From a virus: 42,609 nt of DNA. Position 1 is the first letter of the stretch. Every line of letters starts with the position of its first letter. The DNA lies in the IMG/VR virus record IMGVR_UViG_3300032080_000010, positions 1 through 42,609 of that record; one strand, given 5' to 3'. The notes under the pieces were generated by a model. That model had not been told where the DNA came from, searched no databases, and saw only the letters and a list, made by a program, of their open reading frames with translations. The position numbers and the translations under genes are program-made. Shown piece by piece: positions 1 to 42,609 of the stretch.

Positions 1-127
1 GACAGAAATATAATGCATGGCGATTGCTTTCTATAAAAACAAAAGCCCACAGGATTGCACTCTGACTGCCAAGTCCCGGACCAATCCCGGCGAGTGCGCT
101 CCTGTGGGCTTACTGGTTATGACTTGG
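1..127. repeat. Left copy of 127-bp terminal direct repeat (circular-contig overlap)
   Basis: Bases 1-127 are identical to 42483-42609. A length of exactly 127 matches a common maximum k-mer of short-read assemblers, so this is most likely the overlap left when a circular or circularly permuted genome is assembled. A genuine short terminal repeat cannot be excluded from sequence alone. One copy should be removed, giving a 42,482-bp circle. Confidence 0.95.
43..111 (-). terminator. Long stem-loop upstream of the primase operon, possible leftward terminator
   Basis: A perfect 12-bp stem (AAGCCCACAGGA at 43-54, complement at 100-111) encloses a second 6-bp stem (GCACTC 57-62 with GAGTGC 92-97). 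Read on the minus strand it is followed by a T-rich run (about TTTTGTTTTTATAG), which fits a rho-independent terminator for leftward transcription. It sits about 25 bp upstream of the small ORF that precedes the primase gene in the circle. It could therefore also act as a structured leader or attenuator. There is no U-run on the plus side. Confidence 0.6.
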
Positions 128-153
128 CCCCCCAATAGTACCCCACCCCCTCG

Positions 154-222
154 CCCCCGCGCAACAAAAGAAAAAGCCCCCGCGCAACAAAAGAAAAAGC
201 CCCCACGCAACAAAAGAAAAAG
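154..222. repeat. Three tandem 23-bp repeats
   Basis: Three head-to-tail units lie at 154-176, 177-199 and 200-222. Each has the form CCCCCGCGCAAC followed by AAAAGAAAAAG; the third unit has one substitution (CCCCCACGC). Each unit ends in the A-rich tract that the adjacent terminator uses as its minus-strand T-run. The array may have arisen by slippage or may be a protein-binding array. No gene crosses it. Confidence 0.9.
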
Positions 223-239
223 CCCGCACGAGGCGGGCT
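211..239 (-). terminator. Rho-independent terminator of the leftward regulatory operon
   Basis: A 7-bp stem (AGCCCGC at 221-227, GCGGGCT at 233-239) encloses a 5-nt loop. In the minus direction it is followed by CTTTTTCTTTTG. It lies 45 bp past the stop of the 195-residue gene, as expected for the end of the 1990-284 operon. Confidence 0.8.
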
Positions 240-283
240 TTGGTCCGAAACCTATCTGGCAACTGGACGCGGCCGGCAGTGTA

Positions 284-871
284 TCACGCCCCCATCTCCT
301 CCGCCAATTTCATCAGCTTCTTGGCCAGGGCGACGAGCTCGCGCGCCGGCGTGCCGGGCGGCACCACCACATCGATATGGCGGGTGCGCACATGGATCAC
401 CTCCACCTCGGGATCGGCGTCCCCTTGCGGCTCGGCCAGGTGTGCACCGTCCGGCACAGGCTCGCGCGGCGTTGTGGGCGCCATCTGGCCGACGTAGACC
501 CCGACCGCATCCATGGTGCCCAGCTTGAGCGGAGCGAGCATGTCGACCAGGGCGCGGATGGCGGCGACCGGCGCCAGCTCATCGGCAGCGCGCGCCACGC
601 GCCGGGCGCCGAGTTTGTCGAATAGCGCGGCGGCGCGGTTGATGCGGCGCACCACTGTCTGATAGCTGGCGTCCTCGGGGTTGGTGCAAGGGCGGCCGGC
701 CTCGGCGTAGACAGCGCGCAACTCGCGCTTGGCGTCGATGGACGTGCCGCCGACGGTGTGGAAGACGAAAAGGGCGACGGCCAATTCGGATTGCAGGGCT
801 TTGGACGAGAGGGCGAACGCACTGGACAATGCTTTGACGCAAGGGGTGAAGTCGAACGATTGTGTTTCCAT
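284..871 (-). CDS. Hypothetical phage protein, 195 aa, last gene of the regulatory operon
   Basis: I do not recognise the family. The protein is mostly helical and alanine-rich, with an acidic/proline linker at about residues 135-160 and a C-terminal stretch of beta character followed by a helix (RTRHIDVVVPPGTPARELVA). The ATG at 871 follows a good Shine-Dalgarno sequence (AGGAG about 8 nt upstream). An inverted repeat (889-904) and a GC hairpin (921-941) lie just upstream, so this gene may have its own control apart from the regulator genes ahead of it. The operon ends directly afterwards at the terminator near 211-239. A DNA-binding or partition-like role would be a guess. Confidence 0.75.
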   Translation of the reverse strand: METQSFDFTPCVKALSSAFALSSKALQSELAVALFVFHTVGGTSIDAKRELRAVYAEAGRPCTNPEDASYQTVVRRINRAAALFDKLGARRVARAADELAPVAAIRALVDMLAPLKLGTMDAVGVYVGQMAPTTPREPVPDGAHLAEPQGDADPEVEVIHVRTRHIDVVVPPGTPARELVALAKKLMKLAEEMGA

Positions 872-888
872 GATGTAACTCCTAGTGG

Positions 889-904
889 TTATCAGAAATG
901 ATAA
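889..904. promoter_or_regulatory. Inverted repeat, candidate operator
   Basis: TTATCA and TGATAA are separated by GAAA, only 17 bp upstream of the 195-residue gene's ATG. The short AT-rich dyad resembles a binding site for a small HTH dimer. The tandem-HTH regulator encoded upstream is a candidate ligand. Assignment is by position only. Confidence 0.4.
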
Positions 905-920
905 ATCGGAGTTCCATTGT

Positions 921-941
921 GCGCCGGCGCGGGGCCGGCGC
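921..941. other. GC-rich stem-loop between genes
   Basis: An 8-bp stem (GCGCCGGC 921-928, GCCGGCGC 934-941) encloses a 5-nt loop, lying between the stop of the 134-residue gene (971) and the start of the 195-residue gene (871). There is no clear T-run on the minus side, so it looks more like an attenuator or mRNA-stability hairpin than a full terminator. Confidence 0.5.
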
Positions 942-970
942 TTTGAGGTGGGTCAGAGTTTAGCGGGGAA

Positions 971-1375
971 CTATTTCACCACCGTCGCACAAGGCCCATC
1001 GTGCCCCGCCTGACGCGTGCAGCGCCACCCGGCCGGCGGGAGGGGGCATTCTTGGGCCGGCTGAGTGCTCGGCACGCCCTCGTACGGCCCCCACGGCTCT
1101 CGAGATATTTTCCAGCCAGAACGAGCGCGGTACGCACCTCCAGACCTTGCGATCCACGCCGACCATTGTCGCGCGCACTCCCGGCTGTTGATCGGCTCGG
1201 GGTACCGAACGGAATACCAGTCTTCAAAGTCGGCGCGTTCCATTTCGATTGGCTGATTTTCAGGCACCTTGGCCCCCGCATCCGCCGCCTCCAACAGCTC
1301 CATGACCTTGCGCGGGCGCACCAGCGCCAGCAGGGCGAAGGCGATGAACAGGGCGAATAGTTTAATTCTGAGCAT
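971..1375 (-). CDS. Small membrane-anchored protein with C-terminal Cys/Trp motif, 134 aa
   Basis: The N-terminus has one hydrophobic helix (about residues 3-20, KLFALFIAFALLALV) followed by a basic residue cluster, so this should be an inner-membrane anchored protein. The C-terminus carries CPLPPAGWRCTRQAGHDGPC, three spaced cysteines plus histidine, a pattern I have seen at the ends of small phage proteins and which could bind metal. AGGAG precedes the ATG at 1375. The start overlaps the end of the upstream ORF by 14 nt, so translation is probably coupled. Function unknown. Confidence 0.75.
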   Translation of the reverse strand: MLRIKLFALFIAFALLALVRPRKVMELLEAADAGAKVPENQPIEMERADFEDWYSVRYPEPINSRECARQWSAWIARSGGAYRARSGWKISREPWGPYEGVPSTQPAQECPLPPAGWRCTRQAGHDGPCATVVK

Positions 1376-1643
1376 TTTGTTTCTCCTTTTGTTTAATCAA
1401 CCAGACCACCGAGCACTGCGCGGCGCGGATGTCCACATACGATTTGTACTCGGTGATGGTGTGGACCTGCGCGTGCGAGAAGAACTGAGCGTACAGTATG
1501 CACAGCTCGGCTTTCGAGAACAGTCGCACCTCATAGTCATAGCGAAGCGCGCCGATGGCGCGGCGCATGAGGGGCGGCACGGTGGAGGCCGCGCTGGTCT
1601 TCGGCCGCAGGAAGCAGGGGATTGGGAGGGCGCAGAGGGTCAC
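1362..1643 (-). CDS. Hypothetical protein, 93 aa
   Basis: The likely start is the GTG at 1643, overlapping the TGA of the HTH regulator gene (GTGA junction); the 3' end overlaps the next gene. The protein is cysteine-containing, with a central segment rich in aromatic and polar residues (MRRAIGALRYDYEVRLFSK) and a lysine-rich end. No domain is recognised. The tight packing between two credible genes is the main support. Confidence 0.6.
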   Translation of the reverse strand: MTLCALPIPCFLRPKTSAASTVPPLMRRAIGALRYDYEVRLFSKAELCILYAQFFSHAQVHTITEYKSYVDIRAAQCSVVWLIKQKEKQNAQN

Positions 1644-1990
1644 AGCTCACCCCCGACACCCATCGAGCTGCGCACCTTCGGCGACACCAGGTCGTTGCGC
1701 GGAATGCCGAATTGCATTTCGATCTCCTTGGCGCGCGCCAGCGGCACGTAGCCCTGGCACAACCAGATATAGACGGACATGCGGGTTACGCCGAGCGCGG
1801 CGGCCAGCTTATTGCGGCTACCGGCCCTCTCGACTGCCTTGAGGACGGCCGAGTCGGGGTAGGTGCGGGGCGCTTCGCTTTCCAGCCATTCCTGGACGTC
1901 GATACGGCGCGCGCCGATGGCCTTGGCGAACTTGTCGCGGCCCCCGGTGAATTTGACGGCCCTCTGCAGGCCGGTTTCTTTATTGCTCAT
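1640..1990 (-). CDS. Tandem helix-turn-helix transcriptional regulator (Cro/YdaS-like), 117 aa
   Basis: Two similar HTH units sit in a row: LQRAVKFTGGRDKFAKAIGA (about residues 8-27) and VLKAVERAGSRNKLAAALGV (about 49-68). The second continues with TRMSVYIWL and the EIEMQFGIPRNDL ending typical of Cro/YdaS-like phage regulators. The ATG at 1990 follows a near-perfect ribosome site (AGGAGGT); an in-frame ATG further upstream (2086) lacks this and would run through the promoter region. This is the first gene leftward from the divergent control region and is the best candidate for the phage repressor/Cro-type switch protein. One polypeptide with two HTH units may bind paired or extended sites. 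Confidence 0.85.
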   Translation of the reverse strand: MSNKETGLQRAVKFTGGRDKFAKAIGARRIDVQEWLESEAPRTYPDSAVLKAVERAGSRNKLAAALGVTRMSVYIWLCQGYVPLARAKEIEMQFGIPRNDLVSPKVRSSMGVGGEL

Positions 1991-2053
1991 GGGTATTACC
2001 TCCTGTTGGTGAATAGCGCAAGCATACATGTAACCTAAAGGCCGCGCAAGAAA

Positions 2054-2081
2054 AATATACAAGCAACGAAATAGTTTGCAA
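2054..2081 (-). promoter_or_regulatory. Leftward sigma70-type promoter for the regulator operon
   Basis: On the minus strand, TTGCAA (2081-2076) is followed by a 16-bp spacer and TATATT (2059-2054). This would start transcription near 2047 and give a leader of roughly 55 nt before the regulator's ATG at 1990. Confidence 0.55.
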
Positions 2082-2091
2082 AACACCTTGC

Positions 2092-2121
2092 GTAAAGTAA
2101 TTCGTTATGTAAAGATTCGTT
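2092..2121. promoter_or_regulatory. Two near-direct repeats, candidate operators
   Basis: GTAAAG(TA)ATTCGTT at 2092-2106 and GTAAAGATTCGTT at 2109-2121 are spaced 17 bp apart, start to start. They lie between the leftward promoter and the rightward early gene, where repressor sites are expected. Confidence 0.45.
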
Positions 2122-2158
2122 CTGTCGATTCGGACAACAACCAAACAGAGGAACCCAC

Positions 2159-2614
2159 ATGAGCATCGAACAAGCAATCACCGACCACGCCGCCGCCATC
2201 CGCGAACTGGCCGCCGCCATCCGTGGCGCCACGTCCGGCGCGCCGCTGAAGGTCGCCGACACCATCGCCCAGGACGTCACCAAGGTGGAAACCGACGCCA
2301 AGGCCGAGCAGAAGAAAGTCATGGCCCAGGCGGAAGCCGACCGCAAGTCGGCGGCAAAGCAGGCTGTCGCCGATGCACTGGCCAAAGCTGAAGCCGAGAA
2401 AGCCAAGCCGGCCGAGGAAGACGACCCCCTCGACGCCGCGCCGCTAGACTGGGACAAGGACGTGCGCCCGGCGCTGCTGGCGGTGGGCAAGGACCGCGAC
2501 GCACTGGTTAAGCTGATGGGCAAGTACGAAGTGCCGAAGGGCGGCAAGGCGCCGACCGAGAAGTGGGCCGACCTGCTGGCCGAGGCCAACGCCATCGTGG
2601 CAGCGCGGGGCTGA
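2159..2614 (+). CDS. First early gene, hypothetical helical protein, 151 aa
   Basis: The N-terminal half (about residues 5-90) is a long charged alanine-rich helix likely to form a coiled coil (ETDAKAEQKKVMAQAEADRK). The C-terminal part (about 95-148) looks like a small helical domain (WDKDVRPALLAVGKDRDALV). AGAGGAA precedes the ATG. As the first gene of the rightward arm it is probably expressed immediately after infection. No function can be assigned. Confidence 0.8.
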   Translation: MSIEQAITDHAAAIRELAAAIRGATSGAPLKVADTIAQDVTKVETDAKAEQKKVMAQAEADRKSAAKQAVADALAKAEAEKAKPAEEDDPLDAAPLDWDKDVRPALLAVGKDRDALVKLMGKYEVPKGGKAPTEKWADLLAEANAIVAARG

Positions 2615-2616
2615 TC

Positions 2617-2778
2617 ATGGGCGCCCCGCAGATCATCTGGATTGTTCTTGTCGCGATGGGTGTAGGCATCCAGATCGCCAAGCACGGACAGCCGGACAAA
2701 TACAACGGCAAGACCGCGCTGATCGGCTGCTCTATCTCTGCCGGCCTGCTGTACTGGGGAGGGTTCTTCAATGGCTGA
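2617..2778 (+). CDS. Small two-helix membrane protein, 53 aa
   Basis: It starts at the ATG at 2617, two bases after the upstream TGA; longer in-frame starts would overlap the previous gene heavily. Two hydrophobic segments ([13 protein letters not shown] and [18 protein letters not shown]) flank a short polar loop. The 3' end overlaps the DUF2800 start by 8 nt, suggesting coupling. Function unknown. Confidence 0.75.
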
Positions 2779-4354
2779 CCACGCCAAACTCTCCCCGAGC
2801 GGCGCCAAACGTTGGCTCCTGTGCGCAGGATCCCTGGCCATGGAAGCCGGGATCCCGGATCGCGGCAGCGAGTTCGCCGACGAGGGCACCGCCGCGCACT
2901 TCCTGGCGTCCGAGTGCCTGGAGGGCGAGCACGATGCGAAGTTCTTCGTCGGCCGCCGCATCCTGGTCGGTGAGCGCGAGACTATGTGGACGGATCTGGC
3001 CGCCAACAGCGCGGCGAGCATCTTCATCGCCGACGCCGATATGTGCCGCGAGGTGCAGAAGTACATCGACGCGGTGCGCGAAGCGGCCCAGGGCGGCGAG
3101 CTGCACGTCGAGCAGCGCCTGCCGATCTTCGGCGGCGCGATCCCGGATCAGTTCGGCACCACCGACGCCCTCGTATTGATGATGCAAAAGCGTCTTGCCA
3201 AGGTGAAAGATTTAAAATACGGCCGTGGCGTGCAGGTATTCGCCTCGCATGTGGTCGGCCACACCGAGGTGGAAGTCGACGGGCTGATCGTCAAGCAGGA
3301 AATCCGCGAAGGCAACGAGCAGCTGATGCTTTACGCCCTCGGCGCACTGGACGAATACGACCTGCTGGGCGAGATCGAATTCGTCGAGCTGTGGGTGTAC
3401 CAGCCCCGGCTCAACCACCAGGATATGTTCCTCGTTTCGGTGGAAGACCTGCGGGCGTTTGAGCAGCGGGCGATTGCCGCCGGCAAGGAAGCACTGAGCA
3501 TCGCCGAACTGTACTTGCCCGACGTGCAGCCGATCCACGCGCTCAACCCCGGCCCCGACCAGTGCCGGTTCTGCAAAGCCAAGGCGACTTGCCCGGCGCT
3601 GCGCGACCAGGTGCTGGCGACGGTGGCGGGTGACTTCGAGGTGCTGCGAGAAGAAACGCAGGACAGCGATATGCCCTGCGAGCCGGACCCACTGCCAGTA
3701 ATCGACAACCTCATCGCACTGGGCAAAGGCGAGATCGCGGTGTCCATCATCGACGCAGAGAAGATCATCGCGGCGGCACACGGTGTGGCGCCGGGCAAGG
3801 TGGACTTCGTTGATTCGGTCGAAGCCGACGACCACGAGTCCGAGCGGGCGTATTTCATCGTCAAAAAGCCCACGCTGCGCCCGGCCTTGGAGAATCCCGA
3901 GGCGCGGCTGACCAGCGCCAGCGACGAGCAGCTTGGCCTGTTGGGCGAGGCGATCGACCTGGTGGAAGGCTGGGCCAAGGCGGTGCGCGCCGAGCTCGAG
4001 CGGCGCATGCTGGCCGGCGGCGAGGTGCCCGGCTTCAAGCTGGTCAAGGGCCGCGAGGGCATTCGCAAGTTCGCCGACGCCGCCGAGGCCGAAGCGATGA
4101 TGAAGTCGATGCGCCTGAAGCAAGACGTCATGTACGACTGGACGCTGATCAGCCCCACCACGGCCGAGAAGCTGCACGCCGACGGCGTCATCGGCAAGAA
4201 GCAATGGCCGAAGTTGCAAGCGCTGATCGTGCGCAGCGAAGCCGGCCTGTCGGTAGCACCTGCCGCCGACAAACGACCAGCGGTGGCGATCACCCCGGTG
4301 GCCGATGATTTTGAAGCATTGCCCGATGCCGACGACCTGTCCGATTTGATCTAG
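2771..4354 (+). CDS. DUF2800 family PD-(D/E)XK nuclease (Cas4/AddB-like), 527 aa
   Basis: This is the phage recombination/replication nuclease family usually found next to a DUF2815 protein. The N-terminal [16 protein letters not shown] motif with a nearby [12 protein letters not shown] helix, the TTDAL ... DLKYGRG nuclease core (about residues 130-150) and C-terminal cysteines [14 protein letters not shown] (about 266-279) match the Cas4-like plan with an Fe-S cluster. Between [10 protein letters not shown] and [12 protein letters not shown] there is an extra stretch of about 25 residues that I do not expect in the family. The protein ends in an acidic tail ([16 protein letters not shown]) shared with neighbours. 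Predicted role: end processing of phage DNA, with the ssDNA-binding protein and polymerase encoded downstream. Confidence 0.92.
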
Positions 4355-4363
4355 GAGCACGCC

Positions 4364-4564
4364 ATGGGCGAGATCGCGGAAGACTGCTACGACCGGGCGA
4401 TGGAAGAGTTGGACTTCGGCTATCTCGACTATGACCCGTATTACCCTTGTTACCCCACCTACCGAGCACCGAGGCGGGCCGCACCAAAAGCCGCGACCGT
4501 TGACGATTTCGAAGATCTCAGCACCGCACCCGAAGACCCGGACGACCTGTCCGATTTACTCTAA
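4364..4564 (+). CDS. Small acidic-tailed protein, 66 aa
   Basis: It has a Tyr-rich N-terminal half (ELDFGYLDYDPYYPCYPTY), a basic Pro/Arg linker, then an acidic end (DDFEDLSTAPEDPDDLSDLL). The last 7 residues nearly repeat the end of the upstream DUF2800 protein, and 17 bases are identical between the two gene ends (4331-4347 and 4541-4557). Start chosen from TAGGAG upstream of the ATG. It may be a small adaptor carrying the same docking tail, or may have arisen by duplication of the DUF2800 3' end. Function unknown. Confidence 0.75.
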   Translation: MGEIAEDCYDRAMEELDFGYLDYDPYYPCYPTYRAPRRAAPKAATVDDFEDLSTAPEDPDDLSDLL

Positions 4565-4593
4565 ACCGATTCACAACTGAAAGAAAATCTACC

Positions 4594-5142
4594 ATGAAAA
4601 TCAAACTGCAAAACGTCCGTCTGTCCTTCCCTGGCCTGTTCAAAGCCGAGCCATTCCAGGCCGGCGACGAGCCGAAGTTCAAAGCCACTTTTCTGATCGA
4701 GAAGGGCAGCGACAACGACAAGGCCGTCCAGAAGGCGATCTCGGAAACGGCGGCGCTGAAGTGGGGTGCGGCCAAGGCACCGAAGATCGTCGACAGCATC
4801 CGGGGCAACACCAACCGCTTCGGCTACGCCGACGGCGACACCAAGACCTATGACGGCTACGAGGGCATGATGGCCCTGACGGCCAAGAACACCACCCGCC
4901 CGCTGGTCATCGACCGTGACCGCTCGCCGGTGACCGAGGCCGACGGTGTGGTGTATGCCGGCTGCTACGTCAATGCATCGGTCGAGGTGTTCTGCTACGA
5001 CAAGCCGGGTCAGGGTGTCAGCTTCTCGCTGGGTGGCGTCCAGTTCGTCAAGAAGGGCGACGCGTTCGGCGGCGGCTCGCCAGCCAAGGAAACCGACTTC
5101 GATATCATCGAAGGCGCCGACGCCGACGACATCCTGGGTTAA
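4594..5142 (+). CDS. DUF2815 ssDNA-binding protein, 182 aa
   Basis: The sequence matches the DUF2815 family throughout: MKIKLQNVRLSFPGLFKA at the start, AAKWGA-like core segments, the GYADGDTKTYDGYEGM region and GVSFSLGGVQFVKKGDAFGG near the C-terminus. These proteins are predicted OB-fold single-stranded DNA-binding proteins of phage replication modules. The tail ETDFDIIEGADADDILG is acidic, as in SSB proteins that recruit partners by their C-terminus. Only 29 bp separate it from the upstream gene, and a GC hairpin follows. Confidence 0.9.
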   Translation: MKIKLQNVRLSFPGLFKAEPFQAGDEPKFKATFLIEKGSDNDKAVQKAISETAALKWGAAKAPKIVDSIRGNTNRFGYADGDTKTYDGYEGMMALTAKNTTRPLVIDRDRSPVTEADGVVYAGCYVNASVEVFCYDKPGQGVSFSLGGVQFVKKGDAFGGGSPAKETDFDIIEGADADDILG

Positions 5143-5149
5143 ACCCTAT

Positions 5150-5172
5150 GCCCGGCTCGCGCCGGGCGTTTT
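5150..5172 (+). terminator. Intercistronic terminator or attenuator after the SSB gene
   Basis: A 7-bp stem GCCCGGC (5150-5156)/GCCGGGC (5161-5167) with a TCGC loop is followed by GTTTTC. The short T-run suggests partial termination, which would lower expression of downstream genes relative to the SSB. Confidence 0.6.
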
Positions 5173-5184
5173 CTGGAGAACGAT

Positions 5185-5484
5185 ATGTCGGATTGTTTCG
5201 ACCATTTCAACGACGCTATGGACAGCTATGACAGGTCTATCGACGAGGGGTACGGCGGCTGCCGGGGCGGCCGGGCGCAGCGGGAATGGTTGCCGTTGAA
5301 GGATTGGCTAAAAGCCATGGGGATTCCTGCGCACCGCGTTACCTGCCGCAACTGCGGCGCGCGGGAATTGAAGTGGAAAGAGACCGAAAACGGCTGGCGT
5401 CTTTACAGCAAAGCGCGAGGCGCAGACGGCAAAAAGCTCTTGCACACCTGCTCTGCCTTGGCCGACTTCGACGATATATCGTGA
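5185..5484 (+). CDS. Small zinc-binding-type protein, 99 aa
   Basis: A central CRNCGARELKWKETENGWRL segment with a later HTC gives a C-x2-C ... H-x-C pattern typical of a small zinc ribbon. The N-terminus is acidic and the C-terminus ends ADFDDIS, close to the acidic tails of the neighbouring replication proteins. TGGAGAA precedes the ATG. The next gene starts inside its stop codon. A nucleic-acid-binding accessory role is inferred. Confidence 0.75.
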   Translation: MSDCFDHFNDAMDSYDRSIDEGYGGCRGGRAQREWLPLKDWLKAMGIPAHRVTCRNCGARELKWKETENGWRLYSKARGADGKKLLHTCSALADFDDIS

Positions 5485-5792
5485 CCACCTACTCGATCCG
5501 CTGCCGCAACGGCCAATGCCGACACCGCCGCGTCAGCCGCACCCACCCCGACGAGTACAAGGTGGTGCCACCCTGTCCCTCCTGCGGCTCGCGCAAGGGC
5601 TGGCGGATCGAGCAGCGGGCCTACAACAAGCGTGGGCTGTGCAACTGCTCCGGGCCACTGGGCCGGAACAACGAGCCGTTCCCGCACCGCATCACCCATC
5701 CGTCGTGCGACCAACACCCGCACGGCATTTACAACCAGGCGCGCGCCCGTGGCGTTGCCCACGAAGATATCCCGGAGTGCTACCATCCATGA
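5481..5792 (+). CDS. Cysteine/histidine-rich zinc-finger protein, 103 aa
   Basis: A GTG start at 5481 overlaps the upstream TGA (GTGA). Cysteine pairs (CRNGQC, CPSCGSRKGW, CNCSG) plus CDQHPHG give at least two putative zinc sites, with basic residues between them. It overlaps the methyltransferase start by 4 nt (ATGA). Similar small zinc proteins are common in early arms of proteobacterial phages and may bind DNA or host polymerase. Specific function unknown. Confidence 0.75.
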   Translation: MTTYSIRCRNGQCRHRRVSRTHPDEYKVVPPCPSCGSRKGWRIEQRAYNKRGLCNCSGPLGRNNEPFPHRITHPSCDQHPHGIYNQARARGVAHEDIPECYHP

Positions 5793-6769
5793 TCAATAAA
5801 ATCCACTTCGGTGATTGCCGCGACTCGCTGCGCGCCATGGCCGCCGCTGGCGTCAAGGTGCAAACCTGCGTCACCTCCCCGCCGTATTTCGGTCTGCGCG
5901 ACTACGGCCACGCCGGGCAGATCGGGCTGGAACCAACACCCGACGAATTTATCGCTGAACTGGTCGAGGTGTTCCGCTGCGTGCGCGACGTTCTGGCCGA
6001 CGACGGTACGCTGTGGGTGAACATCGGCGATAGCTATGCCCGCGATAGTAGGGTGAAGGCCGATAATTCACTGCACCTTGAAAAAGGTTGGAAGTCCGAT
6101 CAAGAAATGCGGACGGCCCCGAACCTAGTGCGCGATGCGGTCGGCTACAAAGCAAAAGACCTGATAGGCATTCCCTGGATGCTGGCGTTTGCCCTGCGCG
6201 CCGATGGCTGGTATCTGCGCCAGGAAATCATCTGGCACAAGCCGAACCCCATGCCGGAAAGCGTGACGGACCGCTGCACCAAGGCGCACGAGCAAATTTT
6301 TCTGCTGTCGAAGTCGCCTCGCTATTTTTTCGATTCGGAGGCGATCAAAGAGCCGGCGCTTAGCGGCCCACCGGGAAACAAAACGCATCGTAGCGCGACA
6401 GCGCACGCGGAAGGCGACGAAAAGCACCGAACCAAGGCGGGGCTTTCCGATTACGCTGCTCGAGCACGCGCCGATGCGGGCGAGCCTGAATTACGCAACC
6501 GCCGCAGCGTTTGGAGCGTCGCCACCCGACCGTATAAGGGCGCGCACTTCGCCACTTTTCCGCCCGCGCTGATCGAGCCGTGCATCCTGGCTGGCAGCGC
6601 GCCAGGTGACTTAGTGCTCGATCCGTTCATGGGCAGCGGCACCACGGCGGCGGTCGCTATCGGGCACGGTCGGCAGTTCATCGGCTGCGAATTGAATGCG
6701 GACTATGGACCGTTGCAGGACCAGCGGATCGACGCCGCTTACGCCGAAACTTTGAAGGATCTGATATGA
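5789..6769 (+). CDS. Orphan DNA methyltransferase (N4-cytosine/N6-adenine, beta type), 326 aa
   Basis: The catalytic motif TSPPYFGLRDYG is near the N-terminus (about residues 29-40) and the AdoMet-binding motif DPFMGSGTTAA near the C-terminus (about 278-288), the beta-class order. TSPPY is most typical of N4-cytosine enzymes, although N6-adenine activity is possible. The start is the ATG at 5789, overlapping the upstream stop; the longer in-frame ORF from 5516 is the shadow of the zinc-finger gene. No restriction endonuclease lies nearby, so the role is probably protection of phage DNA from host restriction or marking for packaging/replication. Confidence 0.93.
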   Translation: MINKIHFGDCRDSLRAMAAAGVKVQTCVTSPPYFGLRDYGHAGQIGLEPTPDEFIAELVEVFRCVRDVLADDGTLWVNIGDSYARDSRVKADNSLHLEKGWKSDQEMRTAPNLVRDAVGYKAKDLIGIPWMLAFALRADGWYLRQEIIWHKPNPMPESVTDRCTKAHEQIFLLSKSPRYFFDSEAIKEPALSGPPGNKTHRSATAHAEGDEKHRTKAGLSDYAARARADAGEPELRNRRSVWSVATRPYKGAHFATFPPALIEPCILAGSAPGDLVLDPFMGSGTTAAVAIGHGRQFIGCELNADYGPLQDQRIDAAYAETLKDLI

Positions 6770-7188
6770 GCATCTACGACGACCCCGAAGACCGATGCAC
6801 CACGCCCAGCCGGCGCCGGTTCTTCGGCAACCGCAGCCCCAAGAAGCAGGCCGAGGTGCGCGCCGCCGACCGCAAGGCGATGCACAAGCCGCCCGATGCG
6901 TTCATCGACCGCGCCGCCATGAAGGCCGCGCCCGGCAGCGAACTGGCCCGCGCCCGTATCGCGGCGCACGCCGCCTTTGATCCGCTGTGGCAGTCGGGCA
7001 AGTTCTCGCGCGGCGTGGCCTATGAGTGGCTCGCCTCGGAACTGGGCATTCCCGTGACAGCCTGCCACATGGTGCTGTTCGACGTTGCCATGTGCGGGAA
7101 AGTGGTGGCGATCTGCTCGGCGGATTCGGCTTGCAAACAGGCGGCCTTTGATCTGGTCGCCAACGACTTCGAGGATTTGACGAAATGA
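6766..7188 (+). CDS. DUF3268-type zinc-finger-containing protein, 140 aa
   Basis: The segment from about residue 68 (HAAFDPLWQSGKFSRGVAYE) to CHMVLFDVAMCGKVVAIC matches the DUF3268 pattern in which His and Cys residues are spaced as metal ligands. The N-terminal 50 residues are basic. The C-terminus ends NDFEDLTK, again resembling the shared acidic tail. ATGA overlaps on both sides place it in one translation-coupled string with the methyltransferase and the polymerase. Confidence 0.8.
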   Translation: MSIYDDPEDRCTTPSRRRFFGNRSPKKQAEVRAADRKAMHKPPDAFIDRAAMKAAPGSELARARIAAHAAFDPLWQSGKFSRGVAYEWLASELGIPVTACHMVLFDVAMCGKVVAICSADSACKQAAFDLVANDFEDLTK

Positions 7189-9521
7189 CCGACGATATCG
7201 CAATGCCCCGCCAGCGCCTGGCGTTCATGGACTTGGAGACCTACTCTACCGTTCCGATTCGCCACGGCGCCTGGGCCTATGCCGAGGGCGCCGAGGTACT
7301 GCTGTGGGCCTATGCGCTCAACGACGGCCCCGTGATGGTGTGGGATCTGACCAGCGGCGACCCGATGCCGGCCGGCCTAGCGGCGATCCTCGTCGACGAC
7401 GATATCACCACCGTGTGGCACAACGGCAGCATGTTTGACACCACGGTGCTTAAAGTCGCCATGGGCATCGACATCGCCCTGCCCCGGCTGCACGACACGA
7501 TGGTCCAGGCGCTCCAGCACAGTCTGCCGGGTTCGCTGGGCGCGCTCTGCGAGGTGCTGGGCGTGCCGAGTGACAAAGCCAAGGACAAGGCCGGCAAGGA
7601 ACTGATCCGCCTGTTCTGCGTCCCCTTGCCTTATCGCTTTCCCTACGCGCGCAAGGACTTCGCCACCAAGGCCGAGTATGATGCGGCGAAGTTGGCGGCC
7701 AGCGAGGCGTGGACCGGCCGCGCCACGGCCAAGACGCACCCGGCTGACTGGGCGCGGTTCAAGGAGTACGCCGCCTTCGATATCGTCGCCATGCGCGAGG
7801 TGTACAAGCGCATGCCTATGTGGAATTGCAAGTTGCCATACGAGCGCGAGATATTCCACGTCGACCAGCGCATCAACCGGCGCGGCATGTATATCGACCT
7901 CGACCTCGCGCGCGGCGCGCTGGCGGCGGTGGACGAGGAACAGGAACTGCTGCGCGAGCGCACCTACGAAATGACCAACGGCCAGGTACAAAGCGCCAGC
8001 AAACGCGACCAGCTGCTGCTCCATATCCTGGAGAACTACGGCGTGGACCTGCCCGACATGCAGAAGTCCACCTTGGAGCGGCGCATCGCCGACCCTGATC
8101 TGCCCGAAGGCCTCAAGGAACTGCTGCGCGTGCGCCTGTCGACGGCCACCACCAGCACCAGCAAGTATGTGGCGCTGCTCAACTGCGTCAGCAGCGACGG
8201 GCGCCTGCGCGGCACCAAGCAGTATTGCGGCGCCGCACGCACCGGGCGCTGGGCCGGCCGGCTGTTCCAGCCGGACAATCTCCCAAGTCGAGGACTCATG
8301 TCTGAGGAGCAGATCGAACTGGGCATCGAGGCGTTGAAGGATGGCACGGCCGGCATGCTGTTCGAGGATGTGATGTGGTTGACCAGCTCCGCCATTCGCG
8401 GGTGCATTGCGGCGCCGCCAGGCAAGAAACTGGTGGTGGCCGACTTGTCGAACATCGAGGGGCGTGGCATAGCGTACCTGGCCGGCGAGCAGTGGAAGCT
8501 CGACGCCTTCCGCGCGTTCGACGAGGGGCGCGGCGAGGACTTGTACAAAATGGCCTACGCCAAGTCATTCGGCATCAAGGCGGCCGACGTGACCAAGGAC
8601 CAGCGGCAGATCGGGAAAGTTCAAGAACTCGCCCTGGCGTATCAGGGCGGCGTGGGCGCGTTCGTCACCTTCGCGGCCGGCTACGGGCTAGACCTGGAAG
8701 AACTGGCCGAGAAGGCGCAGCGCTACATTCCCGGCGAGGTGTGGGGCCAGTCTTCGATCATGCTGGAATGGCACCGCAGCAAGGGGCGCGACCCCGCCGC
8801 GCAGTACGGCTTGTCGGACCGCGCGTGGCTGGTGTGCGAGTCTTTCGTCCTCGGCTGGCGCGCCGGCCATGCCAACATCAAGGCATGGTGGCACGACCTG
8901 GAGGACAAGATCCGCCAGGCCATCACCACGCCCGGCACCACCTACGCCAGCGGCAAGCTCAAGATCCGCCGCGACGGCGCCTGGCTGCGCGTGGTGCTGC
9001 CGTCCGGCCGCGCGCTCTGCTATCCCGGCCCTGCGCTACAGGCCGAGCGCAAGAAGAAAGACGAGACCGAAACGGCCGACGTCGAGACCGTGCGGGCGGT
9101 GGAGTCGGACAGTGGCGACGGGCGCATGTCGATCACCTACCTGGGCATGAACCAATACACCCGGAAGTGGGGCCGCATCCACACATACGGGGGCAAAAAC
9201 GCGGAGAACGATACGCAAGGGTTTGCGCGCGACGTGATGGCCTGGAATATGCCGATCATCGACGGCGGCTACTTTGACGGCGAGGAATTTATCGACGGGC
9301 TGCGCGCGCTGGAGATGCACGGCGAGCGCGACGACCGGCCCGAGCACCTGCAGGGCTATGGCGCCGTTCTCACAGTTCACGATGAAATAGTTGCTGAGGT
9401 GCAAGACGACCCCCGTTACAACCCCGAGCACCTGGCCGCGCTGCTGTGCGCCCCGCCCCCGTGGGCATTAGACATGCCGCTGGCCGCCGCCGGCTTCGAG
9501 TCGTACCGCTACAAGAAATAA
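7185..9521 (+). CDS. Family A DNA polymerase with 3'-5' exonuclease, 778 aa
   Basis: The exonuclease domain has FMDLETYS (about residues 14-21), WHNGSMFDTTVL, and FDIVAMREVYKRM as Exo III. The polymerase domain has motif A VVADLSNIEGRG (about 417-428; DYSQIELR in E. coli), motif B around KVQELALAYQGGVGAF and motif C TVHDEIVAEV (about 730). There is no 5' nuclease domain. The phage therefore encodes its own replicative polymerase. Start overlaps the DUF3268 stop (ATGA). A copy of the repeated promoter begins at the last base of its stop codon. Confidence 0.96.
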   Translation: MTDDIAMPRQRLAFMDLETYSTVPIRHGAWAYAEGAEVLLWAYALNDGPVMVWDLTSGDPMPAGLAAILVDDDITTVWHNGSMFDTTVLKVAMGIDIALPRLHDTMVQALQHSLPGSLGALCEVLGVPSDKAKDKAGKELIRLFCVPLPYRFPYARKDFATKAEYDAAKLAASEAWTGRATAKTHPADWARFKEYAAFDIVAMREVYKRMPMWNCKLPYEREIFHVDQRINRRGMYIDLDLARGALAAVDEEQELLRERTYEMTNGQVQSASKRDQLLLHILENYGVDLPDMQKSTLERRIADPDLPEGLKELLRVRLSTATTSTSKYVALLNCVSSDGRLRGTKQYCGAARTGRWAGRLFQPDNLPSRGLMSEEQIELGIEALKDGTAGMLFEDVMWLTSSAIRGCIAAPPGKKLVVADLSNIEGRGIAYLAGEQWKLDAFRAFDEGRGEDLYKMAYAKSFGIKAADVTKDQRQIGKVQELALAYQGGVGAFVTFAAGYGLDLEELAEKAQRYIPGEVWGQSSIMLEWHRSKGRDPAAQYGLSDRAWLVCESFVLGWRAGHANIKAWWHDLEDKIRQAITTPGTTYASGKLKIRRDGAWLRVVLPSGRALCYPGPALQAERKKKDETETADVETVRAVESDSGDGRMSITYLGMNQYTRKWGRIHTYGGKNAENDTQGFARDVMAWNMPIIDGGYFDGEEFIDGLRALEMHGERDDRPEHLQGYGAVLTVHDEIVAEVQDDPRYNPEHLAALLCAPPPWALDMPLAAAGFESYRYKK

Positions 9522-9554
9522 CTTGCACAAGTAAATACTTGCGTGTATAGTTCT
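9521..9554 (+). promoter_or_regulatory. Early promoter/operator repeat, copy 1
   Basis: The -35 TTGCAC (9523-9528) and -10 TATAGT (9546-9551) are separated by exactly 17 bp, a strong sigma70 match. A 12-bp palindrome ACTTGCACAAGT (9521-9532) covers the -35, and a third ACTTG half-site follows at 9537. Identity with copies 2 and 3 runs for 34 bp, and with copy 2 for 40 bp. It drives the 84-residue gene and those after it. Confidence 0.9.
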
Positions 9555-9588
9555 TACATCAGCAGCGCAAACCGAACCGGAGATCAAA

Positions 9589-9843
9589 ATGGCAAAACTT
9601 ACAGGCGCACAAATAACTTCGATAGAGACGGTCCTGTACCACATGGGCCGCGCTCAAAAATTACTCAACGACGATTGCGTTATCGTAGGCCGAACTAAAG
9701 TAAAGCAGACAACCACCGAAGACTTTGCCAGGGCAGACGGCCTCGCGCTGCAGCCTATAGCTAAAGATATCGGCTCTGATCTAGTAGGTTTTGAAATGGC
9801 CGCCGAATACTTACGCAATTTCCTGAAATTTAACACTAAATAA
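9589..9843 (+). CDS. Hypothetical protein, 84 aa, AT-richer than neighbours
   Basis: This is the first gene after promoter copy 1, with CCGGAG upstream of its ATG. The protein is helical and lacks recognisable motifs (TGAQITSIETVLYHMGRAQK at the start). Codon use is noticeably more AT-rich than the flanking polymerase and HTH genes, suggesting recent acquisition together with the promoter cassette. A GC hairpin follows the stop. Function unknown. Confidence 0.7.
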   Translation: MAKLTGAQITSIETVLYHMGRAQKLLNDDCVIVGRTKVKQTTTEDFARADGLALQPIAKDIGSDLVGFEMAAEYLRNFLKFNTK

Positions 9844-9847
9844 AACC

Positions 9848-9865
9848 GCCCGCCACCCGGCGGGC
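9848..9865. other. Intercistronic GC hairpin
   Basis: A perfect 7-bp stem GCCCGCC (9848-9854)/GGCGGGC (9859-9865) encloses ACCC, just after the stop at 9843. There is no T-run on the plus side, so it is a probable attenuator or mRNA 3'-end stabiliser. Confidence 0.55.
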
Positions 9866-9892
9866 ATCCTCCACCCTCCCAAGGACCAAACC

Positions 9893-10219
9893 ATGAACAC
9901 GAAAAACGAAAACGCGCTGCTCGACCTGGCCGCCGACATCCTCAAGTGCAAGAACGACGCCGCACTGTGCCGCGCGCTGGACGTGGCGCCGCCGGTCGCC
10001 AGCAAGATCCGCCACGCGCGCCTGCCGGTGGGCGCCAGCATGGTGGTGAAGCTCCACGAGACCACAGGCATGGCCGTCGCCGACATCAAGGCCTACATCA
10101 CCCACGGCCCGCAGCAGGTGGCGAAGCCGCAGACCCGACTTACCGTGCACCCGGGGCGTCCGACCAGCAATACGGCGGAAGCATTCGAGGTGCTGTTCGC
10201 CCCGAAAGGTCCAAAATGA
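9893..10219 (+). CDS. Helix-turn-helix protein, 108 aa
   Basis: Residues about 8-65 form a compact helical domain with an HTH signature (DAALCRALDVAPPVASKIRH), followed by RLPVGASMVVKLHETTGM, as in lambda-repressor-like phage proteins. The C-terminal 40 residues are proline/basic and probably disordered. AAGGA precedes the ATG. It lies between two copies of the promoter repeat and is a second candidate, besides the 1990-1640 regulator, for binding those operators. Confidence 0.75.
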   Translation: MNTKNENALLDLAADILKCKNDAALCRALDVAPPVASKIRHARLPVGASMVVKLHETTGMAVADIKAYITHGPQQVAKPQTRLTVHPGRPTSNTAEAFEVLFAPKGPK

Positions 10220-10632
10220 AAACCGTTCTCCTCCTCGGCGGCCCGGCCGCCGGCCAGCGCGTCGAAGTCCACGGCGGCATGACCAGCTATCCCGCTCCTG
10301 GGTTCTTCGAGTTCTACAAACTCGTCCCGATGTGCTCGCACGGCGAGGTGCACTGGTTCGGCGTGCTCGACGGCGCCGACCCGCTGGCGCTGCTCATTGC
10401 GGGGTATCCATCGGTAGAAGCACCACGGCCGGTTGTCCACCGCGACGGTAAGAGCGTGGTAGACGCCGCACTGGCGGCGATTGCCTACGACAAAGCGATC
10501 AACACATGTGCCGACACGCCCGACGCGATGTCGTCCTACTGCACGGCGCAGGGTGACACCTTGGATACCCTGTACGCCGACTGGATCACCAAGAGCCGCG
10601 CCGTGCTCGCCGAGTACCGGGTGCCGCTGTGA
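10216..10632 (+). CDS. Hypothetical protein, 138 aa
   Basis: Starts at the ATG at 10216, overlapping the HTH gene's stop (ATGA); the longer upstream frame is antisense-like noise. The N-terminus MKTVLLLGGPAAGQRVEV and a FFEFYKLVPM strand suggest a small beta domain of a type seen in phage accessory proteins. Two cysteines lie in the C-terminal half. No enzymatic motif is visible. Function unknown. Confidence 0.7.
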   Translation: MKTVLLLGGPAAGQRVEVHGGMTSYPAPGFFEFYKLVPMCSHGEVHWFGVLDGADPLALLIAGYPSVEAPRPVVHRDGKSVVDAALAAIAYDKAINTCADTPDAMSSYCTAQGDTLDTLYADWITKSRAVLAEYRVPL

Positions 10633-10796
10633 TGCGCCTGTTCCTTAGCGCGTGGGTCGTCCTGCTGGTGTTGTTCATCTGGTGGATCGCCCAGATTCCG
10701 GCGCCACCAGCCAAACCCGAAACGCTCACCTGTGTCCGGGTCAAGGAAGTCACCCCGGCCGGAACGATCAACTACCTTTGCGAGGTGCGGAAATGA
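10632..10796 (+). CDS. Small membrane protein, 54 aa
   Basis: The ATG at 10632 overlaps the previous TGA (TGATG) and the end overlaps the next start (ATGA). One N-terminal transmembrane helix (LFLSAWVVLLVLFIWWIAQI) is followed by a short periplasmic tail with two cysteines (TCVRVKEV...YLCEV). The compact coupling supports it as a real gene. Function unknown. Confidence 0.65.
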   Translation: MRLFLSAWVVLLVLFIWWIAQIPAPPAKPETLTCVRVKEVTPAGTINYLCEVRK

Positions 10797-10978
10797 AACG
10801 CATCAATCGTCCACTGATGCTGTCCTTGGCGATGTGCGGCATGCTGAACCGGCACTGCGAGGCGGTGCCGATGGACCGCACCACCTACGCCGCTGTGCGC
10901 GATCCGGCCGACCGTGACCAGCGCAAGCAAGAGGCCAAGCGCGCCCGCCGCGCCCAACTGAAACGAGGTAAGAAATGA
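10793..10978 (+). CDS. Small basic protein, 61 aa
   Basis: The N-terminus is hydrophobic with cysteines (LMLSLAMCGMLNRHC) and could be a short membrane or signal-like segment. The C-terminal half is strongly basic (RKQEAKRARRAQLKRGKK), suited to contacting nucleic acid or the membrane surface. Overlaps both neighbours by 4 nt. Function unknown. Confidence 0.6.
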   Translation: MKRINRPLMLSLAMCGMLNRHCEAVPMDRTTYAAVRDPADRDQRKQEAKRARRAQLKRGKK

Positions 10979-11280
10979 AACGCCCACTGCGCGAGAGCGA
11001 TATCGAAAAGTACTTGGTTAAGCGCGTCAAGGAACTGGGCGGCGAGTGCCGGAAAATTCAGTTCATTGGCCGGCCGGGCGCGCCGGATCGGCTGGTGATG
11101 CTGCCGCCGTCCGAGTACCCCGCCGCCTGGGACCGTGCGTGTACCATCTGGGTCGAACTCAAAGCCCCCGGCAAAAAGGCCGAGCCGCACCAGGCCCGCG
11201 AGCACGCGCGCATGCGCAAGATGGGCCAGCGCGTGGTGGTCATTGACTCGTACGAACAGGTCGAGGAGTTATTCAAATGA
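10975..11280 (+). CDS. VRR-NUC domain nuclease, 101 aa
   Basis: A single-domain VRR-NUC protein: MKRPLRESDIEKYLVKRVKE, then RKIQFIGRPGAPDRLVML supplying the catalytic Asp, VELKAPGKKAEPHQ giving the ExK motif, and RMRKMGQRVVVIDS. VRR-NUC is a PD-(D/E)XK nuclease family that can resolve branched DNA; stand-alone versions are standard in phages that also carry DUF2800/DUF2815 and a SNF2 helicase, as here. Likely acts on replication or recombination intermediates. Confidence 0.92.
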   Translation: MKRPLRESDIEKYLVKRVKELGGECRKIQFIGRPGAPDRLVMLPPSEYPAAWDRACTIWVELKAPGKKAEPHQAREHARMRKMGQRVVVIDSYEQVEELFK

Positions 11281-11516
11281 AAATCTATATCTCAGATCAT
11301 GACGTGCCACACGCGGTGCCCGAGGACGGCAGCGAGAGCGACATCGACGGTTTTACGCGGTTCGTTAAACTGGATGACGCCCGCGCGGCGTTGGTCGAGA
11401 TCACGGACGTTGTCGCCCAGCGAAACAAGCGCATCGCCGAGCTGGAAGCGGAACTCGCGGACCTGGTTCACCCGTTCGACCTCGCCGCCTACCGCGAAAA
11501 GAACTTGCACAAGTAA
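11277..11516 (+). CDS. Hypothetical protein, 79 aa
   Basis: It has a short N-terminal beta-type segment (MKIYISDHDVPHAV), then a helix with coiled-coil character (VVAQRNKRIAELEAELADLV). The last six codons (NLHK and stop among them) are supplied by the promoter repeat at 11503, so the gene's 3' end coincides with regulatory DNA. ATGA overlap with the VRR-NUC gene. Function unknown. Confidence 0.65.
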   Translation: MKIYISDHDVPHAVPEDGSESDIDGFTRFVKLDDARAALVEITDVVAQRNKRIAELEAELADLVHPFDLAAYREKNLHK

Positions 11517-11536
11517 ATACTTGCGTGTATAGTTCT
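11503..11536 (+). promoter_or_regulatory. Early promoter/operator repeat, copy 2
   Basis: TTGCAC (11505-11510), 17-bp spacer, TATAGT (11528-11533), with the ACTTGCACAAGT palindrome at 11503-11514. The -35 half lies inside the coding end of the upstream gene, whose TAA stop is part of the repeat. The untranslated leader is also similar to that of copy 1 (ACCGGAGA before the ATG). Confidence 0.9.
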
Positions 11537-11563
11537 TACATCGCAACCCAACCGGAGAACACC

Positions 11564-11779
11564 ATGTCCCGTTCCATTGAACCACTCGCAATCCGCCGCG
11601 CCGCCCAGCTCAAAGCGCTGGCGCAGGTGCGCAACACCCTGCCGCGCCACGACATGCGCACCGTCGAAGAACTGTTTGACCTGGCCTGCGCCAGTGGCTT
11701 CGACGTCAGCCACCTGTCCGACAAGCAGCTCGAACTGATCGACACCCTGGCGGCCACCTACCTGCGCGAGGTGGCGTGA
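11564..11779 (+). CDS. Hypothetical protein, 71 aa
   Basis: First gene after promoter copy 2; ATG at 11564 follows CCGGAGAACACC. The in-frame start at 11525 lies within the promoter and is rejected. The protein is small, helical and mildly acidic (TVEELFDLACASGFDVSHLS), with no known domain. Overlaps the next ATG by 1 nt. Confidence 0.7.
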   Translation: MSRSIEPLAIRRAAQLKALAQVRNTLPRHDMRTVEELFDLACASGFDVSHLSDKQLELIDTLAATYLREVA

Positions 11780-11970
11780 TGAACGCTCCGCGCGCCACAA
11801 CACCACCCCCGGTGCCGCCGAAGACGATCTGGTCGGCCGACAAAACCCTGCGCGACGAATTCGCCATGGCTGCGCTGACCGGCGCCATGTCGCGCGGCTG
11901 GCGCAACCCGACCGACGTCGCCAAGGAAGTCTACGCCGTCGTCGACGCCATGCTGGAGGCCCGCAAATGA
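11779..11970 (+). CDS. Hypothetical protein, 63 aa
   Basis: A proline-rich N-terminus (TTPPPVPPKTIW) is followed by a helical stretch (LRDEFAMAALTGAMSRGWRN) similar in style to small conserved proteins of other proteobacterial phages. TGATG and ATGA junctions on either side. Function unknown. Confidence 0.7.
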   Translation: MNAPRATTPPPVPPKTIWSADKTLRDEFAMAALTGAMSRGWRNPTDVAKEVYAVVDAMLEARK

Positions 11971-12116
11971 TTATGAAAAGCCTCGATTGGGCGCACAAGA
12001 ACGGCACCTTCGGCATGTTGGTTTGGGTGGCTGGCGCCACGTTCGCATGCTGTACGGGCCTGGCGTTCATCGCCATCATCCACGATGTCATCAAGGATTC
12101 AAATGCAAACCGCTAA
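11967..12116 (+). CDS. Small membrane protein, 49 aa
   Basis: Starts at the ATG at 11967 overlapping the previous stop; a second ATG at 11973 is possible. One transmembrane helix (MLVWVAGATFACCTGLAFIA) with a short polar N-terminus and a charged C-terminal tail. Its last 14 nt overlap the next gene in another frame. Function unknown. Confidence 0.6.
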   Translation: MIMKSLDWAHKNGTFGMLVWVAGATFACCTGLAFIAIIHDVIKDSNANR

Positions 12117-12465
12117 TCTCACCCCGCCCTTCCTCGACTTCTGGACCGCACGCGCCGAGGGCGTGCCGGCCGCCGATCTCGAATTTCGCGCCAACGGTAC
12201 GCTGTGCGTTCGCGTGCTGCGCAACGGCCCGGCCGGCATCGATGGCGTGATGGTGCTCGACTACAGCACGAACTGGGCGTTGACCGGTCCGCTGGTGGAG
12301 AAGTACGATCTCACGCTGCGCCCGCTGTCAGAAAACGTGTGGTCAGCGTACGGCAGCTATTACGGCGACGGCACCGAGCAGGAGGGCGACACCCCGCTGG
12401 TCGCCATCTGCCGCGCCGTCGTGCGCGCCGTGTTCGGCGACGAGGTGGAGGATTTGCCATGCTAG
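12103..12465 (+). CDS. DUF2591 family phage protein (NinX-like), 120 aa
   Basis: The pattern LDYSTNWALTGPLVEKY, then VWSAYGSYYGDG, DTPLVAICRAVVRAVFGDEV matches the DUF2591 family found in many enterobacterial and other phages (lambdoid NinX-related). Biochemical role is not established. Start chosen at the ATG at 12103; the upstream ATG at 12085 would extend into the membrane-protein gene. Confidence 0.82.
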   Translation: MQTANLTPPFLDFWTARAEGVPAADLEFRANGTLCVRVLRNGPAGIDGVMVLDYSTNWALTGPLVEKYDLTLRPLSENVWSAYGSYYGDGTEQEGDTPLVAICRAVVRAVFGDEVEDLPC

Positions 12466-12641
12466 AGAAACTCTACACCATCGAACTGGTCGCACGCCGC
12501 CGCTGGTGGGTGACGCCCTATATCCACTTGCTGGCCGGACTGTGCGCCCTGATGGGCACCGAGCCGGATTGCGAGAAGGCCGGTAAGTTCGTCGCCAAGT
12601 GGGGCTTCAAATATGAGTCGAAATTGAAAGAGGTGAAGTGA
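12459..12641 (+). CDS. Small hydrophobic protein, 60 aa
   Basis: The ATG at 12459 lies just inside the DUF2591 gene. A central apolar segment (WWVTPYIHLLAGLCALMG) suggests a single membrane pass, followed by a positively charged tail. Function unknown. Confidence 0.6.
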   Translation: MLEKLYTIELVARRRWWVTPYIHLLAGLCALMGTEPDCEKAGKFVAKWGFKYESKLKEVK

Positions 12642-12877
12642 TGCGTAAAGCCGACGAGATCACCCTGTACGCGGCCCTGCGCGACCTGCACGGCGGTCCG
12701 TTCAACGCCAAGCGCTGCCCCGAATTCGCTGATGCGGTGGGCGTGTTCTTCGGCATCCAGCCGAAACGCGTGTACGGTCTGCTCGAAAAGTGGGTACGCC
12801 TCGGCTGGTGGGAGTACGGCGTTTCCGTTCGCGCGGGATGGTTCACCCCCGAGGCGCCGGAAAGGATCGAGCCGTGA
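12641..12877 (+). CDS. Small winged-helix-like protein, 78 aa
   Basis: Two or three helices followed by a Trp-rich wing-like segment (VYGLLEKWVRLGWWEYGVSV) suggest a compact wHTH fold; this is inferred from pattern only. TGATG junction with the upstream gene and GTGA junction with the SNF2 helicase, which it may assist. Confidence 0.6.
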   Translation: MRKADEITLYAALRDLHGGPFNAKRCPEFADAVGVFFGIQPKRVYGLLEKWVRLGWWEYGVSVRAGWFTPEAPERIEP

Positions 12878-14259
12878 TCATCACCCCCCGCGATTTTACG
12901 CCCCGGCCCTACCAGAAAATAATCACAAACTTCATCTTAGAGAACGAGCGCTGCGGTATCTGGGCTGGTCTTGGGCTTGGGAAAACGACAAGTTCTCTCA
13001 ACGCCATTGACGTGCGCCAGATGCTCAGCAATAAACCGGCGCTGGTCATCGCCCCCAAGCGGGTGGCCACTACCACCTGGCCCGACGAGGTCAAGAAGTG
13101 GAACCACCTGTCGCACCTCACCGTGCTGCCGATCACCGGATCGGAGAAGGAACGGTTACGCGCGCTGCGCTACGATGCTAACATTTACACAATTAATTTT
13201 GAGCAACTACCCTGGTTAGTTGAACATTTCGGCGACCGCTGGCCGTTCGAGGACGTCTACGCCGACGAGTCGACCAAGCTCAAGGGCTTCCGGCTGCGCC
13301 AGGGCACCCAGCGCGCCAAGGCGCTAGGCCGGGTGGCCCACACGAAGATCAAGACGCTCACCGAGTTGACCGGCACGCCGGCGCCGAATGGCCTGATCGA
13401 CCTGTGGGGGCAGGCGTGGTTCCTCGACAAGGGCGAACGACTTGGCCGCACCTTCGACGCGTTCAAGCAGCGGTGGTTCCAGAAGTCGTACGACGGCTTC
13501 GGCATAACCCCGCATGAGCACGCGCAGGATCAGATCCAGCGTGCGCTGCAGGACATATGCTTGACGATCGACGCCAAAGACTGGTTCAAGCTGGAAGACC
13601 CGATCGTCAATAATATCTACGTCGACATGCCAAGCAAGGCGCGCGCGCACTACGAGGACATGGAGAAGCGCATGTACACCGAGCTGGCCGCCGATCGGAG
13701 CATGGACGCCACGAACAAGGCGATCAAGACGATGCGGTGCTTGCACATCACTAGCGGGTTCTCGTTCTACGGCGAGGACAAGCAGTGGATGGACCTGCAC
13801 GACTCGAAGCTGCAGGCGCTGGAGGAGATCATCGAGGAGGCCGCCGGCATGCCGGTACTGGTCGCCTACCAGTGGGTGCCGAGCCTGGCCCGGTTGCAGA
13901 AGGCATTCCCCGATGGCATTCTGCTGTCGACGAACGAAGGCTTGCGGCGCGCGCAGGCCGGCGAGGGCCGGGTGTGGTTCGGCCACCCGCAGAGCATGGG
14001 GCACGGTGTCGACGGCCTGCAGGAGCACAGCAACATCATGGTGTACTTCGACCACTGGTGGAACCTGGAGGAGCGCGACCAGGTGCTCGGGCGCGTAGGC
14101 CCCACCCGTCAGATGCAGGCCGGGAAGAACCGCCCAGTGTTCGTGCACAACCTGATCGCTTCGGGAACGGTCGACGAGCAAGTGATCGAGCGCGTAGAAT
14201 CTAAGCGCTCAGTGCAGGACGTGCTACTAGCGGCGATGAAGGCAAAAGGCTACGCGTAA
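12874..14259 (+). CDS. SNF2-family DNA helicase/ATPase, 461 aa
   Basis: Starts at GTG 12874, overlapping the upstream TGA. The FTPRPYQKIITNFILE Q-like motif is followed by Walker A GLGLGKT (about residues 32-38), the DEST Walker B box (about 130), GTPAPNGLIDLWGQ, and C-terminal motifs YFDHWWNLEERDQVLGRVG and GPTRQ (about 395-410). Small SNF2 proteins of this kind accompany DUF2800, DUF2815 and VRR-NUC in many phages and probably remodel replication or recombination intermediates. An AT-rich patch occurs near 13180-13220. Confidence 0.93.
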   Translation: MIITPRDFTPRPYQKIITNFILENERCGIWAGLGLGKTTSSLNAIDVRQMLSNKPALVIAPKRVATTTWPDEVKKWNHLSHLTVLPITGSEKERLRALRYDANIYTINFEQLPWLVEHFGDRWPFEDVYADESTKLKGFRLRQGTQRAKALGRVAHTKIKTLTELTGTPAPNGLIDLWGQAWFLDKGERLGRTFDAFKQRWFQKSYDGFGITPHEHAQDQIQRALQDICLTIDAKDWFKLEDPIVNNIYVDMPSKARAHYEDMEKRMYTELAADRSMDATNKAIKTMRCLHITSGFSFYGEDKQWMDLHDSKLQALEEIIEEAAGMPVLVAYQWVPSLARLQKAFPDGILLSTNEGLRRAQAGEGRVWFGHPQSMGHGVDGLQEHSNIMVYFDHWWNLEERDQVLGRVGPTRQMQAGKNRPVFVHNLIASGTVDEQVIERVESKRSVQDVLLAAMKAKGYA

Positions 14260-14264
14260 AAATA

Positions 14265-14298
14265 ACTTGCACAAGTAAATACTTGCGTGTATAGTTCT
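14265..14298 (+). promoter_or_regulatory. Early promoter/operator repeat, copy 3
   Basis: TTGCAC (14267-14272), 17-bp spacer, TATAGT (14290-14295); the palindrome ACTTGCACAAGT is at 14265-14276. It starts 5 bp after the SNF2 stop and serves the last early transcription segment. Confidence 0.9.
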
Positions 14299-14343
14299 AC
14301 TCATGGGCAGCGCAACGGGCGCGGCGGAATTGGAGAAACTACA

Positions 14344-14427
14344 ATGTGGACCAAAATGAAAACCGCCTGGCGCGCGTATCTCGCGGCATGCCGCGAACCC
14401 TTCGACTTCGAAGACGAAATGTGGTAA
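14344..14427 (+). CDS. Possible 27-aa leader peptide or small protein
   Basis: GGAGAAACTACA precedes the ATG. The peptide is amphipathic and Trp-rich at both ends (MWTKMKTAWRAYLAACREPF, then DFEDEMW). Its acidic end resembles the DFED tails of the replication proteins. It is the first possible product of promoter copy 3, and a hairpin follows at 14436-14452, so a translated leader is an alternative. Confidence 0.45.
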   Translation: MWTKMKTAWRAYLAACREPFDFEDEMW

Positions 14428-14435
14428 CACCCTAC

Positions 14436-14452
14436 ACCGCCCACGAGGCGGT
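14436..14452. other. Short stem-loop in the leader of the secreted-protein gene
   Basis: ACCGCC (14436-14441) pairs with GGCGGT (14447-14452) around CACGA. It lies 9 bp after the 27-codon ORF and 52 bp before the secreted-protein start. No T-run. Confidence 0.4.
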
Positions 14453-14504
14453 TAAGGCATTGAGGGGGTATCCCTCTGAACTCAACCCACTGAAAGGTTA
14501 CACC

Positions 14505-14927
14505 ATGAAACGCATCCTCCCAATCGCTATCGCCCTGTTCGCAACCATCGGTGCCGCACAGGCCCAACAGCAAACCGGCATCCTGGCCAGCCAGATCCCG
14601 CTGCGCGGCGCCGGTCAAGGCAGTACCTTCGACGCGGCCACCGCCCGCTACATCAACTTTGCGCAAAACGATCCCTACATCATCGACGCCGATGGTATCC
14701 GCGTGAACGGCTCTTTCAGCCTGTCCAAGCTGCAAGCCATGCCAGCCTGGAAAGGATACATCAAGGTTACCGACTACCTGTACATCAACACCGTCGGCGC
14801 CCGCTTCTCCTGCAACCCCGGCACCAACTACGCTACCCTGATCAACTTCGCTGGTCACGGTTCGGAGGCGCGTGCTGACAACTGCTCGCTGCGCGACCGC
14901 GTCAACAGCCAGTCGGACACGAACTAA
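14505..14927 (+). CDS. Secreted/periplasmic phage protein, 140 aa
   Basis: A clear signal peptide (MKRILPIAIALFATIGAAQA, cleavage predicted after AQA) is followed by a 120-residue mature domain rich in Asn, Tyr and Thr, with two cysteines (FSCNPG and DNCSLRD) that could form a disulfide. AAAGGTTACACC precedes the ATG. An early-arm gene for an exported protein is unusual; altering the envelope to block superinfection is one possibility, but no family is recognised. Confidence 0.8.
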   Translation: MKRILPIAIALFATIGAAQAQQQTGILASQIPLRGAGQGSTFDAATARYINFAQNDPYIIDADGIRVNGSFSLSKLQAMPAWKGYIKVTDYLYINTVGARFSCNPGTNYATLINFAGHGSEARADNCSLRDRVNSQSDTN

Positions 14928-14936
14928 ATCCACCTC

Positions 14937-14954
14937 GGCCGCCTTCGGGCGGCC
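14937..14954 (+). other. UUCG-loop hairpin after the secreted-protein gene
   Basis: GGCCGCC (14937-14943)/GGCGGCC (14948-14954) encloses TTCG, a very stable tetraloop. It is followed by CTCTCCC rather than a T-run, so it may stabilise mRNA or attenuate transcription. Confidence 0.55.
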
Positions 14955-14973
14955 CTCTCCCAAGGAGCACGAC

Positions 14974-15291
14974 ATGTTTTTAATCGGGTATCTGGCGTTC
15001 GGCGCGGCCTTCTACAGCTGGCTATTCCTGTGGGCGGAGGCCGAGCGCGGCGTCCCATGCCGCTGGTCGAAATGGGCCGGCCGAGTCGGCTTACTGTTCG
15101 TGGCGGCCGTGCTGTTGGCGATGCTTACGGGGTGTGGCGGAAAGGACGACAGCGACACGGCCGAAGGCCGTAGCGGCATGACGCCGCGCACCGATGCGTT
15201 GACCGGCTGCCAGTATCTGACCTACCGCACCGTCTACGGGGCGTCGATCACTCCGCGCATGGACCGCGACGGAAAGCAGGTGTGCAAATGA
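14974..15291 (+). CDS. Membrane protein with C-terminal DUF6440-like segment, 105 aa
   Basis: Two hydrophobic helices (FLIGYLAFGAAFYSWLFLWA and VGLLFVAAVLLAMLTGCGG) are followed by DALTGCQYLTYRTVYGASIT and PRMDRDGKQVCK. The latter resembles the TG-x-QYL ... TPR-x-D-x-GK pattern of small DUF6440-type domains in phage proteins. AAGGAG precedes the ATG at 14974. Function unknown. Confidence 0.72.
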   Translation: MFLIGYLAFGAAFYSWLFLWAEAERGVPCRWSKWAGRVGLLFVAAVLLAMLTGCGGKDDSDTAEGRSGMTPRTDALTGCQYLTYRTVYGASITPRMDRDGKQVCK

Positions 15292-15425
15292 CCCGCTGGC
15301 ACGTCGCCGACTGGAAAGCCATTAAACGGGCTGCCAAGCTCGCCGAGGCCGATCTGGCGGTGCAAGGCTGGCTTATCGTTTTAATCGCGCTGGCGGCCCT
15401 CGTCGCAAGCCTGTGGGCGCTTTAA
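15288..15425 (+). CDS. Small membrane protein, 45 aa, last gene of the rightward arm
   Basis: The ATG at 15288 overlaps the previous stop (ATGA). A helical basic N-terminus (WKAIKRAAKLAEADLAVQGW) is followed by one transmembrane helix (LIVLIALAALVASLWAL) ending at the stop. Only one base separates this stop from the stop of the convergent Rz gene. Confidence 0.65.
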   Translation: MTRWHVADWKAIKRAAKLAEADLAVQGWLIVLIALAALVASLWAL

Positions 15426-15426
15426 T

Positions 15427-15903
15427 CTACTTCAGCGCGTCGTAGGCGCCATAACAGGCGCCGAGGGCGGCGCGCTGTTCGTCGGCACGTTGAGCGAGCC
15501 CGACAAGAAAAGTTGCATCTGGTCTTGAAAGCTCTGCCCCAGTGGAACCCGCGCAAGCGGTGGCGGTTTTGGGCACCCCACCGCCGGGCGCGGGTCGACG
15601 ATCGGCGCGCTGGCGCATGCGCTCAGAATTAAGGGCAGCAGCGCCAGCAGCTTGGGCTTGGGCAATCGCATTGGTCTTCTCCTGTTCCACCTGGCCGACA
15701 CGTGTCGCCCAGCTTTGTTCTTTGGCGCGTGCGTCGCGCTCATCGGCCGCGCGGATCTCGGCGCGCTGCCGGTCCACCTCCGCCGTTTCCGCCTTCATCT
15801 TGTCGATACGTCCGGCCATGATGGTATGGTCGGCGAAAGCGCCGGTGGCCATGCCGACGACCAGCGCGCCGACGGCGATCGGCCAGGTGGGAATAAGGCT
15901 CAT
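15427..15903 (-). CDS. Rz: Rz-like inner-membrane spanin subunit, 158 aa
   Basis: An N-terminal signal-anchor (WPIAVGALVVGMATGAFA, about residues 7-24) is followed by a long charged helical periplasmic domain (about 30-105) as in i-spanins, then a cysteine-containing C-terminal part. A second reading frame inside it encodes a lipoprotein with o-spanin features, the classic nested Rz/Rz1 arrangement. It starts 4 nt inside the end of the upstream membrane-protein gene. Acts in the last lysis step by fusing inner and outer membranes. Confidence 0.9.
   Translation of the reverse strand: MSLIPTWPIAVGALVVGMATGAFADHTIMAGRIDKMKAETAEVDRQRAEIRAADERDARAKEQSWATRVGQVEQEKTNAIAQAQAAGAAALNSERMRQRADRRPAPGGGVPKTATACAGSTGAELSRPDATFLVGLAQRADEQRAALGACYGAYDALK
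15432..15671 (-). CDS. Rz1: Rz1-like outer-membrane lipoprotein spanin, nested in Rz, 79 aa
   Basis: Lies entirely inside Rz in another frame. The start at 15671 gives MRLPKPKLLALLPLILSACA, a short basic signal with a lipobox (ILSAC), then a proline-rich mature region (PIVDPRPAVGCPKPPPL). The longer in-frame start at 15743 would bury the signal and is rejected. Expected to pair with Rz across the periplasm. Confidence 0.88.
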   Translation of the reverse strand: MRLPKPKLLALLPLILSACASAPIVDPRPAVGCPKPPPLARVPLGQSFQDQMQLFLSGSLNVPTNSAPPSAPVMAPTTR

Positions 15904-16256
15904 GGTTTCGTTACCTCCGTGGTTTGCGACACCAACGTCGACACGCTGGTGGTGCCCGGCATTTCATTCTTGTTGAACACCACCTTGACCACTAGCGGCG
16001 CCACCCACATACCGCCATAAGCAAGAAATAGGCCCTCTGTCATTTTGCCTTGGATGGTCAGATAGGCGAACGCCCAGGTGGTGACGCCGAACGCGACCAT
16101 GAAAGCCAGTGCGATTTTAGACACCTTGCCGTTCTCTGTGATAAGGTCGAACGCGTTGAACTGCGCCAAGGCGTCGCGATGCGCGCGCCAGAACGAAATC
16201 ACCAGCAGCGCGGCCCCGAGGGCCAGTACGCCGAGCATTATGTCGCGGGTGTTCAT
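15900..16256 (-). CDS. Three-helix membrane protein, possible holin or holin partner, 118 aa
   Basis: Three hydrophobic segments: DIMLGVLALGAALLVISFW, IALAFMVAFGVTTWAFAYL and LFLAYGGMWVAPLVVKVVF. The tail is polar and Thr-rich. It sits between the endolysin and Rz genes with 4-nt overlaps on both sides, so it belongs to the lysis cassette. Three-helix topology is that of class I holins, but a separate two-helix candidate lies upstream of the endolysin, so which one triggers lysis is not settled. Confidence 0.75.
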   Translation of the reverse strand: MNTRDIMLGVLALGAALLVISFWRAHRDALAQFNAFDLITENGKVSKIALAFMVAFGVTTWAFAYLTIQGKMTEGLFLAYGGMWVAPLVVKVVFNKNEMPGTTSVSTLVSQTTEVTKP

Positions 16257-16870
16257 GCCAATACCCGCAGGGCCTGCTCGTAGAGCGCGCGCCGCTCAGC
16301 CAGACCATTGGCCCCGCCGTTGACGATCTTGCTGATCGTGTCGATATCGCCCGTCAGTGGTTTGCCGGTGCGATTGCCGGCCGCCCAGTACCACCCGGCC
16401 GAGAGGCACCCCCAATGGGGCAGAAGCAACAGATCGGGATTGCCGATCAGGTCTGGGCCGATGGCCTTGCCGCACCTGGTGTAGTTATCGCGTCCTGTCA
16501 ATTGGATTGGGCCGCGCCCCCGGAAGCGCCAGCCATCGCCGCTTTCGGCCGGGCCGTTGCCCATTCGATTTGCATATGCGATGTTGGCGATTCCGACTTG
16601 GTCGGCGGGATGATCCGCCGAGCGCCCGTAGTGCGCAGCCACCGCCGGCGGAAAGCGCGTGGGGCTGAATACCTGCGGCAACGCGGTGACGCTGTAATTC
16701 AGGTTTTCCGAGAACACGCGCAGGCCGCCCGATTCATGGATAACCTGCGCGAGAAAGGCGGCTTGGTTATTTATGCCGAATTTCAACATAGCCGCGCCAA
16801 GGGCTTCGGCAAATATGACGGGAGATTGGCAGCCGGGCGCCAAGGCCGCGAGTTGGGCAGCAGTGATCAT
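16253..16870 (-). CDS. Endolysin, GH19 chitinase-like lysozyme, 205 aa
   Basis: GH19 features: AFLAQVIHESGGLRVFSENL with two acidic residues (Glu46 and Glu55), NRMGNGPAESGDGWRFRGRG, PIQLTGRDNYTRCGKAIG and a Trp-rich C-terminus. Such phage enzymes cleave peptidoglycan glycan strands. No signal peptide, so release depends on a holin. The ATG at 16870 overlaps the upstream stop; a TTG one codon earlier is a less likely start. Confidence 0.93.
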   Translation of the reverse strand: MITAAQLAALAPGCQSPVIFAEALGAAMLKFGINNQAAFLAQVIHESGGLRVFSENLNYSVTALPQVFSPTRFPPAVAAHYGRSADHPADQVGIANIAYANRMGNGPAESGDGWRFRGRGPIQLTGRDNYTRCGKAIGPDLIGNPDLLLLPHWGCLSAGWYWAAGNRTGKPLTGDIDTISKIVNGGANGLAERRALYEQALRVLA

Positions 16871-17145
16871 CAATCGGCCTCCGGCTTTATGCCCCTGTCG
16901 AGCATTTCCTGCATCAGAATTTGGTTGCGCAAGCGCAGATTACGCTCGTTGGCACGGTGGTACCGCGCGAGTGCCAAGGTGGCGATTAGGCCAGCAGCAA
17001 TCGCCCCCAGTGACAGCGTGGTGTGGACCAGGTCCATGAGCCCGGCGGCACCGAGTGCGGCCGATGTGCCGCCCACCACCGCTGTGGTCTTAGGACTGAT
17101 CAGTATGTCGGCGATTATGCTCCGCAATTCGTCGCTCAAGGTCAT
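16870..17145 (-). CDS. Putative class II holin, 91 aa
   Basis: Two hydrophobic helices (TTAVVGGTSAALGAAGLMDL and LSLGAIAAGLIATLALA) separated by a short turn, then a charged helical tail (RYHRANERNLRLRNQI). Size, topology and position directly before the endolysin gene are those of a class II holin. No family name can be given with certainty. Confidence 0.75.
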   Translation of the reverse strand: MTLSDELRSIIADILISPKTTAVVGGTSAALGAAGLMDLVHTTLSLGAIAAGLIATLALARYHRANERNLRLRNQILMQEMLDRGIKPEAD

Positions 17146-17579
17146 CGTTTTTTCTCTTCCAAATGAAAGCCCGGGCTTTGAAAAGAAGCGAAACGAAAAA
17201 AGCCGAAACGCCGAGGCAGATAATTAGGGTCGCCATTGCTAGGCCATAGAAGTCGTACAAGTTGCGCATAGGATATCACCGTTATCACCCCGTTGAGGGC
17301 GTAAATTAACGGCGAAATCTTGGCCGAGTAAGCAATGAAGCTCAGGAAATTTACTGCGATCGCGCAATATGCTAGGCGCTGCAGGTCGAACGATGCTTTG
17401 CCCCGCACCAATGCGGCAGCGGCTAGCAAGGCGCAAGCGTTGGTTAAAGCCGACAAACATTGGTTCAAGGCCACCCCGGGCAGTGTGTTGCTGGGGGTGT
17501 AAAGGGTGAGCTGCGCCCACGCGAGGCCGAAGGTTATGGCCGCGCATATGACCCGGCCCACCCAATCCGCGAGATTCAT
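17142..17579 (-). CDS. Multi-pass membrane protein of the lysis region, 145 aa
   Basis: About four hydrophobic helices (VICAAITFGLAWAQL, ACALLAAAALV, YCAIAVNFLSFIAY, LIYALNGVITVISYAQLV), followed by an aromatic/basic tail. ATGA overlap with the putative holin gene. Could be an antiholin or lysis-timing protein, or a superinfection protein; only location supports this. Confidence 0.65.
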   Translation of the reverse strand: MNLADWVGRVICAAITFGLAWAQLTLYTPSNTLPGVALNQCLSALTNACALLAAAALVRGKASFDLQRLAYCAIAVNFLSFIAYSAKISPLIYALNGVITVISYAQLVRLLWPSNGDPNYLPRRFGFFRFASFQSPGFHLEEKKR

Positions 17580-17582
17580 GCG

Positions 17583-17702
17583 CTACTTCTTTTTGCCCTT
17601 GGGGGCGAACTTTTCCGGCGCGGGCTTGGCCGGCTTCTTTGTGGTCGAAGTTTTCAGGGACTTCGGTTTGTTCGGGTCAGGGACATTGCCGCCGGTAGCC
17701 AT
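17583..17702 (-). CDS. Small lysine/proline-rich protein, 39 aa
   Basis: GAAAGGAACC precedes the ATG at 17702. The product is disordered and basic (PKSLKTSTTKKPAKPAPEKF, then KGKKK). It sits between the tail-fibre-associated gene and the lysis genes, 3 bp from the next gene. Small basic proteins of this type occur in late operons; function unknown. Confidence 0.55.
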   Translation of the reverse strand: MATGGNVPDPNKPKSLKTSTTKKPAKPAPEKFAPKGKKK

Positions 17703-17741
17703 GATGGTTCCTTTCAAGTTGGGTATTGCGCGATTTTACTA

Positions 17742-17996
17742 CTATTCCGGCGTTGGCGGCAGATCTTCCGGTAACGGTGGATACGGTGGCGATGGCGGAT
17801 CGACCACAGGATTCGTTTCCGATCCCACTGGATTATCGCGCAGCCACCGCGCGTTCACACGCCAACGGTCGGTAAATACCGCCTGCGCGAACCATTCGTT
17901 CGATACCATGGTATTGCGCCCCGTCCAGTCCTCGAGGTACGTGTCGATGTATTTCACGACCGTTTTATCGTAGAGGTTGTCCCAGTCATATTCCAT
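17742..17996 (-). CDS. Hypothetical protein after tail fibre, 84 aa
   Basis: An acidic, aromatic N-terminal half (YDWDNLYDKTVVKYIDTYLE) is followed by a proline-rich tail (PPSPPYPPLPEDLPPTPE). It lies 15 bp after the tail-fibre gene, in the usual place for a fibre-assembly or attachment accessory protein. No known domain. Confidence 0.7.
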   Translation of the reverse strand: MEYDWDNLYDKTVVKYIDTYLEDWTGRNTMVSNEWFAQAVFTDRWRVNARWLRDNPVGSETNPVVDPPSPPYPPLPEDLPPTPE

Positions 17997-18011
17997 TTTC
18001 GTAGTCCTTGT

Positions 18012-19982
18012 TTAAAACTCAATCTGTAGCAAGCCGCCGGTTGCGGGGCCAGTTGTTATAGTTCCACCGCCCGAAGCGACGCCCCCCGGTGCGCCTCCGT
18101 ATAATCCGCCTGCCGTTCCCAGTACCGTGGACACGGCCTGCGATGCGGAACCCGAACCGCCAGCGAAAACGCCTGCCGCCACGCCATTGGGATTCCCTTC
18201 CACCAGGCCGCCGCCGCCGGCCCCGGCATTCGCGCTCACAGTGCCCGCCGTGGGGCCTCCTGCGGTGGCGTTCATGATAGTGGTGGCTTCGCCCAGCACC
18301 GCCACGGCGGTGGATTGCAGGCCGCCGAAGTTAAGGCCGCCAAGGCCGGTAGTGGTGCCCGTGGTCACTGCTGCCGCCGCACCGCCCGCGCCACCTCCGC
18401 CGCTCGCGGTATGTACAGCGCTGCTGATGTCCCCGCCATTGCCGCCCACGCCGGCCCCGCCACTGGCTTTGCTCTGCGATGTCGCCACAGAATCTGACGA
18501 CGTAATATTGCCGCCACGGCGCCCAATGCCCTGAATACCGACAGAACCGCCGCCGGTTGCAACCTGAGCGCCGCCCGTGCCGAGAATTGCGCCGCCGTCG
18601 CCGCCCTGCACATTGATGTCGCCACCGGTGGCCGTGCCCCCGACGCCGCCGGCAAGCGCGCCGTCAGTGCTACTAGCCAATCCACCGCCTCCGCCGTTGG
18701 CGGTCATAGTGATGATTCCGCTGCCCGAAAACGATGTGGAATTGCCCGTAATACCTGCCGTCGTGCCGTTGGTGGAAGTGGTAGCGTTCGATACCGCTGC
18801 TGCTACCACACAGGTGTATGACTGCCCCGCGATCAAGAACCGCATGCCTACGAAGAGGCCGCCCGCGCCTGCGCCTGTCGCGCGCTGCGTAGCGCCTCCG
18901 CGAACGAGGCCGCCACGGCCTGATCCACCGATCCCGGTAATACGGTGCCAGCCAGTTTTGCTGGCGACAAATGCTCCGGATGCGTTGATGCGCCGCGTGT
19001 TCTGGAAAGCGCCATAGAGGGCCGCCATGGCCGTGCCGTCGCCCTTGGTGATAGCGATCTGGAATTTCGTGGTGGTCTCCGCGTAGACGTCAATCTCGTC
19101 CCCCGCAGCGACCGTGTACGAGGTGCCGCTGGCCACGCCGTGGATCACCATGTTGGTGCCGGCCGTCAGCGTGAAGGTGCCGCCGGCCAGGATACGACGG
19201 TGCGCCCCGGCCTGCGGCGCGGCGGTGAATCCGGTGATCGTCGCGGTGCCGGTGACCGTCTCGTAATTGCCCGCGCCGCTCCAGATGTCCATGGTGGTCG
19301 CGCTGGCCACGTCGGCGCCCTTGGCGTCGTTCAGTGCGCCAGTGAGGTTGCCTCCTGACAGGCTACCCGTTGGGCCTTGCGCGCCGCGCTGTCCCGACAG
19401 GCTGATGTTCCAATCGGACACCACCCCGGTGCCAGTGAAGCTGGTCCCCGTGATCGTCAGCGAGGTGCCCGAGTAGGCCGCCACGGTGCCGTAGATCGCA
19501 TTGCCCGAGTTGGTCTGGTCCACCGCTTTCACATCGGCGCCGACGGAGAACTGCTTGCCGGCTTGTGTCACAAATACGAACGTGCCGGTGCCCAGCGTCT
19601 GGTCGGTGGGGCTCGTGGCGATGATCGACGCCGCGCTGTTGGCCGCTGCTGTGGCGCTGGCCGCCGCTGCCGTGGCGCTGGCCGCCGCCTGATCTCGGTA
19701 CGTCAGTGCGGTGTCGCGATACCCCTGCGCGGCGTCGCGCGCGGCTTGGGCGGCGTCGCGGTACGTCAGTGCGGTGTCGCGGTAGCCCATGGCGGATGCC
19801 GCGCTGGCGGCGGCCTCCACCGCGTTGGCGTAGGCGTTGGCGACGATGGCGGCCAGCTGCGTCAGGATGACAGTAGAGAACCACGTTACCCAGGCGTCAA
19901 CCCGATTGGAGAACGTCGCGCGGTCGCCCCGCTGCGGCAAGTCGGCCGGCGGCGGAGTGTAGCCTGGTGGAGTTGTTGGCAT
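18012..19982 (-). CDS. Tail fibre protein with glycine-rich C-terminal domain, 656 aa
   Basis: N-terminal about 50 residues are proline-rich and then helical. About residues 50-115 hold degenerate repeats of the type YRDTALTYRD and SATAAAASATAAANSA, likely a trimeric coiled coil. Then comes a beta-rich shaft with a collagen-like GQRGAQGPTG (about 200-210). The last 300 residues are extremely rich in Gly/Ala/Ser/Thr with many GGGGG and GGAGG runs, resembling the polyglycine-loop tips of phage adhesins such as T-even gp38. This is the best receptor-binding protein candidate. TAATG overlap with the upstream gene. Confidence 0.82.
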   Translation of the reverse strand: MPTTPPGYTPPPADLPQRGDRATFSNRVDAWVTWFSTVILTQLAAIVANAYANAVEAAASAASAMGYRDTALTYRDAAQAARDAAQGYRDTALTYRDQAAASATAAAASATAAANSAASIIATSPTDQTLGTGTFVFVTQAGKQFSVGADVKAVDQTNSGNAIYGTVAAYSGTSLTITGTSFTGTGVVSDWNISLSGQRGAQGPTGSLSGGNLTGALNDAKGADVASATTMDIWSGAGNYETVTGTATITGFTAAPQAGAHRRILAGGTFTLTAGTNMVIHGVASGTSYTVAAGDEIDVYAETTTKFQIAITKGDGTAMAALYGAFQNTRRINASGAFVASKTGWHRITGIGGSGRGGLVRGGATQRATGAGAGGLFVGMRFLIAGQSYTCVVAAAVSNATTSTNGTTAGITGNSTSFSGSGIITMTANGGGGGLASSTDGALAGGVGGTATGGDINVQGGDGGAILGTGGAQVATGGGSVGIQGIGRRGGNITSSDSVATSQSKASGGAGVGGNGGDISSAVHTASGGGGAGGAAAAVTTGTTTGLGGLNFGGLQSTAVAVLGEATTIMNATAGGPTAGTVSANAGAGGGGLVEGNPNGVAAGVFAGGSGSASQAVSTVLGTAGGLYGGAPGGVASGGGTITTGPATGGLLQIEF

Positions 19983-20938
19983 TAGATTGTACCTCTCACT
20001 GTGATATTCAAAACTGGTTCGCCGAAATCGTCATACTGCTGTCGCCCGCTCATCAGGCCGAATACCGTCAGGGCTTCATACATGGCGGCAGTGCTGCCGA
20101 CCACCACCACGGGCACGCCGAGCAGTTCCTTGACGGTGTCGAGCACGGTGTTGGCGTCCTCGATGCTCATCTTGGCGCTGATCACCAGGCCGGTGGCGTT
20201 GTGGCCCTTCTTGGTCTTCGTCTTGCCGAAGCTGTCCGTCACCACCCGGCTGTAATCGACTGGCTCGACCGATGCGCCCCGCAGCGGCGCGCCGAGGGGG
20301 CGCATGTCGCCGATTGCGAGCATGCCTATTTTCGCCCCACCAGCCGCTTTGGTCAACGTGAAGCTGAGTTCGGCCCCGTTGTACGGGTCGATGCCGGTGG
20401 CGATAAATTGGGTCTGCGGCTTGAAGCGGTCGAAGAAATACTCGTAGTAGTCGGCCGGCGCCGAGCCTTCGAGCGGCCCGCTGAAGCTATAGATAACGGT
20501 GCCGCCGGGGGCATCCTTGACCGTAACCACCATACTGTCGGCGTCGAGGCCGAACATGGCGAACCCATTGAAGTACCCGGGCGTGATGGTGTACGACAGC
20601 GTTGTGCCAGTGCCGACGGTCTGCGTGTTCACCTCGCTGTCGAACAGGGCGAATTTGTTGGTGGGGTCCGCGTCGATCCAATACGTGATGACGCCGGCCG
20701 CGTTGTACTGGTTGGCCGGGATCTCGGGGTCTTTCGCACCGGCGCCCGCCGTCATGGCCTGGGCCGCTTCGTACACCCGATGCGTGGACGCTTTGTACAC
20801 CCGGTCGCCGACGGCGTATGCTGACGCACTGGACCATGCCGGGTTCGGGTCTTCCGCCGCCAGCGATGTGGCCGTGATCATGGCGGCCGTAATCTCCACC
20901 GGGGCCAGCACGCTGCAAATGTCGTCGCTTTCTATCAT
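19982..20938 (-). CDS. Tail-tip structural protein with carbohydrate-binding-like segment, 318 aa
   Basis: Near residues 33-60, PAWSSASAYAVGDRVYKAST followed by HRVYEAAQ resembles the W...Y..GD.V......Y.A pattern of CBM5/12-type modules in phage tail proteins. The rest is beta-rich and ends LNITVRGTI. It is the only gene between the tape measure and the fibre, so it must supply distal-tail or hub functions, or work with proteins not recognised here. 4-nt overlap with the tape-measure gene. Confidence 0.75.
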   Translation of the reverse strand: MIESDDICSVLAPVEITAAMITATSLAAEDPNPAWSSASAYAVGDRVYKASTHRVYEAAQAMTAGAGAKDPEIPANQYNAAGVITYWIDADPTNKFALFDSEVNTQTVGTGTTLSYTITPGYFNGFAMFGLDADSMVVTVKDAPGGTVIYSFSGPLEGSAPADYYEYFFDRFKPQTQFIATGIDPYNGAELSFTLTKAAGGAKIGMLAIGDMRPLGAPLRGASVEPVDYSRVVTDSFGKTKTKKGHNATGLVISAKMSIEDANTVLDTVKELLGVPVVVVGSTAAMYEALTVFGLMSGRQQYDDFGEPVLNITVRGTI

Positions 20939-23900
20939 GCCGATTCCGTAAAGAGTGCGTTGCCGCCGCTTGAGACCTGGTCGAACTGGTCGGCGAGCTT
21001 GGTGGTGGACATAGCCGTGCGGTCCATGGAAGTCTGCATTCCGGCCATCTGCGTGTTAAGCGCGTCAAGCGAGGTCTGCAGCGCGGTAGTGCTGGTCGGC
21101 GCCGTGCCGCCCGCGCCGTGCGCCGCCAGCCATTGCGCCCACGTGCCGTTGGCTTTCGCCGCCAGTTCATCGGCCGCGCCTTGAATGAACTGGGCGGATT
21201 CCCCGGCGTCCACTGAGGCACCGAACACGCTTTTCCAGAAAGCCACGCCAGCGGCGTCGCCTTCACGCCCCAGTACGCTGCGATAAAGATCCTCCACCGT
21301 CATGCCCGCGCCGCCGGGATTGCCTGGCGTGGCGCCCAATTTGAGCGCGGCGATCGCGGCGGCCAGCGAAGCGACACCGGCGTCCACCGACATGGTAGCC
21401 TGGTAGGTGCCCAGCGCGATGCCGGCGGCGTTCTGGCTGCTCTGCAGCAGCGAGTCCAACGCGCCGATCTGGCGGGTGTACGCGGCGTCGGCTGCGGCCT
21501 TCTGGTTCTGCAGCACCTGCAGCGTCTTCTCGGCCGTGGTGAGCTGGTCGTCGGTCAGCCCGGCCAAACCGGAGATACTGCGCGAGGCGCGCGCCTGGTC
21601 GCGCTGGTACTCGATCAGGGTGCCGAACTGGTCAGCCGAGTCGGCGGACACCGCGCTGATCGCGTCTCGGATGCTGTCAGCGCTCGGCAGCACGCCCGAC
21701 GCTTTGGCGATGGCGAAGGCCGCCTCGAGCTGCGCTTGCGCGCTCGCACGGCTCGCTGCGTTTTGGGTGGCGCCCACCCGGGCACCGGACAGCAGGTCCG
21801 ACAGCGAGCGCAAGTCAGCGATCTTGCCGGTCCATTTTTCTATGCTATCGGCGAAGCCAGCCATCATCTCGTCGAAGGCGCTTTTAAGCTGGGTCTTGCG
21901 TGCGGCCACTGCGTTGGCGACAGCATCGAGCATGGAGCTTACACCCCCCTTCAACAGCGTTTCATTGGCGCGCAACCTTTCCGCCTCTGCAGCGGCAGCG
22001 GCGCGTGCCGCGTCGGCAGCGGCAGTAGCGGCCGCATCCTCGGCCCGCAGTGCGTTGAGACGGTCGTACAGCGCCACCGTGCTGGCGTCCATGGTGCGGA
22101 TCTCCAGCGCGCGCACCGCCGCCTCGCCCGAGCGCGCCGCAAGAATTTGATCGATCTGGTCTTGGTACCCCTTATTGGTCGCGGCCAAGGCGTCCGCCAA
22201 CGCCTTGGCCTGTGCCATCTGCTCGGCTGCTATGTCGGCCTGCGCCTTTGCGGCGGCTTCGGTGGCGGCGGTTACCTCTTTGAAGGCCGGGGCCAGCGCG
22301 AGCATGTGAACGTACAGGTCGGCGCCGGCCTTGGTGTTCAGATCGATACCGAGCACCGCCGCCTTGAACTGGTCGTTGGTCTTCACTGCCGACATGCCCA
22401 TGGCCGCTAACGCGTCTGCCAGTTGCTTCTGCACTGGGGCCAGCTTTTCGGCGTCGGATAGGAAATTCTGCTGGAAGTACGACACCCCGGCCGACAGCTG
22501 CTCAAGCCCGCCGGCGGCGGCGATCAGATCCTCGCGTGCCTGAATGCCCGCGACACCGAACAGTTTGATCGATTGCCCCGTGGCGGTAAGGATCGCGTCG
22601 ACGCCCTGGTAGTCAACCGCCAGGCGCTGCAACGCTGTCGACATGGTCTCGCCTTCTTTGGCGAAGGCCGCAAGGCTTGGCACCAAGCGCAGCGACAGCT
22701 CGTCACCGATGTCGCCGAACAGCTTGGCCACGGTCGCGTTGTCTTCCTCGGCCTTGCCTGTCAGCTTGATGTCGAAGGACTTGGAGTAGCCGTCGATGAC
22801 GTTTGCCTGAATGCCCACGGCGCTTCCGAAGCCCTTGACCGATGTGATCATGTTGGCGATCGTCTCGTCCCATGCTTTATCGGTTGCGGCGTCCAGATCT
22901 GCCGATTTCTCGTAGCGCTTGGAGCTGCGGAAAATCCCACCCTTCTCGATGATCTTGGCGTAGCTGTCGGCGTCAAACCCCGCCGCGCCCACGGTGCCGC
23001 GCAGCCCCTGCGCTTCGACTCGCGGATCGGCGCGGCCAAAGAGTTTCGTGTTGACCGAAGCACCAGACAGGATATTAGCGATGGCGTCGTTAAATCCAAT
23101 CGCCTTCATCGTCTTTTCGGCGAAGTTGGTGGGTAGCGCCGCCGCTTGCAAGATCGGATTGGTGATCGTGCCGTTGTTGGCGGTGAAGCCCTCTTTGCGG
23201 AAGCCGTTGGCCGCGTTCATGCCTGCGATGATCCACCCGATGATGGGGATCGCCGACGAGGCCCCTAGCGCTGCGCCTGAGCCGGCCGCTGTCGTGCCTG
23301 CGTAGCCGCTGGCGGCACTGGCCGTGGCCGACCCCAAGGCGCCGCCCTGCATGCCCGCCCCGAACGCTGCCACCGCCTCGCTACCGAAGGTGGTGCCCAG
23401 TGTGGATATGTAGCCCCCGAGCGAACTGGCAACCCCCGTCGTGAAGCCGGAATAAATCGTCTTACCGATGGAAAACCAGTTCGACGCGGTGCCGAGGATA
23501 CCGCCCGCCCCGCTGCCGGACGACGCGGCGCCGCTACCGCCGAACAGCGAGGCGATCCCCGACGCCGTCGAGCCGGAACTGGTCTCGGTCCCAATGCTTA
23601 TGATCCACTTCTTGATCGTCTGCTGGTACAGCCAGTCGAAGAAAGTATTTTTCGCGGTTTCCTTCATCCGCGCCCACAGATTCTTGTTACCGTCCAGGAT
23701 GCTCACGAAGGTGGAATGCGCGGTGTCGTCGATGCTCTTCCAGAACGCTTTCTGCGCGTCGGCGGCCTCGTCGGTCGCTTTCTTCTGTTTCTCCAGCACG
23801 TCGAGCGAGCCCATGGCCGCGATGTTGCGCTTGCGCGCCTCGATCTCGCGCTCGAGCTGGGTCACCGTGTCCCCGCTCAGCTCGAGCGCGGCGCGCTGAG

Positions 23901-25404
23901 ACAGTCGGTCCTCTTCGCGCGCCAGAGTCATCTGCGCTATCTGCAGCTTGGTCTTGCCGTAAGTTCGGACCAGATCCTCGTTGGCCTGCGCCTCGTCCAC
24001 CAGGGTTTTGTAGTTCTGGTCGCGCTCGTCGGCCAGTGCGGCGACGGCGGCCCGCACCTGCTTAGCGGCGGCGGCGTTCTTCTCCAGCGCGTCAGCGTTG
24101 TCGAGGAGGGCGTGGATTTCCTTGATGTGCTCTTTGGTGAGGAGGATCTTTCCGGCGGCCAGTTCCTCGTCGATTTTGATACGCAGCTTTTGCCCGTCGG
24201 TCAGCGCGACGCCGCCGACGATCTCCCGCTGGTCGGCCGTCATCTTCTCCTTGATGCTAACGATCAGCCCGGCATAGGCGCCTTGCTCTTTCTTGGCGGC
24301 TGCTTCCGCTGCCGCAGCGGCCTTGTCGCGCGCGGCAGCGATCTCGCCTGAATTCAGGAAGGCCGCCACCTTGGCGGTGCTGTCGCCGGTAGCCTTGGCG
24401 GTGTCATCGGCGGCCTGCACCGCGCTCTTGCCGGTGTCCACCCACAGCTTGCCGATCTGGATCGCTGCGTCGCCGAGACCCGTGTAGACGTCGGCCGCCA
24501 TGGTTTTGTATATCTGGAGCGCGCCAGAGAAGTCGCCTGTGAGTGCAGCGACAGCGACAGCTGCGGTGCCGCCGATGGACTTGCCCAGCCCGACGAACAG
24601 GGCGGACACCCCGACGCCGACCGAGTACAGCGTCTTGAGCGCGGCCGACAGGACGGTCACCGTGCCGGCGAACGCGTCGCCGTTGACGGCATTGGCCGAG
24701 AACGAGTCGGCTATTTTCTGGAGCGTCGGCAGCAGGCCGGCCGCAATGCGAGTGCCCGCGCCCTGAGCTGCGAAGCCCAGTTCGTCGAGCTTGTCGTTGA
24801 ATTTGCCCGCGTCGGCGGCCACCGCTTCGGTGACGCCCGACAGCTCTTTGCCCCGGTCGATCAAGTCGGTCATGCCGGCGGCGCCGCCGTCGAGCAGTAC
24901 GGCCGCCTCTTGCCAAGACTTGCCCAGCGCCTCGGCGCCGAACGCGGCGCGCGTCTGCGGATCTTGAATGTTCTTGAATACGTCGGCCAGCTGTTTGAAG
25001 GCTTCGAGCGGTTCGGTGGCGGTGATGCCCAGCGCGCGGAACTTGGCGCCATCCTTGCCGATGTTCTGGCCCAACTTGGTGATGGACGACGCCACCCCCC
25101 CGAGGCTGGTGTCGCCGAGCTTGGCCGCGTAGGCCAAGCCGGCCAGGTCCTCGATGGCGACCTTGGTGCGCGCGCTCATGTCGTTGAGCGCATCAGCGGC
25201 GTCGATGCTGTTTTTTATGAAGGAGACGAATGCGCCGACCGACAGGCCGGCCGCGATTCCGCCGAGCAGGCCCTTGAAGGCTTCTGCGCTCGCGCTCATG
25301 CTGTTGAGCGCACCAGTCACCTCGCGGCGTGCGTCTTGGAGATCCTGCCGCAGTCGGGCGATGTCGGCCCGAAGGCGGATTTCTACGTCGCTGACGACTG
25401 ACAT
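20935..25404 (-). CDS. Tail tape measure protein, 1489 aa
   Basis: Very long helical protein following the tail chaperones. The N-terminus has a coiled coil (IRLRADIARLRQDLQDARRE), then hydrophobic segments (LLGGIAAGLSVGAFVSFI about 47-64 and VGVSALFVGLGKSIGGTAAV further on). The middle and C-terminal parts are Ala/Lys/Glu-rich coiled coil. Near the C-terminus LYRSVLGREGDAAGVAFWKS matches a DUF4214 repeat, occasionally fused to tape measures. As a rough family rule of 1.5 angstrom per residue the tail would be about 200 nm or slightly more. Confidence 0.95.
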   Translation of the reverse strand: MSVVSDVEIRLRADIARLRQDLQDARREVTGALNSMSASAEAFKGLLGGIAAGLSVGAFVSFIKNSIDAADALNDMSARTKVAIEDLAGLAYAAKLGDTSLGGVASSITKLGQNIGKDGAKFRALGITATEPLEAFKQLADVFKNIQDPQTRAAFGAEALGKSWQEAAVLLDGGAAGMTDLIDRGKELSGVTEAVAADAGKFNDKLDELGFAAQGAGTRIAAGLLPTLQKIADSFSANAVNGDAFAGTVTVLSAALKTLYSVGVGVSALFVGLGKSIGGTAAVAVAALTGDFSGALQIYKTMAADVYTGLGDAAIQIGKLWVDTGKSAVQAADDTAKATGDSTAKVAAFLNSGEIAAARDKAAAAAEAAAKKEQGAYAGLIVSIKEKMTADQREIVGGVALTDGQKLRIKIDEELAAGKILLTKEHIKEIHALLDNADALEKNAAAAKQVRAAVAALADERDQNYKTLVDEAQANEDLVRTYGKTKLQIAQMTLAREEDRLSQRAALELSGDTVTQLEREIEARKRNIAAMGSLDVLEKQKKATDEAADAQKAFWKSIDDTAHSTFVSILDGNKNLWARMKETAKNTFFDWLYQQTIKKWIISIGTETSSGSTASGIASLFGGSGAASSGSGAGGILGTASNWFSIGKTIYSGFTTGVASSLGGYISTLGTTFGSEAVAAFGAGMQGGALGSATASAASGYAGTTAAGSGAALGASSAIPIIGWIIAGMNAANGFRKEGFTANNGTITNPILQAAALPTNFAEKTMKAIGFNDAIANILSGASVNTKLFGRADPRVEAQGLRGTVGAAGFDADSYAKIIEKGGIFRSSKRYEKSADLDAATDKAWDETIANMITSVKGFGSAVGIQANVIDGYSKSFDIKLTGKAEEDNATVAKLFGDIGDELSLRLVPSLAAFAKEGETMSTALQRLAVDYQGVDAILTATGQSIKLFGVAGIQAREDLIAAAGGLEQLSAGVSYFQQNFLSDAEKLAPVQKQLADALAAMGMSAVKTNDQFKAAVLGIDLNTKAGADLYVHMLALAPAFKEVTAATEAAAKAQADIAAEQMAQAKALADALAATNKGYQDQIDQILAARSGEAAVRALEIRTMDASTVALYDRLNALRAEDAAATAAADAARAAAAAEAERLRANETLLKGGVSSMLDAVANAVAARKTQLKSAFDEMMAGFADSIEKWTGKIADLRSLSDLLSGARVGATQNAASRASAQAQLEAAFAIAKASGVLPSADSIRDAISAVSADSADQFGTLIEYQRDQARASRSISGLAGLTDDQLTTAEKTLQVLQNQKAAADAAYTRQIGALDSLLQSSQNAAGIALGTYQATMSVDAGVASLAAAIAALKLGATPGNPGGAGMTVEDLYRSVLGREGDAAGVAFWKSVFGASVDAGESAQFIQGAADELAAKANGTWAQWLAAHGAGGTAPTSTTALQTSLDALNTQMAGMQTSMDRTAMSTTKLADQFDQVSSGGNALFTESA

Positions 25405-26272
25405 TAGGCTTTCTCCTGTTTTGCTGCTCTACGGGCGATCCGCTTTTCCTCTCGGTCCAGGGACTTCTCACCAGGCTGGTTCCTCGCCCAGCGCCACCGG
25501 GATTCGAACTCAGGCCACGGGCAAGGCGCATTGCGTTTTGTAGCGTTGTGCGACTCAGCCAAATACGACCGTGACAATCGAATCAGCAAACGCGATTCGT
25601 ACGGTTGCCATTCTACCCCGAGAAGCTGTTCCCACGCCACAAGATCCTGCGCCTCGATCGGTCCGTCCTTCTTGGTGGGGCCGATCTCCCACAGGTAATC
25701 GAGCATCTCGCCGCCCCATTCCACCGGGGGGTAATCCGAGGGGAGGCCGGCATTCTCGACCACTTCCCGGCGCGGCCGCTCGGGCGGCGCGCTCTTGTCA
25801 TTGCCGGCCTCGGGTGTCGCGTTTAGCCAGGCTGCGAAGCGGACGAATCGTTCAAGGTCGTCGCCTGCTCTGGCAAGTAGTTTCCCCGGTCACCCGCGAA
25901 CGTGTTCAGGCCGGCAGCGATGTGACCGATCTCGATGTCCTCGTACGCAGCGCGATATGCGGCATTGCCGATGCGACCCTCATAGTCGAAGCCGTCAAAT
26001 GAGATGGTGATCGCAGCCAGGAAGACCGCCAGGTCGCGCGCGTCGGCGGCCGGATCGCGTTTTTCGTCTTTACCCTTCATCAGCGCAGCCAGGCCGCCGC
26101 TTTTCTTGGCGTTGAAATCGTGTAGTGCGGATTGGAAAATCTTGGTGCCGGGGCTGTGGTGGGTGATGGTCCACGGGGTGATGCCATCTTCTTGATACTG
26201 GACATTGCCCTTGGCGTCGGTGACTTCGTACTTGCCGACTGGCAGAATGGCGAGGGATTTCAAATTCTTCAT
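25404..26272 (-). CDS. Tail assembly chaperone frameshift product (GT-like), 289 aa
   Basis: Made by -1 slippage at 25886-25880: 131 residues in the G frame, ending GDRGN, then 158 residues in the -1 frame (LLARAGDDLERFVRFAAWLN ... AKQEKA) to the stop at 25404. The -1 frame is open from the slippery site to the tape-measure start, and its upstream part reads like real protein. In lambda the GT extension binds the tape measure and recruits tail-tube subunits. The GTG at 25763 can be mistaken for an independent start. TAATG overlap with the tape-measure gene. Confidence 0.85.
25823..26272 (-). CDS. Tail assembly chaperone, short form (G-like), 149 aa
   Basis: A conserved tail-chaperone body (MKNLKSLAILPVGKYEVTDA; about 75-115 helical, DLAVFLAAITISFDGFDYEG) followed by a short tail ending SSASQPG when no frameshift occurs. 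It lies between the tail-tube gene and the tape measure, the standard place for lambda G-type chaperones. Confidence 0.85.
   Translation of the reverse strand: MKNLKSLAILPVGKYEVTDAKGNVQYQEDGITPWTITHHSPGTKIFQSALHDFNAKKSGGLAALMKGKDEKRDPAADARDLAVFLAAITISFDGFDYEGRIGNAAYRAAYEDIEIGHIAAGLNTFAGDRGNYLPEQATTLNDSSASQPG
25880..25886 (-). promoter_or_regulatory. Programmed -1 ribosomal frameshift site
   Basis: The minus-strand heptamer is GGGAAAC, read in the G frame as G-GGA-AAC. It fits the X-XXY-YYZ rule and differs from lambda's GGGAAAG by the last base. It lies 54 nt before the G stop codon counted along the mRNA, inside the shared region of the two frames. Confidence 0.85.
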
Positions 26273-26298
26273 GTCGATTCTTTCTTGGGAGGATTATT

Positions 26299-26342
26299 GC
26301 CCGTGCTGCCTACCTGCGCCCTCCCAAGGGCGACAGGCGGGC
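26299..26342 (-). other. Multi-part stem-loop between tail tube and chaperone genes
   Basis: GCCCG (26299-26303)/CGGGC (26338-26342), CCTG (26313-26316)/CAGG (26334-26337) and CGCCCT/AGGGCG form nested pairs in a 104-bp gap. There is no T-run in the leftward direction. It may attenuate transcription, making tail tube more abundant than the chaperones. Confidence 0.6.
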
Positions 26343-26376
26343 AGTCGGTGCTAGTTGTGGCCGAATGGCCGGGTTC

Positions 26377-26880
26377 TTACACGACGGTCGGGATGACCGG
26401 GGTCGCCGCCTTGAGCGCTTCCGACTGGAACAGCAGGGTCAGCGCGTAGGTCAAGTTGTCGTTGGAGCCGCCGCCGGGTTCGGACAAGTTCGACACCTTC
26501 GCGGTCCAATACAGCACGGCGCCAGACTGGCGCACGGCGGCGAACGAGACGCGTGGTTTGGTCGAGTCGCGCAGCGCGCCGTCGACGATATCATAGAAAT
26601 CTGCATCACCGTCGGGGCCTTCTTCCAGGATCATCCATTCGGAGGTGGGCAGCTTGTAGTTGCCGACGCCCTGACGCACCAGGCCCTGGCTCACTACGTC
26701 GAGCTCGGTCGTATTGGTCTCGCGACCTTGGATCGCCCCCACCTGGGTGACGGTCGCCTCGGCGGCGCCAGTGGCCGCGAAGAACGTTTCGAACGCGGCT
26801 TCGGTGTCGTCGGTTGGCAGGCCCAGCTTGGCGAACAAGCGAGTACCGGCATAAGTTTCAAAATCTGCTGGAAACGGCAT
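26377..26880 (-). CDS. Major tail (tube) protein, 167 aa
   Basis: Position between the tail-completion gene and the chaperones, length and beta-rich composition match siphovirus tail-tube proteins. Features include the N-terminal FPADFETYAGTRLFAKLGLP, a central KLPTSEWMILEEGPDGDADF and a hydrophobic C-terminal strand (NLTYALTLLFQSEAL). CAGGAGAAAACATT precedes the ATG. Polymerises as hexameric rings around the tape measure. Confidence 0.85.
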   Translation of the reverse strand: MPFPADFETYAGTRLFAKLGLPTDDTEAAFETFFAATGAAEATVTQVGAIQGRETNTTELDVVSQGLVRQGVGNYKLPTSEWMILEEGPDGDADFYDIVDGALRDSTKPRVSFAAVRQSGAVLYWTAKVSNLSEPGGGSNDNLTYALTLLFQSEALKAATPVIPTVV

Positions 26881-26899
26881 AATGTTTTCTCCTGTTGAA

Positions 26900-26932
26900 T
26901 GCCCGCGCGCACCATTGCGAGACGGGCGGGCA
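26900..26932. other. Stem-loop upstream of the tail-tube gene
   Basis: TGCCCGC (26900-26906) pairs with GCGGGCA (26926-26932) across a 19-nt loop, in the 67-bp gap ahead of the tail-tube start. It may protect or punctuate the mRNA. Confidence 0.5.
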
Positions 26933-26947
26933 AACCGATACCGTATT

Positions 26948-27364
26948 CTAATTCGGTTCGGAAAAAGTTACCATGAAATCCCGCGATTTTTCATGTATTT
27001 TGTCATCACCTACCGGCAAATCAGGGCCTTCGCCCGCTGGCAGGATCGACTTGACGTGGTAGGACAACACAGTTCCGGTGTGGACGCCGGCGCCGAGCGC
27101 GGCGGCCTTCAAGATATTCTCGCCCGCCGCGTAGCCCCCGGGGTCTTTCGACAGCACAGTCACCTGCACGCGCGTGCGCATCGTCTTGCCTGCTTGGCGC
27201 CGCGCGATGGTCGAGATCTCGTCGCCGTAGACGCGGGTGACGGTGACGACCGGTAGCACAGACATCTGCGGCGCGGCGCCAGCGTAGATGCGTTCGGGCG
27301 GCACCAAGGCAAGCAACGGCCCGTGATTCGCCAACAGGTTCCGCACGATGGCGACGGCGCTCAT
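26948..27364 (-). CDS. Tail completion/terminator protein, DUF3168-like, 138 aa
   Basis: Starts MSAVAIVRNLLANHGPLLAL, then ERIYAGAAPQ, LPVVTVTRVYGDE and a strand with RTRVQVTVLSKDPGGYAAGE, matching the pattern of tail-completion proteins (lambda gpU-like, DUF3168). ATGA overlap with the upstream gp10-type gene and position before the tail tube agree with a head-proximal tail terminator. Confidence 0.8.
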   Translation of the reverse strand: MSAVAIVRNLLANHGPLLALVPPERIYAGAAPQMSVLPVVTVTRVYGDEISTIARRQAGKTMRTRVQVTVLSKDPGGYAAGENILKAAALGAGVHTGTVLSYHVKSILPAGEGPDLPVGDDKIHEKSRDFMVTFSEPN

Positions 27365-27861
27365 TGTTCGTCCTCGCCTGGCAACGGTGGATCGGGAACG
27401 TCGAGGCCTTGCGCGCGCAGCCGGTCCCGGACTTTCTTCTGGACGGCGGCGACGGCGGCCGAGAACTGGGCGTCGGCGGCAGGGCGCATGAACGGGTGCG
27501 GCCGCGCGCCGGGGTGCTGCACCGCGCCAGCGACGAATTGGCCGCCGATCTGCAGGGAGCCGGCGCGCGGAGCGATCACGTGCGGGCGCGTGCCGAACTC
27601 AACCATGTGGGCGTAGAAGGCGCGGCTGTTGCCGACCTTGACGCTTGCCGACACCGAGCCGTCGCGGTTCTTCTTGGTGGTGATCCGCGCCGACTGACGC
27701 AGTGGCCCGTGCTCGACGGGGATGTTCTGTTTGACTTCCCGGAGGTAGACCGCCGCGCCGGCGCGCAAGGCCGAGCGCATGACGTTCTGTTCCATCTTGG
27801 CCGGCAGCGACTGCAGCAGCGCGTCGAGCGCGGCGCCGCCAGTGATGTTTTCTTGGCTCAT
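27361..27861 (-). CDS. HK97 gp10-like neck/tail protein, 166 aa
   Basis: Contains the HK97 gp10 family pattern: a helical N-terminus (ALRAGAAVYLREVKQNIPVE), HGPLRQSARI, SVKVGNSRAFYAHMVEFGTR and HPFMRPAADAQFSAA. Family members sit at the head-tail joint of siphoviruses. The acidic C-terminus (PGEDEQ) overlaps the next gene by 4 nt. Confidence 0.88.
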   Translation of the reverse strand: MSQENITGGAALDALLQSLPAKMEQNVMRSALRAGAAVYLREVKQNIPVEHGPLRQSARITTKKNRDGSVSASVKVGNSRAFYAHMVEFGTRPHVIAPRAGSLQIGGQFVAGAVQHPGARPHPFMRPAADAQFSAAVAAVQKKVRDRLRAQGLDVPDPPLPGEDEQ

Positions 27862-28202
27862 GAGCTGAACTCCCGAATGGTGAATTCAATGAACTCACGC
27901 TTGCCTATCTCGGCCGGCCCCGCGCTGATTTGGTGGATGGTGTCCACCTCGTTGTGCAGGATCACCCGCATGTCGGAAGTGACGCCGCGCGTATAGCGCA
28001 TGCGCACGCGAGCGGGCCGCTCGGCCAAGTTCAGCACCAGGCCCTTGGCCTCGGCGTTGCCCGGCAGCGTATCCCACACCTGGGCGGGCACGCGCACGAA
28101 GACGTCCTCCCACGGGCCGGGCTGCGGGCCGTACTCGCCGTCAACGACGACACCGGGTCGCTGGATCGTGATGCGCCGATCGAATTGGCTGCCGCTGATC
28201 AT
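27858..28202 (-). CDS. Head-tail adaptor (SPP1 gp16/HK97 gp9-like), 114 aa
   Basis: The start at 28202 gives MISGSQFDRRITIQRPGVVV, the typical opening of the head-tail adaptor family; longer in-frame starts lie inside the connector gene. GPWEDVFVRVPAQVWDTLPG and VRMRYTRGVTSDMRVIL complete the beta-barrel pattern. ATGA overlaps on both sides. Confidence 0.88.
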   Translation of the reverse strand: MISGSQFDRRITIQRPGVVVDGEYGPQPGPWEDVFVRVPAQVWDTLPGNAEAKGLVLNLAERPARVRMRYTRGVTSDMRVILHNEVDTIHQISAGPAEIGKREFIEFTIREFSS

Positions 28203-28762
28203 TGGTACACCACGTATGGTTGCAGGAGCCAGCAATAGAAGTCCTCTGGCAGCGCATAGGTCTGCGCAGTGGCGACCGCGCTGCGGTGCTCGTAGAAGGC
28301 GTTGATGGCCAGCAGCATCCACTGGCGAATCGGCTCGGGCACGCTGGCTGCGTCTGCATAGCCGGCATGGTACTGGACGACCACGGCGCCGGCCTGCGCG
28401 CGCGTGGTCGGCCACGGGGTGTTGTATGCGGCCGAGATCATCGGCGGGTCCACGAAGCCGTCGACCAGATAAGCCGATCCAGCCAGCGTTTGTTCGGTGC
28501 CGTCGGTGTCGATGTACTTGACGCTGTCCAGCTCGAGTAGCGGCGGCCGGGGCACGCGCAGCGGGCCGCAGAAGCCATCGGCGGCAAAGGCCAGCACCTG
28601 GGGCATCAGCGCGCGATTCAGCCGCTCCTCGGCCATCTGGCGCGCCACGCGGATCATGCGCTCAATATCATCGTCTTCGTCATCGAACACCTGGCGCAGG
28701 TTCAGCTTGGCCTCGGCGAGGGTGATCGGTTCGGACGTCGGCGGTGTGATGACTTTTATCAT
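28199..28762 (-). CDS. Head-tail connector, phiE125 gp8/HK97 gp6-like, 187 aa
   Basis: VITPPTSEPITLAEAKLNLR then DDDIERMIRVARQMAEERLN match the phiE125 gp8 family. PWPTTRAQAGAVVVQYHAGY and PEPIRQWMLLAINAFYEHRS are the expected later segments. These proteins form the ring below the portal. Starts 4 bp after the small membrane protein gene. Confidence 0.9.
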   Translation of the reverse strand: MIKVITPPTSEPITLAEAKLNLRQVFDDEDDDIERMIRVARQMAEERLNRALMPQVLAFAADGFCGPLRVPRPPLLELDSVKYIDTDGTEQTLAGSAYLVDGFVDPPMISAAYNTPWPTTRAQAGAVVVQYHAGYADAASVPEPIRQWMLLAINAFYEHRSAVATAQTYALPEDFYCWLLQPYVVYQ

Positions 28763-28766
28763 GGGC

Positions 28767-29006
28767 TTATTTTACGGCAAGAGGCATTTGCACGCACTCA
28801 TATTTCAGTTGCATGGGGCTATTCAATTTCAGCTCCTTGGCGGCGCCCGGCCGACGGGCATTGGCGTTGCGCTCGCATTCTTCCTTCGTCGGGCCTTGCG
28901 GCCCGAGCGACTCGTAAATACGGACCTCCGCACCAAGGACGTCCTTGCTGACGTATTTCCCGGTGCTCACCAAGAAGTACGAAAGAATGAGCGCGGTCCA
29001 CATCAT
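28767..29006 (-). CDS. Small membrane/exported protein, 79 aa
   Basis: One N-terminal hydrophobic helix (MWTALILSYFLVS) followed by a basic/polar domain with two cysteines (EECERNAN... KYECVQM). Overlaps the SGNH hydrolase gene end by 4 nt (ATGATG). It interrupts the head genes together with the SGNH and SwmB genes and may belong to the same inserted block. Function unknown. Confidence 0.65.
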   Translation of the reverse strand: MMWTALILSYFLVSTGKYVSKDVLGAEVRIYESLGPQGPTKEECERNANARRPGAAKELKLNSPMQLKYECVQMPLAVK

Positions 29007-29785
29007 TTCGCCCTGCGTAACCGGCGCAGAACTTGCGGCGCGGCCGTCGCCATGTACGCGTATCCGGCGTCGCCTGGGTGATACCCGTCATAGAACGCAT
29101 TCAGTTGGTGATACATGTTGCTACCGTACAACGATGCATACGTGTAGTTGCTGGTGTCATACATGTTGGCGAAGGTCGGCAGCGCGGCGATGTCGATGAA
29201 AGCGTCCGCGTAGGTCCGCCACGTGTTGCGCATCAAGATATTGGCCACCTTGAATCCGTTCTCGTTCACGTCGAGCGTGTAGGCGATATTGGCTGCGTCC
29301 GGGCTTTGCGCCTGGCCGGCCGGGATCGTGCTGACCGTGACAATCAGGATCTTGGCACCCTTCGCGGCGGCGGCCGCGCGCAAGTTGTTGCAGTACGTGA
29401 CCCATACGGAATGCGCCAGCGCGCCGTCCGCGCCATTCCCGGTGTTCGTCATCACGGAGCCGATTTCGTTGGTGAATTCGCCGATGATGACCACGTTGGT
29501 TTTGGTCGTGCTGAGCAGATTCACCAATGACGCCATGGTGTTGACCATGCTGGTGTAGCCCGGCTTCACCGAGGCGATCGTCTGACCGCCAATGCCTTGG
29601 TTGTTGACCGTGATGCCGGCCGACAAAAGCGGATCGACCTGTTCGATCAGCTTCACCCAGCATTTCGTCAGCCGGTCGGTGCTGCCCGTTCCATAGATGA
29701 TCGAATTCCCCGCCGCGATGATGTTCACCGTGGCGGGGTCGAGCTTCAGGAGGGCCGCGCCCCCAAGGATTGGGCCTCCGATCAT
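29003..29785 (-). CDS. SGNH/GDSL-type hydrolase, 260 aa
   Basis: Start at 29785 overlaps the SwmB gene's stop; the in-frame start at 29902 lies inside that gene. Blocks of the SGNH fold are present: NIIAAGNSIIYGTG (Ser28), NNQGIGGQTI (Gly65 region), IGEFTNEIGS (Asn106), and FYDGYHPGDAGYAYMA (Asp233, His236). The family removes acyl groups from carbohydrates or lipids. Its coupling to a surface-type repeat protein within the head/neck genes suggests a virion-borne esterase that trims host polysaccharide. The first residues (MIGGPILGGAALLKL) are short and apolar, not a typical signal. Confidence 0.88.
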   Translation of the reverse strand: MIGGPILGGAALLKLDPATVNIIAAGNSIIYGTGSTDRLTKCWVKLIEQVDPLLSAGITVNNQGIGGQTIASVKPGYTSMVNTMASLVNLLSTTKTNVVIIGEFTNEIGSVMTNTGNGADGALAHSVWVTYCNNLRAAAAAKGAKILIVTVSTIPAGQAQSPDAANIAYTLDVNENGFKVANILMRNTWRTYADAFIDIAALPTFANMYDTSNYTYASLYGSNMYHQLNAFYDGYHPGDAGYAYMATAAPQVLRRLRRAK

Positions 29786-31857
29786 GCCCACGCCCCGGAG
29801 TACCGAGTATCCGCGCAGACCCGTGCGCTTGTTTGCGCCGAGAAGGTGCCCCACAGCTTGCCGGTGCTGCCGCTGGTGATCGGGGTGGCAATGGTGATCC
29901 ACGTGTTCAGGTCGGCGGCGCGCGCCACCTCGGCGATTACTGCACCGCCAGCGCGGCGCAGGCGCACCACGTCACCGGCTGCGGCCAGTATCGCACTGGT
30001 CTGGTTCGCGCCGCTACCCGTCTTAGTCACGTACGCGCCACCGGCAGCCCCTGGGGTCTGCACCATGCAATCCCACGACGAGAATACCGAATTGGCCGGT
30101 TTCGTGGCGCCGGTTTTCACCCCCGCAACCATGACGCCGGAGGCCGTGTCGCCCGCGTAGGCGTGCGAGAACGAGCCGTCTTGGCCCGCCGGCAGACCTA
30201 TGTCGCTGACCGGGCTGGACGCCGCGCCGAAAACGTTGTTGACCACGTTGCCGTTCGAGGTGTACGTGTATTCGCCCGCGCCGCCGATCGTCTCGGCGTA
30301 GTAGCTTGGGCTGTCGGTGAGAACAGCGCTGAACCGCAGCGGCGTGGACCCCGTTGCCGCCGTGTTGTTCGTGACGCTGTACGCGCTCAGGTTGGCGGCG
30401 GGGTTGCCCGCAGTGTCGCGGATCGGCGTCGCACCGGCTGTGTAGCTCAGCGCCAGAGTCTGCCCGTTCGTCACCGGTGCGGCGAACGTGAGCGTTACCG
30501 TGGTGCCGGACGCCGTGGCGGCCGTCGGGTTGACCGCAGCCCCGCCGTTGACCACCAACGAGAGCGAGGCCAAGGTCGGGCTGTTGGCCGTCAGCGCCTC
30601 GTTGTACGTCATGACCAGCGACGAGCCGTTCATCGCCGCCGACTGGATTATAGGCGCGGTGGTGTCAGATGCTGGCGTGCTGTTGGTCACGGCGGTGCTG
30701 GTCAGTGACGCGGCGGCGTTGCCGGCGGTGTCGCGGATCGGGTTGGTGCCCGGCGTGTAGCTCAGCGTGGCCGTCTGGCCCTGCGTTGCGGCGACGGCGA
30801 ACGTGAGCGTTACGTTGACGCCGGAGACGACCGCAGCGGTCGGGTTGACGGCGGCCGCGCCGTTCAGCACGTAGTTGAACGACGTGAGCGCCGGCGACGC
30901 CGTGTTGAGCGTCTCGTTGTACGCCATCACCAAAGTGGCGCCGTTGACCGTCGTCGATTGCAGCAGCGGGGCCGTGGTGTCGGTCGCGGCGACGTTGTTG
31001 GTGATCGCGCGGTTGCTGAAGCTCAACACCTGGTTGCCTGCCGCGTCGCGCAGGCCATTCGTGCCCGGCTGGGTGTAGGCGGCGGTGCGCGCCGCTTCAC
31101 CGTTGACGAAGGCGGGCGTGACGGTCACGTTCAGGTTGCTGCCACTGACCGCCAGCGAGGACACGGTGTGTCCGGACACGGTGAAGGCGGATGCCGCCGG
31201 CACCGAGCCGGCCGCCAGGGCTTCGTTGAATACGATGTTGACCACCGTCGGCGTCGCGTTGGCGACTGCTGCCGAGCTGACGGTCGGCGCGGTGGTGTCG
31301 ATGGCGGTGGCGCCCACGGCTACGGTGCCGGACCAATACGCGTCATAGCCGTCGTAGAAGAACTGGATCTGGTTGACGATGCCGGTGCGGTTGTCATACC
31401 CCAGCGATCCGCCCCATTCCTTGAATGCCGAGAAGTCCGGCGTGTTCGTGCCGTTCGCTACCAGGCGCAGATACACCAGCGAGTTGCGCACCGCGCCAGC
31501 CATAACGGTGAAGGCCATCGCGCCGGTCACGTTCTGCTGCGGCATGTAGGCCGAGCCGCCGCTGGTGAGCGGGATGGCGAGTGAGAACGGAATGTCCGAT
31601 GCGCCGCCGCCTGCGGCAGCCACGGCGACACCGTTGGCGTCCGTGAGGCCCACCACGGCGCCGACAGGCGTCTTGCGGACCTTGGCCGACTCGTAGGTGT
31701 CCGGCGGCGCGTAGGCCACATAGGCGATGCCGCCGGTAAGGTCAAGCGACGCGTTCCCCTGCGCCACGAAAAACGCGGCGAGTGCGTCAGGCAGATCACG
31801 GATGGTCTGCGGCGGGCTGCCGTCGTACGTGGCGAGCAGGCGAACGGTCGTAGTCAT
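29782..31857 (-). CDS. Virion-associated protein with three SwmB repeats, 691 aa
   Basis: Residues about 190-490 contain three tandem repeats of about 95 residues opening with DTTAP and containing VFNEAL/YNETL/YNEAL, LSYTPGTNPIRDTAGN-type ends and AVTNN linkers, the SwmB Ig-like pattern. The N-terminal 180 residues and the C-terminal 190 residues (LRFSAVLTDSPSYYAETIGG onward) are separate beta-rich domains. It follows the capsid and a small acidic/basic protein with a 1-nt overlap, so it is probably a capsid or neck decoration/fibre. Ig-like decorations can bind surface polysaccharides; that role is inferred. Confidence 0.85.
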   Translation of the reverse strand: MTTTVRLLATYDGSPPQTIRDLPDALAAFFVAQGNASLDLTGGIAYVAYAPPDTYESAKVRKTPVGAVVGLTDANGVAVAAAGGGASDIPFSLAIPLTSGGSAYMPQQNVTGAMAFTVMAGAVRNSLVYLRLVANGTNTPDFSAFKEWGGSLGYDNRTGIVNQIQFFYDGYDAYWSGTVAVGATAIDTTAPTVSSAAVANATPTVVNIVFNEALAAGSVPAASAFTVSGHTVSSLAVSGSNLNVTVTPAFVNGEAARTAAYTQPGTNGLRDAAGNQVLSFSNRAITNNVAATDTTAPLLQSTTVNGATLVMAYNETLNTASPALTSFNYVLNGAAAVNPTAAVVSGVNVTLTFAVAATQGQTATLSYTPGTNPIRDTAGNAAASLTSTAVTNSTPASDTTAPIIQSAAMNGSSLVMTYNEALTANSPTLASLSLVVNGGAAVNPTAATASGTTVTLTFAAPVTNGQTLALSYTAGATPIRDTAGNPAANLSAYSVTNNTAATGSTPLRFSAVLTDSPSYYAETIGGAGEYTYTSNGNVVNNVFGAASSPVSDIGLPAGQDGSFSHAYAGDTASGVMVAGVKTGATKPANSVFSSWDCMVQTPGAAGGAYVTKTGSGANQTSAILAAAGDVVRLRRAGGAVIAEVARAADLNTWITIATPITSGSTGKLWGTFSAQTSARVCADTRYSGAWA

Positions 31858-32108
31858 TATTTTTTACCCTTGTTGGCTGGCGCTGGTTGCATCTTGTTTT
31901 TGGGCGCGGCGTCCATCTTCTCGCCGCCGACCAGGTCGTCGATGTCGTCCTCGGCTGGTTTGGTTTCTGGTGCGGGGGTGGCGTCTTCCACGTGGCCCAG
32001 TTCCTTGAGCACGTTGATATCGGCCTGCGCTACGTCGTCGCGGATCTCGCCCTCGTGCAGGTGGTAGCGTCCGTGGGACACGCTGTTGATTACTTTTACG
32101 CTTGGCAT
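31857..32108 (-). CDS. Small head-associated protein, 83 aa
   Basis: The start at 32108 follows CAGGAGGGCATT. The first 45 residues (MPSVKVINSVSHGRYHLHEG) are a small domain of the sort found after capsid genes; the rest is disordered, first acidic (DDIDDLVGG) then Lys-rich. TAATG overlap with the SwmB gene. Could be a decoration or anchoring protein for the SwmB fibre. Confidence 0.72.
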   Translation of the reverse strand: MPSVKVINSVSHGRYHLHEGEIRDDVAQADINVLKELGHVEDATPAPETKPAEDDIDDLVGGEKMDAAPKNKMQPAPANKGKK

Positions 32109-32127
32109 AATGCCCTCCTGTATCTGT

Positions 32128-32151
32128 GAAAAAGCCGCCCCGAAGGGCGGC
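32128..32151 (-). terminator. Rho-independent terminator after the capsid gene
   Basis: GCCGCCC (32134-32140)/GGGCGGC (32145-32151) with a stable tetraloop, followed on the minus strand by TTTTTCACAG. It lies 8 bp after the capsid stop codon. Partial read-through would give fewer transcripts for the downstream head-fibre and tail genes than for capsid. Confidence 0.85.
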
Positions 32152-32158
32152 TCGGGCA

Positions 32159-33325
32159 TTACGGCGCGGTCAGCGCACCCTTCACGAATGCCTCGGGACG
32201 GTACACCGCCAGCGCCAGGCGTTCCTCCGCCATGATGGCGATCAAGTTGTTCACCCAATCGTCCTCGTTCTCCGTGGCAACAATAATTCCCGATTGTTCA
32301 CGGTCGAAAACCTGTGCGCCCATCTTGAAAGCGCCGGTCAGGAAGGTGTTGACGGTCATCGCCAGCGAAGTTACCACCGGGCGGCCCCACAGCGTCGGCG
32401 ACAGCGTGCCCTGCGGATTGCCGATCAGGTATTGGCCGGTCGAATCCTTCAGCAGCTCGATAGCCGCCCAGTTGGTCGGGTGCAGCACCATGCCGGTGGA
32501 AGGCAACAGCGCCAGTTCCGACTGCAGCAGCGCCAGGCGCAGCGTGTCGATGTTGGTGGCAGGGGCCGTCGGGGTGAAAGCGGCGGCGTAGGCGGTGGCC
32601 TGGGTGTAGATACCGTTCAGGTTGTTGGCGGCGCCGGAGCCTTTCAGCAATTGCAGCTCTTCGACGTAGTCCAGGCCGTAGACCAGTTGGCCGTCGATCA
32701 TCGACTGCAGCGCAGGGAAGTCAGCCAGGATCTCGGTAGACGCTTTCATGAAGTGTGCCAGCTTGATCACGTTGGCGGTGGTCAGCGCCATCACCAGGGT
32801 CGATTCTGGCTTGCGGGTGCCCTCGACCACCGGGGCCGCATTGTTGGTGTATCCGGTTTGCTTCATGTAGCTGATGCTGTTCGAGCTGGTGCGGCCCGGG
32901 GTGATCAGATCGCGCACGGTCATCGGGCGCTGCGGCAGCATGATCACGCCTGCTTGGCGGTCGGCCACGATGTTGGCGCCCGACGATACGGTGGTCAGCG
33001 CTTTGGTCTCGAAACGATTCGAGCCGCGCTCGCCGCCGGCCATGCGCTCGGATTTGGCCTTGAAGTCCGCGTTCTCGATGGCGCGGTAGCCCACCGATTT
33101 GGTGGACTGGCTATCCCCGGCGCCACGGCGGGCGGATTTCTGCTCCAGTTCGGTGACCTGGGCCTGCAGCTCGCCCTGCTTGACCAGCAGTTCGTCGACG
33201 GTTTGCTTGACGCCGGCGGACATATCCACGCCTTTTTTGGCTTCGGCCAGGGCTTTTTCGCCGGCCTCGCGCACTTGGTCGGTGATTTTGTCGAGTGCGG
33301 CTTTGATTTGGGTTTCGTCGGACAT
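32159..33325 (-). CDS. Major capsid protein, HK97 fold, 388 aa
   Basis: About residues 1-100 are a charged coiled-coil delta/scaffold domain (LVKQGELQAQVTELEQKSAR). The body shows HK97 features: VADRQAGVIMLPQRPMTVRD, SISYMKQTGYTNNAAPVVEG, HFMKASTEILADFPALQSMI and the C-terminal AEERLALAVYRPEAFVKGAL. Cleavage of the delta domain by the adjacent protease is expected near residues 95-115. AAGGAAATACC precedes the ATG. Confidence 0.96.
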   Translation of the reverse strand: MSDETQIKAALDKITDQVREAGEKALAEAKKGVDMSAGVKQTVDELLVKQGELQAQVTELEQKSARRGAGDSQSTKSVGYRAIENADFKAKSERMAGGERGSNRFETKALTTVSSGANIVADRQAGVIMLPQRPMTVRDLITPGRTSSNSISYMKQTGYTNNAAPVVEGTRKPESTLVMALTTANVIKLAHFMKASTEILADFPALQSMIDGQLVYGLDYVEELQLLKGSGAANNLNGIYTQATAYAAAFTPTAPATNIDTLRLALLQSELALLPSTGMVLHPTNWAAIELLKDSTGQYLIGNPQGTLSPTLWGRPVVTSLAMTVNTFLTGAFKMGAQVFDREQSGIIVATENEDDWVNNLIAIMAEERLALAVYRPEAFVKGALTAP

Positions 33326-33334
33326 GGTATTTCC

Positions 33335-34009
33335 TTATGGGGTGAGTTTGAATTCGCGCAGGAAGACCAGCGCGGTTTGTACATCATCGCCTTTGGTGTC
33401 GCCGGGCTCACCCCGGAGCAACTTCGACAGGCCGCTTGTAGCGATGGCGGCGGCCTGTGATTTGGAGAACCCGCCTGCATCCCGCAGGAAGTCCTCGAAT
33501 TCGCGCAAGGTCGGCAGCGTGCCGGCCTCGATCATGCTCTTGACGTCGGTCATGCGCGCAGCGTCGTTCATTGGGTTGCTCACCACGCTGATCTCGACCA
33601 GGTCCAGCTCGTGCAGCGTGGTAACGCCGCTCTTCTTGTCGTAGCTGTCGCGCTTGATGCGGTACCCGATCGACATTCCGGTGATGGTCTTGGTGCGCAT
33701 GCCCTTGAGGGCGATTCGCGCATACGGCGCGTCGTCCACCCACAAGTCGGCGTCGTTCGTGAACAGGCCGTGCTTGTCTTCTTTCAGGTCCGGGTGGCTG
33801 CCGATCGGCTCGTCCGTTTTGTGCTGCCAGTACATAGGCACCTGTCGGTCCGATTTGCTCCACAGTTCCAGGCTTTTACCGAAAGCGCCGTGTTCGACGA
33901 CGTCGCCCCCCTTATCCACATTGCCGAAAACCGAGCCGTAACCGGAGAAGCGGCCGGCGTCGGTCAAGCTTTTCAGGTCGAGGTCAATCGATTTGGTCAA
34001 GTAGTTCAT
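33335..34009 (-). CDS. Prohead protease, HK97 family (U35), 224 aa
   Basis: FSGYGSVFGNVDKGGDVVEH GAF near residues 21-43, MYWQH (catalytic His63) and TITGMSIGYRIKR (catalytic Ser113) are the family signatures. It cleaves scaffold domains during head maturation. ATGA overlap with the portal gene; 9 bp precede the capsid start. Confidence 0.94.
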   Translation of the reverse strand: MNYLTKSIDLDLKSLTDAGRFSGYGSVFGNVDKGGDVVEHGAFGKSLELWSKSDRQVPMYWQHKTDEPIGSHPDLKEDKHGLFTNDADLWVDDAPYARIALKGMRTKTITGMSIGYRIKRDSYDKKSGVTTLHELDLVEISVVSNPMNDAARMTDVKSMIEAGTLPTLREFEDFLRDAGGFSKSQAAAIATSGLSKLLRGEPGDTKGDDVQTALVFLREFKLTP

Positions 34010-35313
34010 GTGGTGGGGTTTCCTGTGGGTTCTTGCGCGATTGTATCAGGGTTTTGCGTGGTGCTAGTTATTTTTCCTACCATGTCCAGCGGAATCATGT
34101 TGCTTTGCATGAACAGGTTGTCGCCGCCCGGTAGCGGCTCCAGGTTCTCCAGCGAGCGGCAGAAGTTCGGGGTGTACACCGCCGCCTTGATCATCTTGTC
34201 GTAATACGCCGACCGGCCCGAGCTGTCCATTCGGAAAAACCCCTCACGGCTGAATTCGGCGAAGTATTTCAACCGCTCGGCCGGCGTCAGGAGGTTCTTG
34301 GCGATGCTCTGCTCGATTCCGACCAGGTCCGGATCGATGACGTACTGCAGGAACCCAAGGTTCTGCTGCTCGCGGCCGGTGCCCCAGTTCGACACGGCCG
34401 TGCCGTGTCCGATCATGGCTGGCGGCACGCCATACCACCGGCACAGATCCTCAACGCTGGCGTTGAGCTGCTCCATGAGCTGGGCATCAATCGGGTTGAT
34501 GGTGAGCTGCTGGTATTTGGCGTTGCCCTCGAGCAGGTAGTTCCGGCCCATCTCGGCATTGCCGAAAATGCCGTCGATCACCGCCGATTGCATGCCTTTT
34601 CGCTGGTCCGGGGTCAAGATCGGTTCGATCGACACCACCCCGGACGGGCGCATATTACCCGAGAACAGGTTCGACGAGGCCGCCTGCGCCGCGCTGGCGC
34701 GGGCGATGGACCGGCAACCGATGCCGATCGGCGACAGGCCGCACAGGCCGTCCTCGGTAAAGCCCTTGATGTGCCATATATCGCGCTCGGTGTAGGTCTT
34801 TTGGCCCCTCGGATCGGCGTAAAGATAGGTCACATCGCCTGCCGGCGTGCGCCGCACCGTCACCAGGCTGGGGCACAGCGGGTCCAGCGACACGATGCGG
34901 GCGCCGTTGAAGGTCTTCAGGACGTAGGCATTGCCCCATGTGTCGAGCCGCACCTGGATCGAATTCCAGAAGTCGCGGGCGGTCATGTCAGCGTTGGGGG
35001 AGTCGTGCAGAAGGCGGTACAGGTAGTGGTCGCGCGCCACGCGGCGGGATTCGCGCCCGTTGACCTCGGTGCGCTCGTAGAGGAACAGCGGCAGGGTGGA
35101 AATGGCGTTGGATTTGAGCTTGACGCACGCCCACACGGTGGAGAGCTGCAGCGCGCGGTCGATGCGCGGGGTGTTGTCGCCGATGTTGTAGCTGCCGTTG
35201 ACGACATCGCGGTTGCCGGGGTCGCGGTCGATCTGGCGATAGGCGAGGGCGTCGCGGATCGAGAAGTAAATCGACTTGAGGGAGAACCGATTGGCCTTGC
35301 CTTTGTCGCTCAT
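34006..35313 (-). CDS. Portal protein, HK97 family, 435 aa
   Basis: STVWACVKLKSNAISTLPLF, HYLYRLLHDSPNADMTARDF, DIWHIKGFTEDGLCGLSPIG and WYGVPPAMIGHG are typical HK97 portal motifs. The end is polar. Coupled to TerL and protease by ATGA overlaps on both sides. Forms the dodecameric DNA channel. Confidence 0.96.
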   Translation of the reverse strand: MSDKGKANRFSLKSIYFSIRDALAYRQIDRDPGNRDVVNGSYNIGDNTPRIDRALQLSTVWACVKLKSNAISTLPLFLYERTEVNGRESRRVARDHYLYRLLHDSPNADMTARDFWNSIQVRLDTWGNAYVLKTFNGARIVSLDPLCPSLVTVRRTPAGDVTYLYADPRGQKTYTERDIWHIKGFTEDGLCGLSPIGIGCRSIARASAAQAASSNLFSGNMRPSGVVSIEPILTPDQRKGMQSAVIDGIFGNAEMGRNYLLEGNAKYQQLTINPIDAQLMEQLNASVEDLCRWYGVPPAMIGHGTAVSNWGTGREQQNLGFLQYVIDPDLVGIEQSIAKNLLTPAERLKYFAEFSREGFFRMDSSGRSAYYDKMIKAAVYTPNFCRSLENLEPLPGGDNLFMQSNMIPLDMVGKITSTTQNPDTIAQEPTGNPTT

Positions 35314-36842
35314 GTCACCGCCATATCCGCAAGGTAGTCATCCCAGGTTCGTTTGCCATCTTCCACTTTCTGCGGCATCACGCCGATTGCCATGGCCAGG
35401 GCCACCATTCCGTCTATTCGACCACGGGCCGTCTTTTTATCGAACTTGCGCGCGCCGCTGTCGCCGACCACTTTGGCGTTGGCGGCGTTGCTGGCCAAGA
35501 CCGGGTGATTGCCATGGCGTAGTTGGCCTTCGAGCAGTCGAACTTCCAATTCCCGCAGCGCCGGCGTCATCGAAGCAGTTCCTTGCCCCATCTCGACAAA
35601 ACGATCCTGATCGGCCATCGGCATCTCTGCGTGATCCAGCCAAGGGCGCAATTGCTGCATGTGATACCGGTCAAATGCTATCAGTTGCACGTCAAAATCG
35701 GTGAAAATCTTGCGCAAAACCAGGGCAACGTGGCGGTATTGTACCGCTTTTCCGGGGGTTGTCAGCAAAAATCCTTGCTTTTCCCACACATCATAAGGCA
35801 CTTTATCCTTCTCGGACTTCTCTTTTAGGCCGTGTTCGGGCAACCAAAACCACGGATAAACGCTCCCATCGTCGGCATCCACCAGCACCAGGGCGGTCAA
35901 ATCGTGCGTGCTGGCCAGGTCCAGGCCGCCGAAAACGCGTGGCCGCTTACGGTGCGTAGGCTCGGCGCCGTTCGCTTCCCATATCGAACGGGTGACGAAC
36001 GGAGCCGTGGCTTCGGTACGACGGTTTAGATTGAGATTAAGGAATTCCGGCTCGAAGCTGGGCGTAGCCTTGGCCTTGGCGCAAAGCTTGCGCATATCCG
36101 CCATGGAGCGGAACACCCCGAGCGCCGGATTAGCCGCGCGCCACCCATCCTCGTCATCCATGGGCGCATCTGGGGGCGATTCGTAGACATGGCACACGAC
36201 ATGGGGGTCGGGGTTCTCTCGCTGTGCATCGATCATCTGCGAAAGCATGTCGACGTCGGTCGGCGCCTGAGTGCTGATAACGAATTGCATGGCGTTCTCG
36301 TACGCACCCTGGGCTGTTTGGAGGGCGGACACGAACGGATCGGACGGGCCGCGCACCTGCGCGAGTTCGTCTAGCACGATAACCAGGGGGCTGAGGCCGT
36401 GTTTTGTTTTGGCTTCGGCCGATAACGCCTTATATTCTACGTTTTTCGACAGCCCCAGCAGTTTTTTTCCCGAGGGGAAAATCTTTATCCGCTCGGCCAA
36501 TTTCGGGGACATCTCAATCATCTTTACGCAGAGTGAGTGGACGAGCGCAGCTTGTTCTAATGACATCGCCCCGCTGACAATCTGGCTATTGCGCACCGCC
36601 TCGGGGCCGGCGATGAAGGCCAGCAAGAGCGCCGCTATCAGGCTCGTTTTGCCATTTTTTCTACCGATGCAGAGGATCGCCGTGTGCACCGGAACCGGCG
36701 AATCGAAGACGGCAAGCAGCCAGTCGCGCTGGAAAGGCATTAGCCGGAACGGCTGCCCCATCAAATCCCCTTCGGGCACGATCAGATATGTTTCCATAAA
36801 GGAACATATCTTCTCTCCACGGGTCAGTGGTTTTTTAGGCAT
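35310..36842 (-). CDS. terL: Terminase large subunit, 510 aa
   Basis: An N-terminal ATPase with a Walker A variant GRKNGKT (residues 60-66), Walker B LVIVLDELAQ (Asp158, Glu159) and QFVISTQAPTD coupling motif. The C-terminal nuclease has FGGLDLASTHDLTALVLV (about 290) and GRIDGMVALAMAIGVM with the distal Asp. Translation starts 8 nt inside the HNH gene end. Packages phage DNA with TerS and the portal. Confidence 0.96.
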   Translation of the reverse strand: MPKKPLTRGEKICSFMETYLIVPEGDLMGQPFRLMPFQRDWLLAVFDSPVPVHTAILCIGRKNGKTSLIAALLLAFIAGPEAVRNSQIVSGAMSLEQAALVHSLCVKMIEMSPKLAERIKIFPSGKKLLGLSKNVEYKALSAEAKTKHGLSPLVIVLDELAQVRGPSDPFVSALQTAQGAYENAMQFVISTQAPTDVDMLSQMIDAQRENPDPHVVCHVYESPPDAPMDDEDGWRAANPALGVFRSMADMRKLCAKAKATPSFEPEFLNLNLNRRTEATAPFVTRSIWEANGAEPTHRKRPRVFGGLDLASTHDLTALVLVDADDGSVYPWFWLPEHGLKEKSEKDKVPYDVWEKQGFLLTTPGKAVQYRHVALVLRKIFTDFDVQLIAFDRYHMQQLRPWLDHAEMPMADQDRFVEMGQGTASMTPALRELEVRLLEGQLRHGNHPVLASNAANAKVVGDSGARKFDKKTARGRIDGMVALAMAIGVMPQKVEDGKRTWDDYLADMAVT

Positions 36843-37695
36843 CTAGCGTCCACCCTTTCCAACAGCGGCCGGGCCGCCCGCGCAAATACACCAACATGTC
36901 GGATATTTCTTTTGGGGTAGTGCGCATGGCCTCGGCAACTTCTAGCCGTTTCCCCTCTACGGTCCGCCCATCTTTTGCGAAACGCAAGACTGCGCCTTTG
37001 CCCGTGTTGGGCCCTTTTGGCGCTACGGGCTTAGTCCCGCGCAAGTGCCAGCCCAATGAAGTTGCCCCCTTCTGAACAACGGCAATGGCATGGCGACTTA
37101 TGCCGCACTGCTTGTGGAATTCCATCTGTGTGCCCGTGAAAGCGCGGCCGTCCACGTTGACGAAATCATACACCGCGCCCTTGCGGCCGCGCGAGGTTTT
37201 TACGACGGCCCCGGCCAGAGACCACCCTCGGCTACGTGAAATATGACCGGCCGTAAGGCGGAAAGCGTCGGTGCCCGTCATGCCCAGTTTGGTCGGCATA
37301 TCTCCACGGCGAAGGGTTATCACGCGACCATCTACGTGCACCAAATCGTAAATGTCGTGTTTGAAATTCGGGCAGTTTTCACCCGAGAACGCCTCTGCCG
37401 CGCGGCGTGCTGCAAAACCATGTTGTCGGCGCGCTTCTCCGTACAGCCGGGCGTGCCCTGCCACCATGAGTTTCAGCGGCACCCACAGCTTGCCGCCGTG
37501 GATCTTGGCGAGCAGCAGGTGCGCGAAGAAATGGTCTTCCGGCGTGAGGCGGATAAGATTGCCGGGGGTGTCATCGCCACCTAGGCTGCGCGGAACGATG
37601 TGGTGCTTCTCGAGATAGGAGGAAAGGAGCACGGCGGCGTCCTCGGTGGTGCGGCGATCGGCGATGAAAGCCGTGTAGATTTTCTGATAATTCAT
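36835..37695 (-). CDS. HNH endonuclease of homing type with three C-terminal repeats, 286 aa
   Basis: The HNH motif is at residues 31-62: EKHHIVPRSLGGDDTPGNLI, then RLTPEDHFFAHLLLAKI. Three related units of about 50 residues follow (about 116-162, 176-220, 237-286), each opening with a VDGR or KDGR turn and ending in a GW segment (SRGWSLAG, SLGWHLRG, WKGWTLDA), like the NUMOD/HTH DNA-binding repeats of free-standing homing enzymes. It sits between terS and terL, where other junctions in this cluster are ATGA-coupled. CAGGAC precedes the ATG at 37695; an in-frame ATG at 37809 overlaps the terS stop and could add 38 residues. Confidence 0.88.
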   Translation of the reverse strand: MNYQKIYTAFIADRRTTEDAAVLLSSYLEKHHIVPRSLGGDDTPGNLIRLTPEDHFFAHLLLAKIHGGKLWVPLKLMVAGHARLYGEARRQHGFAARRAAEAFSGENCPNFKHDIYDLVHVDGRVITLRRGDMPTKLGMTGTDAFRLTAGHISRSRGWSLAGAVVKTSRGRKGAVYDFVNVDGRAFTGTQMEFHKQCGISRHAIAVVQKGATSLGWHLRGTKPVAPKGPNTGKGAVLRFAKDGRTVEGKRLEVAEAMRTTPKEISDMLVYLRGRPGRCWKGWTLDA

Positions 37696-37733
37696 GCTTG
37701 AGTCCTGGGCAAGAGGGGCTATGGTAGTTGTCG

Positions 37734-37758
37734 GAAGCTGGTAGCCTAGACCAGCTTC
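37734..37758 (-). other. Stem-loop ahead of the homing-type HNH gene
   Basis: A perfect 9-bp stem GAAGCTGGT (37734-37742)/ACCAGCTTC (37750-37758); an outer TGTCGG (37729-37734)/CCGACA (37774-37779) pairing is possible. It occupies the 110-bp gap between terS and the HNH start. It may limit read-through or translation of the HNH gene, as hairpins do for some T4 homing endonucleases. Confidence 0.55.
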
Positions 37759-37805
37759 TCGGGTGCCCCCTATCCGACACCCCAACTGTACCACGGCCGG
37801 CGCGC

Positions 37806-38270
37806 TCATGCCAGCAGATCGTCTTCCTGCTCGACCTCTTTGCGCAGCCCGCGCGCGTTGGCCTCCAGCTTGCGCTTGGCCGTCGGCGTGCGCGGGTCGC
37901 CCGTGGCGCGCCCGATCATCTGGAGCGATCGGCCGAGGGCCATCTGCCGGCGCGCGAGCTGTTCGCTAATCGACACCAGGGGGTTGGCCACCCGGGTTCC
38001 GCGCTCGTTCGTCGTCACCCGGCCCTCGACCACCAGCTCGGCGCGCACTTCCTCTTGCTCGGCCATGCACTCGGCCAGCTGGACAGCGATCGTAAGCTGA
38101 TGCTCGTTCCATTCCTCTCGCGCACGCGCGCGCACAATGTCGGCGAAGTACGGCTCGGCACTCGCGGAAAGTTGCACGTGCGGCGGTGGGCGCAGGTCCG
38201 GCGACGCTGCGTTTTTCGCCGCGTTGATCGCTGCCGTTGCGCTGTCCGCGCGGGTTTTACGTGGTGGCAT
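37806..38270 (-). CDS. terS: Terminase small subunit, P27-like, 154 aa
   Basis: A basic N-terminus, then helical EPYFADIVRARAREEWNEHQ, AVQLAECMAEQEEVRAELVV and NPLVSISEQLARRQMALGRS, the pattern of P27-type small terminases, with TPTAKRK near the end. Its location two genes before terL agrees. Recognises the packaging site and recruits TerL. Confidence 0.82.
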   Translation of the reverse strand: MPPRKTRADSATAAINAAKNAASPDLRPPPHVQLSASAEPYFADIVRARAREEWNEHQLTIAVQLAECMAEQEEVRAELVVEGRVTTNERGTRVANPLVSISEQLARRQMALGRSLQMIGRATGDPRTPTAKRKLEANARGLRKEVEQEDDLLA

Positions 38271-38478
38271 TTTTGAACTTTTCTTTCTCGATGTCTTCGC
38301 AAACCGTCCGGCCGGTGTTGCGCAAGATGTAGCCTACCATGTGCCGCAGGTTGGACTCGTCCGGCTCGACCATATCATATTCGTCCTCGCACGCTTCCAT
38401 CAAGGCCGCGTCGAAGGCCGCGAGCAGCGCAACGCGCATGCGATTTACTTCGTCTTCGGGGATATTATATTTTGCCAT
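38257..38478 (-). CDS. Hypothetical protein, 73 aa
   Basis: An acidic helical protein (VNRMRVALLAAFDAALMEAC, then EDEYDMVEPDES) overlapping the terS start by 14 nt. Small proteins in this place sometimes help packaging, but no family is recognised. Confidence 0.7.
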   Translation of the reverse strand: MAKYNIPEDEVNRMRVALLAAFDAALMEACEDEYDMVEPDESNLRHMVGYILRNTGRTVCEDIEKEKFKNATT

Positions 38479-38593
38479 GGCGTAATGTTTCTTTGACGAG
38501 TTGTGGATTAGCGTTGAGAAAGAGGGTCGGCGCGGTCCTTGTTAAAGTCAACTAGTTAGACTTTTTACAACCCCCTGGGGTCTGCAAATATTT
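38479..38593. other. Non-coding region before terS, candidate packaging (cos) or control region
   Basis: A 115-bp gap with a dyad AAAGTC (38544-38549)/GACTTT (38559-38564) around AACTAGTT, then CCCCCTGGGG (38571-38580). Gaps upstream of terS often hold cos in HK97-like phages that carry an HNH protein near terS. The dyad with its T-run could also end rightward transcription. No direct proof. Confidence 0.4.
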
Positions 38594-38815
38594 TCAGGTT
38601 GGTGTGTCGTCTCTGCGGGCCGAAAACGCGTTCATGGTATCCGAAAATCTGTTCATCGCCTCGCTAAATCGCGCGTCGGTTTCGGCATGTGCTTTACGTG
38701 CCACGGCATCGAGCGCCTGTCTCTCCTGCGCCCGCCGCAACTGCCATTGGCTGCCGATCCAGAAGCCGAAAGCCATTGCCACCGAGAGGGCAAACGTTAT
38801 CATCAGGGTCAGCAT
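38594..38815 (-). CDS. Small membrane-anchored coiled-coil protein, 73 aa
   Basis: N-terminal transmembrane helix (MLTLMITFALSVAMAFGFWI) then a charged helix (RRAQERQALDAVARKAHAET). Topology resembles a spanin-like or envelope-tethered protein, but it is far from the lysis genes. Starts 1 bp after the upstream stop. Function unknown. Confidence 0.68.
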   Translation of the reverse strand: MLTLMITFALSVAMAFGFWIGSQWQLRRAQERQALDAVARKAHAETDARFSEAMNRFSDTMNAFSARRDDTPT

Positions 38816-38816
38816 G

Positions 38817-39398
38817 TCAGAAATCCATCATGTCGAGCGTCGATGTCGGCGGCAACTGCTTGACCACATGAGGAATCGCCCGCTGCTCATCGGTCAGCTG
38901 ATCGATCGCCACCGCGTACTGACCATTGGTCTCGTCGCGGCCGAGCGGCGCCAGGGCCTGCAGGTCGGTCAGCATGTTGCGGTACAGCCACACATGTGGT
39001 GGGATGCCGGCTGGTTCTTCGTCGGGAGTGTCGACGTGTTGGACTTCGCGTGCGTAGGGATCGACACCGCCGTGATACGCCACGTACCCCGAGAAGCTGC
39101 CGTACTGCTCGCGATCAGCAGGGGGCAGGGCGTTGTACTCCTGGCGCCAGATCGCGCGCTGTGCGTCGTCCTGATCGGTCTGGGGGGCATTGCGCGCGAT
39201 GTCGTTGGTCTCGACCTTGCCGGACAGGCTGACGCGGATCACGTCGATCTCTTGGCCGCCGTCGAGCACCACAACGCGCTGGTCTGGGCCGAGCACCAGC
39301 TGCAATGCGCCACGCAAACTCGCCTGCTGCTCGCGGGATAAAACGTGCGGGCACCGAAGCACCAGCACATCGTCGGGTTGAAGTTCGATCAGGTTCAT
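38817..39398 (-). CDS. Hypothetical protein, 193 aa
   Basis: Start at the ATG at 39398, with GGGAGG-like purine stretch (AAAGGACAAACACC) upstream. The first 60 residues look like a small alpha/beta domain (DDVLVLRCPHVLSREQQASL; QRVVVLDGGQEIDVIRV), the rest helical and acidic, ending TSTLDMMDF. No family recognised. It lies between the HNH gene and terS. Confidence 0.72.
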   Translation of the reverse strand: MNLIELQPDDVLVLRCPHVLSREQQASLRGALQLVLGPDQRVVVLDGGQEIDVIRVSLSGKVETNDIARNAPQTDQDDAQRAIWRQEYNALPPADREQYGSFSGYVAYHGGVDPYAREVQHVDTPDEEPAGIPPHVWLYRNMLTDLQALAPLGRDETNGQYAVAIDQLTDEQRAIPHVVKQLPPTSTLDMMDF

Positions 39399-39532
39399 GG
39401 TGTTTGTCCTTTGGGAGGGTCTGCACCGGGATGGTGGCTGCGTCTCACGACGTTGGCTGTGCTGCCTGAGAGAACCTGACCGTGCCAAAGGCAGAGGGCC
39501 AGGCCATATTGACGCCAAGCATACCACCACAT
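39395..39532 (-). CDS. Possible small protein, 45 aa
   Basis: An ORF beginning MWWYAWRQYGLALCLWHGQV whose stop overlaps the next start (ATGA). It fills part of the 204-bp gap after the HNH gene. No clear ribosome site, so it may be chance coding. Nothing else is visible in the gap. Confidence 0.35.
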   Translation of the reverse strand: MWWYAWRQYGLALCLWHGQVLSGSTANVVRRSHHPGADPPKGQTP

Positions 39533-39602
39533 CGCGCCATGCTCAACACTATTCGCAATGGTCCAAGGAAGGCCGCAATGGCACCGCCACGCGTCGATCA
39601 GC

Positions 39603-39929
39603 TCAAGATCCGTCCACCGGCCACCCGTCCAGGCCGATCTGCACCTTGGGCCTGTAGGTGCGTCCTGTCTCGCGGGCGGATTTTTCGAGGTGATGGGGGT
39701 GACAGATTGTTTGTAAATTGGCAAGACCTTCTGTTTGGTCCTCGCGCCACCCCATCTGACCGGCCTTCGCTTTGCTGACGATGTGGTCCACCTCGGTGCC
39801 GGCCTTGATGATGCCCTCGGCCTTGCACACCTGGCACATGCCGAGATCACGCTCGATCACCTGGGCTCGGGTCTTTTCCCATGCCGCACCGTAACCCCTC
39901 GATTGCCTACTTTCTGTTGACCAGACCAT
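39603..39929 (-). CDS. HNH endonuclease, packaging-associated type, 108 aa
   Basis: RGYGAAWEKTRAQVIERDLG, then MCQVC (zinc Cys pair), AGTEVDHIVSKAKAG (catalytic His) and NLQTICHPHHLEKSARETG are the typical compact HNH pattern encoded just upstream of terS in HK97-like phages. In HK97 the equivalent protein works with terminase in site-specific DNA cleavage at packaging. First gene after the AT-rich repeat region. Confidence 0.9.
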   Translation of the reverse strand: MVWSTESRQSRGYGAAWEKTRAQVIERDLGMCQVCKAEGIIKAGTEVDHIVSKAKAGQMGWREDQTEGLANLQTICHPHHLEKSARETGRTYRPKVQIGLDGWPVDGS

Positions 39930-40131
39930 TTTCCATTGTCCTTGTAAAAATTTGCACCCTGAATCTTTACCTGCAATTATTTACGAGTTCGTACCTTCCA
40001 AACCCTCATTTTCCTTTCCAACCATTCCATATCCTTAGAGATATGGAATGGAATGGAAAGTTGGAAAATGAAGATGCCCTTTCCTTTCCATTCCAAAAAC
40101 ACCCTTTGGAAAGGTTGGAAAGTGGGAAAAT
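39930..40131. other. AT-rich repeat region, candidate replication origin
   Basis: A 202-bp non-coding stretch, the most AT-rich in the genome. It is filled with copies of TTTCCA/TGGAAA on both strands: TTTCCTTTCCAACCATTCC, GGAATGGAATGGAAAG, CCTTTCCTTTCCATTCC and TTGGAAAGGTTGGAAAG, plus an imperfect inverted repeat around 40008-40070. It lies directly after the primase-helicase gene and before the packaging genes. Iteron-like DNA beside the initiator gene suggests a replication origin; it must also contain or pass the promoter for the structural genes. Confidence 0.5.
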
Positions 40132-42276
40132 TTACATCTTCGTATTTAATTTCAAGTACTCGCCGGACTCAACAATGTGGCCGGTGCGTATCAAAGCGTC
40201 AAGAGGTTGATTAATATTCTTGCGCCAGTTGCTCGAACGACCGCTTTCGAGGTGGTTCCGGGCCAGTTCAAGGAAGGCTTCACGGGTGGTATCGGCGATG
40301 GAAAAATGCTCACCGAACAACTTATAAACCGCCAACTGGGCCTTGCCGGTGATCTCCGGAAGGCCGCCGACCTTGTTCTCTTTCGGGGTGTCGGCCATGT
40401 GTTCGACCACGCAGGATGTGGTCTCTTCGCCGTCCTCGTCGACGCCGATAGCGATGGTGGCGAGCTGGAATTTGAACTCGGCCTCGTCCTGTCCGTCCTT
40501 CATCTTGGTGATGGTGGCCGTCCGGAACGCCTTGGCACGCGACACCTCGATCTCGGCGTCGGCCGCTGCCCGGAGCGCCGAGCTGCCACGCGCCCCACTG
40601 GTGGTGTCCTTACCGGTGTGGTGGACCAGCACCACGATCGCCCCGGTGGCCTTGTGGATCAGGTCACAGTTGCGCACCACCCGGTTGACGTCCTGGGCCT
40701 CGTTCTCATTGCCGTTGCCCATCACCCGGGCGTAGGTGTCGAGGAAGACCACCGCCAGCGGGCCGAGATCCATCAACGCCGCGATGACGTCGGTCACATC
40801 GGTGTTGTTCATCATGTTCGGGGCGTCGGCCAGGATGCGCACCGGGAAGCTGTCCGGATCTATCTTGTGCTGGCGGCAGTAGGCATGTGCACGGTCGCGG
40901 AATCCACTGGCGCCCTCGGCCACCACATAGGCCACCGTGCCCTGCGCAACCGGCACCCCGCGCCACTCAGCGCCCCGCGCCACACACCCGGCAACGTCCA
41001 ACGCGAAAAAGGTCTTGCCCGATCCGCTGGCGCCGTAGAGCACGGCCAGCGACGCGCGCGGCAGCAGCCCCTTGATAATCCACTGAGCCGGCGGGCGCCG
41101 CAGGAACTGGCCCACGCTCTCGAAGGCGAAACGCTTCTTGATACCCACGGCCGACAGGTCGCGGCTCGCCGGTGACGCCTCGGGTTCGTCATCCAGCACA
41201 TCGAAAAAGTCGGGAGAATCAATAGCGACTTCCGCCGGCCCGCCGCCTAATAGCTCCTCGACTGTCGGTTCGGCCTTAGCGGGCGGCGCAACTGGCGGGA
41301 CGCTGTCGCCGACCAGGTGTTCATAGGTCAGTACCGCGTCTTCCTCGACGATGGCCGCTCCGCGCCGGCAATGTTGCGTCCACAGGTATTCGACGGCCTT
41401 GTCGTAATCGTAGTTGCGCTTGCTCAGCGCCGTCTCCATGGTGTGCTCGTTATCGACCATGACGGCCAGCGCCGTCTCGGGTGACAGGCCCATCTTGGCC
41501 AGCGCCACGCCGACCGAGATCAAACGCCGCGACCTGTCTTCGCCCTCTTCCGGGCCTTCCGTCATGAAGTCGTAGGACCGCAAAGGCAGGTCCAGATCGT
41601 CGAGGTGGGGCACTTCCATGCCCGCCACGTTAGGGACCGCCAGCGCCAGCAGTTCGGCCTTGCGCCGCCCGTTGTGGTACTTCGCCTTTAGACTATCCAG
41701 GAAGCCCTCCCGCACAGGGCGCAGCGTGGCGCGGGTACCTGGCACTCGCTCGCCCGTCAGGGTGAGGAAGCGCTTGCCGCCGCCGTAGACGTCCAGTCCC
41801 GGCTCCTTACCGTTGACCTTCTCGGCGCCCGGCAGTTTGGCCGCCCAGTCTTCCGGCAGGTCGCCGAGCACCCATACGTGCAGCCCGGTGCCGGATGGCG
41901 ATATCTCGGTGTAGCTGTCAAGTTGCGCGGCGATCTCGTGCGCCCAAGGCGCGATCTCACCGTTGACGACGCAATGGTCGAGGTCGATGCCAACGATGCC
42001 CTTGACACCGGTCATAAGGAAGCCGACGCCCGCTATGATGTCGGGTCGTTCCTTGTAGACCGCCATCGCTTCGTCGAAGGACACCCAGCCGGCCGCCGAC
42101 AGGTTAGACAAGCCGCATGCGGGGTTGCTGGCGCGGCGCGGCACCTTGTCATACTTCTGGCGCTCGTCGCTCCACGGCGCCGCCCATGGCGCCCAGCGAC
42201 GCAGTTTGCGCAGCTGCTCGGGGATATTCTCAGGGACACAAGCGACGAGTGGTGGGCGATCGGATGCGGCGGCCAT
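40132..42276 (-). CDS. Primase-polymerase fused to RepA-like helicase, 714 aa
   Basis: The N-terminal third is an archaeo-eukaryotic-type prim-pol (VGIDLDHCVVNGEI about residues 93-106, with DSYTEISPSGTGLHVWVLGD following). A linker of 100-200 residues leads to a RecA/RepA-like ATPase with Walker A YGASGSGKTFFALD (about 410-423) and Walker B AVVFLDTYARVM (about 505-516), then LVHHTGKDTTSGARGSSAL. The C-terminus looks like a small winged helix. This would open and prime phage DNA for the family A polymerase encoded on the opposite strand. Start chosen at the ATG at 42276 (TGATG); GTG 42279 is an alternative. Confidence 0.93.
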   Translation of the reverse strand: MAAASDRPPLVACVPENIPEQLRKLRRWAPWAAPWSDERQKYDKVPRRASNPACGLSNLSAAGWVSFDEAMAVYKERPDIIAGVGFLMTGVKGIVGIDLDHCVVNGEIAPWAHEIAAQLDSYTEISPSGTGLHVWVLGDLPEDWAAKLPGAEKVNGKEPGLDVYGGGKRFLTLTGERVPGTRATLRPVREGFLDSLKAKYHNGRRKAELLALAVPNVAGMEVPHLDDLDLPLRSYDFMTEGPEEGEDRSRRLISVGVALAKMGLSPETALAVMVDNEHTMETALSKRNYDYDKAVEYLWTQHCRRGAAIVEEDAVLTYEHLVGDSVPPVAPPAKAEPTVEELLGGGPAEVAIDSPDFFDVLDDEPEASPASRDLSAVGIKKRFAFESVGQFLRRPPAQWIIKGLLPRASLAVLYGASGSGKTFFALDVAGCVARGAEWRGVPVAQGTVAYVVAEGASGFRDRAHAYCRQHKIDPDSFPVRILADAPNMMNNTDVTDVIAALMDLGPLAVVFLDTYARVMGNGNENEAQDVNRVVRNCDLIHKATGAIVVLVHHTGKDTTSGARGSSALRAAADAEIEVSRAKAFRTATITKMKDGQDEAEFKFQLATIAIGVDEDGEETTSCVVEHMADTPKENKVGGLPEITGKAQLAVYKLFGEHFSIADTTREAFLELARNHLESGRSSNWRKNINQPLDALIRTGHIVESGEYLKLNTKM

Positions 42277-42500
42277 CACACACGTACCTCTTCGCCGCCC
42301 GGCAGCCTAATCATCCACTCCTGATCGTCAGTAGGGCCGCCGAAGATCGTTATCGGCAGCGCGCGGCTATCGTTGGATGCGAAGCCCCACGCAATCACGC
42401 GCAGCCACGGCCCCCAGCCCTCGAAATTGTCGTGCCAGTTTATTTCACGGACAGACACGTGGTAGATTTGATTTGCGGGTATGACAGAAATATAATGCAT
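42276..42500 (-). CDS. Small hypothetical protein upstream of primase, 74 aa
   Basis: The start lies in the terminal repeat, so it also appears at position 18 of the window. A Trp-rich N-terminal half (VREINWHDNFEGWGPWLRVI) and a C-terminal ITIFGGPTDDQEWMIRL strand region. Its stop overlaps the primase start. It has no recognised domain and may be an accessory to primase. Confidence 0.7.
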   Translation of the reverse strand: MHYISVIPANQIYHVSVREINWHDNFEGWGPWLRVIAWGFASNDSRALPITIFGGPTDDQEWMIRLPGGEEVRV

Positions 42501-42609
42501 GGCGATTGCTTTCTATAAAAACAAAAGCCCACAGGATTGCACTCTGACTGCCAAGTCCCGGACCAATCCCGGCGAGTGCGCTCCTGTGGGCTTACTGGTT
42601 ATGACTTGG
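42483..42609. repeat. Right copy of 127-bp terminal direct repeat (circular-contig overlap)
   Basis: Identical to 1-127. It includes the 12-bp stem-loop and the start of the small gene before primase. In the true circle it exists once. Confidence 0.95.

Follow-up and report, generated by a model that had tools for sequence, protein, structure and literature searches.

Phage enzymes that degrade glycans are looked for on tails. A receptor-binding protein with an SGNH domain is gp63.1 of E. coli phage G7C. Ig-like domains are known from capsid decoration proteins, namely T4 Hoc and others. For SGNH receptor-binding proteins of Klebsiella prophages esterase activity has been measured, and SGNH domains were also found in RBP-adjacent proteins without recognised domains (PMC13123978).

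The closest described head structure belongs to the archaeal virus HFTV1. Its capsid turrets consist of a base (gp30) and a head (gp31), with one deacetylase-like and one putative carbohydrate-binding domain. It was proposed that the turrets attach to host glycans and modify them before the tail comes into action, and no homologues of the turret head protein (THP) were found in other haloarchaeal viral genomes (PMC12494034).

The locus presented here lies in a window of 42,609 bases, i.e. the whole stretch of DNA that was analyzed, a virus record of IMG/VR, and encodes a 691-aa protein with Ig-like units followed by an SGNH hydrolase. On balance we favour the view that this pair is a two-chain member of a group of virion appendages of modular build, whose genes lie in the head locus of D3/HK97-type siphophages and which display a glycan enzyme. 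The 691-aa protein and its relatives, here named docking proteins, belong to a previously unrecognised family in about 30 uncultured phage loci that carries exchangeable sugar-modifying enzymes. No description of such an arrangement in bacterial phages was found in the open-licence literature.

Gene order between capsid and connector

All genes of the region are encoded on the minus strand (Table 1). They follow each other in the order terminase, portal, protease, capsid, small protein, 691-aa protein, SGNH hydrolase, 79-aa protein, gp6-like connector, head completion protein, HK97 gp10 and tail genes. The capsid gene and the small gene are separated by a gap of 50 nt. The small gene overlaps the 691-aa gene by 1 nt (TAATG), the latter overlaps the SGNH gene by 4 nt (ATGA), a further 4-nt overlap joins the SGNH and 79-aa genes, and a gap of 4 nt precedes the connector.

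Table 1. Features of the head locus and tail module of the window
Feature	Coordinates	Strand	Basis
Candidate tail fibre, Ala-rich coiled-coil-like N-half and Gly-rich C-half	18012..19982	-	sequence character alone
gp6-like head-tail connector (downstream landmark)	28199..28762	-	Phage_connect_1 PF05135, 1.4e-5; PHROG 442 head-tail adaptor, 1.2e-27
79-aa protein, hydrophobic N-terminus, two Cys	28767..29006	-	no Pfam or PHROG match
SGNH/GDSL hydrolase, 260 aa	29003..29785	-	Lipase_GDSL, 1.3e-7; alignment
691-aa docking protein	29782..31857	-	translation, Pfam, docking profile
C-terminal domain, ~residues 506-691	29782..30342	-	no Pfam or PDB sequence match
Three tandem SwmB/Big_5 Ig-like units, ~residues 187-490	30388..31299	-	Pfam; outer limits by eye
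Docking domain, residues 1-47, beta-beta-alpha fold	31717..31857	-	docking profile, E = 9e-20 (residues 4-44; the window itself is one of the profile seeds); AlphaFold2 pLDDT 94.5
Small 83-aa post-capsid protein, DUF7210-like class, Lys/Asn-rich tail	31857..32108	-	alignments
Major capsid protein, HK97 fold family (upstream landmark)	32159..33325	-	Pfam Phage_capsid, 3.9e-49; PHROG major head protein, 1.1e-73

The tight packing of the four genes between capsid and connector, with overlaps of 1-4 nt, had been described in an earlier note on this DNA and was confirmed. The interval 29003-32108, which the note gave for the whole set, is too short, as the 79-aa gene extends beyond it. The ATGA overlap places the start of the SGNH gene at the ATG at 29785, and not at the mechanical ORF start at 29902. 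In the resulting 260-aa numbering the catalytic residues Ser28, Asn106, Asp233 and His236 had been assigned correctly. The 79-aa protein had no family match in Pfam or PHROG and may lie outside the enzyme/docking system.

The survey of this region covered 149 loci in which both a related capsid gene and a connector were recognised; the capsid-profile scans gave 80 loci each. The capsid-connector gap mostly measured 200-400 bp and held one small gene. A minority exceeded 1.3 kb, and the gap of the window is 3397 bp. A small post-capsid gene of the DUF7210-like class was present in the majority of these loci, whether or not they carry cargo, and weak Pfam matches to DUF7210/DUF7302 were found among the homologues of its product.

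Elsewhere the same gap holds genes for HNH nucleases and methyltransferases and, in D3, a gene annotated as a sialyltransferase. The gap is an insertion hotspot, and because it also holds non-structural genes in other loci, gene position alone is no evidence of a virion protein. In agreement with such neighbours, the pair might be non-structural cargo in a mere insertion site, the enzyme acting in the infected cell or lysogen, e.g. on host polysaccharide to exclude superinfecting phages or to aid release; the range of substrates open to SGNH proteins is wide. We consider this quite improbable. The combination of a conserved anchor, long Ig-like spacers and exchangeable glycan enzymes, described below, is that of a virion appendage, and no obvious signal peptide was seen by eye on either the window SGNH or the docking protein.

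In one locus (L032) the slot is occupied by a homologue of the fibre I protein gp80 of podophage GP4 (PF23140, 8e-42), which shows that different appendage types can be accepted there. The window proteins had no Pfam match to the GP4 gp80 fibre or to a phi29-type head fibre; the likeness to GP4 consists in the shared genomic slot.

The docking domain and its exchangeable cargo

Neither the 691-aa SwmB protein nor the SGNH protein, searched at full length, had a relative among cultured phages or in IMG/VR; the family was opened only by the capsid and then by the docking profile. Two contigs encode capsids 87-92% identical to that of the window, both with the small protein and the connector. At the same site they carry different large proteins of 908 and 712 aa. 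These two and the 691-aa protein are alike only in their first ~45 residues (closest pair E ~2e-9), here named the docking domain.

A first profile search with this N-terminal domain gave 20 proteins. When all viral contigs were scanned with the docking domain only, independently of the capsid, 29 loci were found, all with the domain in the head locus. In total, 32 docking proteins were found in 31 loci, each downstream of the capsid gene and with the domain at the N-terminus; the sole offset, in the incomplete L129, is a start-codon artefact. The connector follows downstream in 28 of the 31 loci, and the remaining three lie near a contig end. As the window is one of the seeds of the profile, independent support for its membership comes from the pairwise similarity of the N-termini. 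The docking peptide had no match in cultured phages at E <= 1. Three records, IMGVR_UViG_2846984167, 2898484519 and 2895945552, nevertheless bear contig names that resemble those of prophages in isolate genomes.

Behind the docking domain, the 691-aa protein consists of an unassigned domain, three Ig-like units and an unassigned C-terminal domain. Pfam assigned Big_5 (PF13205) to residues 187-278 (4.3e-8) and SWM_repeat (PF13753, 6.6e-20) to two stretches, one of them at 398-476. The PF13753 total of 71.6 bits compares with a curated cut-off of 27, and the single matches scored 46.5 and 37.4 bits. Three SwmB repeats had been proposed earlier; the three tandem Ig-like units stand, two of them being SWM and one Big_5 according to Pfam. 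For the C-terminal domain no homologue was found in Pfam or among PDB sequences.

The Lipase_GDSL match of the hydrolase lies above the Pfam cut-off. All SGNH blocks looked for are present, with Ser28 in block I, Gly64 in block II, Asn106 in block III and Asp233-x-x-His236 in block V. When the hydrolase was aligned with nine further SGNH domains found at this site, G26, G64, N106 and H236 were invariant and S28 and D233 nearly so. The structural model was of low confidence (pLDDT 55.8), and its top PDB matches in Foldseek were carbohydrate and acetyl-xylan esterases (1e-4 to 1e-3, TM ~0.4). Comparison of the window SGNH, the SwmB protein, L171 and L176 with PDB sequences gave nothing useful.

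SGNH cargo was found in 24 of the 32 docking proteins. In 19 it was recognised by Pfam at E <= 0.01, several matches being below the curated cut-off (the window, L004, L094, L095, L096, L103, L104, L106, L108, L132, L133, L169, L173, L175, L178, L181, L182, L186 and L187). Five were assigned from motifs by eye (L003, L013, L139, L140 and an incomplete L184). Other cargo comprised a GH43 domain in L097 (4.6e-8), a polysaccharide deacetylase domain in L171 (8e-4, below the cut-off) and an Asp-box (BNR) ORF after the docking gene of L189 (0.0027). Beta-helix-like sequence was present in L121, L109 and L108, with a weak Pfam match for L108 only. L176 looked like a deacetylase by eye, a reading that Pfam did not support; L129 is cut off.

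Judged from the alignments, the cargo behind the docking domain is exchanged with sharp breaks. L132 and L173 share 91% identity over residues 1-143 and none beyond. L003 and L094 share 79% over ~299 residues, covering the docking and FN3-like parts, and then continue into different SGNH domains. A common N-terminal block in L121, L171, L175, L182 and L013 is followed by different enzymes after the same boundary.

Docking and SGNH domains are joined in one chain in ~22 relatives (18 by Pfam), among them the 712-aa protein with a GDSL domain within the docking chain (1.3e-9). The enzyme is encoded as a following ORF in the window, in L140 (SGNH-like), in L189 (Asp-box), and in L109 and one L108 gene (both beta-helix-like). 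The window enzyme belongs to this two-gene form: it is a separate overlapping gene, lacks the docking domain and has no sequence similarity to the 691-aa protein. These properties would also be expected if both proteins were unrelated neighbours with separate roles. We regard this as highly improbable in view of the ATGA overlap, the relatives with both domains in one chain and the recurrence of split docking-plus-enzyme pairs. In the two-chain form the C-terminal domain of the docking protein may hold the enzyme.

The earlier note read the binding and deacylating modules of the head locus as a capsid- or neck-borne system. The recurrence of the docking domain with glycan-acting cargo at the same place in 31 loci supports the view that these modules are no accident of this genome. 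The exact pairing, thought to be without precedent, is better described as a variant: SGNH is the usual cargo, normally in the same chain, and SwmB is the spacer of the window only, with FN3 or other domains in its relatives.

Proposed placement on the particle and role

Gene position together with linkage points to a placement on the capsid or neck. The docking domain was found only with capsids at least 54% identical to that of the window, and the connector and tail tube in docking loci range from ~30% to more than 80% identity to those of the window.

An alternative is that the proteins are tail side fibres or tailspikes whose genes lie in the head locus, the docking domain binding the tail or the head-tail connector. 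An anchor with a swappable enzyme is the design of tailspikes and receptor-binding proteins, and Klebsiella prophages commonly have tail fibres with an SGNH domain (PMC13123978). The GP4 fibre I homologue in the same site of L032 and a docking fold class that is not head-specific point in the same direction. We nevertheless regard a tail placement as rather unlikely. The docking and SGNH genes sit between capsid and connector, outside the tail module, and the docking family, always in the head locus, persists while connector and tail tube fall to ~30% identity to the window's. Additionally, the tail module of the window has its own candidate tail fibre gene, which follows the tape measure gene and one for a 318-aa protein; as this is encoded separately, the main receptor-binding protein may be another than the docking/SGNH pair.

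The fold of the docking domain was predicted as strand-strand-helix with high confidence (Table 1). Against the PDB only non-significant matches were obtained, to the fold class of the ribosomal protein L9 N-terminus. Among viral models the matches were small phage proteins including DUF7210 proteins, at E 0.05 or worse. A comparison of the docking domain with the small post-capsid protein opposed the same segments (hhalign E 0.003-0.005, probability 8-11%), which is weakly suggestive of homology. One viral structure match was A2I2Y0 of VP882 (51 aa), which by its length would be gp27, encoded beside the tail sheath. The fold was therefore rejected as a capsid signature. Comparison of the divergence of the docking domain with that of nine head and tail proteins singled out no partner (all Spearman <0.25).

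Taking capsid or neck placement as the preferred reading, the ~45-residue N-terminal docking domain would plug the protein into the particle, most likely at the capsid shell or neck. The Ig-like repeats, SwmB here and FN3 in several relatives, would serve as a spacer and possibly as an adhesin, and the distal end would present an enzyme acting on glycans, in most cases an SGNH esterase. The enzyme of the window, a polypeptide of its own, probably attaches to the C-terminal domain of its docking protein. By analogy with the HFTV1 turrets and the SGNH esterases of Klebsiella prophages, host polysaccharide is its probable substrate, from which acyl groups would be removed at the host surface on approach, before the tail engages. 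Nothing in the analysis points to mucus, whose glycans had been proposed earlier as a site of attachment. A more specific proposal, which we hold tentatively, is a new class of capsid-shell appendage in bacterial siphophages. Here a common ~45-residue plug would allow interchangeable glycan esterases, deacetylases, glycosidases or beta-helix enzymes to be displayed in many copies over the head, in one- or two-chain form, and the head instead of the tail would do the trimming of the host surface.

The docking arms most likely resemble tailspikes in modularity and the HFTV1 turrets in concept. With tailspikes they share the sharp boundary between a conserved anchor and a variable catalytic module, but here a beta-beta-alpha domain of ~45 aa, tied to the head locus, serves as anchor. 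Like G7C gp63.1 and the Klebsiella prophage proteins, the system would combine an SGNH esterase with a virion protein of modular design, likely for deacetylation of surface polysaccharide; those proteins, however, are tail fibres, whereas the window gene lies between capsid and connector and has a different anchor. With Ig-like capsid decoration proteins such as T4 Hoc the window shares Ig-like repeats in a head-locus gene. In the window, by contrast, an enzyme goes with these repeats, and their binding to the capsid is putative.

For head-borne glycan deacylation, as proposed in the earlier note, the HFTV1 turret is a solved precedent (PMC12494034). Like the turret, the window pair would be a two-protein appendage that presents a glycan-deacylating enzyme, with capsid placement solved there and deduced from the genes here, and the docking relative L171 carries a polysaccharide-deacetylase domain. 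HFTV1 differs in being an archaeal virus with a zinc polysaccharide deacetylase, whereas the window enzyme is an SGNH hydrolase. HFTV1 chains were absent from the PDB matches of the docking profile at E <= 10 and of the window proteins at E <= 1.

The docking family accounts for large genes that lie without annotation between capsid and connector. Exchangeable esterases and carbohydrate enzymes in the head locus suggest a second place where host-surface specificity evolves. The docking domain itself, small and predicted to be well folded, is a possible handle for display on particles, and its binding partner is directly testable.

A hint to the host came from a genome scan, in which one member (L094) was located in a contig of a Novosphingobium MAG. 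Its tail tube is 94% identical to that of the window, which hints at a sphingomonad as host of the window if the contig was correctly binned. Among 399 genomes of the family, 385 of the class and 196 of the genus around that of L094, only that genome and one borderline match were found. Exopolysaccharides of sphingomonads, e.g. gellan, are acylated, and such a polymer would suit the predicted esterase.

Capsid genes and their neighbours

Compared with the window, the relative loci L132, L139 and L121 were 63-90% identical in terminase, portal and tail tube but only 54-56% in the capsid. This difference suggests capsid-gene exchange between phages that are otherwise close. In L101, L120, L129, L133, L139, L147, L042 and L048, inspection by eye showed HNH-endonuclease-like genes after the capsid gene and before that of the small post-capsid (DUF7210-like) protein. 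Such genes may drive exchange at the insertion site between capsid and gp6-like connector genes.

Appendage-like proteins and cargo

The short Ig-like proteins of four loci (see table) are probably head decoration of a different type. In L032, a siphophage-like contig, the gp80 homologue is located at the insertion site. Genes resembling orf7 of phage D3, which is annotated as a sialyltransferase in that phage, and methyltransferase-like genes were found there by eye in L110, L128, L130, L135, L137/L138, L156, L157 and L122; they are apparently non-structural cargo. The window's candidate tail fibre had a single weak Pfam match (DUF7601) and no match among the retrieved loci.

Features of the window and relative loci
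Locus	Position	Feature	E-value
L084	8018-8395	Basic N-terminus, single Ig-like domain; adjoins capsid gene	
L088	9251-9601	As L084	
L080	2062-2400	As L084	
L048	10231-10551	As L084	
L032	6314-6754	Homologue of gp80 (fibre I protein, podophage GP4)	8e-42
Window	18012-19982	Candidate tail fibre; Ala-rich N-half, Gly-rich C-half	
Window	31857-32108	Small post-capsid protein, docking locus	
L094	7717-7995	Small post-capsid protein, docking locus	

Acidic motif of small post-capsid proteins

A DDL-GGEKM-type acidic motif, which may be a lineage marker or an interaction site, precedes the Lys/Asn-rich tail of these proteins in 13 of 28 loci whose large protein carries the N-terminal docking domain, compared with 1 of 68 others.
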